This document shows positions 1 to 33,126 of a stretch of 33,126 nt of DNA, piece by piece (position 1 is the first letter of the stretch; the number at the start of each line of letters is the position of its first letter). Source of the DNA: Parcubacteria group bacterium 21-54-25 (lineage in GTDB: Bacteria; Patescibacteriota; Minisyncoccia; Phycocordibacterales; Phycocordibacteraceae); NCBI GenBank assembly GCA_002255585.1, contig NCBJ01000009.1:1-33126 (forward strand), read 5' to 3'. The notes below the pieces were generated by a model, which was given only the letters and a program-made list of their open reading frames with translations, was not told the DNA's origin and made no database searches. The translations under genes and the position numbers were made by a program.

Positions 1-36
1 CTCCTTTACGTCCTGAGCGATGCGGTGATTCTTCAT
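1..36 (-). CDS. 5' end of a gene running off the left edge; possible transposase
   Basis: An ATG at 36-34 opens a frame of 12 codons (MKNHRIAQDVKE) that continues beyond the window. A basic, helix-like start of this kind resembles the N-terminus of some transposase OrfA/HTH proteins, but twelve residues cannot prove it. It lies just inside the probable mobile-element end that cuts the ABC-F gene at 91-105, which is the main reason to suspect a transposase. Confidence 0.3.
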   Translation of the reverse strand, partial: MKNHRIAQDVKE

Positions 37-105
37 ACGAGAGTATGTTAACGCTTAATCTCGTCTAGAGAGTGGTCTGAAATTTGGGGGTCAGGTCACA
101 TTTAG
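37..105. mobile_element. Terminal segment of a probable insertion sequence
   Basis: Read on the minus strand, the ABC-F reading frame runs into TGTGACCTGACCCCC and stops there, at a TGA supplied by that sequence. CTGACCCC recurs on the same strand at 2326-2319. Beyond it (86-37) is noncoding sequence, then a new start codon at 36. This is what an insertion-sequence end joined to a disrupted host gene would look like. The element family and its other end are not visible. Confidence 0.4.
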
Positions 106-690
106 AAAATCTGCATCGTGAGAAATGACCATGCACGTCTTGCGATATTCTCTGAGGAAGGTCGTGAGGTGTTCGATACCTTCTGTATCAAGATTGTTCG
201 TCGGCTCGTCGAGGAGGAGTAGGTCCGGATCCTGGATGAGTGCGCTCGCAAGAAGAAGACGTGCCTGTTGACCGCCCGAAAAAGAACGCACGGCACGGTC
301 TTTTGGTGCGTGCAGATGCACTACCTCGAGCACGGCGTCAATTCTCGGATCGATGTCGTACATCTTCTTGCTAAAGCACGCCTCGAAGAACTCACGCACG
401 GTCTTCTCACGGAGCGTCATCGGCACCACCTGGCGCGCCATGGCGACGGTGTGTCCATGCGGTATGTGAATTTCACCGTTTTCAGGATTGAGTTCCCCGC
501 GTATGAGTTTAAAAATCGTCGACTTACCGGCGCCATTCTGACCCATGAGCGTTATTTTCATACCCCGACGGAGTGAGAAGTTTGCTTCCTCGAGAATCGG
601 ATGAGCATGTCCATACGCAAAGGAAACGCCGTCGAATCGTACGACGGCTTCTCTTGAAACAGGGCTTTGCGTCTTTTGATTTACTGCCAT
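91..690 (-). pseudogene. ABC-F family ATPase, truncated after first ABC domain
   Basis: A 199-residue protein with one ABC domain: Walker A GQNGAGKST (50-58), signature SFSGGQQ (136-142), Walker B LLLLDEPTNNLD (157-168) and H-switch SHD (190-192). DEPTNNLD is typical of the ABC-F ribosome-associated ATPases, which carry two such domains in about 500-650 residues. Here the frame ends seven residues after the H-switch, with no linker and no second domain, at a probable mobile-element end. ABC-F proteins need two ATP sites formed between their two domains, so the product is probably inactive. Start: ATG at 690-688, since a longer upstream extension does not resemble the family. No clear Shine-Dalgarno site. 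It could alternatively be one half of a split protein, but the abrupt end argues for interruption. Confidence 0.75.
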
Positions 691-733
691 GGATACGCAC
701 TCACTATTGCACGAAATGTGTGAACACGGACGA

Positions 734-1063
734 TTAGCGACGCGGTGCAGACAGCACGCGTGTCTGCGCTTCAACAGCGGCGGTAAGGCGGTCTATCTTT
801 GCACCAAGCATCTCGAACTGATCGGTGCTCGTAGCACGATCGCCATAGGTGCGTCGCGGCGACCGCGAAAACGAAGGCGCTTCCTCCTTGCCCTTGAAAC
901 AGTCCCTGCAGTAAACCGGTTTTTTGCCATTAGGTTTGAAAGGTACCTCACAAACAGCGCGGCACTCGTTACACGTGGCCTGGAAACGCTCTTGCGGCGC
1001 GCTGTCGCGGGAGAACCCACCCCTAGACTTCTTCGTAAAGCTCGATTTCTTGAAAGTTTTCAT
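734..1063 (-). CDS. Small CxxC-x17-CxxC zinc-ribbon protein
   Basis: A 109-residue basic protein with four cysteines, C31-x2-C34 and C52-x2-C55, separated by exactly 17 residues. This matches the CxxC-x17-CxxC domain common in CPR bacteria, presumably a treble-clef or zinc ribbon. The N-terminus (1-28) is rich in Lys, Ser, Arg and Phe, suggesting nucleic-acid or ribosome binding. The C-terminus (81-104) is a predicted amphipathic helix. Start: ATG at 1063-1061 (MKTFKKSSF); a further-upstream ATG at 1114 would add 17 atypical residues. An AT-rich segment with TATAAG lies about 15 nt upstream. It ends 43 nt before the ABC-F gene on the same strand. Function unknown; such proteins have been annotated as zinc-binding or cold-shock associated. 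Confidence 0.8.
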   Translation of the reverse strand: MKTFKKSSFTKKSRGGFSRDSAPQERFQATCNECRAVCEVPFKPNGKKPVYCRDCFKGKEEAPSFSRSPRRTYGDRATSTDQFEMLGAKIDRLTAAVEAQTRVLSAPRR

Positions 1064-1104
1064 ATAGTTAATTTTGTTCTTATAAACAATACCACGCAAA
1101 CCGC

Positions 1105-1166
1105 TAATTGACAATTAACCGGCTGGGGGCTGCCGGTACATGTTTCCAGAGTCGGATAATCTCTGG
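1105..1166. repeat. Cluster of three small inverted repeats in an intergenic gap
   Basis: Three short palindromes follow one another between the zinc-ribbon gene and the SRPBCC gene: TAATTGACAATTA (1105-1117, perfect around a central A), ACCGGC/GCCGGT (1118-1123 and 1132-1137, 8-nt loop) and CCAGAG/CTCTGG (1146-1151 and 1161-1166, 9-nt loop). No U-tract follows either hairpin on the minus strand. The rest of the 211-nt gap shows nothing recognisable. Confidence 0.45.
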
Positions 1167-1274
1167 ACTGGACCCTCTTCATTGCACACCTTTCCTGTTC
1201 CTTAAGTTGAATGCAGTAGCTGCTTGAAGCGCAAACCGCATAGGTGACATTTTCAACAAATCGCCCCTAGTATG

Positions 1275-1658
1275 TTATGCGGGTTCCCCCATATTTTCTT
1301 GTAAGAGTTTAAGCAGACTTTCGCTAATTAAATAATCCCAACCGCCCACACACGTTTTGTAACATTCCAACTCTGGGTCAAGACCTTTGTGAGTCATGGT
1401 GATTCTCGCTCCTTTCTTTTCGAGAGAAATATCCCAAATGATCTCGGTACCAGTCCACTCGGAAGAATTCTTGACCCAATCTTGCTTGCTATCGACAACC
1501 TCCCATACGATTCTTTCTCTGGGAGCCGCCTCGGCCACTTTAATTTTGTACATGTTATATTTCTCGTTTTGGAGAGTTTCCCAAACGTAAAAAGTTGCAT
1601 AGTCTGCAAGCAATAAATTCTGCAGTTGCTTAAACTTTTCTTCGTAGGAAATGGTCAT
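1275..1658 (-). CDS. SRPBCC / AHSA1-like protein, apparently missing its N-terminus
   Basis: A 127-residue protein whose residues 45-125 look like the C-terminal two thirds of an AHSA1-type SRPBCC (START-like ligand-binding) domain: RIVWEVVDSK, EWTGTEI, ITMTHKGLDPE, then a Cys-Trp-rich C-terminal helix. Family members are usually 140-170 residues and begin with a strand and helix containing VFxAI and RGWW; these are absent. The first 20 residues look unrelated. In-frame sense codons continue upstream to the TAA that ends the neighbouring gene, with no other ATG, and a 20-bp repeat copy lies 16 nt upstream of the start. The gene therefore probably lost its 5' part to a rearrangement. It is AT-rich relative to the rest of the window. 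Ligand unknown. Confidence 0.65.
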   Translation of the reverse strand: MTISYEEKFKQLQNLLLADYATFYVWETLQNEKYNMYKIKVAEAAPRERIVWEVVDSKQDWVKNSSEWTGTEIIWDISLEKKGARITMTHKGLDPELECYKTCVGGWDYLISESLLKLLQENMGEPA

Positions 1659-1673
1659 ACCCTTAAGCTTATT

Positions 1674-1693
1674 GGAATCCGAACCTATCTCAA
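1674..1693. repeat. Left copy of a 20-bp direct repeat
   Basis: GGAATCCGAACCTATCTCAA matches 17 of 20 positions of the copy at 2319-2338, with the last 13 bases (GAACCTATCTCAA) identical. The two copies bracket the unknown gene at 1719-2279. Confidence 0.6.
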
Positions 1694-1718
1694 ATGACTG
1701 GCTAGTGCGACGTTGTAT

Positions 1719-2279
1719 TTAATTAGATTCCGCGTCAATCTCTAACTCCATAAAACTTGTCCACGCGCTTAAAGCTAGCTCATCTAAGACTTTTGTAGAG
1801 ATCCTCACTTTTGAGCTTGGTTTAAGTCTGTTGAAAAAAGAATCTTTAACAAATTCAAGTTCTGTGTATCCCGAGAAAATTAATGCCAAGGCTTCTTTCA
1901 GCCAATTTGCTACTGGGCCTTTTGTAGAGCTTAATTTCTTTAATGGACCATCGTAAGCGTTTTTCGTTGTGGCGAGCCATTTTTCATCATGGTCTCCGTC
2001 AGTAATAGCTTTTTGAATGGACAAATACTTCTCCCGCATTAGCTTTGCAAACTCTTCTTTCTTATCTAGACCGATTTCGCTCAGCACTTTCTGTTGGACT
2101 ACGTAACTGCCGAAAGCAGCAATAATGACATACGTAAGTCCTCTAACATTTCTCGTATCAAGGTTTACTCCTAGACGTATACTCTCGTGTATTTGGTTGT
2201 TGAGAATTGTGCTCATTGCAACAACCTGAGTCATCCATTTGTCCGCAAGATCTTCTAGTTTTTCTGGCGCAGTATCCAT
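1719..2279 (-). CDS. Hypothetical protein, AT-rich, between repeats
   Basis: A 186-residue protein I do not recognise. It appears largely helical and soluble, with a moderately hydrophobic stretch at about 45-62 (RGLTYVIIAAFGSYVVQQ) that could be a buried helix or a weak membrane segment. No catalytic motif is evident. Codons are AT-rich unlike the neighbouring housekeeping genes, and it lies between two copies of a 20-bp repeat adjacent to tRNA-Gln, so it is likely acquired. A consensus TATAAT (2291-2286) ends six nt before the ATG, which predicts a leaderless transcript. Its TAA stop is in frame with the downstream SRPBCC gene, 20 sense codons before that gene's ATG. Confidence 0.65.
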   Translation of the reverse strand: MDTAPEKLEDLADKWMTQVVAMSTILNNQIHESIRLGVNLDTRNVRGLTYVIIAAFGSYVVQQKVLSEIGLDKKEEFAKLMREKYLSIQKAITDGDHDEKWLATTKNAYDGPLKKLSSTKGPVANWLKEALALIFSGYTELEFVKDSFFNRLKPSSKVRISTKVLDELALSAWTSFMELEIDAESN

Positions 2280-2285
2280 ATTTTT

Positions 2286-2291
2286 ATTATA
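2286..2291 (-). promoter_or_regulatory. -10 box for the unknown gene at 2279
   Basis: TATAAT, perfect consensus, 6 nt before the ATG. No convincing -35. A transcript from it would start at about the ATG. Confidence 0.6.
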
Positions 2292-2318
2292 TCGCTATTC
2301 GAGGAAACGATGCTCCTC

Positions 2319-2338
2319 GGGGTCAGAACCTATCTCAA
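2319..2338. repeat. Right copy of the 20-bp direct repeat
   Basis: GGGGTCAGAACCTATCTCAA. It is preceded by a small hairpin (CGAGGA at 2300-2305 with TCCTCG at 2314-2319) and ends 2 nt from the CCA end of tRNA-Gln. GGGGTCAG is shared with the mobile-element end at 87-94. Confidence 0.6.
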
Positions 2339-2340
2339 GC

Positions 2341-2414
2341 TGGCTGCGGGACTAGGACTCGAACCTAGATAACATGCTCCAGAGGCATGTGTCCTACCAT
2401 TAGACGATCCCGCA
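2341..2414 (-). tRNA. tRNA-Gln (anticodon CUG)
   Basis: A 74-nt cloverleaf read from 2414 to 2341. The acceptor stem is TGCGGGA/TCCCGCA with U1-A72, typical of tRNA-Gln, and discriminator G. The anticodon stem CATGC/GCATG closes the loop CTCTGGA, giving anticodon CTG for CAG codons. The T arm contains GGTTCGAGTCC. CCA is encoded (TGG at 2341-2343). A foreign-looking segment begins right after its 3' end. Confidence 0.95.
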
Positions 2415-2457
2415 ATGTTGGCAACGATAGCCGAGAATGCCGCTAATTTCAAGGTCG

Positions 2458-2496
2458 ACGAATCCCCGTGCGCGCAAAGTCCGCACGGGGATTCGT
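2458..2496 (-). terminator. Long hairpin downstream of the coiled-coil gene
   Basis: A perfect 15-bp stem (2458-2472 with 2482-2496; arms ACGAATCCCCGTGCG and its complement) closes a 9-nt loop. It lies 24 nt after the stop codon of the 2520-3485 gene and 44 nt before tRNA-Gln on the same strand. There is no U-tract, so it may act as a processing or stabilising element, or as an atypical terminator. Confidence 0.6.
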
Positions 2497-2519
2497 ATGT
2501 GTTGGGCACGTCTTTCTTT

Positions 2520-3485
2520 TTATTGTGCCGTCGTGGAAGCAGTGGTGGAAGCGGTAACGGATGCCGAAGTGCCCGTACTGCTAATGCTAATGAGCCCACG
2601 CACAATGGTGCCTGCGTCTTGGCGCGCAGTGCGAAGGTCTGCGCGAGCGGCATCAATTTTTGTACGTGCGTCTTTGAGGGCGGCTTGATTTGATTGGAAT
2701 ACGCCTTGATTGCCATTGTCTGGCTTGAGCACGTTTACTTCGTTTACCGCAGCGGTCGCTTGGACACGTGCGTCTGCAACCTTTGCGTTAAAATCGGTCA
2801 GCGCAGTGGCAAGCGCAGAAACATTTGCTCCGGCCGCGCCCGCTGCGTTCACGCGCGTCTCAAGTTTGCCGGAAAACTCCTGCATCTGTGAGATGATCTG
2901 ATTCACGCGATCTGCAGCCGCAGTAATTGCGCTCTGCGGTATGACAAGCGCGAAGATGCGATACGACTTCGCAATAGATTGGATGTCCGTACGCAGTGAA
3001 GATGTTGCTGTGTTAGCCGCAATTTGCGCTTTCAAGTTCGTTAGTGATGTAATTTGTGTTTGCAACGTGGCCTGTAGCGTTGCTTTGTCCGCATCAGCCA
3101 TGCGTACATTACCAATGCGCGTAGCGAATTTCTGTAGCAGTGTTACCCGGCGGTCAATTTCAAAACCGGCACGTTCTTTTGCGCGTGTTAATACTCCGTT
3201 CAAGTGCATCTCGCGACGCGCGATCCGCACTGAAGTGGAGGCGTTTGCTTCCGCACGCACGCGAAGGGCGGTGCCAGAGGCAGTAACACCAGCGCGAAGC
3301 CCTAGGCGCGTCCGAAAGGTCGGACGCACGCCCCCGTCAGTCGACGTGGTGGAGGAAGCGCTATCCTGTCCAGCAATACGGAATATCGGGTGGAGCATCT
3401 GTGCAGAAACGATAAGTGGTGAAAGTGCGGTGGAGAGCGCGAGTGCCGTCGCTACCCCGACCGTAAAAGTGAGACGATGTTTCAT
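2520..3485 (-). CDS. Secreted Ala/Thr-rich coiled-coil protein
   Basis: A 321-residue protein with an N-terminal signal peptide: basic MKHRL, a hydrophobic core at about 6-28 and a likely cleavage after VSA (about residue 29). The mature part is mostly long amphipathic helices rich in Ala, Gln, Arg and Thr (about 75-290), consistent with coiled coils, ending in a Thr/Ser/Ala tail (about 295-321). No enzyme domain is seen. Such proteins are frequent in Parcubacteria and are of unknown role, possibly envelope or surface structure. Start: the second ATG (3485) is preferred because TGTAAT (3500-3495) ends 9 nt upstream; ATG at 3491 is also possible. It lies 23 nt behind the anchored protein at 3509-3808, on the same strand. 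Confidence 0.75.
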   Translation of the reverse strand: MKHRLTFTVGVATALALSTALSPLIVSAQMLHPIFRIAGQDSASSTTSTDGGVRPTFRTRLGLRAGVTASGTALRVRAEANASTSVRIARREMHLNGVLTRAKERAGFEIDRRVTLLQKFATRIGNVRMADADKATLQATLQTQITSLTNLKAQIAANTATSSLRTDIQSIAKSYRIFALVIPQSAITAAADRVNQIISQMQEFSGKLETRVNAAGAAGANVSALATALTDFNAKVADARVQATAAVNEVNVLKPDNGNQGVFQSNQAALKDARTKIDAARADLRTARQDAGTIVRGLISISSTGTSASVTASTTASTTAQ

Positions 3486-3494
3486 AGACATAGG

Positions 3495-3500
3495 ATTACA
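3495..3500 (-). promoter_or_regulatory. Possible -10 box for the secreted coiled-coil gene
   Basis: TGTAAT (5 of 6 to consensus) ends 9 nt before the ATG at 3485. No Shine-Dalgarno site is present. Confidence 0.4.
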
Positions 3501-3508
3501 AGATGCGA

Positions 3509-3808
3509 CTAAAGATTTGATTGTGTGACGGGCTGGTCGTTCATGCTCGCGTTCACGTTTGCGGTATCAGTACCGAGCCCAGAAAGCTGGGCATCAAGTG
3601 CCGAGAGATCTGCGTTGAGCGCGGCGTTTGAGGTGCCTTGCGTGGGGAGTGTTCCCGGGCCGGACGTACCGCTAACTGATTCGGTACTCGTCGCACTTTC
3701 TACCGCCACCGTTCCCGGCGACGTCATGTGCGCCTGCCAGTAGTAAAACCCACCCGCGATGACTACGATGACTACGATTGCAACGAGGGTTTTCGTTGTG
3801 CTTGACAT
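3509..3808 (-). CDS. Small membrane-anchored protein
   Basis: A 99-residue protein with one N-terminal membrane segment (about 8-24, LVAIVVIVVIAGGFYYW) and a Ser/Thr/Gly/Ala-rich outer part containing a short helical repeat (ALNADLSALDAQLSGL). No catalytic motif. Start: MSSTTK at 3808; a longer frame upstream (to 3883) has no resemblance to a signal anchor. It is followed after 23 nt by the secreted coiled-coil gene and the two probably serve the same envelope structure. Function unknown. Confidence 0.65.
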   Translation of the reverse strand: MSSTTKTLVAIVVIVVIAGGFYYWQAHMTSPGTVAVESATSTESVSGTSGPGTLPTQGTSNAALNADLSALDAQLSGLGTDTANVNASMNDQPVTQSNL

Positions 3809-3903
3809 AGAAAAGGATAAATTATGATCATGTAATAGACCGGATACCCAGTACCTTGCAAGTATAGCACCCCTGCACACCACTGCTATCCACCAGCTCG
3901 CGC

Positions 3904-4650
3904 CTACACTTCAATTCTTGAGAAAAAATAAGAGCCGAGCGCAAGGAAAACGCCAATCATGCCCACCAAGACGGCGATGTCGAGTGTGATGTTGAATACC
4001 CCTTGTCCAAGAAGAAACAAGCGCAGCGCGTCAACCCCATAGGAAAGCGGATCGAAACGCGCGACCAGAAGCAACGCCGGAGGGACGTTGTTGAGTGGAA
4101 AGAGTGCGCCAGAGAGAAAAAAGAGCGGCATCACAAGAAAGTTCATAATGAGCTGAAATCCCTGCATGTCGCGCAGGAGCGAAGCGACGACCATACCAAG
4201 CGCACTAAAAAGAAGCGCGATGAGCAGCATCACCACGAGTGCTGGAATGATACCTGTCCATGAGATCGGCCGGAACCCAACGAGCATCGTGAGTACGAGT
4301 ACTAGAGCGCCCTGCAGCGCCGCGACGGTCGCGCCGCCCAAAGTGCGACCAAACATGATGGAAAGACGCGAGACCGGTGCAACCATCGTCTCTTTGAGGA
4401 AGCCAAATTGTCGATCCCAGATAACCTGCATACCATTAAAGATGGAGGTAAAAATAATGGACATACCGATGATGCCCGGCGCGATGAATTCGAGATAATT
4501 CCCCTGCCCGGCCTGTTGAAAGACGGGCCCCAGCCCATACCCAAGCGCAACGAGGAAAAGGAGCGGCTGCCCCAAAGAGCCCACGATACGGGATTTCGAG
4601 CGGAAAAACCGCTTCACCTCCCGGAGCCACATGACAGAGATACCGTTCAT
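3904..4650 (-). CDS. ABC-2 type transporter permease (DrrB/NodJ-like)
   Basis: A 248-residue integral membrane protein with about six membrane segments, the arrangement of ABC-2 permeases such as DrrB. Characteristic features are an N-terminal RSKSRIVGSLGQPLLFL segment, the FMGQV-like region (here about 58-95, IIGMSIIFTSIFNGMQVIWD) and the LSGALFPLNNVP motif at about 188-199, typical of the ABC-2 family. It starts 5 nt after the stop of the ATPase gene at 4656-5462, so the two form one exporter. The substrate cannot be told: such pairs export lipids, drugs or polysaccharide precursors. No Shine-Dalgarno site is evident. Confidence 0.88.
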   Translation of the reverse strand: MNGISVMWLREVKRFFRSKSRIVGSLGQPLLFLVALGYGLGPVFQQAGQGNYLEFIAPGIIGMSIIFTSIFNGMQVIWDRQFGFLKETMVAPVSRLSIMFGRTLGGATVAALQGALVLVLTMLVGFRPISWTGIIPALVVMLLIALLFSALGMVVASLLRDMQGFQLIMNFLVMPLFFLSGALFPLNNVPPALLLVARFDPLSYGVDALRLFLLGQGVFNITLDIAVLVGMIGVFLALGSYFFSRIEV

Positions 4651-4655
4651 ATGAG

Positions 4656-5462
4656 TTATCGACGGGCGCCCCGGTGCATGCTGCGCATGTTGCGCATTCG
4701 ATCGAGCGAATTACCCGCTTCTGCACGGATCTCGTTTCCGGTAAGCATGAGAAACGCGTCTTCGAGAGAGTTGCTCTTCGTTTGTTTTTTAAGTGCCGCG
4801 CCAGATCCCTCGGCAACGATGCGCCCGTGATCGATGATGGCGATATGCTGCGCCACCCTATCCGCTTCCTCCATGTAGTGTGTGGTGAAAAAGACCGTGA
4901 TGCCTTCTTCGCGATTGAGCTTCTCCACATAGCTCCACAAGTGATTGCGCGTCTGTGGATCAAGCCCAAGCGTTGGTTCATCTAAAAAGAGAATCTGAGG
5001 GTGGTGCAGGAGGCCGCGCGCGATTTCAAGACGCCGCTTCATACCCCCTGAGAAATTGCGCACGAAATCGTCCTTTCGGTCGGAAAGCTCGACAAGCGCG
5101 AGGAGTTCTGTGATGCGTGCACGACGCGTCTCCTTGGGCACGCCATAGAGCACGCCGTGAAATTCGAGATTCTCGAACGCGGTGAGATCTTCGTCGAGTG
5201 ATGGATCTTGAAAGACAATGCCGAAGGCGTGGCGCACGGCGTCCGGATTCGTCGCTGGATCATGCCCGGCAATGCGTATGGTGCCGGCGGTTGGACGAAG
5301 CAGGGTCGTGAGCATTTTTATGGTCGTTGACTTCCCCGCCCCGTTTGGCCCCAAAAACGCAACGATACTCCCTCGTGCAACGGTAAAGCTAATATCCTGT
5401 ACCGCAGCAGGGCCTTCACCGAACGTCTTCGTCAAATGCTCAACGGTAATGATGGCGTCCAT
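4656..5462 (-). CDS. ABC transporter ATP-binding protein (DrrA/CcmA type)
   Basis: A 268-residue ATPase: Walker A GPNGAGKST (38-46), Q-loop FQDPSLDEDLTAFENL (84-99), signature FSGGMKRRLEIARG (137-150), Walker B ILFLDEPTLGLD (157-168) and H-loop TTHYMEEAD (193-201). The SGGMKRR form and the DPSLDEDLT segment are typical of DrrA-type exporters. About 40 residues follow the domain, a short basic C-terminus. It drives the permease encoded 5 nt downstream. TATACT (5474-5469) ends six nt before the ATG, so a leaderless transcript is predicted. The gene begins 39 nt after pyrG on the same strand. Confidence 0.92.
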   Translation of the reverse strand: MDAIITVEHLTKTFGEGPAAVQDISFTVARGSIVAFLGPNGAGKSTTIKMLTTLLRPTAGTIRIAGHDPATNPDAVRHAFGIVFQDPSLDEDLTAFENLEFHGVLYGVPKETRRARITELLALVELSDRKDDFVRNFSGGMKRRLEIARGLLHHPQILFLDEPTLGLDPQTRNHLWSYVEKLNREEGITVFFTTHYMEEADRVAQHIAIIDHGRIVAEGSGAALKKQTKSNSLEDAFLMLTGNEIRAEAGNSLDRMRNMRSMHRGARR

Positions 5463-5468
5463 GTGTAT

Positions 5469-5474
5469 AGTATA
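5469..5474 (-). promoter_or_regulatory. -10 box for the ABC exporter operon
   Basis: TATACT, 6 nt before the ATG at 5462. It separates this operon from pyrG upstream. Confidence 0.6.
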
Positions 5475-5501
5475 CTACGCGCGCCACGCACGGTTCTTTT
5501 A

Positions 5502-7172
5502 CTACCGCGTACGTGAACCTTGACGTGACGCCATGCGCAAACGAGCCGCCTTAAGAAACGCGGTAAAGAGCGGGTGTGGCGCAAGTGGACGAGCGGTGAG
5601 CTCCGGGTGGAACTGTGTGCCAAGCATGAATGGATGCGCATTTTTTGGTAGCTCAGCAATTTCCATCAGCACACCGTCGGGTGAAGTACCGGAAAAAACG
5701 AGACCCGCCTTCTCAAGCTCGTGAACATACGCTGAATTGATTTCGTATCGGTGGCGGTGGCGTTCGTCAATTCGGTTCTTTTTGTACGCCGCCTGCGCAA
5801 TAGTGCCCTTTGCCACGCGCGCTGGATACGTGCCCAGTCGCATCGAGCCGCCGTAGCGATTGCGCGCGATGTGTTCTTTTTGATTTTCCATAACCACAAC
5901 GATGGGGTGTGTGGTCTTCGGGTCTATTTCGGCAGTGTGGGCACCAATAAGCTCCGCAACGTGCCGCGCGTACTCGACCACCATGAGCTGCATGCCGTAG
6001 CACAGACCGAAGTAGGGAATCTTTTTTGTCCGCGCGTACTCGATAGCTTTAATCTTGCCCTCGATACCTGTCTCTCCAAACCCCCCCGGAACAAGAATGC
6101 CATCATATTTTGCGAGTGTTGAAACAGCAGTACCACGCTCAAAATCTTTTGCGTTTATCCAATGGATGCGCGGCCGTATGCGCAGCGCTGCGGCAGAAAA
6201 TTTTATTGCCTCGATGACCGAGAGATATGCGTCGGAGAGAACAAAATCGCCAGAATCAAAATACTTCCCCACGATGGCGATTGCCACTTCAGGTGCGCGC
6301 GTGCGCGTAACGGCCCGCACGAACTTCCGCCACGCGGTCAAATCAGCATTTTTGCGACTCGGGAGCGCAAGTGTCTTCACGAGCATCTCAGCGAATTTAT
6401 CTTTTTCAAAATTGAGCGGCACTTCATAGACGCTTTCAATGTCTGGCGCAGAGATAACGTGATCGGTCTGTATCGAGCACGCGACGGCTATTTTTTCCTT
6501 GCGCTTACTGTCGAGCGGATGATTGCCGCGCGCAATAAGAAAATCCGGCTGAACACCGTATCCGTTGAGCTGACGTACCGCGTTCTGAGTTGGCTTAGTT
6601 TTCATTTCGCCAAGCGTGCCCGGCACTGGCAAATATGAAACCATCACAAAGGTCACATCACCGGGATGCTGCATCTTCAGTACACGCGCCGCGTCAATGA
6701 ACAACGCGTTTTGGAAATCTCCCACCGTGCCCCCTATCTCTATGATAGACACGTTGCTGCCGTTGTGCGCCGCAGCCGACTCAAAGCGGTGTAAAATCTC
6801 GTCGCGCACGTGCGGAATTGCTTCGATACACTTGCCGCCGTAGCCGAGTGCGCGTTCGCGCGCAATGATGGTCTGGTACACCATGCCACTCGTCATGTAG
6901 TCTTCCGGCCCAAGATCGCGATTCAAAAATCGTTCATAGTTACCCATATCCTGGTCGGTCTCAAGCCCTGAGTTTAGTACGAACACCTCGCCGTGCTCCG
7001 TGGGATTCATAGTGCCCGCGTCCACATTCAGGTACGGATCTACTTTCACAAGATTCACCTTGAACCCTTTTGATTTTAATAACAGACCCATTGAGGAGGT
7101 CGCGATGCCTTTGCCAACGCCAGACAGTACCCCGCCGATAACGAAAATATATTTATGTCCATCTTTTGCCAT
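5502..7172 (-). CDS. pyrG: CTP synthase
   Basis: A 556-residue enzyme (E. coli: 545) that makes CTP from UTP, ATP and glutamine, the last step of de novo pyrimidine nucleotide synthesis. The synthetase domain (1 to about 275) has the P-loop GGVLSGVGKG (13-22), the NPTEHGEVFVL segment and EIGGTVGD (145-152). The glutaminase domain (about 295-545) has PGGFG (362-366), nucleophile Cys391 in GLCYGMQ and the His-Pro-Glu pair at 522-524. Start: ATG at 7172, giving MAKDGHKYIFVIGG; the longer frame overlaps ftsX. It is separated from the ftsX stop by one base (TGACATG), so translation is probably coupled. The pairing with ftsEX is positional only. Confidence 0.97.
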   Translation of the reverse strand: MAKDGHKYIFVIGGVLSGVGKGIATSSMGLLLKSKGFKVNLVKVDPYLNVDAGTMNPTEHGEVFVLNSGLETDQDMGNYERFLNRDLGPEDYMTSGMVYQTIIARERALGYGGKCIEAIPHVRDEILHRFESAAAHNGSNVSIIEIGGTVGDFQNALFIDAARVLKMQHPGDVTFVMVSYLPVPGTLGEMKTKPTQNAVRQLNGYGVQPDFLIARGNHPLDSKRKEKIAVACSIQTDHVISAPDIESVYEVPLNFEKDKFAEMLVKTLALPSRKNADLTAWRKFVRAVTRTRAPEVAIAIVGKYFDSGDFVLSDAYLSVIEAIKFSAAALRIRPRIHWINAKDFERGTAVSTLAKYDGILVPGGFGETGIEGKIKAIEYARTKKIPYFGLCYGMQLMVVEYARHVAELIGAHTAEIDPKTTHPIVVVMENQKEHIARNRYGGSMRLGTYPARVAKGTIAQAAYKKNRIDERHRHRYEINSAYVHELEKAGLVFSGTSPDGVLMEIAELPKNAHPFMLGTQFHPELTARPLAPHPLFTAFLKAARLRMASRQGSRTR

Positions 7173-7173
7173 G

Positions 7174-8100
7174 TCAAACAGTGAGGTATCGTCGGATAGC
7201 GAGGAAACTTGCTGCGCCGCCGAGCACGAGACCCGAGCCAAAAAGTATCAAGAAAATGAGCCCGAGATTGTCAACGTAGTACGTGAAGAAATTAAACCCG
7301 CCAAACCAGTCCGTAGTCATTTGCCCCACATACCACGAGGCGGGGAGGAGGAGCAAAAGCACCACGGCAGCGGCGATAAGCCCCGCGATGACACCGGCCA
7401 CGATAAATGGCCCCCGAATATAGGCATTCGATGCGCCTACGAGCCGCATGACGGCAATTTCGTCACGCGACGTGTAAATCGCAAGTCGAATTGTTGCGAA
7501 AGCAATGGTCACCGAAGCAAGCGCAAAAAGCAGCACGATTGCCGCGCCTACTTGCTGCACTGTATGCATGGCAAACGAGAGTCGATCAATAACGGTTTTG
7601 TTTTGCTGATAGTTGACTCGATCGATAATAGACACCCCGCTGGCAGAAAGCGCCGGCCCTGTGCTAAGAAAATTTGCGATACTGCTGTATTGTGAAGGGT
7701 CTTTTGCTTGGATAGAAAGCGAGGCGTCGAGCGGGTTAGTACCGAGTTCGTCGAGTGCCTGGAGCGTCAGCTGATCGTTTGCGTGCCGCGCACGAAAATC
7801 CGCAAGCGCCTGGTCACGTGATGTGTAGGTAATTGAGGCAACCTGCGGCAGCTGCTCGAGCCGGTGCTTGAGCGCAAGGATGTCGCTCGACGCCGCGGTG
7901 GTTACGAAATACACGCTGATGTCCACTTTGTTGCGAATCGTGACGAGTGTGTAGTTCAAAAGTCCCGATAGGAAAATGAGCGCGGCGATGATACCGAGGG
8001 TCACGGTCATAATAAGCACGGTTGCAAAAGAAACCGCACCGCTACGCACGAAATTTTTCGCTCCTCCGATGCTCACTCGACGAATTGCAGTCCAATGCAT
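7174..8100 (-). CDS. ftsX: Cell division protein FtsX
   Basis: A 308-residue permease-like protein with one N-terminal membrane segment (about 22-46), an external domain (about 48-175, with VDISVYF and the LPQVASITYTSRDQAL segment) and three C-terminal segments, the FtsX layout. With FtsE it forms a complex that does not transport but activates peptidoglycan hydrolases at the division site. The family motif VMRLVGAS is present at about 217-224. Start: ATG at 8100 (MHWTAIRR). It begins 7 nt after the ftsE stop, and a consensus TATAAT (8112-8107) that overlaps that stop ends six nt before this ATG, so ftsX may also have its own promoter. A plausible wall-enzyme partner is the coiled-coil transglycosylase at 25031-26434. 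Confidence 0.93.
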   Translation of the reverse strand: MHWTAIRRVSIGGAKNFVRSGAVSFATVLIMTVTLGIIAALIFLSGLLNYTLVTIRNKVDISVYFVTTAASSDILALKHRLEQLPQVASITYTSRDQALADFRARHANDQLTLQALDELGTNPLDASLSIQAKDPSQYSSIANFLSTGPALSASGVSIIDRVNYQQNKTVIDRLSFAMHTVQQVGAAIVLLFALASVTIAFATIRLAIYTSRDEIAVMRLVGASNAYIRGPFIVAGVIAGLIAAAVVLLLLLPASWYVGQMTTDWFGGFNFFTYYVDNLGLIFLILFGSGLVLGGAASFLAIRRYLTV

Positions 8101-8106
8101 ATCTCT

Positions 8107-8112
8107 ATTATA
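8107..8112 (-). promoter_or_regulatory. -10 box for ftsX-pyrG, overlapping the ftsE stop
   Basis: TATAAT, perfect consensus. Its last four bases on the minus strand (TAAT) contain the ftsE stop TAA. It ends 6 nt before the ftsX ATG. Confidence 0.5.
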
Positions 8113-8791
8113 AAACATACTGCCCCTGCACGTCGTCGCGCACAACGCGGCCGCGATCCATCGTGATGACACGGCGGCCCACAGAGTCCACGACCCCTTT
8201 ATTGTGCGTCGTAATTAAAATAGTTGTACCAAGTTCGTTAATTTTCTTTAGAATTTGCACAATCTCATACGTATTGACGGGATCAAGGTTTCCCGTCGGC
8301 TCATCAGCCACAATGACGTCGGGCTGATTGATGATGGCACGACCAATTGCAACGCGTTGCTGCTCGCCGCCGGAGAGCTGGTGCGGAAAGTGGTTCGTTT
8401 TTTCGGCGAGGTCAACCAGTTCAAGAATATGCGGTACGTCTGAGGCAATTTCGTCATCGGGACGCCCGGCCGCCTCCATCGCGAACGCAATATTCTCGTA
8501 TGCGGTCTTGTGCGGAATGAGACGAAAATCCTGAAAGACCATACCAATTTTCCGCCGATAGTGGTACAGCGCGGAGCTCGGTAGTTCGTGTACGTTTACC
8601 GATTCAAAAAAAATAGTGCCGCTTGTCGGCCGCTCTTCTGCAAGAAGCGTTTTAAGAAGTGTCGTCTTCCCCGCTCCTGAGTGCCCCACAATAGAAATGA
8701 ATTCTTTGGGTGCGATGGAAAGCGTTACGTCTTCTAGTGCGGGAACCTCATCACCGTTGTAGATCTTCGAAACCTTCTCGAAATAAATCAT
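8108..8791 (-). CDS. ftsE: Cell division ATP-binding protein FtsE
   Basis: A 227-residue ABC ATPase (E. coli FtsE: 222). Walker A GHSGAGKT (36-43), FQDFRLIPHKTAYENIAF (86-103, the FtsE-type Q-loop), signature LSGGEQQR (139-146), Walker B VIVADEPTGNLD (159-170) and H-loop TTHNKG (194-199). FQDFRL and TAYENIAF distinguish FtsE from LolD. It powers FtsX in controlling septal wall hydrolysis. Start: ATG at 8791 (MIYFEKVSKIYNG); the frame upstream has no family similarity. TACAAT (8805-8800) ends eight nt before the ATG. First gene of ftsE-ftsX-pyrG. Confidence 0.96.
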   Translation of the reverse strand: MIYFEKVSKIYNGDEVPALEDVTLSIAPKEFISIVGHSGAGKTTLLKTLLAEERPTSGTIFFESVNVHELPSSALYHYRRKIGMVFQDFRLIPHKTAYENIAFAMEAAGRPDDEIASDVPHILELVDLAEKTNHFPHQLSGGEQQRVAIGRAIINQPDVIVADEPTGNLDPVNTYEIVQILKKINELGTTILITTHNKGVVDSVGRRVITMDRGRVVRDDVQGQYVL

Positions 8792-8799
8792 GCTCGACC

Positions 8800-8805
8800 A
8801 TTGTA
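8800..8805 (-). promoter_or_regulatory. -10 box for ftsE
   Basis: TACAAT, 8 nt before the ATG at 8791. No Shine-Dalgarno site lies between. Confidence 0.5.
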
Positions 8806-8900
8806 CCGCACCTGCGGCATACCCGTCCAACCGCACACCACACCAAGCAAACAACCCGCCGTATGAGTGGGTGTGGAAAAACAAGACGCCCGCACTGTTG

Positions 8901-9782
8901 CTACGAGCTTGCCTCAAGCGTTGCTGCCGCATCGATAAAATCGGCGATATCGCCCGCGAGCACGGCATCGGGGTTGCCTGACTCGTACCCCGTGCGATGG
9001 TCCTTCACCATCTTGTACGGGTGGAGCACATAGGAGCGGATTTGACTCCCCCACTCGTTTGCAGTCGTCGCCGCAATGGAGCGCCCTTTTGCCTCGGCAA
9101 GCCGCGCGGCTTCTTCTTTTGCGAAAATCTTTGCTGAGAGGAGCGCGAGTGCTTTTTCTCGGTTGGCCTGCTGCGAACGCTCACTCGAAACATGCACCGA
9201 GAGATTGGTCGGCTTGTGGACGATGCGTACCGCCGTCTCACGCTTGTTCACATTCTGTCCACCAGCGCCGCCCGAGCGCGCAAATTGCATTTCGAGATCG
9301 TCGGGATTGAGTTCGACTGCATCGTCTTTTGTGAGTACGGGCAGCACCTCCACGAGCGCGAAGCTCGTCTGACGCTTTGCGTTTGCATTAAATGGGGAGA
9401 TGCGTACAAGCCGGTGCACGCCTGCTTCGTGCCTTAGGCGGCCGTAGGCGCCCGAACCGGCAATTTCGAGTGTGAGGTTCCTGTAGCCGCCGTGGTCATT
9501 TTCGTTTGCGTGGAGCTCCATGACGCGCCACCCCTGCTTGGCGGCGTAGCTCTCATACATGCGACGTAGCATACCGGCGAAGTCCTCAGCATCGTCGCCA
9601 CCGGCGCCCGCAAGCACCGAGAGCGTGGCGTCACCGCGGTCGTGTGGGTCGCCACCACCGCCCTCTTTAAGCATCTGGTACTCACGCACCGCGCGCTGTG
9701 CTGCGTCTTTGTCTGCCCAAAAATCTGGCGTCGCCATGAGCACCTCGAGTTCTGCTAGCCGCTTTTCAGTTGTTTTATCCAT
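8901..9782 (-). CDS. prfB: Peptide chain release factor 2, compact form
   Basis: RF2 recognises UGA and UAA stops and releases the peptide. The stop-recognition motif SPF (129-131) marks it as RF2 rather than RF1, and the GGQ motif is at 174-176 within [12 protein letters not shown]. At 293 residues it is about 70 shorter than E. coli RF2 (365): only some 55 residues precede the [11 protein letters not shown] segment of domain 2, so most of the helical domain 1 is missing. The usual in-frame UGA used for programmed frameshifting is absent; the frame is continuous from ATG at 9782. TATACT preceded by TGC (9797-9792) ends nine nt before the ATG. Its presence agrees with TGA serving as a stop here, as in ftsX and pheS. 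Confidence 0.95.
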
Positions 9783-9791
9783 TGTGTGGGC

Positions 9792-9797
9792 AGTATA
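9792..9797 (-). promoter_or_regulatory. Extended -10 box for prfB
   Basis: TGC-TATACT, hexamer ending 9 nt before the prfB ATG. It lies just downstream of the pyrC hairpin. Confidence 0.55.
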
Positions 9798-9809
9798 GCA
9801 AAAAGAAAA

Positions 9810-9856
9810 CCGCCAGCAGATTTTTCGCAACACTTCAACGAAAAACCTGCTAGCGG
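9810..9856 (-). terminator. Hairpin downstream of pyrC
   Basis: An 18-position stem (9810-9827 with 9839-9856) with two A/C mismatches closes an 11-nt loop. It includes a run of five T:A pairs next to the loop and begins 9 nt after the pyrC stop. It probably terminates the pyrD-like/pyrC transcript; no long U-tract follows. Confidence 0.6.
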
Positions 9857-9865
9857 CCATGCGAC

Positions 9866-10936
9866 TTACGTCACCACTCGCCACTGCACCAACTTCCCCG
9901 CCCTTAGCGGTATGATGCAATCTGTATTGCCGATCGGATACTCGCGGGGGACACGCCACGGATCTTCCACAAGCTCGATAGTGTCCGTATTTCGCGGCAG
10001 GCCGTAGAAATCAGGACCAAAGTGGCTTGCGAACCCTTCGAGTCTGTTGAGGCGGCCAATACTGTCAAACGCCTCGGCATACAGTCCGAGGGCAGCGTGT
10101 GCCGTATAGCACCCTGCACACCCACACGCCGATTCCTTGGCACTCTTCGGATGTGGCGCAGAATCGGTACCGAGAAAAAACTTCGGATTCCCACTCGTAG
10201 CCGCAGCGATAAGCGCCAAACGGTGTGTCTCTCGCTTCAGCACCGGCACGCAGTAGTGGTGCGGATGAATTCCGTCTTGGAAGATCGCGTTCCGGTTCAT
10301 CAGCAAATGGTGCGCCGTGATGGTCGCCGCGACGTTACTGGTTCGCGCCTCGACGTACCCCACCGCTTCCTTGGTTGTGATGTGCTCAAGCACAACCCTC
10401 AACTTCGGAAACTCCATGAGCACATCGTCCAGTACGTAGTGGAGAAAACTCTTCTCACGATCGAACACATCGACAGATGGATCCGTCACTTCACCGTGCA
10501 CACACAGCGGCATGTCGAGCTCTTCCATGACCTCAAGCACAGCATACACATTCCGCATGTTGGTCACGCCGTTCTCGGAGTTGGTAGTTGCGCCGGCGGG
10601 GTAATACTTCACCGCCCTTACGACACCACTCTCCGCTGCCTTGCGAATCTCCTTCGGCTGGGTGTTGTCAGTCAGATACAAAGTCATGAGTGGTTCGAAG
10701 TTGGCGCCATGCGGCACTGCCGCCAAAATACGTTCGCGGTACGCGAACGCCTGTTCGACGGTGACCACTGGCGGCTTCAGGTTAGGCATGATGATTGCCC
10801 GACCAAATTGCTGCACTGTGTGCTGGAGTACGGCATATAGCAGCTCACCAACACGCACATGCAAATGCCAGTCATCCGGTCGAGTCATCGTACCCCGCCG
10901 ATGGCCCTCCGAGTCCTGCGCTACTTTCATTGCCAT
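9866..10936 (-). CDS. pyrC: Dihydroorotase (class II, PyrC type)
   Basis: A 356-residue zinc amidohydrolase that closes carbamoyl-aspartate to dihydroorotate in UMP synthesis. Close to E. coli PyrC in length and motifs: DDWHLHVR with His24 and His26, carboxylated Lys110 in [15 protein letters not shown], His147 (CVHGEV), His185 (LEHITTKEA) and Asp258 (FLGTDSAPH), plus the Cys pair in [11 protein letters not shown]. Start: ATG at 10936, because AAGGAGG (10948-10942) lies five nt upstream, one of only two strong Shine-Dalgarno sites in the window. It overlaps the end of the pyrD-like gene by 10 bases. The codon and signal style differs from neighbours, suggesting acquisition of the pair. Confidence 0.96.
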
Positions 10937-11916
10937 GACAGCCTCCTTGGGAAGTTTCCGAATAGCCAGTTACCAAACCAGATTGTTGGTCCCAGCATCC
11001 ACGGACGCACGAGTGCGATGGTGCCAAGTGAGATGGAGTCTGCGCCAGCCAACCAGGCGAGAAACGCACCGAGTGGTCCAAAGATGCCGCCGCCGGCGTT
11101 GATATGCGTTGTGATGCCAGCCTTACGCGCGGCACGTATCCACTTGTTTACGCGCCGACGCAACGGCCAGCCCGAAAGCCCGCCACCACCCAAATGCTCA
11201 AGCGGTGATGTTGTGCTGCCAAAGAACAGAACGTGCATCCACTTAGGAACGTGTGTCCATGGCAATGTATTGGACACGATAATGCCCGCGCACGCTGGAT
11301 GCGCGGCAATGACCTTCATATCCTCAACACTGGCGAGCACGTTTATCTTCACAAAGATATGCACGCCAAGCACCGCCAAGATATCGAGGAATGCGAGCGT
11401 CTCTTTGACGAACTGATCGCGAGCAACTGTATGTGCGATGTTCGGGCACGAGACATTGAGCTGGATCGCCACGAATACGCAACACTGTGCAAGCAACTCT
11501 GCCAGATCTTTCGCGAGGATACGCATTTCCTCTAGGCGCGCCTCGGGCGTTCCCCCAATCGCCATGACCGAGATCATGAACGGTTGCGTGAGTTTCTGCC
11601 AAAGGCCCTTTGCTGCGAGCGCTTTGATGCCGATGTTCGAGAGGCCGACAGCATTGAGCATGACCCCCCAAAGTGCCAGCCACCAATTCATGACAATGCA
11701 TTTTGGCCATTTTTCTGCGGGTGTTATGCCGTCTTCTTCGAGCGGCATATTGCCCTTGTTCGCAAAGGCTGTACCAGTTTTCATTACTGGCGTAGCATTC
11801 TGAAACGAATACCCTGGAAGCCAGCGCGTAAGGTGTTTTTGATATTCATACCCTTCACCGAAGAATCCGCAGACACTCGAGGCGAGCCAGACAAATCTGA
11901 ATGGCCAGTTTTTCAT
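10927..11916 (-). CDS. Dihydroorotate dehydrogenase-like flavoprotein
   Basis: A 329-residue TIM-barrel protein resembling dihydroorotate dehydrogenase, which oxidises dihydroorotate to orotate using FMN. Visible motifs are IQLNVSCPN (151-159; class 1 enzymes have NLSCPN with the catalytic Cys), Lys190 in FVKIN, SNT (215-217), GGGGLSG (243-249) and the phosphate-binding GGGIFG (275-280) with [10 protein letters not shown] (291-300). It is divergent: the N-terminus (1-60) is unusual and tryptophan-rich, and several usual substrate residues are not obvious. The adjacent, overlapping pyrC strongly supports a role in pyrimidine synthesis. Start: ATG at 11916, with AGGAGGTG (11929-11922) five nt upstream. 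The electron acceptor cannot be told; another FMN dehydrogenase of the family is possible. Confidence 0.78.
10942..10948 (-). promoter_or_regulatory. Shine-Dalgarno site of pyrC
   Basis: AAGGAGG, 5 nt before the ATG, inside the last codons of the pyrD-like gene. Decides the start at 10936. Confidence 0.85.
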
Positions 11917-11921
11917 TAGAA

Positions 11922-11929
11922 CACCTCCT
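11922..11929 (-). promoter_or_regulatory. Shine-Dalgarno site of the pyrD-like gene
   Basis: AGGAGGTG, 5 nt before the ATG at 11916. Unlike almost all other genes here, which lack such a site. Confidence 0.85.
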
Positions 11930-12036
11930 ACGTTATGGATGCTATATGAAAAGATCAGAAAATGAAACTGTTGCAACTGTACCTGATTCACCCACAACAC
12001 ACAACGTGCAATCTTACAGACCGCGTATTTCGATGC

Positions 12037-12112
12037 TGGAGCCACCGGTCGGGCTTGAACCGACGACCTGCTCGTTACGAGTGAGCTGCTCTACCAACTG
12101 AGCTACGGTGGC
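12037..12112 (-). tRNA. tRNA-Thr (anticodon CGU)
   Basis: A 76-nt cloverleaf read from 12112 to 12037, acceptor GCCACCG/CGGTGGC, encoded CCA. Anticodon arm GCTCA-CTCGTAA-CGAGC gives anticodon CGT (ACG codons); the stem has one A31/C39 mismatch, where the TGT isoacceptor at 20101 has a perfect A-T pair. The D arm is the same as in the two other Thr tRNAs of the window. Confidence 0.93.
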
Positions 12113-12118
12113 GCCACC

Positions 12119-12151
12119 TATTTTTACCACAAAATGATTATGGCAAAAATA
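12119..12151. repeat. Inverted repeat between two tRNA-Thr genes
   Basis: TATTTTT-A-CCA (12119-12129) pairs with TGG-C-AAAAATA (12141-12151), one mismatch, 11-nt loop. It fills most of the spacer and may be a terminator or a processing hairpin. Confidence 0.4.
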
Positions 12152-12154
12152 AGT

Positions 12155-12230
12155 TGGAGCCGATGGCCGGGCTTGAACCGGCGACCCCGTCCTTACCATG
12201 GACGTGCTCTACCAACTGAGCTACATCGGC
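12155..12230 (-). tRNA. tRNA-Thr (anticodon GGU)
   Basis: A 76-nt cloverleaf read from 12230 to 12155, acceptor GCCGATG/CATCGGC, encoded CCA. The anticodon arm CGTCC-ATGGTAA-GGACG gives anticodon GGT (ACC and ACU codons). It is the first of two tandem Thr tRNAs; a promoter with 17-bp spacing and a perfect palindrome lie immediately upstream. Confidence 0.95.
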
Positions 12231-12252
12231 GCATCCGTTTGCAAACGGATGC
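12231..12252. repeat. Perfect 22-nt palindrome abutting the tRNA 5' end
   Basis: GCATCCGTTT followed directly by its own complement (12231-12240 with 12243-12252 around GC) ends exactly at the base before tRNA-Thr(GGU) position 1. It could be a leader hairpin of the tRNA precursor or an operator shared with the divergent gene at 12390. Confidence 0.6.
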
Positions 12253-12256
12253 GTGC

Positions 12257-12285
12257 AGGATACGGTATTTTGTCGTCCTTTTCAA
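12257..12285 (-). promoter_or_regulatory. Promoter of the tandem tRNA-Thr genes
   Basis: -35 TTGAAA (12285-12280), 17-bp spacer, -10 TATCCT (12262-12257). Predicted start about 12250, at the edge of the palindrome. Confidence 0.65.
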
Positions 12286-12352
12286 TTCTTGCGTGCATCT
12301 TCGCACGCCGAATCTACGAAAGTGCAGACGGTGGCGGGCACCTTCCCGACAG

Positions 12353-12381
12353 TTGACAACTTTGACATGTCGTGCTAAATA
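12353..12381 (+). promoter_or_regulatory. Promoter of the CARDB-domain gene
   Basis: -35 TTGACA (12353-12358), 17-bp spacer, TGC then -10 TAAATA (12376-12381). The ATG at 12390 is 8 nt after the hexamer, so the transcript should be leaderless or nearly so. Confidence 0.65.
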
Positions 12382-12389
12382 ACACTTCT

Positions 12390-13172
12390 ATGACACCTAC
12401 CACCGAAAACACGACTACCGAACCCACGCTCCCGCAAGGAGCGCTACAGGGGCTCGCAATCGTTGGCTTTATAGTGCTTGTTGTCGCTGGCGTGTGGCTT
12501 GCTATCTATACAGCGCGTTTTGTGCCCACCGCAGTGGAGGGCCTAAGTTCTGCGGCCGTCTCGCTCTCGCAATTCTTTACACCCGCCAAGCAGCCGAGTA
12601 CCCTTGTCGTCGTTCCAAATACCGCGACCAGTACCGTCGCCACTAGTACAAATGCAACGACTACAGCCCCGGTGGCGACCTCTGCTGCGCCGACGAAAAA
12701 GACTCGGACGGTACCAACTCCAAAGCCCGGCGCACGCACCGAGCACACGTACCTCATTGGTGACGCAACATCCACCACACCAACGCTCCACGGCCTGCCC
12801 GACCTCGCCACGCGCATCACTGCAGTTGGATACCTTACTTCGACGTCGACCAGTTCGTTTGTAGCGACGACTACTATTCCCGCCGGTGCGCACGTTGCAG
12901 TGAAGTTCACCATCACTAATATCGGCACAAATGTTGCCGCGCCATGGGTGTTCTCTGCCTCGCTCCCCACACAAGTAAATTACATATTTAACTCAGCGAT
13001 ACAGCAGGCGCTCAACCCAGGCGACCATATTGATTATGTGCTTGGATTCGATCAGGCAAACACGGGAGTAAATCAAACCATCTCAATTACCGTAAACCCC
13101 AAGCACGTTGTCGCTGAGTCAAATTTCAACAACAATAGCGCTTCCGCAAGCGTAACGGTGCTTGGGCACTAG
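12390..13172 (+). CDS. Membrane-anchored CARDB-like domain protein
   Basis: A 260-residue protein: one N-terminal membrane segment (about 20-43), a Thr/Ser/Ala/Pro-rich stretch (about 75-120) that looks like an extended external linker, and a C-terminal beta-rich domain (about 145-258) resembling CARDB/Ig-like adhesion modules, with VKFTITNIGTN and ending in VVAESNFNNNSASASVTV, the typical CARDB last strands. Probably displayed outside the cell; partner unknown. Start: ATG at 12390 fits the promoter; a GTG at 12372 lies inside the promoter and is rejected. It converges on gyrB with a long two-way hairpin between. Confidence 0.75.
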   Translation: MTPTTENTTTEPTLPQGALQGLAIVGFIVLVVAGVWLAIYTARFVPTAVEGLSSAAVSLSQFFTPAKQPSTLVVVPNTATSTVATSTNATTTAPVATSAAPTKKTRTVPTPKPGARTEHTYLIGDATSTTPTLHGLPDLATRITAVGYLTSTSTSSFVATTTIPAGAHVAVKFTITNIGTNVAAPWVFSASLPTQVNYIFNSAIQQALNPGDHIDYVLGFDQANTGVNQTISITVNPKHVVAESNFNNNSASASVTVLGH

Positions 13173-13184
13173 GTGCTAGCGGCG

Positions 13185-13240
13185 CACAAAAAGCAACGGG
13201 CGCGGCGGGCCAATGCCCGCCGCGCCCGTTGCTTTTTGTG
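13185..13240. terminator. Bidirectional terminator, perfect 26-bp hairpin
   Basis: A 26-bp perfect stem (13185-13210 with 13215-13240) around a 4-nt CAAT loop. A5 and T5 runs lie within the arms, giving a short U-run on either strand. It sits 12 nt after the CARDB gene stop and 16 nt from the gyrB stop, so it should end both converging transcripts. Confidence 0.85.
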
Positions 13241-13256
13241 TTCGTTCCTGTTAACG

Positions 13257-15347
13257 CTACACGTCGAGTGTTGCGGTCTTCGCATTGCTTTGGATGAAGC
13301 TTTTGCGCGAAGCGACATCCGTGCCCATGAGTACATCAAAAATACGATCCGCCTCCTGTGCGTCCTCTATGGTAACGCGCTTCAAGACACGTTGCGTGGG
13401 ATCCATTGTCGTCTCCCATAACTCCGACGGATTCATTTCACCCAACCCTTTGTAGCGCTGGATATTTGCTTTGGTTGACTTCTTTACCTTAGTCTCCTCG
13501 GTTTCTTCTTCGGGTGCAGCATCGTCTCCCTCTTCGGCTACGCCCCCAACCTCAGCAGGAGCGACACCCATATTTTTCAAAATGAGATCTTTTTCTGCAT
13601 CGGTATAGGCGTATCGTACGTCCTTGCCGCGCGCGATTTTGTACAACGGCGGCTGTGCAATATAGATGAAGCCCCCATCAACTACCGGTCGAAAGTGGCG
13701 ATAGAACAGCGTAAGCAGGAGTGTGCGTATGTGCGCACCGTCGACATCGGCATCGGTCGCAATAATGATTTTGTGGTAGCGCAGCTTCGTAAGGTCAAAC
13801 ACGTCTCCGATAGCCGTGCCGAGTGCCACCACCAGCGCTCTAATCTCGACCGAAGCAAGCATACGATCAATGCGTGCACGTTCAACATTTAAAATCTTAC
13901 CGCGGAGCGGAAGGATTGCCTGCGTGCGACGATCGCGGCCTTGTTTGGAGGAGCCGCCGGCCGAGTCTCCCTCAACGATAAAGAGTTCGGCTTCTTCTGG
14001 TGCCTTTACTTGGCAATCCGCAAGTTTTCCAGGAAGGGTCATCCCTTCGAGCGCGCCCTTCCTCAGCACAGAGTCTTTCGCTGCTTTCGCGGCCTTACGT
14101 GCCTTGAGTGCGAGCAGCACTTTATTTATAATCGCACGCGCATCATCAGGATTTTCTTCAAGAAATGAGGAGAGCGCGGAGCCAAAAACAGTCGCAACGG
14201 CGCTCTGTGCCTCGGTACTTCCGAGCTTGCCTTTGGTCTGTCCCTCAAACTGTATCTCCGGCAGCTTCACAGAAATAACTGCGGTAATACCTTCAAGCAC
14301 GTCATCACCAGTAAAATTTTCGTCTTTTTCTTTAATAATGTTCGCTGCGCGACCATAGGCGTTTAGTGAGCGGGTAAGGGCGGTCTTGAAGCCGGTTACG
14401 TGCGTGCCGCCCTCGCTGTTATACGTGTTGTTTGCAAAGGCCGTAATGCGCGGCGTGATGTCGTCTACGTACTGAAACGCAACTTCAACCATAACGTTAT
14501 CCTGCTCCTTATCAACGTAAAAGATGTTTTTGTGAATGGGCGCTTGGCGCTTGTTGTAAAACGCAACGAGCGACCTCAGTCCCCCCTCAAAATAAAAGGT
14601 GGTGGAGGGCGTCTCGAAACCGTGCTCACGAACAAAAATGCGGTCCGTGTCGAAGGCACGCTTCTGATCGGCTTCGCGCGCATCGATAACACTAATGCGC
14701 GTCCCTTTTACCAGATACGCCTGCTGCCGCAAGTGGTTCACAATCTTGTCCCAGTTCCACACGATACCTTCTTTGAAAATAGTGGCGTCTGGTTTAAAGA
14801 GTACGATTGTGCCGTGCTCTTTCGTCGTACCGATTTTTTTTACCTTGGCGAGTACCTTGCCGATTTTGTACTCTTGCATGTGCATGCCGCCATCCTGGTG
14901 CACCACGACTTTCGCGTGCTCCGAGAGCGCATTGACAACCGATGCGCCAACGCCGTGGAGACCTCCCGAGACTTTGTATGCGGCGTTGTCGAACTTGCCG
15001 CCAGCGTGGAGCGTCGTCATAATCGTTTCGAGCGCCGAAACTTTTGTTTTCGGGTGAATACCGACAGGAATACCGTTGCCGTTGTCCGCAACACGCACGT
15101 ACCCGTCCGGAAGAAGCGCGACCTCAATAGTGTCACAGCGCCCGGCCATCGCCTCGTCCCGCGCATTATCAAAAATCTCCCACACAAGATGGTGCAGCCC
15201 TTCTGGACCTGTGGTGCCGATGTACATGCCCGGGCGCTTTCTGACCGGCTCAAGCCCTTCGAGCACTTGGATGGAAGAGGCGTCGTACGCTTTCGCGGCA
15301 CCTGTGGTGCCGCGCTTTTTTGCTTCTTTCTCGTCGTTCTTAGCCAT
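13257..15347 (-). CDS. gyrB: DNA gyrase subunit B
   Basis: A 696-residue type II topoisomerase ATPase subunit; with GyrA (not in this window) it introduces negative supercoils. GHKL domain: EIFDNARDEA (57-66), DNGNGIPV (88-95) and SGGLHGVGASVVNALS (127-142). TOPRIM domain: EGDSAGG (459-465) and DADVDGAHI (532-540), then QPPLYK (565-570) and RYKGLGEMNP (631-640). An acidic, low-complexity insertion (about 604-620, rich in Glu and Asp) lies between the last two, at a place where the enzyme is normally short. QPPLYK and the gene's ending favour GyrB over ParE, but ParE cannot be fully excluded. Start: ATG at 15347. TGC-TATACT (15377-15372) gives a leader of roughly 17 nt without a Shine-Dalgarno site. 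Confidence 0.94.
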   Translation of the reverse strand: MAKNDEKEAKKRGTTGAAKAYDASSIQVLEGLEPVRKRPGMYIGTTGPEGLHHLVWEIFDNARDEAMAGRCDTIEVALLPDGYVRVADNGNGIPVGIHPKTKVSALETIMTTLHAGGKFDNAAYKVSGGLHGVGASVVNALSEHAKVVVHQDGGMHMQEYKIGKVLAKVKKIGTTKEHGTIVLFKPDATIFKEGIVWNWDKIVNHLRQQAYLVKGTRISVIDAREADQKRAFDTDRIFVREHGFETPSTTFYFEGGLRSLVAFYNKRQAPIHKNIFYVDKEQDNVMVEVAFQYVDDITPRITAFANNTYNSEGGTHVTGFKTALTRSLNAYGRAANIIKEKDENFTGDDVLEGITAVISVKLPEIQFEGQTKGKLGSTEAQSAVATVFGSALSSFLEENPDDARAIINKVLLALKARKAAKAAKDSVLRKGALEGMTLPGKLADCQVKAPEEAELFIVEGDSAGGSSKQGRDRRTQAILPLRGKILNVERARIDRMLASVEIRALVVALGTAIGDVFDLTKLRYHKIIIATDADVDGAHIRTLLLTLFYRHFRPVVDGGFIYIAQPPLYKIARGKDVRYAYTDAEKDLILKNMGVAPAEVGGVAEEGDDAAPEEETEETKVKKSTKANIQRYKGLGEMNPSELWETTMDPTQRVLKRVTIEDAQEADRIFDVLMGTDVASRKSFIQSNAKTATLDV

Positions 15348-15371
15348 ATTTTGTAGCGTTTGGTTACCCAC

Positions 15372-15377
15372 AGTATA
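15372..15377 (-). promoter_or_regulatory. Extended -10 box for gyrB
   Basis: TGC-TATACT, ending 24 nt before the ATG, so this gene should have a short leader, unlike most others here. Confidence 0.5.
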
Positions 15378-15436
15378 GCACAAATACCCAGGCAGTGTTC
15401 CCCTTCTCGCTGTGACTATAAAAACCGCAATCCCCA

Positions 15437-15459
15437 ACCTAGAAAATATTAGCCTAGGT
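15437..15459 (-). terminator. Weak hairpin at the end of the histidine phosphatase gene
   Basis: ACCTAG (15437-15442) pairs with CTAGGT (15454-15459), 11-nt loop, overlapping the stop codon. It could close the pheS-pheT operon but is short. Confidence 0.35.
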
Positions 15460-16078
15460 GCGCTTGGTCGTTCCAGGTAATGAGCTGCCAGAGATTCTTT
15501 TCTGAATCGTAGCGAGCGTAAGTGATACCAGTGTTGTTTACGACGAGTCGACGAAACATCGCTGCAAAATTCTCTTTGGAGAACGTTTCTTGGAGCGCCA
15601 TGACCCCCAGGAACGTCCGCAGGAAGCCTCCGTGCGTCACAACGCAGAGACTGTTCCCCGAATGCTGCTCAAGAAACACTATCGCTTTCTTAACACGCGC
15701 CACAAGCTCGTTAAAGGTCTCCTCGTCCTCGTATCGATAGTCACCGTCAGAAGAACCGAAGACCTGCCGCATCGTCTCCTGGAGTTCGGGGTCGTGATAC
15801 TCTCGTCCTCGAAAGCTTGCAGGTACCATCCATTCAACAAAGAGATCACTCTGCTCTATCGGCAAGCCTGTCTGTGTGGCAATCGCCTGCGCCGTATCTA
15901 GTGCCCGTGGAAACGTGCTTGAAACGACGGTGTCTATGCCCAATTTCCCAACTCTTTCTGCAGCGCGAGCGGCCTGTGCGTGGCCATTCTCGGTCAGCGA
16001 GGCGGTGTGGTCGTGAAAGACGCGACGTGCATTCTCCACGCTCTCCCCGTGCCGGACGAAATAAATATGTTTCTCCAT
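15449..16078 (-). CDS. Histidine phosphatase family protein (phosphoglycerate mutase-like)
   Basis: A 209-residue member of the histidine phosphatase superfamily. The catalytic His10 is in FVRHGES (7-13), Arg58 in SSTFPRALDTA (53-63), and the second histidine, His149, in THGGFLR (148-154). Family members include cofactor-dependent phosphoglycerate mutases and many small-molecule phosphatases. This one lacks the longer insertions of true GpmA (about 230-250 residues), so a phosphatase of unknown substrate is more likely. It begins 2 nt after the pheT stop and is third in the pheS-pheT operon. Start: ATG at 16078. Confidence 0.87.
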   Translation of the reverse strand: MEKHIYFVRHGESVENARRVFHDHTASLTENGHAQAARAAERVGKLGIDTVVSSTFPRALDTAQAIATQTGLPIEQSDLFVEWMVPASFRGREYHDPELQETMRQVFGSSDGDYRYEDEETFNELVARVKKAIVFLEQHSGNSLCVVTHGGFLRTFLGVMALQETFSKENFAAMFRRLVVNNTGITYARYDSEKNLWQLITWNDQAHLG

Positions 16079-16080
16079 AG

Positions 16081-17262
16081 TTAGCGAACCTCGTATCCTT
16101 TCTGGGCGTTCAATGCGTGCGTAACTTTTTCCACGTAGCCGTTCACTTCGTCGTCAGTGAGCGTGCGATCAAACGCCTGAAACACGAGCCGAAACGCATA
16201 AGAGGTGCGCTCGTTTTTTGCGTACGAATCGAATTGGTCGATTCGTACGAGGAGGTCTCCCGCGTGTGCACGAATAACGGTCTCGATAGCAGCGCTAGTC
16301 GTACCTTCGGGCGTCCACAGCGCAATGTCGCGTAACACGAACGGGTAGACCGAGAATGGTTTGTAGGGACCCAGTTCGTAGCGCGTAGGCGTATAGTCCT
16401 TACCGTAGTCTTCAAGTGCCGCAGCCGAGAGGTTGTCGACCGTGCCACCCTTCTCTCCCCACTCTGGTACGCGCTCGGTCATACGAAGCTCGAGATACTC
16501 ACCGGATTTTGGAAAGACTGAACCGACTTCAAACAGCTTTGGCCGCTGCCCGGGTGCGAGCACGAGAGGCGCGTGTTGCTTCGCTCGTACCAGTGCATCG
16601 ACCAAGCCCTCCTCGAGACTCGTGCGCAGAAACGGACGCGTCTTGTCCATAGGGTTCGCAAGCTCGACGTCGCCGCTTTTTGTGAACGACTGCGTCGAGA
16701 CTTCAGTGAACCCCTGCTCGACAAGCTGGTCTTTCATGCGCTCAATGCCGCGGAAGCGCGCTTGGTCGGGCACGGCCGCAGGCGGCTGGAGCGCAACTGC
16801 CGGTACGCGGTCATAGCCGACAATCTGCCCAACTTCCTCTGCGACATCCTCGAGAATGGCGATATCGGTACGCGGTGACGGTGCGGTCACGTGGAGTGCC
16901 TCGCCGTCTTCCTCTACACAAAATCGCAGACGACGGAACACGTCGAGCACTTCATCGTGCGAAAAATCGGAACCGAGGATCGCATTTATTCCCACGACCG
17001 TCACCGCAACCCTCGGAGAGTCTCCGTACTCCGGAGCAGCAACGTTAGTAAGAGGTAGATCGAGAATAGCCGCGAGCTCACACGCAATACCTTCTATGGT
17101 TGAACAGTCGACAGTACGGTTTGGCAAGACTTTCACATCGAGCGTATCGCCCTCCACACTCTCAACTTCAAACGCGTGAAAAGTAAACGCGTCAGCAATG
17201 TCTGAAATACTTGGCAGCGATTTGTCGAAATATGCCTGCAATTCTGCGCGAGTAACTTTCAT
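16081..17262 (-). CDS. pheT: Phenylalanyl-tRNA synthetase beta subunit, minimal form
   Basis: A 393-residue PheT, about half the usual 780-800. Present: the B1 fold (about 1-75, with LNRT-like VLPNRTVDCSTIEGIA), the B5 domain (about 85-158, ending TAPSPRTDIAILEDVAEEV), a core resembling the catalytic-like B6/B7 region (about 160-290, LANPMDKTRPFLRTSL) and the C-terminal FDX-ACB anticodon-binding domain (about 298-393, PFSVYPFVLRDIALW). Missing: the EMAP/tRNA-bind domain near the N-terminus and the whole B3/B4 editing domain. The enzyme should charge tRNA-Phe but not clear mischarged Tyr-tRNA in cis. It overlaps pheS by ATGA and is followed after 2 nt by a histidine phosphatase. Confidence 0.92.
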   Translation of the reverse strand: MKVTRAELQAYFDKSLPSISDIADAFTFHAFEVESVEGDTLDVKVLPNRTVDCSTIEGIACELAAILDLPLTNVAAPEYGDSPRVAVTVVGINAILGSDFSHDEVLDVFRRLRFCVEEDGEALHVTAPSPRTDIAILEDVAEEVGQIVGYDRVPAVALQPPAAVPDQARFRGIERMKDQLVEQGFTEVSTQSFTKSGDVELANPMDKTRPFLRTSLEEGLVDALVRAKQHAPLVLAPGQRPKLFEVGSVFPKSGEYLELRMTERVPEWGEKGGTVDNLSAAALEDYGKDYTPTRYELGPYKPFSVYPFVLRDIALWTPEGTTSAAIETVIRAHAGDLLVRIDQFDSYAKNERTSYAFRLVFQAFDRTLTDDEVNGYVEKVTHALNAQKGYEVR

Positions 17263-17993
17263 ACCTTTTTCTCACTAAATCCGTATGTAAAACGTACGTC
17301 GCCCGAGTGGAAGAGCCGCACGTCGGGAACGCCGTACTTCACCATGATGAGCCGCTCAAGCCCGCCGCCAAACGCAAACCCGGCAACCTGTTCCGGATCG
17401 AGCCCAGCACTTTTTATAACGTTCGGGTGGAACATTCCCGCCCCGGCCACTTCGAGCCAGGCACTCTCTTTGCCCGGCGCCTCGAACCAAACGTCCACTT
17501 CGACTGACGGCTCGGTGAAGCCAAAAAAGCTCGGGCGGAAACGTATCCTTGCGTCCGGCCCCAGGTACTCACGATAAAATCGTTCAAGCGTACCTTTCAA
17601 GTGGGCGAGCGTGACGCTGCCCGTAGGTCCGACCGCAAATCCATCGATCTGGTAGAACTGCGCCTCATGCGTGGCGTCGGTCGCTTCATTACGAAACACC
17701 TTGCCCGGCATGATGCGACGCAACTCGGTACCACCCTCCTTTGCAAGCCGTTCGAGCTCACGAAACGATACCGAGGTCGCGTGTGTGCGCAAAAGCTCCC
17801 CCGGGGCACCCTTGAGCCAGAACGTGTCTTGCATGCTCCGCGCTGGGTGATTAGGCGGAATGTTCAGCCCGTTGAAAACGTGGTCTTCGTCCTCAAGCTC
17901 GGGGCCATACGCGACCCCAAACCCCATACGACCAAAAACGTCCGCGATGTCGCGGGTGGCAATAGTAAGCGGATGCAAACGCCCTTGTTGCAT
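17259..17993 (-). CDS. pheS: Phenylalanyl-tRNA synthetase alpha subunit, compact form
   Basis: A 244-residue class II synthetase subunit that charges tRNA-Phe together with PheT. Class II core: GRLHPLTIATRDI at the start, motif 2 (KVFRNEATDATHEAQFYQID, about 97-116), and motif 3 (FAFGGGLERLIMVKYGVPDV, about 206-225). The family's N-terminal coiled-coil arm (about 80 residues in E. coli PheS, 327 aa), which touches tRNA, is absent. Start: ATG at 17993 is chosen over ATG 18011 because TATACT (18006-18001) ends seven nt before it; the longer form would begin upstream of the predicted transcript. Confidence 0.93.
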   Translation of the reverse strand: MQQGRLHPLTIATRDIADVFGRMGFGVAYGPELEDEDHVFNGLNIPPNHPARSMQDTFWLKGAPGELLRTHATSVSFRELERLAKEGGTELRRIMPGKVFRNEATDATHEAQFYQIDGFAVGPTGSVTLAHLKGTLERFYREYLGPDARIRFRPSFFGFTEPSVEVDVWFEAPGKESAWLEVAGAGMFHPNVIKSAGLDPEQVAGFAFGGGLERLIMVKYGVPDVRLFHSGDVRFTYGFSEKKV

Positions 17994-18000
17994 GCAATCA

Positions 18001-18006
18001 AGTATA
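18001..18006 (-). promoter_or_regulatory. -10 box for pheS-pheT
   Basis: TATACT, 7 nt before the ATG at 17993. It moves the pheS start six codons downstream of the longest frame. Confidence 0.6.
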
Positions 18007-18102
18007 CGCATTTACACTGTTTTTCCAAAACGTGTCACTCACTCCCTCTACCGGGCACGCTATGCGATGCTGCTGTATTTCATAGCAAAAATCTGTTGCT
18101 TC

Positions 18103-18111
18103 TGTTACTAT
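18103..18111 (+). promoter_or_regulatory. Extended -10 box for the glycosyltransferase gene
   Basis: TGT-TACTAT, hexamer 18106-18111, 6 nt before the ATG at 18118. No clear -35, as expected of an extended -10 promoter. Confidence 0.55.
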
Positions 18112-18117
18112 CCTTGT

Positions 18118-19362
18118 ATGAGCTGGGGGCCCGATCTCCTTATATACCCGTTTCTTTTTATTGCGATTTACTTCGAGACTTTTCTGCTAGTCACGTTTCT
18201 TTCGGCACCGGCGCGGGCGCGTCGCAAGCGCAGAATATCTAATTCCACACCACGCGTCGCTATCATTGTCCCTTGTTATAACGAAGAGCGGACGGTCGCG
18301 GCGACGGTCAAGTCACTTTTGGCGCTTGACTATCCGCGCGAGAAACTCACTGTCGTACTGGTCGATGACGGCTCAACCGATAGCACTCCAAAAGTCATGG
18401 CGCATTTCAAGGAGATCCCGCAAGTCACTATTATCCGAAAAGAAAACGGTGGGAAACACACCGCGCTAAATGCAGGGATACGCGCCGTACCGAATGCAGA
18501 ACTGATCGGCTGTTTGGACGCCGATTCATTTGTCGAACCCGATGCACTTCGAGAGGTTGTCGCGTGTTTTGCAGAGCCCGAGGTTATGGCAACGACCGCG
18601 GCGATGTCAGTGCATGAGCCGAAGACTATTTTTGAGCGTGTGCAGCACGCTGAATACATTTTTGGCATTACGGTACGACACATTCTCTCCACCATTAATG
18701 GACTCTATGTGACGCCGGGACCATTCTCACTGTATCGAGCAACGGTGTTTGAACAGCTCGGAGGATTTATCGCAGCCCATCAGACCGAGGACATGGAAAT
18801 GGCGCTACGCATGCAACGCGCGCATATGGTAATTGAAAACGCACCGCGTGCGCGCGTCTATACCAAGGTGCCACGCACGCTTCCAAAACTACTTACACAA
18901 CGGACACGCTGGACCAGTGGTTTCCTGCGTAATGTCATTTTCAGCTACCGCGACCTCATTGCTAACCCACGCCACGGGGCGCTTGGTTTGGTGGTCCTCC
19001 CATTTGCCCTGCTTTCATTTGCCAGTGGCGTACTGCTTTTTGGTACCGCAATCTTTCTTTTTGGACAGCAAACTGCCCACATGATCTCAGTTACCAGCGG
19101 TATTCCCCTCTCATACACACTCGCGCCACGACTACACTTCGGCTGGTTTTATCTGCCAATAAGCGGCCTACTGCTTCTGAGCGGTTCTATCCTCCTTATC
19201 ACCATGACATTCATGATTATTGGAAAACGGATGTCGCACACTCCCGGTAGACTTATACCAAACGTTCTTGTCTATCTTTTACTTTATGGATTTGTCTCTC
19301 CGTTATGGCTGTTCCGCGCAATGGCGGATACGGTTACCGGTACGCATCGTACGTGGCGCTAA
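18118..19362 (+). CDS. Membrane processive glycosyltransferase, GT2 family
   Basis: A 414-residue polymerising glycosyltransferase. N-terminal membrane segment (about 7-29), then the GT-A fold: VAIIVPCYNEE (47-57), LVDDGSTDST (81-90), LDADSF (133-138, the DxD), TEDMEMALRM (223-232) and QRTRW (261-265), the Q-x-x-R-W motif of processive enzymes. Three to four membrane segments follow (about 285-395). This is the layout of poly-N-acetylglucosamine, cellulose and hyaluronan synthases, which make and extrude polysaccharide. The product cannot be told from sequence. Start: ATG at 18118 fits an extended -10; the long frame upstream runs through pheS and is spurious. It is followed after 12 nt by a thioredoxin-fold protein. 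Confidence 0.88.
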   Translation: MSWGPDLLIYPFLFIAIYFETFLLVTFLSAPARARRKRRISNSTPRVAIIVPCYNEERTVAATVKSLLALDYPREKLTVVLVDDGSTDSTPKVMAHFKEIPQVTIIRKENGGKHTALNAGIRAVPNAELIGCLDADSFVEPDALREVVACFAEPEVMATTAAMSVHEPKTIFERVQHAEYIFGITVRHILSTINGLYVTPGPFSLYRATVFEQLGGFIAAHQTEDMEMALRMQRAHMVIENAPRARVYTKVPRTLPKLLTQRTRWTSGFLRNVIFSYRDLIANPRHGALGLVVLPFALLSFASGVLLFGTAIFLFGQQTAHMISVTSGIPLSYTLAPRLHFGWFYLPISGLLLLSGSILLITMTFMIIGKRMSHTPGRLIPNVLVYLLLYGFVSPLWLFRAMADTVTGTHRTWR

Positions 19363-19374
19363 CCACTGTTTCGC

Positions 19375-20055
19375 ATGTCGCTCCTTACCCGAAACGCCGT
19401 TCTTGCGCTAGGCATCACACTGCTCATCATAGGCACAGTTACCTATGCGGTGCATTACATGGATCAACAACGACTTGCGGACATCACCGCAATCGAGGCG
19501 CGACTTTCCACAGACACGCTCTCACTTGAGACGCAGTTCTCCCTCCTGGAAAACGCGCCGTGCGAAAACCTTTCTGAAGGAACTTCTTTTTCGAAGGAAC
19601 TCTCCGACCTTGGCGACCGGCTATCGTTTGCGGAAGGACGGCTGGGAAGCAATGACCCGCAGGTGGTGCAGCTCAAGAAAGAGTACGTACTGCTTGAAAT
19701 TCGCGATTATCTCCTCATGCAAAAACTTTCGAAAACCTGCGCAGTTAAACCGGTTACGGTTCTCTATTTTTACTCAAATGCTGGCGACTGCAGCGCCTGC
19801 GACCGAGCGGGCTATGCGCTCTCCTATCTGCGCCAAACCTATCCGCACCTGCGCGTCTATTCGTTTGACTACAACCTCGATTTAGGTGCTCTAAAAACGC
19901 TTGTCGCGGTAGAGAAAGTGAAAGATACTCTTCCTGCATTTGTCATTCAAGGGAAGCTGTCTTATGGCTTCACGTCGCTCACCAAATTGGAGGCGGCGTT
20001 CCCCAAGAGCGCGTTCGCCACCAGTACGGCGACGAGCACTGTCGGTACAAATTAG
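19375..20055 (+). CDS. Membrane-anchored thioredoxin-fold protein
   Basis: A 226-residue protein with one N-terminal membrane segment (about 7-27), a helical region (about 31-120) and a C-terminal thioredoxin-like domain (about 125-210): VTVLYFYSNAGDCSACDRAG with active-site CSAC (139-142) and a likely cis-proline in TLPAF (185-189). Two further cysteines (63 and 122) lie in the helical part. Location outside the membrane is likely, so it may form or reduce disulfides in envelope proteins. It is 12 nt behind the glycosyltransferase, probably cotranscribed. The Thr/Ser tail is of low complexity. Confidence 0.75.
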   Translation: MSLLTRNAVLALGITLLIIGTVTYAVHYMDQQRLADITAIEARLSTDTLSLETQFSLLENAPCENLSEGTSFSKELSDLGDRLSFAEGRLGSNDPQVVQLKKEYVLLEIRDYLLMQKLSKTCAVKPVTVLYFYSNAGDCSACDRAGYALSYLRQTYPHLRVYSFDYNLDLGALKTLVAVEKVKDTLPAFVIQGKLSYGFTSLTKLEAAFPKSAFATSTATSTVGTN

Positions 20056-20077
20056 CAGCGGCCCTGCGAGCCGCTGC
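20055..20077 (+). terminator. Hairpin after the thioredoxin-fold gene
   Basis: GCAGCGGC (20055-20062) pairs with GCCGCTGC (20070-20077), 7-nt loop, then ATTTTG. It starts at the last base of the stop codon and lies 23 nt before tRNA-Thr. Confidence 0.65.
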
Positions 20078-20100
20078 ATTTTGTGCTATCGTGCTTTCAC

Positions 20101-20176
20101 GCCGGGATAGCTCAGTTGGTAGAGCAGCTCACTTGTAATGAGCAGGTCGTCGGTTCGAGCCCGACTCTCGGCTCCA
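20101..20176 (+). tRNA. tRNA-Thr (anticodon UGU)
   Basis: A 76-nt cloverleaf, acceptor GCCGGGA/TCTCGGC with one G-U pair, encoded CCA. The anticodon arm GCTCA-CTTGTAA-TGAGC gives anticodon TGT (ACA codons). The 3' end is 3 nt from the stop codon of the converging gnd gene. Confidence 0.95.
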
Positions 20177-20179
20177 TTA

Positions 20180-21088
20180 TTATTTTGATCCGTCAATAGC
20201 GTGCCCGCCAAACTTATTGCGCATGGCGGCAAGCAGTTTCGTTGCAAAATTCGTCTCGCCTTTTTGTGACGCGAGCCGCACGTCAAATGACGCCTGGATG
20301 CTCGGCATCGGCAGGTTGAGATCCTTTGCGGTTTCGAGTGCCCAGCGCGCTTCGCCTGACTCCGCCACCACGCCGTCGATGCCGTCGAGTGTTGGGTTTT
20401 CTTTGAGCGCGTCGCGCGAGAGCCCATTCAACCACGATGTAATGACACTTTTGTGCTGCCATACCTCCCCAGCCTCGCCCAAATCAAGCGCAGCATACGG
20501 CCCGTCCTTAAGCAATCGGTATCCTTCGGCGAGGCTTTCCATAATGCCGTACTCGATTGCGTTATGCGTCATCTTGACAAAGTGTCCGGCGCCGGACGGA
20601 CCAAAGTAGCGGTGCGCTCCCTCCGGGAGCGCAAGCGTGTCGAGCACCGGCGTCACTGCTGTATACGCACTCTTTTCTCCGCCCGCCATCATAGAAAAAC
20701 CGTTCTGATACCCCCATACACCACCGCTCGTACCTACATCTACAAGCGCCATGCCTGCCGCGGCCATGCGCTCCGCGCGTTTTTTGGTCAGGCGGTAATC
20801 AGAGTTACCGCCGTCAATAATAATGCTCCCCTTAGGTAGGAGGGCGAGCCACGCATCAAGTTCGGCATCAACAACACTCGCGGGCACCATGAGCCACAAC
20901 ACCGGCATTTCGGCACCAAATGCTGAAACCATTTCTTCTTTGGTATACGCGCCTGTCATGCCAAGCGCCTTCATTTCATCCACAGGGCCAGCTGAACGAT
21001 TGTGTGCGATGACACGGTGTCCTGCTTCGTGTAATTTGCGGGCAATCTGCGAGCCCATGCGCCCAAGTCCGACAATAGCGATAGTCAT
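20180..21088 (-). CDS. gnd: 6-phosphogluconate dehydrogenase, short (decarboxylating) form
   Basis: A 302-residue enzyme that oxidises and decarboxylates 6-phosphogluconate to ribulose 5-phosphate. Rossmann motif GLGRMG (7-12); NRS (30-32), which in the family contacts the NADP phosphate; IDGGNSDY (91-98); DVGTSGGVWG (117-126); and catalytic Lys172 and Asn176 in FVKMTHNAIEYG. It is the 300-residue type that lacks the extended C-terminal domain of E. coli Gnd (468). It starts 6 nt after pgl, which makes its substrate, so the two form an operon. The stop codon lies 3 nt from the 3' end of tRNA-Thr on the other strand. Confidence 0.93.
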   Translation of the reverse strand: MTIAIVGLGRMGSQIARKLHEAGHRVIAHNRSAGPVDEMKALGMTGAYTKEEMVSAFGAEMPVLWLMVPASVVDAELDAWLALLPKGSIIIDGGNSDYRLTKKRAERMAAAGMALVDVGTSGGVWGYQNGFSMMAGGEKSAYTAVTPVLDTLALPEGAHRYFGPSGAGHFVKMTHNAIEYGIMESLAEGYRLLKDGPYAALDLGEAGEVWQHKSVITSWLNGLSRDALKENPTLDGIDGVVAESGEARWALETAKDLNLPMPSIQASFDVRLASQKGETNFATKLLAAMRNKFGGHAIDGSK

Positions 21089-21094
21089 ACTGTG

Positions 21095-21769
21095 TTAGGT
21101 AGATGAAAGTTGGTAATCACTAAAAAGCGTCGTGTGCACCGCGTGCTTCAACGCCTGCGCTGGTTGTGTCGAGATATCGGCACCTGTAGCGATGAGCGTG
21201 GCGAGCGTCGGCCATTTTTCCTCTCCCGCGGCGTACGCAACCACTTCACTCAACTGCTCGATGACGCGTGGCGTAATAGTAATGCGCTCGAAGGTGCCCG
21301 CGTCATACGCCTCAGCAAGTTCGTCACTCACGGCCGCAATACTCCCCGGTAAGATGCCCGCGGTGTGACCATCTGCGCCGATACCAAACAAGCCAATGCG
21401 ATAGGTTGCCTGTTCCAGCGCGTCAGCGAGCGCCTTCGCAAACAGACGCGTGGTTTCCTTGCGCGAAACCCCTGTGAGCACTGGCATGAGCGTGGCACCA
21501 GGGAGCGAAAAACCGGCAGTCTCGAGCATTGCCCAATTTGAATCAGTGTGTCCCACCGGTCCATAGCGCTCGTCAGTAAGCGTCACCGTAAGTTGCGCAA
21601 ACGGGGCATGGTGTGCCTGCAATGCATGCGCGGTGCGCACCGCAACCGCAATACCCGAACCGCCCGGTACGAGCCATAGTACTCGCGCGCCCATAGAAAG
21701 TTGCATGTGCAGTTGCCGCGCAAGAAATGAAACTACCGGTTCGAGAGTCGTGCTATGACGAAATACCAT
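21095..21769 (-). CDS. pgl: 6-phosphogluconolactonase
   Basis: A 224-residue protein of the 6-phosphogluconolactonase/glucosamine-6-phosphate isomerase superfamily. Visible motifs are VPGGSG (about 34-39), TDERYGP followed by SNWAML (about 77-93) and GIGADGHTAGILPGS (about 130-144), which carries the catalytic His. It hydrolyses 6-phosphogluconolactone and is followed by gnd after 6 nt, which supports the assignment over an amino-sugar isomerase. Start: ATG at 21769 is chosen because GATACT (21784-21779) ends nine nt upstream; ATG 21778 or 21796 would add three or nine residues. No gene for glucose-6-phosphate dehydrogenase is nearby. Confidence 0.88.
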   Translation of the reverse strand: MVFRHSTTLEPVVSFLARQLHMQLSMGARVLWLVPGGSGIAVAVRTAHALQAHHAPFAQLTVTLTDERYGPVGHTDSNWAMLETAGFSLPGATLMPVLTGVSRKETTRLFAKALADALEQATYRIGLFGIGADGHTAGILPGSIAAVSDELAEAYDAGTFERITITPRVIEQLSEVVAYAAGEEKWPTLATLIATGADISTQPAQALKHAVHTTLFSDYQLSST

Positions 21770-21778
21770 AGCCGCCAT

Positions 21779-21784
21779 AGTATC
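21779..21784 (-). promoter_or_regulatory. Possible -10 box for pgl-gnd
   Basis: GATACT, 9 nt before the ATG at 21769. Confidence 0.4.
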
Positions 21785-21838
21785 GCATACTTGCAAAAAT
21801 CAAAAATGCCAACGGCAATGCCGGGACACCAGTGTGTT

Positions 21839-22270
21839 TTATGAGTTCTCTTGAGAGGGAGGATCTTGAACGCGATCATTCCGTAACTCTCGTTTGAAGT
21901 CACTTATAGCACGTACGAAGGGCGACGACTCGTACGGTGCTGCGATGTGCGTAGCTGCCCGCTGTGCTGCAAAACGTTTGCGAAGCGTATAGACAATGCG
22001 TGAAAGCCATCGTTCAAAAAATCGCGTCGCGCGAAGCGCGGCGTGCGCACTGTCGTGCACCATCCGCTCAAAGGTGCTTCGCACACTATCGCGAAGGAGT
22101 ACGGCAAAATCAACGTGAAAAATAATGAGCGCTACGCGCGAAGCGTGCTTGTCTAGCTGCGCGCGTAGCGATTCAAAGAATCGTGCCCTGCGGTTGCGCT
22201 CATAGGCGGTGAGCGCAAGAAACCCTGAGAACAGTGCGAGTGTGCCGAACTCAGCGACAACGTATCCCAT
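21839..22270 (-). CDS. Hypothetical membrane protein downstream of tsf
   Basis: A 143-residue protein. One hydrophobic N-terminal segment (about 4-21, VVAEFGTLALFSGFLAL) is followed by a long, strongly basic, Arg/Ala-rich helical region (about 24-125) and a polar tail. No known domain is recognised. It begins 2 nt after the tsf stop, so it is cotranscribed with elongation factor Ts. The basic helices could bind nucleic acid or the membrane surface; this is only inference. Confidence 0.6.
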   Translation of the reverse strand: MGYVVAEFGTLALFSGFLALTAYERNRRARFFESLRAQLDKHASRVALIIFHVDFAVLLRDSVRSTFERMVHDSAHAALRATRFFERWLSRIVYTLRKRFAAQRAATHIAAPYESSPFVRAISDFKRELRNDRVQDPPSQENS

Positions 22271-22272
22271 AC

Positions 22273-22857
22273 TTAGCCGCGAGCGGAATAGCGCACAAAA
22301 CTAGTTATCTCGATACGCTCACCAAACTTTTGCACCGCTTCAGTGATAAGGTCACGCACTGTTTTCGTATCATCTTTTATGTGTGGTTGGTCAAGCAGCA
22401 CCTGTTCTTTAAAATACGACTCTAGTTTACCTGCAAGGATTTTCTCCCGCATCGCTTCTGGTTTTCCCGCTATCTCTTTTTCAAACACTGCGAGCGCGGA
22501 GGCGCGCGCTGCCTCTGGTATCTCTTCGACAGAGCGATACGCTGGATTCGTGGCTGCAACTTGCATCGCTATTTCGCGCGCAAGTGCCACAAAGTCCGGA
22601 TTGCGACCTACGAAATCGGTTTCGCAAGAAAGCAGTACGATGGCGCCAATGGTGCCATCGTGGATGTAGCTGGCAACCGCACCGGCGCCGAGTTCGCGAT
22701 CGGCCTTCTTGTCCGCTGTTGCTCCGGAGCGCTTTCGTAATATTACAACGGCCTGATCGACATCTCCTCGCGCTTCCTCAAGCGCTTTCTTACACTGCAT
22801 GATGGAAATGCCCGTGCGGTCGCGTAATACTTTTACGATATCAGTTGAAATTTCCAT
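22273..22857 (-). CDS. tsf: Elongation factor Ts, short form
   Basis: A 194-residue nucleotide exchange factor for EF-Tu. The UBA-like N-terminal domain (1-45) has LRDRTGISIMQCKKAL; the core has the conserved CETDFVGRN (78-86), whose TDF contacts EF-Tu. E. coli EF-Ts is 283 residues; the short form with one core subdomain is known from Thermus. It lies downstream of rpsB, the classical rpsB-tsf order, with 65 nt between and its own extended -10 (TGC-TATCAT, 22886-22881), giving a leader of about 16 nt. A small membrane protein follows after 2 nt. Confidence 0.95.
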   Translation of the reverse strand: MEISTDIVKVLRDRTGISIMQCKKALEEARGDVDQAVVILRKRSGATADKKADRELGAGAVASYIHDGTIGAIVLLSCETDFVGRNPDFVALAREIAMQVAATNPAYRSVEEIPEAARASALAVFEKEIAGKPEAMREKILAGKLESYFKEQVLLDQPHIKDDTKTVRDLITEAVQKFGERIEITSFVRYSARG

Positions 22858-22880
22858 AGTTATAAGGAATCAAGACCTTT

Positions 22881-22886
22881 ATGATA
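22881..22886 (-). promoter_or_regulatory. Extended -10 box for tsf
   Basis: TGC-TATCAT, 23 nt before the tsf ATG. Confidence 0.45.
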
Positions 22887-22922
22887 GCACGCTGCGGAAC
22901 CGAAAACCTATACGGGTTGTCG

Positions 22923-23624
22923 CTACGCAGCGCGGCCGCTTTCAAAAGCGCTTGTAAGCTCGTCCAGCAAGAGTCTTACTGTCATGCGCGATGCATCATT
23001 CGCGATAATTGGATACGTAGCATCCGCCACATTGCAGTCAGAGCTCATAATGCCAATGACCGGGATGCCTGCTCCATGTGCTTCTTTCGCGGCGTGCGTC
23101 TCGTGCTTTGTATCGACAATCACGAGTGCCTCGGGACGTTTTGCAAGCGATACAATGCCATCAAGTCGCTCGGTGAGCCGTTCGATCTCTCGATCGAGGC
23201 GTACGCGTTCAAGTTTCGTATAGCGTTTCGTCAGTTCACCTGACTCGCGTTTTTCGAGCAAATCTGCGAGACGATCAATTCGTTTTTTGATTTCTGTGAA
23301 GTTTGAGATGGTACCGCCCAGCCAACGAGTCGAAACGTATGGCGCACCAATCCGCCGTGCGGCGTCCTTCACTAAGGCCGATATTTCTTTCTTGCCGCCA
23401 ACAAACAAAACGGTCTTGCCGTCTTTGGCAAGCGTTGCCATGGCGGCCTTTGCCTGCGCAACCTGTGCATCGGTCTTCACCAAATCAAAGATTTCCAGGC
23501 GCGCCTTCGCGCCCACGACGAACGTGCGCATGGACGGATGCCGTCGGCTCTTGACCTGCGCAAAATGCGCCCCTGCTTCAAAGAGGCGCTCTACACCAGG
23601 GCCCGCGAGTGTGGTGGTTATCAT
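22923..23624 (-). CDS. rpsB: 30S ribosomal protein S2
   Basis: A 233-residue S2 (E. coli 241). Typical segments are LFEAGAHFAQVKSRRHPSM near the N-terminus, LFVGGKKE (about 92-99), STRWLGGTISNF (about 117-128), PEALVIVDTKHE (about 181-192) and IPVIGIMSSDCN. The canonical GAHFGHQ appears as GAHFAQV, and SDCNV replaces the usual DTN-CDP, mild but notable changes. Start: ATG at 23624, with TGT-TACGAT (23637-23632) ending seven nt upstream; the longer frame adds 12 unrelated residues. It lies 40 nt after prfA on the same strand and is followed by tsf. Confidence 0.95.
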   Translation of the reverse strand: MITTTLAGPGVERLFEAGAHFAQVKSRRHPSMRTFVVGAKARLEIFDLVKTDAQVAQAKAAMATLAKDGKTVLFVGGKKEISALVKDAARRIGAPYVSTRWLGGTISNFTEIKKRIDRLADLLEKRESGELTKRYTKLERVRLDREIERLTERLDGIVSLAKRPEALVIVDTKHETHAAKEAHGAGIPVIGIMSSDCNVADATYPIIANDASRMTVRLLLDELTSAFESGRAA

Positions 23625-23631
23625 GGCGACT

Positions 23632-23637
23632 ATCGTA
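23632..23637 (-). promoter_or_regulatory. Extended -10 box for rpsB
   Basis: TGT-TACGAT, 7 nt before the ATG at 23624. Confidence 0.45.
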
Positions 23638-23664
23638 ACACAGACTATTTCCCTTTTCAAACGT

Positions 23665-24624
23665 TCAGCCTATCGGACTATCGGTGTGTGCGATATCCGC
23701 CATGCCGGTTGCCAGTGCGGTTTGAAGCGACTCAATGATGGGATCAAGCCCCCCGGCAAGGATTTTAGGTAGGTTGTGCCAAGACTCCTTGAGACGATGG
23801 TCCGTAACACGGTCCTGGAGAAAATTATATGTGCGAATCTTTTCAGACCGGTCGCCCGTACCTATTTGTGCCTTGCGCGTCTCGGCATGCTTCTTAGCCT
23901 CTCCTTCTTCAGTAAACTGCTCGATTTTCGCCGTCAAAATCTGGAGTGCTTTCTCGCGATTAGCCTGCTGGGAGCGCTCGGAGGATGAGCGCACGTCGAT
24001 ACCCGTTGGCTTGTGGACAAGGCGCACTGCCGTCTCAACCTTGTTCACATTCTGGCCACCGGCGCCGCCTGAACGTGAGAACTCCATCTCGAGATCAGAC
24101 GGATTGATGACAATGGTCGATTTCGTGCGAATTGGCATTGCCGCGATTGAGGCGGTCGAGGTGTGAATGCGTCCAGACTTTTCGGTGGCGGGAACGCGCT
24201 GTACACGATGCACGCCGGTCTCCCACCGAAGTGCCTCGTATGCATCCGCCCCAACAATCTCGAGTGTCAGCTCGTCAATAGCGCGCACGTGCCACCCTTT
24301 GTTTTGGGCATATTGCTGATACATGTCGCGCAGATCTTTTGCGAAAAGCGTCGCCTCGTCGCCGCCCGCGCCCGCGCGAAACTCAAGCACGATGGCAGTA
24401 GGTTGCTCGGCTTCTTCTTCACGCGCGATGATGCGATAGATTTCAGTAAGAAGTTCCTGCTGTCGCGCGTCGACGCGAGCGACGTCTTCTGCCGCCATTG
24501 CGGCGAGGTCTGGGTCGCGCGCAGCTGCGTCCTGCGCAGATGCCTTCTCGACTTCGAGACGTTCATACTCACCCGCGAGAAATGCGGTCGCATGATTTTT
24601 CTTGAACTCTGGTGAATACTCCAT
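23665..24624 (-). CDS. prfA: Peptide chain release factor 1
   Basis: A 319-residue RF1 that recognises UAA and UAG. The stop-recognition PAT (145-147, in [16 protein letters not shown]) separates it from RF2, and GGQ is at 189-191. Domain 1 is shorter than in E. coli RF1 (360), with about 80 residues before the [11 protein letters not shown] segment, but much better kept than in the RF2 of this window. Start: ATG at 24624. The upstream region has TACAAT and TATACT about 20-30 nt before the ATG, so a short leader is likely. It is preceded by the rpmE hairpin. Confidence 0.95.
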
Positions 24625-24665
24625 ACGTGCGTGTAATATGTAATAGTATATTGTAGCGCAGCAAG

Positions 24666-24696
24666 ACGGCCGCCCGCGCCAAGCGCGGGCGGCCGT
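24666..24696 (-). terminator. Hairpin downstream of rpmE
   Basis: A perfect 14-bp GC-rich stem (24666-24679 with 24683-24696) with a CAA loop, 10 nt after the rpmE stop. No U-tract. Confidence 0.65.
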
Positions 24697-24706
24697 GCAC
24701 TTGTCG

Positions 24707-24964
24707 TTACGCCTTGCGTTTTGCTGCGGCCACGCGCTGTTTGAAGCGCTCTACTCGTCCTGTTTTATCGAGTGTACGATCCTCACCAGTATAAAACGGA
24801 TGCGATTTGCTTGAGATTTCCACGATTACTTTCGGATACTCCTTACCATCGACGGTTACCGTCTCATCGGTGGCAATCGTCGACCCGATGATAAACGTTT
24901 CTCCCGAGGCAATGTCCTCGAAGGCCACTGGGCGATAGTTTTTAGGATGAATATCCTTCTTCAT
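24707..24964 (-). CDS. rpmE2: 50S ribosomal protein L31, type B (no cysteines)
   Basis: An 85-residue L31. [17 protein letters not shown] at the start, the SKSHPFYTG motif (about 52-60) and a basic tail ([16 protein letters not shown]) are typical of the type B form, which lacks the zinc-binding cysteines of type A. In many bacteria type B replaces type A under zinc shortage; whether a type A copy exists here is unknown. Start: ATG at 24964, with TGC-TATAGT (24977-24972) ending seven nt upstream. Confidence 0.93.
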
Positions 24965-24971
24965 GCGCGGC

Positions 24972-24977
24972 ACTATA
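24972..24977 (-). promoter_or_regulatory. Extended -10 box for rpmE
   Basis: TGC-TATAGT, 7 nt before the ATG at 24964. Confidence 0.55.
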
Positions 24978-25030
24978 GCAAACTTTTCAACGTAAGGCAA
25001 TACATACCAAGTGAAGACGGCCGCAGCTCC

Positions 25031-26434
25031 CTATGACCCATTTAGCTGGTCAATCATCTGTTGGAACTGGTCAGCGTACCCCATCACGCCGTCCCCATAG
25101 AACGCATACGCCGGGTTGCCTGCGTGTGTCCAGCCAGCAAAGTACCGTAGGGCAGCGAGACGCTCGGCAGCGCGTGTGCCTGCGGCAGCGCCGTTATCGG
25201 CCATCAACATGGCGGCGGCCATAAACGCATCCTGATCATCCCAGGGATTCGATGGACTGTTGCCGCCGGTGAGCGTGCGCACACGATCCTTGCTTGCGAC
25301 ATATTGCCACGGCCCCTGCCAAAACGCATTCCATGACATCGTATGCTGGCTATTGTTGCAGTCGCCTGTATTGACGTTAATAAAGCCGCCATAACATACC
25401 CACGTCGAAGGGATAAATTGCCCCGGGCCCATAGCACCACCCCAACCATACGAAGGCTTCCGTGAGACAGGCATGGTGTTCGGATCTAGACCAAGTGTCT
25501 TAGTGATGTACACAAAGACCGGTTGGTCGCGATTGGGCGCCATATCTACTTTCCAATTTCCCGTGCCAAGGTTTTGGCCAAGGTCCGTTTCCTGTTTGAG
25601 GACGCCGAGGATAACCGCTGCGCGTACGCCAGTCGCTTTTTGCGCCGTCTCAGCATATTGCAACGCCTTGCCAAAAGGAATTGCTGCCGAGTCACGCAGT
25701 GAGAAAAGTTCGGAGCGAATCTGTGCAGCGGATTTCTGCTGTGAGTTAAGTAGCGATTGGTATGCGCCCTCTTTCCCTTTAGTCTGTGAAAGTATGGTTC
25801 TTTTCTGCTGTTCTTGCTGCTGAATCTGTCGCTGCTCAAGCACCTGTATTTGCTTCAGCTGCTGCTGTTGCGCAAGCTGGTCCTCGAGCGCTTGTTTTTC
25901 TGTCTCTGTCTGTGTACGCGTGCTGGTAAGATCGGTAAATGATTGCGCGAGGGCCTGTTTAATCGAAGCGAAGGCATCGAGGTCTTGAAAAAACGATGAG
26001 ACATTCTGCGACGAAAGTGCAACGTCAACCGTCGAGTAGCCGTCGATGACCTGCGTTTGCCGCAAAATTTGTGCGAGAGATTCTTGCTCTTTTGAAAGCT
26101 GGGTATTGAGCGCGCCGATGGTCTGGGTATGAATATCAATATTTGATGAGAGCTGCTCGATTGCTATTTCCGTTGCCTGCACCTGCAGTTTTGCTTTTTT
26201 AATCTGCGTGTCGAGGATATCAATATCACGTTGTAGTGATTCGTGCTGTGAATGAAGTGTATCGAGCGTCGTCTGGCTTTGGTTGATCTGGCTTTCAAGC
26301 GCAGAGAGCTGTGACTGCAGTTGTGCGCGTCGAGTGGAAACCGCAACCGTTGTAGATGCTGTTTGTGCAAAGAGCGCGCTCGGAACAATGAGCACTGTGG
26401 CGAGCACTATTACCAAGCTGGTACGTAACCGCAT
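25031..26434 (-). CDS. Secreted coiled-coil lytic transglycosylase (PcsB/CwlO-like N-domain)
   Basis: A 467-residue protein: signal peptide (1 to about 23, cleavage near LFA-QT), a long coiled coil (about 32-245, very Gln-rich at 180-215) and a C-terminal transglycosylase domain. The coiled coil contains TVDVALSSQNVSSFFQDLDA (135-154), resembling the segment that marks the hydrolase-activator and PcsB/CwlO coiled coils regulated by FtsEX. The catalytic part has Glu282 in VLKQETDLG and GAMGPGQFIPSTW (333-345), the MltB/Slt35 signature, so it should cleave peptidoglycan glycan strands. In known PcsB/CwlO proteins the catalytic domain is a peptidase, so this combination is unusual. Start: ATG at 26434, nine nt after TGC-TATACT. 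Confidence 0.88.
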   Translation of the reverse strand: MRLRTSLVIVLATVLIVPSALFAQTASTTVAVSTRRAQLQSQLSALESQINQSQTTLDTLHSQHESLQRDIDILDTQIKKAKLQVQATEIAIEQLSSNIDIHTQTIGALNTQLSKEQESLAQILRQTQVIDGYSTVDVALSSQNVSSFFQDLDAFASIKQALAQSFTDLTSTRTQTETEKQALEDQLAQQQQLKQIQVLEQRQIQQQEQQKRTILSQTKGKEGAYQSLLNSQQKSAAQIRSELFSLRDSAAIPFGKALQYAETAQKATGVRAAVILGVLKQETDLGQNLGTGNWKVDMAPNRDQPVFVYITKTLGLDPNTMPVSRKPSYGWGGAMGPGQFIPSTWVCYGGFINVNTGDCNNSQHTMSWNAFWQGPWQYVASKDRVRTLTGGNSPSNPWDDQDAFMAAAMLMADNGAAAGTRAAERLAALRYFAGWTHAGNPAYAFYGDGVMGYADQFQQMIDQLNGS

Positions 26435-26443
26435 TATCGTATG

Positions 26444-26449
26444 AGTATA
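26444..26449 (-). promoter_or_regulatory. Extended -10 box for the transglycosylase gene
   Basis: TGC-TATACT, 9 nt before the ATG at 26434. The TGC overlaps the base of the rplY hairpin. Confidence 0.55.
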
Positions 26450-26450
26450 G

Positions 26451-26491
26451 CAAATCCCTGCGCGGGCTCTAAGAGCCCGCGCAGGGATTTG
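26451..26491 (-). terminator. Perfect 19-bp hairpin downstream of rplY
   Basis: Stem 26451-26469 with 26473-26491, loop TAA, 9 nt after the rplY stop. There are A:T pairs at its base but no long U-tract. Its lower arm contributes the TGC of the next promoter. Confidence 0.75.
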
Positions 26492-26500
26492 TGGCGGCAC

Positions 26501-27154
26501 CTATTTTTCACTTGACGGTGCGGCTGATTGGTCTTCTTCTTGCTTGCCTTTCTTTTCTACTTCGATTGCTTCCATATCTGGCGTCTCGGTAACCACCTCT
26601 ATTTCCTCCTGCACTTCCTGGACGAGTACGATGACCTCTTCGGGGTCACTCTTGAGCACGACGCCTTTCGGGAGTGCAATATCGCGTACATGAATCTGGT
26701 CGTTAATGTTTGCAAGCACTGAAATATCAACCGAAATCTCATGCGGCAAGTCGGCCGCCGCCGCCTCGATCTCAATCTCATGGAGCACCTTTACCAAATT
26801 CGCACCTGCTTTTACCGCAGGCGACTCGCCCGCAAAGACAAGCGGCACCGCCACCTCGACTTTTGCGCCTTTTTCAATCGCGTAGAAATCAACGTGCCGC
26901 GGGATGCTCGTAATAGGGTCGTGGTCCACGTCGTGAATAAGCACAGAAAGCGGCTGGTTGGAAATGCCGGCAAGCGCCACCACAGAAGATTCACCCGCTT
27001 CTTTAAGTACCTTCTCAAACTCTTTGAGAGAAAGTGTGATGGGCGTAGCTTCCTGTTTGGGACCATAGACGACCGCGGGCATACGCGCGGCCGCGCGGAG
27101 CGCTTTCATCCGTTTGCCGAACACTTCTCGCTTCTCTGCTGTGAGAGTCAACAT
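26501..27154 (-). CDS. rplY: 50S ribosomal protein L25 (CTC type)
   Basis: A 217-residue L25 of the general-stress (CTC) type that binds 5S rRNA. The N-terminal domain (1 to about 92) has EKREVFGKRMKALRAA and MPAVVYGP; the beta-rich C-domain (about 93-180) has VEVAVPLVFAGESPAVKAGA and the LPHEISVDIS segment. An acidic, low-complexity tail (about 180-217) follows. Start: ATG at 27154, with TAGACT (27166-27161) ending six nt upstream. No Shine-Dalgarno site. It is followed by a strong hairpin. Confidence 0.94.
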   Translation of the reverse strand: MLTLTAEKREVFGKRMKALRAAARMPAVVYGPKQEATPITLSLKEFEKVLKEAGESSVVALAGISNQPLSVLIHDVDHDPITSIPRHVDFYAIEKGAKVEVAVPLVFAGESPAVKAGANLVKVLHEIEIEAAAADLPHEISVDISVLANINDQIHVRDIALPKGVVLKSDPEEVIVLVQEVQEEIEVVTETPDMEAIEVEKKGKQEEDQSAAPSSEK

Positions 27155-27160
27155 GCGCAG

Positions 27161-27166
27161 AGTCTA
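27161..27166 (-). promoter_or_regulatory. -10 box for rplY
   Basis: TAGACT, 6 nt before the ATG at 27154. Confidence 0.45.
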
Positions 27167-27222
27167 CGATTGCTGTGCCAAAAACGCAAGTGCAACATTC
27201 TGTTATGAAATTTTACTATGTA

Positions 27223-27738
27223 TCATGAACACGCGTGTGTCACGAATATCATGGTGAAAATCGGTGCACTACTGGATTCTTCTTTGCTCGTTCCTGTCGA
27301 GTCAATACACCAGTACGAGCCGGATGCTGTGAGCCGCGTCAAGATCACGTACCTGCTGCCAGCCGAATCAGTAGAGTGATAGAGCCAGGCGTACGAACTA
27401 ATCTGTTGACATGCCTTGTTGATGTTAGGGTCGCTAAATAAATAAGATCCGGTACAGGCAGATGAAAAAACATTTGGTCCGTAGCTGCCGTTGTTATCGT
27501 AATAGATTTGAGCCTCTATCTGTATGGCGTGCATATCGGCCTGAATAGCTGCATCTTGTCCTTTTTTCCGTGCCACGTTGAGAGACGCAAGCACAACCGA
27601 GGAGAGGAGACCGATGATGGCGATGACGACGAGGAGCTCGATGAGTGTGAACCCCGTTGAGAAATCGTACGCGCGAACGGCTAACGCGCTTTCCCTATTT
27701 TTTAACGAAGTGAAGCTACGGGTGGAAGCACGGAACAT
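27223..27738 (-). CDS. Type IV pilin-like protein
   Basis: A 171-residue prepilin. The processing site lies between Gly29 and Phe30 in TGFTLIELLVVIAIIGLLSS, with Glu at mature position 5 (Glu34), as required by prepilin peptidase. The hydrophobic helix is followed by ARKKGQDAAIQADMHAIQIE and a small globular domain with four cysteines, resembling minor or major pseudopilins of CPR bacteria. The leader of 29 residues is longer than the usual 6-15; no closer ATG exists, so the true start might be a non-ATG codon. It begins 4 nt after the small membrane protein at 27743-28000. Likely part of a surface pilus used for attachment or DNA uptake. Confidence 0.85.
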   Translation of the reverse strand: MFRASTRSFTSLKNRESALAVRAYDFSTGFTLIELLVVIAIIGLLSSVVLASLNVARKKGQDAAIQADMHAIQIEAQIYYDNNGSYGPNVFSSACTGSYLFSDPNINKACQQISSYAWLYHSTDSAGSRYVILTRLTASGSYWCIDSTGTSKEESSSAPIFTMIFVTHACS

Positions 27739-27742
27739 ATTG

Positions 27743-28000
27743 CTACGTGCGCGGGAGCCCGGGCGGGAGTGTGGGTGGCGGAGCAGCTGGCGCCCAGAAG
27801 GTTGCAAAGGCGATCCAGAGTGCGGCAATAACAGCAAGTACCGCTATGACAAGCAGCACGCGCTCGGCACCTTGGTCGTCTTTGGCAAGATGCGTGTTTA
27901 TAACCAGACGTACCAACGCTGATCGTCGTGCAGAGCGCGATAGCGGCCGCGCAAACTGCGATTCTTCGTCAAATTGAACCTGTTGATTTTCTGGTGGCAT
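27743..28000 (-). CDS. Small single-pass membrane protein before the pilin
   Basis: An 85-residue protein: a polar, acidic N-terminus (MPPENQQVQFDEESQFARPL), a basic region, one membrane segment (about 48-69) and a proline-rich end (PAAPPPTLPPGLP). I do not recognise a named family. It lies 4 nt before the pilin gene and 58 nt behind the aldolase gene on the same strand, so a role in pilus assembly is inferred from position only. Start: ATG at 28000; the longer frame to 28051 adds residues that look non-native. Confidence 0.6.
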   Translation of the reverse strand: MPPENQQVQFDEESQFARPLSRSARRSALVRLVINTHLAKDDQGAERVLLVIAVLAVIAALWIAFATFWAPAAPPPTLPPGLPRT

Positions 28001-28058
28001 GTTCTTAAAAAGAGTGGGCAACAAGAAATTTGCGTCCGAGACAACGCGCACCGGCTAA

Positions 28059-29057
28059 CTAACGCCCCTCAGAAGCGGCAGCGACCTTTGCCAAACGAGA
28101 GATGAACGCTTCCTGCGCTGCCGCAATGTGCTCTGATTTTCCTTGCCACAGGGCAAGCGCTTCACCCTGAAGCGCGCGCGCATACGAGAACGTAAGCGGC
28201 CAGGGTGCGTCCATTTCTTTGGCACGCAACGCAATCGCACGCAAATTGTCAGTTGCTTGATCGGCCGACTGCCCACCGGAAAGAAACACGATGCCCGGCA
28301 CTTCTTTCGGAACGGCGGCAATAAGCGCTTCGAGCGTGCTCTCTGCGACTTCTTCTGGTGTATCCTTTTTGCCACTTTCGCTACCAGAGAGTGCCATGGC
28401 GGTTTTCACTAATACCGCAGTGCGATCAACTGCCTGATCCTCTACGGCAGCAAAGACTGCTTTGAGCGTCTCGGTAATCACCTCTTTTGCGCGTAGGCGG
28501 CTATGATTCCCACCGAGCAGCACCTCCGGTTCAAGGATTGGCACAAGACCGGCTTCCTGTGCAATGTGGGCGTACGACGCAAGACGTTTCGCATTTTCAA
28601 GAAGCGCGTGGTTGGTTGGCAAGCGATCGCCGTCAATGCGAATGACCGCGCGCCATTTCGTGAAGCGAGCGCCTTGGGCGCGATACGAAACAAGACGTTC
28701 GGCAAGGCCTATGAGGCCGTTGGTAATGAGCTCGTCCTGGCTTTCGGCCATCGCTTCGGTACCCTTATCAACCTTAATTCCCGGCACGATACCGTGCGCC
28801 TTGAGAAGCGCAGGAAACGCAGTGCCGTCGTCGGCAGTCTGTCCAAGTGTTTCCTCAAAAAGAATGACCCCCGAAAGATGTTGCTCAGCGCCGGATGCTG
28901 CTAAAAAAAGATTGCGATACTGTCGACGCATCTCCGGACCGGCCTCAATACCGTATTCAGTGAGCCGTTTGTCTGCTGTGTGCAAGCTCTCATCTGCGGC
29001 AAGGAGTCCTTTTCCTGGGGCGACGAGTGCTTTTGCTGTTTCGTTAAGGTTATTCAT
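28059..29057 (-). CDS. Fructose-bisphosphate aldolase, class I
   Basis: A 332-residue Schiff-base aldolase that splits fructose 1,6-bisphosphate to two triose phosphates. Motifs: GKGLLAADES (15-24), GIKVDKG (93-99), FTKWRAV (132-138, with Lys134 and Arg136), LEPEV (175-179) and Schiff-base Lys218 in VLVKTAMALSGS, then FLSGGQS. This is the animal-type class I family, found in some bacteria; most bacteria have class II. Start: ATG at 29057, with TGG-TACAGT (29071-29066) ending eight nt upstream. It diverges from the PfkB kinase gene across 78 nt. Confidence 0.95.
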   Translation of the reverse strand: MNNLNETAKALVAPGKGLLAADESLHTADKRLTEYGIEAGPEMRRQYRNLFLAASGAEQHLSGVILFEETLGQTADDGTAFPALLKAHGIVPGIKVDKGTEAMAESQDELITNGLIGLAERLVSYRAQGARFTKWRAVIRIDGDRLPTNHALLENAKRLASYAHIAQEAGLVPILEPEVLLGGNHSRLRAKEVITETLKAVFAAVEDQAVDRTAVLVKTAMALSGSESGKKDTPEEVAESTLEALIAAVPKEVPGIVFLSGGQSADQATDNLRAIALRAKEMDAPWPLTFSYARALQGEALALWQGKSEHIAAAQEAFISRLAKVAAASEGR

Positions 29058-29065
29058 ATGTGTTC

Positions 29066-29071
29066 ACTGTA
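29066..29071 (-). promoter_or_regulatory. Extended -10 box for the aldolase gene
   Basis: TGG-TACAGT, 8 nt before the ATG at 29057. Confidence 0.5.
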
Positions 29072-29117
29072 CCACGAGCATCGCGTGCGTTATACACAAC
29101 TCGAGGAGACGAGCGCG

Positions 29118-29126
29118 TGGTAAACT
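29118..29126 (+). promoter_or_regulatory. Extended -10 box for the PfkB kinase gene
   Basis: TGG-TAAACT, hexamer 29121-29126, 9 nt before the ATG at 29136. It faces away from the aldolase promoter. Confidence 0.45.
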
Positions 29127-29135
29127 TATAAGCGT

Positions 29136-30125
29136 ATGCGTCCACTCGATTTCATTGCTATCGGCGATATCGTCGTCGATAATTTTATTCGACTTGAAGA
29201 AGCCGAGGTGCATTGCGATATAAACCACGACGAATGCACTATTTCAATGCGCTGGGGTGACAAAATACCCTTTGAATCCTCGACGCCTGTGCCGGCGGTG
29301 GGCAACAGCCCGAACGCCGCCGTCGCCGCGGCACGGCTTGGATTATCGACCGGCCTCATGTCCTGGATGGGCACCGACCGGCTTGGTGACGATTGTATGG
29401 ATGCTTTAGTGCGTGAAGGAATTGACACCTCACTCCTTTCGCGTGTTGATGGTGTTCCTACAAACGCACATTACGTTCTGTGGTATCACGCCGAGCGCAC
29501 TATTCTTATAAAACATAACGAGTTCCCGTATCGCTTCCCCGACTTCCCCGCCCCACGCACCATGTACCTCTCCTCGCTGGCACCAAGTGCTGGCGGTATC
29601 CACGACGCGCTTGCCGCGTGGCTACCCGAGCACCCTGAAACCAAACTCGTCTTTCAGCCCGGTACGTTCCAGATAGAAGTGGGCAAGGAAGTGCTCGCGC
29701 CGATCTATGCGCATACAGAAGTTGTTGCGTGCAACAAAGAAGAAGCCGAGCGCATCCTTGAGCGCGGCCCGGATGATATTAAAAATTTGCTCCGCGATAT
29801 GCGCGCGCTCGGACCAAAGATCGCACTTATTACCGATGGGCCAAACGGTGCCTATGCGTATGATGGCGCGCGCATGCTTAAGGTGCCGATGTATCCTGAC
29901 CCGCGACCACCTGTTGATCGCACGGGGGCTGGAGACGCAACCACGGCGACGTGCGCAGTAGCACTCACGCTTGGCCGACCGCTTGATGAAGCACTTTTGT
30001 GGGGGCCCGTTAACTCCATGTCGGTGGTGCAAGACGTTGGCGCGCAAAAAGGCCTCCTCACTCGTCAGGCGCTTGAAACGTATCTTCATAACGCTCCGCC
30101 GGATTTCCGTGTTACTGAGATTTAG
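29136..30125 (+). CDS. PfkB family carbohydrate kinase
   Basis: A 329-residue ribokinase-like sugar kinase. Visible: FIAIGDIVVDNF (6-17), a GNSPNAAVAAARLG segment (56-69) corresponding to the first PfkB signature, and the catalytic DRTGAGDA (261-268) with Asp267 as base. Substrate is not clear: members phosphorylate ribose, fructose, tagatose phosphate, adenosine and others. Its place opposite the class I aldolase and beside transketolase suggests a sugar or sugar-phosphate feeding lower glycolysis, possibly fructose 6-phosphate, but this is inference. Start: ATG at 29136. Confidence 0.87.
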   Translation: MRPLDFIAIGDIVVDNFIRLEEAEVHCDINHDECTISMRWGDKIPFESSTPVPAVGNSPNAAVAAARLGLSTGLMSWMGTDRLGDDCMDALVREGIDTSLLSRVDGVPTNAHYVLWYHAERTILIKHNEFPYRFPDFPAPRTMYLSSLAPSAGGIHDALAAWLPEHPETKLVFQPGTFQIEVGKEVLAPIYAHTEVVACNKEEAERILERGPDDIKNLLRDMRALGPKIALITDGPNGAYAYDGARMLKVPMYPDPRPPVDRTGAGDATTATCAVALTLGRPLDEALLWGPVNSMSVVQDVGAQKGLLTRQALETYLHNAPPDFRVTEI

Positions 30126-30156
30126 TAATCACACCAAACCTACACACGTATCTTTC

Positions 30157-30312
30157 TTATGGACGCTGTTGGGTGGTTGTCGCGATACCGTTTTCTGTGT
30201 AGTACCCAAAACGTGTCGTTTGCGCAACGTGAAGTATTAAAAGTGACGCACCGGCACCCACAAGTGTAATAATGAGTACCGCGAAATAAGTGTTGATGTT
30301 CCTTCGCAGCAT
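30157..30312 (-). CDS. Possible 51-residue membrane microprotein
   Basis: An ATG at 30312 opens a 51-codon frame ending in TAA at 30159-30157. It reads MLRRNINTYF, then a hydrophobic segment (about 9-30, FAVLIITLVGAGASLLILHVA) and a short polar tail ending QQRP. A basic N-terminus followed by one membrane helix is what a real anchored microprotein looks like. It lies 36 nt behind the transketolase C-subunit gene on the same strand and fills a gap that is otherwise empty. No promoter or Shine-Dalgarno site is obvious. Confidence 0.5.
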   Translation of the reverse strand: MLRRNINTYFAVLIITLVGAGASLLILHVAQTTRFGYYTENGIATTTQQRP

Positions 30313-30348
30313 ACCTACACGAGAGAACGCTCCGAGGACCGTCTCCGG

Positions 30349-31338
30349 TCAGACCGCATGCAAAAGCGCGCGCGCGGCGGCAATAATGTGCGAGACGCCC
30401 AAGCCGTAGTGCTCGAGCAATTCTTCTGGTTCTCCCGACTGACCAAACTGATCCTGAATGCCAAGACGTCGCAACGGCACCGGGTGCTCGGTTGAGAGCA
30501 GCTCCGCCACGGCACTGCCAAAACCGCCAGCAACCTGGTGCTCCTCTATTGTCACAACGCGACCGGCACGCTTCGCCGCAGCAACAATCGCCTCGGCGTC
30601 AAGCGGTTTTACCGTGTGCACATTGAGCACGATGGTGCCGACATGTTCTGCCTCAAGCGCACGAGCCGCCGCGAGTGCTCGATACGCCATCGGCCCAGTG
30701 GCAAGAAGCGCGACCTGCGGTTTCTCGCTCTCCCAAAGCATAAGTGCCTTGCCGATAGTAAAAGGCGTTTCCGGCGTCGTGAAAACTGGCGTCGCTGAGC
30801 GCGCGAAACGCAAATAGATGGGGCCGTTGGTTTTTGCAGCTGCCACCACCGCCTTGCGCGCTTCTTCGGCGTCGGTAGGATTCACAACGGTCATACCCGG
30901 CAGCATCCGCATGAGTCCGAGGTCCTCGAGCATTTGATGCGTCGCGCCGTCTGGCCCCACGGAGACGCCCGCATGCATGCCACAGATTTTTACCGGTTGT
31001 TTATTAAGTGCGATGGTTGTGCGAATGTGCTCATAGTTTCGACCCGGATTAAACGCGGCATACGAAGCAATGAACGGAATTTTTCCTGCCGCAGCAAACC
31101 CAGCCGCAAGTGCCGCCATGTTTTGCTCCGCGATGCCGACCTCAATAAAACGTTCGGGAGACTCTTTCTCAAACCACTCGGCACGGGTGCTCTCGGAGAG
31201 GTCGGCGCAGAGCACGATGACGCGTGCGTCTGCCTTCCCTGCTTCAACCGTGCCCGTGCCAAAGCCATCGCGCGTGGGTTTTTGCACAAGATCAGGCGCG
31301 AAGACCTTCGCGGAAAGTTTTGCGGCGGGGTTAAGCAT
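30349..31338 (-). CDS. Transketolase, C-terminal subunit
   Basis: A 329-residue protein covering the Pyr and C-terminal domains of transketolase. The catalytic Glu71 in EVGIAEQN (66-73) activates thiamine diphosphate; GPDGATHQ and PIYLRFAR are typical of the Pyr domain, and VVTIEEHQVAGGFGS of the C-domain. It works with the N-terminal subunit encoded just upstream, whose stop overlaps this gene's start by 8 bases. Together they equal one ordinary transketolase of about 620 residues. Split forms are known from archaea and CPR bacteria. Start: ATG at 31338. Confidence 0.93.
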   Translation of the reverse strand: MLNPAAKLSAKVFAPDLVQKPTRDGFGTGTVEAGKADARVIVLCADLSESTRAEWFEKESPERFIEVGIAEQNMAALAAGFAAAGKIPFIASYAAFNPGRNYEHIRTTIALNKQPVKICGMHAGVSVGPDGATHQMLEDLGLMRMLPGMTVVNPTDAEEARKAVVAAAKTNGPIYLRFARSATPVFTTPETPFTIGKALMLWESEKPQVALLATGPMAYRALAAARALEAEHVGTIVLNVHTVKPLDAEAIVAAAKRAGRVVTIEEHQVAGGFGSAVAELLSTEHPVPLRRLGIQDQFGQSGEPEELLEHYGLGVSHIIAAARALLHAV

Positions 31339-32188
31339 ATTCGTGCGGTACTTTGCCCTTGAGGGAACGGAGCTCTTTAATAAAACGTCTGCCCTCCTCT
31401 TTTGAGGGTGGCTTGCCGTGCCAGTGGTAGTCGGACTCGATATCCGGGATGCCTTTGCCGGGAACAGTGTGTGCGATGATAAGGGTTGGTTTTTCGTAAA
31501 TTGATTTTGCTTCATCCACCGTTGTGATGAATGCGCGTATGTCGTTGCCGTTTACCTCGAGTACGTGCCAATTGAACGCTTCGTATCTTGCACGAAGCGA
31601 TTCGAGCGGCATGACATCCTCCGTCATGCCGTCGATTTGAATATTATTACGATCTATCACCGCAGTGATATTTGATAGCGCGTGTTTCCCTACAAACATT
31701 GCCGCTTCCCACACACTCCCCTCATCTTGTTCACCGTCACCCATAACGACGTATACGTGGTTCTTTTTGTTGTCCATACGCAGCGCATACGCAATACCGG
31801 CAGCCTGCGAAAGACCCTCGCCAAGAGGCCCTGACGTGGTTTCAAGACCGGGCAACTTTGTCCGCTCAGGGTGACCCTGCAAACGGCTACCGAGCTTGCG
31901 CAATGTAAGACATTCTTTCACTGGAAAATAGCCAGCGTGCGCCATCGCGGCGTAGCGCACGGGCACAATATGACCATTTGAGAGAATGAGCCGATCGCGT
32001 TCTTCCCAATCCGGGTGCAGGGGGTCTTGCTGCAGTATATGAAAATAAAATGCCGTAAAGATATCCGCCATGCCAAGCGGCCCGGCCGTGTGCCCACTAC
32101 CGGCGGCGACAAGCATCGACACAATTGTCTCGCGAATTGCTTCGGCACGTGTTTCAAGTTCTTTGAGTTCTACGTCAGTGAGAGACAT
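31331..32188 (-). CDS. Transketolase, N-terminal subunit
   Basis: A 285-residue protein, the thiamine diphosphate-binding half of transketolase. GDGEQDEGSVWEAA (150-163) with the metal-binding asparagine in DRNNIQIDG (179-187) forms the diphosphate site; SGHTAGPLG (31-39) and SRLQGHPER (101-109) are family segments. It moves two-carbon units between sugar phosphates. Start: ATG at 32188 (MSLTDVEL), with TGC-TATGGT (32201-32196) ending seven nt upstream. It is preceded by the hairpin that follows the epimerase-like gene. Confidence 0.94.
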   Translation of the reverse strand: MSLTDVELKELETRAEAIRETIVSMLVAAGSGHTAGPLGMADIFTAFYFHILQQDPLHPDWEERDRLILSNGHIVPVRYAAMAHAGYFPVKECLTLRKLGSRLQGHPERTKLPGLETTSGPLGEGLSQAAGIAYALRMDNKKNHVYVVMGDGEQDEGSVWEAAMFVGKHALSNITAVIDRNNIQIDGMTEDVMPLESLRARYEAFNWHVLEVNGNDIRAFITTVDEAKSIYEKPTLIIAHTVPGKGIPDIESDYHWHGKPPSKEEGRRFIKELRSLKGKVPHEYA

Positions 32189-32195
32189 TATCCTT

Positions 32196-32201
32196 ACCAT
32201 A
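32196..32201 (-). promoter_or_regulatory. Extended -10 box for the split transketolase
   Basis: TGC-TATGGT, 7 nt before the ATG at 32188. It overlaps the base of the preceding hairpin. Confidence 0.5.
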
Positions 32202-32232
32202 GCACGCGCGCCGCGAAGCGGCGCGCGTGCTA
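32200..32232 (-). terminator. Perfect 15-bp hairpin downstream of the epimerase-like gene
   Basis: Stem 32200-32214 with 32218-32232, loop GAA, GC-rich, 15 nt after the stop at 32248. No U-tract; the lower arm merges with the next -10 element. Confidence 0.65.
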
Positions 32233-32247
32233 CCTGTGTAAAAGTGC

Positions 32248-32973
32248 CTATCGTTCGTACACGCCGTAACGAAGCGCGAGCGATTCGAACTCTTGTATAC
32301 GCGCAGAAACATCTGGACTTCCCCAAATACCGGAGCCAATGACGAGCCGACTTACCCCAGCGCCGAGCAGCGCTGGTGCGCTCTCAAGAGAAACGCCCCC
32401 GTCAACTTGTATAGGGAGATCGGGGTGGCGATGGTGAAGTGTATGCACGTGTTCGAGCGTACGAGAATCAAATGGTTCTCCTTGGCGACCGATGTGCGCG
32501 ATACCCATGTATTGCACGTAGTCAATTTTATCGAGAACTGGATCGAGCACGCGCGGATCATCATCAACGGTAAGTGCAATGCCAAAAGAAAGAAGATCCG
32601 GTATGAAGTCCTTGTCATGTCCAAAATGGAGCGCAAGTCGCTCAAGTATTGGTGCAAGGTCTTGTCCTCTTGCGGCGTGCAGCGTCAGCCGCGTTACTCC
32701 CACGGCAACCCACGCACTGGCGGCTGCCTCCGGATCAGTGACCATAAGATCCGCCTCGAACCGAAACAAATCCCCGTACGGCAACATCTCCTCACGATCC
32801 ACAAGCGCGGCAAGTTCGTTCTTTCCTGACACATACGGCCACGACGCAGGCGCGGAAAACTGTCCGTCTATCGCATCAATCTGCACAGAATCAACAATCC
32901 CGCGAAGACGCGCGAGTTTTTCATCAAGCTCTTTCCGAGTTGTGACCAGTATTGCTGGCACAATCACTGCCAT
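32248..32973 (-). CDS. Ribulose-phosphate 3-epimerase-like protein, altered metal site
   Basis: A 241-residue TIM-barrel protein resembling ribulose-phosphate 3-epimerase, which interconverts ribulose and xylulose 5-phosphate. Family marks are VPAILV (5-10), VQIDAIDGQFS (30-40), DLMVTD (75-80), QVDGGVS (189-195) and the phosphate-binding GAGVSRLVIGSGIWG. Of the four usual metal ligands (two His, two Asp), the aspartates in QID (Asp33) and VDGG (Asp191) remain, but the histidines are Gln31 and Asp75. It may use another metal set, have a different reaction, or be inactive. Position beside transketolase supports pentose phosphate work. Start: ATG at 32973, six nt after TGC-TATCAT. Confidence 0.75.
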   Translation of the reverse strand: MAVIVPAILVTTRKELDEKLARLRGIVDSVQIDAIDGQFSAPASWPYVSGKNELAALVDREEMLPYGDLFRFEADLMVTDPEAAASAWVAVGVTRLTLHAARGQDLAPILERLALHFGHDKDFIPDLLSFGIALTVDDDPRVLDPVLDKIDYVQYMGIAHIGRQGEPFDSRTLEHVHTLHHRHPDLPIQVDGGVSLESAPALLGAGVSRLVIGSGIWGSPDVSARIQEFESLALRYGVYER

Positions 32974-32979
32974 GCGCGC

Positions 32980-32985
32980 ATGATA
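32980..32985 (-). promoter_or_regulatory. Extended -10 box for the epimerase-like gene
   Basis: TGC-TATCAT, 6 nt before the ATG at 32973. Confidence 0.5.
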
Positions 32986-33019
32986 GCACGAACGGAAAAA
33001 ACACGAGACTGAAGGGTGG

Positions 33020-33126
33020 TTATCCCCCCGCCGCCAGCTCCCCCTCAAGGAGGTGCACGAGCTCGGTAAGGAGAGCGAGGAGCTTGGTCTGGAGGGTGTG
33101 GATGAGCGCGGCGCGGGCAGCGGGGG
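33020..33126 (-). CDS. C-terminal end of a leucine-zipper-like protein, cut by the window edge
   Basis: A minus-strand frame of 34 codons ends at TAA (33022-33020): the C-terminus reads AALIHTLQTKLLALLTELVH and then LLEGELAAGG. Leu and Ile are spaced in heptads, which suggests a coiled-coil tail; tails of this kind end many secreted or wall-associated Parcubacterial proteins. The catalytic part, if any, lies beyond the edge, so no function is claimed. Confidence 0.5.
   Translation of the reverse strand, partial: PAARAALIHTLQTKLLALLTELVHLLEGELAAGG

Follow-up and report, generated by a model that had tools for sequence, protein, structure and literature searches.

In the literature consulted, the described effectors of FtsEX, namely EnvC, PcsB, CwlO and RipC, all target the peptide part of the cell wall, either directly or through amidases. 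In the FtsEX-EnvC systems of E. coli and V. cholerae (6tpi, 8tzl), an N-terminal antiparallel coiled-coil hairpin with a tip loop is combined with a LytM domain that is itself inactive and serves to activate amidases, and EnvC residues 114-128 and 141-160, on two sides of the coil tip, contact FtsX (PMC7668044). PcsB, CwlO and RipC combine a coil with a peptide-cutting CHAP or NlpC/P60 domain in one secreted protein. The NlpC/P60 enzyme RipA likewise pairs a hydrolase with a coil, one able to block the active site, but it does not use FtsEX and serves another partner (PMC9897464). The lysozyme-like MltB fold, with its catalytic Glu motif and GAMG..QF.P motif, is represented by MltB, SltB1 and Slt35.

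The window analyzed here, meaning the whole stretch of 33,126 nucleotides, encodes a protein with likenesses to each of these groups. Like EnvC, it has at its N-terminus an antiparallel coil hairpin with a loop at the tip, and an FtsX external domain is present in the same genome, but in place of an inactive LytM domain it carries an apparently active transglycosylase. As in PcsB, CwlO and RipC, a coil and a cutting domain are united in one protein predicted to be secreted, whereas the domain would cut glycan strands rather than peptides. In general, it has the exported coil hairpin of the FtsEX coil-hydrolase effectors and lacks their peptidase or amidase-activator domain; its gene lies away from ftsEX (adjacency is common, not obligatory), and the CC_PcsB profile does not match it. 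The fold and both motifs of MltB, SltB1 and Slt35 are present, unlike in those enzymes behind a coil, without a lipobox, and with scores under the SLT_2 and MltB curated cut-offs. Other Patescibacteria proteins (coil-M23, coil-C39 and coil-CHAP) have a homologous coil, whereas their domains are peptidases, and those with M23 and CHAP are encoded directly behind ftsX in several lineages. A search of the open-licence literature returned no report of a coil-transglycosylase, or of FtsEX effectors in Patescibacteria.

The fusion gene (25031-26434, (-) strand, as are all features of the window given here by coordinate) encodes 467 amino acids in the open reading frame translation. A signal-peptide-like N-terminus read from the sequence (residues 1-24, MRLRTSLVIVLATVLIVPSALFAQ; 26363-26434), in which inspection found no lipobox cysteine, is followed by a coiled-coil hairpin recognized in the AF2 model and by hhalign (approximately residues 30-250; 25685-26347) and then by the catalytic part; secretion is predicted. 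The AF2 model, built from a 26-sequence alignment, has a mean pLDDT of 79.7 and a pTM of 0.55, with helices at residues 20-131 and 145-245 separated by a loop, a very short linker of about 8 residues between coil and catalytic domain, and a pLDDT mostly near 90 in the latter. The architecture is not a chance product, since the protein (P0001) is matched in all 59 relatives searched, some 20 of the matches spanning practically its entire length; the catalytic part is missing from the match list in three genomes (G001, G006 and G051), and a fragment alone is seen in G040. One relative of about 563 amino acids (L028:949-2637 (-)) has a PG_binding_1 domain inserted within the catalytic part.

Structure and profile matches assign residues 252-467 (25034-25681) to an MltB-fold, GH103-like lytic transglycosylase domain. 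The modelled catalytic part superimposes on SltB1 (4anr; Z 14.7, 2.2 Å over 160 residues) and on Slt35 (1qus; Z 13.7, approximately 2.1-2.2 Å over 160 residues), and the family profile (A4) matched SltB/MltB chains alone in the PDB, at E values of 3e-5 to 7e-4. In the profile alignment Glu282 (25589-25591), the putative catalytic acid, which lies within 'KQETDLG', stands opposite the Glu of the SltB1 motif 'GVETFFG'; it is invariant in 26 relatives, as is the GGAMG..QF.P.TW core, the corresponding motif being GAMGPGQFIPSTW in the fusion (residues 333-345; 25400-25438), as read from its translation and the relatives. Single-sequence matches are weak: SLT_2 gives an E value of 0.0018 and 18 bits against a curated cut-off of 24.3, the NCBIfam MltB score of 19.2 is below the curated cut-off of 281.4, and PF13406 alone does not detect the fusion in the window's genome. 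However, SLT_2 is matched at 0.01 or better by 15 of the 26 relatives, the best at 4e-9. The catalytic part is apparently an MltB-fold lytic transglycosylase, and a putatively active one, as judged from its sequence and model.

Because unrelated coils also score high Z values with long helical models, we judged the relatedness of the coil by sequence profiles rather than by Z. The fusion coil aligns with the ftsX-adjacent coils at 99.7% in hhalign over 216 columns, and this homology extends over the whole length, tip included. Its likeness to EnvC is visible in PRK11637 (E 2e-6, far below the equivalog cut-off) and in Foldseek, where the top match is EnvC 8tzl and 6tpi is also found, with generic coils mixed among the rows. 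Pfam CC_PcsB does not match the window protein at E≤1 or any of the 26 members at 0.01; coil-C39 (0.038) and several ftsX-adjacent coils (6e-6 to 0.002) do match, at scores below its curated cut-off. An initial annotation, made from the sequence alone, had described a PcsB/CwlO-like coil fused to an MltB-type domain, and this is borne out by the homology to EnvC and ftsX-linked coils together with the MltB fold and the invariant Glu282.

The coil tip (residues 117-162; 25949-26086) is positioned like the EnvC segments gripped by FtsX, with fusion residues 117-131 and 143-162 occupying, in the coil alignment (A9), the place that corresponds to the EnvC-FtsX interface; SSQNVSSFFQDLDAF is residues 142-156 of the coil. 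These tip segments rank third among 174 same-shape coil positions for conservation in the order-level set and 30th of 174 class-wide. The tip remains recognizable in fusions from genomes without an FtsX match, and the E-Y pair that is invariant in ftsX-adjacent coils is replaced by D-x-F in most fusions of the window's order. Comparison of tips revealed no clear FtsX-binding signature in the genomes with the fusion as sole detected coil protein. The tip sequence is thus compatible with FtsX docking, short of proof.

The ftsEX genes noted in the initial annotation are genuine. The ftsX gene (7174-8100; FtsX_ECD 1.2e-16, FtsX 7e-11, NF038347 3e-53) and ftsE (8108-8791; TIGR02673 7.7e-79) lie after prfB and before pyrG, 17 kb from the fusion. 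By synteny, the fusion has its own conserved surroundings, with a bL25-like gene (rplY, 26501-27154) upstream, a bL31-like gene (rpmE, 24707-24964) downstream and then prfA (23665-24624), and this rplY-fusion-rpmE-prfA locus recurs across the window's class. Among approximately 60 fusion loci read, none has the fusion adjoining ftsEX. Since the two loci have separate neighbors and are 17 kb apart, their presence in one window is no evidence of a functional link.

Elsewhere in Patescibacteria, canonical blocks of ftsEX and a coil-peptidase (M23 or CHAP) exist, and often. In 12 ftsX loci from other families the gene directly behind ftsX encodes a coil-M23 protein (10/12) or a coil-CHAP protein followed by coil-M23 (2/12), proportions that are not a rate because the loci were chosen for closeness of the FtsX and A2 matches. 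In two loci, L153 (G098) and L154 (G169), ftsEX is followed by coil-CHAP and coil-M23, such that several coil-hydrolases stand in tandem behind one ftsEX; L153 additionally encodes a coil protein whose end resembles C39.

The window's own genome encodes exactly three coil proteins by a mixed coil profile: the fusion, a coil-M23 protein and a coil-C39 protein. The coil-M23 gene, on C5, adjoins gltX, murG, ftsW and mraY; its product matches M23 at 2e-28, and its putative metal site (H320, D324, H379, H410 and H412) is invariant in ten relatives, while its AF2 model (pLDDT 73.7, pTM 0.43) is too weak for comparing domain arrangements. The coil-C39 protein, encoded on C11, matches Peptidase_C39_2 at 8e-5, just under the cut-off, and its residues C311, H387 and D403 are invariant in four relatives. 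Among the 68 genomes of the genus, 8 have C39 without M23 and 3 have both, counts inferred from coil-only A2 matches, with the C39 domain confirmed in the loci read. Coil-C39 takes the usual coil-M23 slot after gltX in four of the genomes with C39 only, as it does in G052, which belongs to the same order; in G008 coil-C39 and coil-M23 lie side by side at the gltX end of the ftsW-murG cluster, which looks like a replacement caught midway (loci L138-L141, L244 and L036). A further M23 protein without an A9-type coil (L265:1899-3092 (-), G000 C17; L266:765-1937 (+), G030) is picked up through its M23 domain in the majority of the genus genomes examined, among them G030, which lacks an FtsX match.

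A survey of 381 Patescibacteria genomes, made by searches together with reading of chosen loci, places the fusion within a wider FtsX distribution. FtsX_ECD is present in 357 of them, whereas the catalytic domain of the fusion has a strong match (E < 1e-8) in just 66, with 17 further weak matches that are probably other transglycosylases; a strong match is absent from about 290 FtsX-positive genomes. A2 matches occur in 363 of the 381, a count in which M23 domains standing alone and other coils are included. The proposal that these bacteria generally rely on a transglycosylase for what a peptidase does in others therefore does not hold, given this restricted distribution and the common ftsEX-coil-peptidase blocks. 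Within the window's class the co-occurrence of FtsX and the fusion that had been anticipated is complete (each 33/33), although it does not extend to the larger set; no coil-peptidase was detected in 9 of these 33 genomes, and the other 24 encode coil-M23 (one of the 24 genes is interrupted by a contig end). Outside the class, G089 and G201 have FtsX and a strong fusion match, with A2 matches that are short or weak, and are possible further fusion-only cases.

At the genus level presence and absence prove no link of FtsX with either type of protein (FtsX versus coil-peptidase, p 0.08; FtsX versus fusion, p 0.32; 68 genomes). An FtsX match is missing in six genomes, five of which keep the fusion, including G030, G450 and G451, whose assemblies comprise 1-6 contigs. 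We considered G030, with neither FtsX nor a coil-peptidase, as a decisive case and dropped it, because G450 and G451 retain coil-M23 besides the fusion despite a missing FtsX match. In G451, compared with its sisters, neither gene shows relaxed selection, though saturation of dS makes the comparison uninformative.

In the nine class genomes without a full-length coil-M23 (G225, G320, G369 and G412 among them), the mixed coil profile gives one clear match each, and this is the fusion; the remaining matches are at 4e-4 or worse, and the same search applied to the window's genome recovers the fusion, coil-M23 and coil-C39. These genomes are 99-100% complete, and five are assembled in 3-10 contigs. 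All nine retain the FtsX external domain (FtsX_ECD E 3e-13 to 3e-18), and the ftsX neighborhoods of G369 and G320 contain no recognized coil gene. On a tree built from the fusion proteins, as a stand-in for a species tree, the fusion-only state requires three changes, and the well-supported branches also force three. Together, the nine genomes and the tree indicate that on at least three occasions FtsEX was retained where the fusion is the sole coil protein detected; the coil-peptidase has been lost independently at least three times with FtsX retained. The fusion-only genomes are the best support for a connection between FtsEX and the fusion, although it is indirect, depends on profile detection, and leaves other duties of FtsEX conceivable.

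The reading we tentatively favor, at slightly less than even odds, is that the fusion is one of a set of interchangeable Patescibacteria coil-hydrolases and is plausibly controlled by FtsEX, being redundant here and possibly the sole effector elsewhere. The fusion would be a secreted lytic transglycosylase borne on a PcsB/EnvC-type coiled-coil hairpin, from a coil set that comprises M23, C39 and CHAP proteins, joined in the window's class, as in some other lineages, by the MltB-type transglycosylase. The coil would hold the transglycosylase inactive or tethered. With the tip gripped by the FtsX external domain, ATPase cycling of FtsE would free the enzyme at the division site so that glycan strands are cut. 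The window's genome may then have as many as three coil effectors, the fusion among them, and at least three related lineages the fusion alone. We rank this slightly ahead of a RipA-like role apart from FtsEX, a somewhat less probable and still serious contender, in which FtsEX acts on coil-M23, coil-C39 or both and the fusion is a separate housekeeping transglycosylase whose coil is auto-inhibitory or binds a different membrane protein, in the manner of RipA and Cg1604 in the Corynebacteriales. Such independence would fit the coil-M23 or coil-CHAP genes directly behind ftsX at the twelve loci of other lineages, the coil-M23 gene in the ftsW-murG cluster of the window's order with coil-C39 replacing it there, the fusion's own conserved rplY-prfA locus, its persistence in genomes without an FtsX match and the RipA precedent (PMC9897464). 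It is harder to reconcile with nine near-complete FtsX-positive genomes, in three lineages, that have no other coil protein detected, where FtsEX would be partnerless or would use something undetected.

Partnerless FtsEX is itself an explanation to be weighed: were FtsEX in the fusion-only genomes to work without any coil-hydrolase, in divisome assembly only, its co-presence with the fusion would be uninformative. There are 13 or 14 genomes without any A2 match that still have FtsX, and FtsX loss shows a modest association with A2 absence (4-5/18 A2-negative versus 19-20/363 A2-positive genomes; p 0.02 or 0.003 according to the state of one unlisted genome, without correction for kinship). However, absence in those 13-14 genomes is by A2 and not by the broader coil profile, and all nine fusion-only genomes keep the FtsX external domain, so that we regard this as improbable. 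Many Patescibacteria live as epibionts on other bacteria, and this habit, with the predicted secretion, could point to a host or prey cell wall as the target rather than the cell's own septum. That target seems more improbable still, given that the fusion is found in all 33 surveyed class genomes within a housekeeping gene block and has no repeat, adhesion or secretion modules, bar the PG_binding_1 insert in one relative.

The initial interpretation is thus partly supported. The suggestion that the fusion is the FtsEX effector is weakened in the window's genome, where coil-M23 and coil-C39 provide the standard type of coil partner whose presence had been named as refuting it, and gains from the nine near-complete fusion-only genomes. 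FtsEX may be able to use the fusion, a claim that can now be put to the test, and the fusion-only genomes are a clean place in which to examine FtsEX control of a transglycosylase. Patescibacteria join one coil type to four kinds of cutting domain, with one replaced by another at the same locus. It is quite possible, if a shade less so than FtsEX control itself, that in at least three lineages of the class a lytic transglycosylase, borne on a coil of the same type, has taken over from the peptidase as FtsEX effector, with the ATP-driven switch of division directly gating glycan-strand cleavage there. If true, and since the described effectors are all on the peptide side, a glycan cutter on this type of coil would mean that the switch works irrespective of which bond is cleaved.
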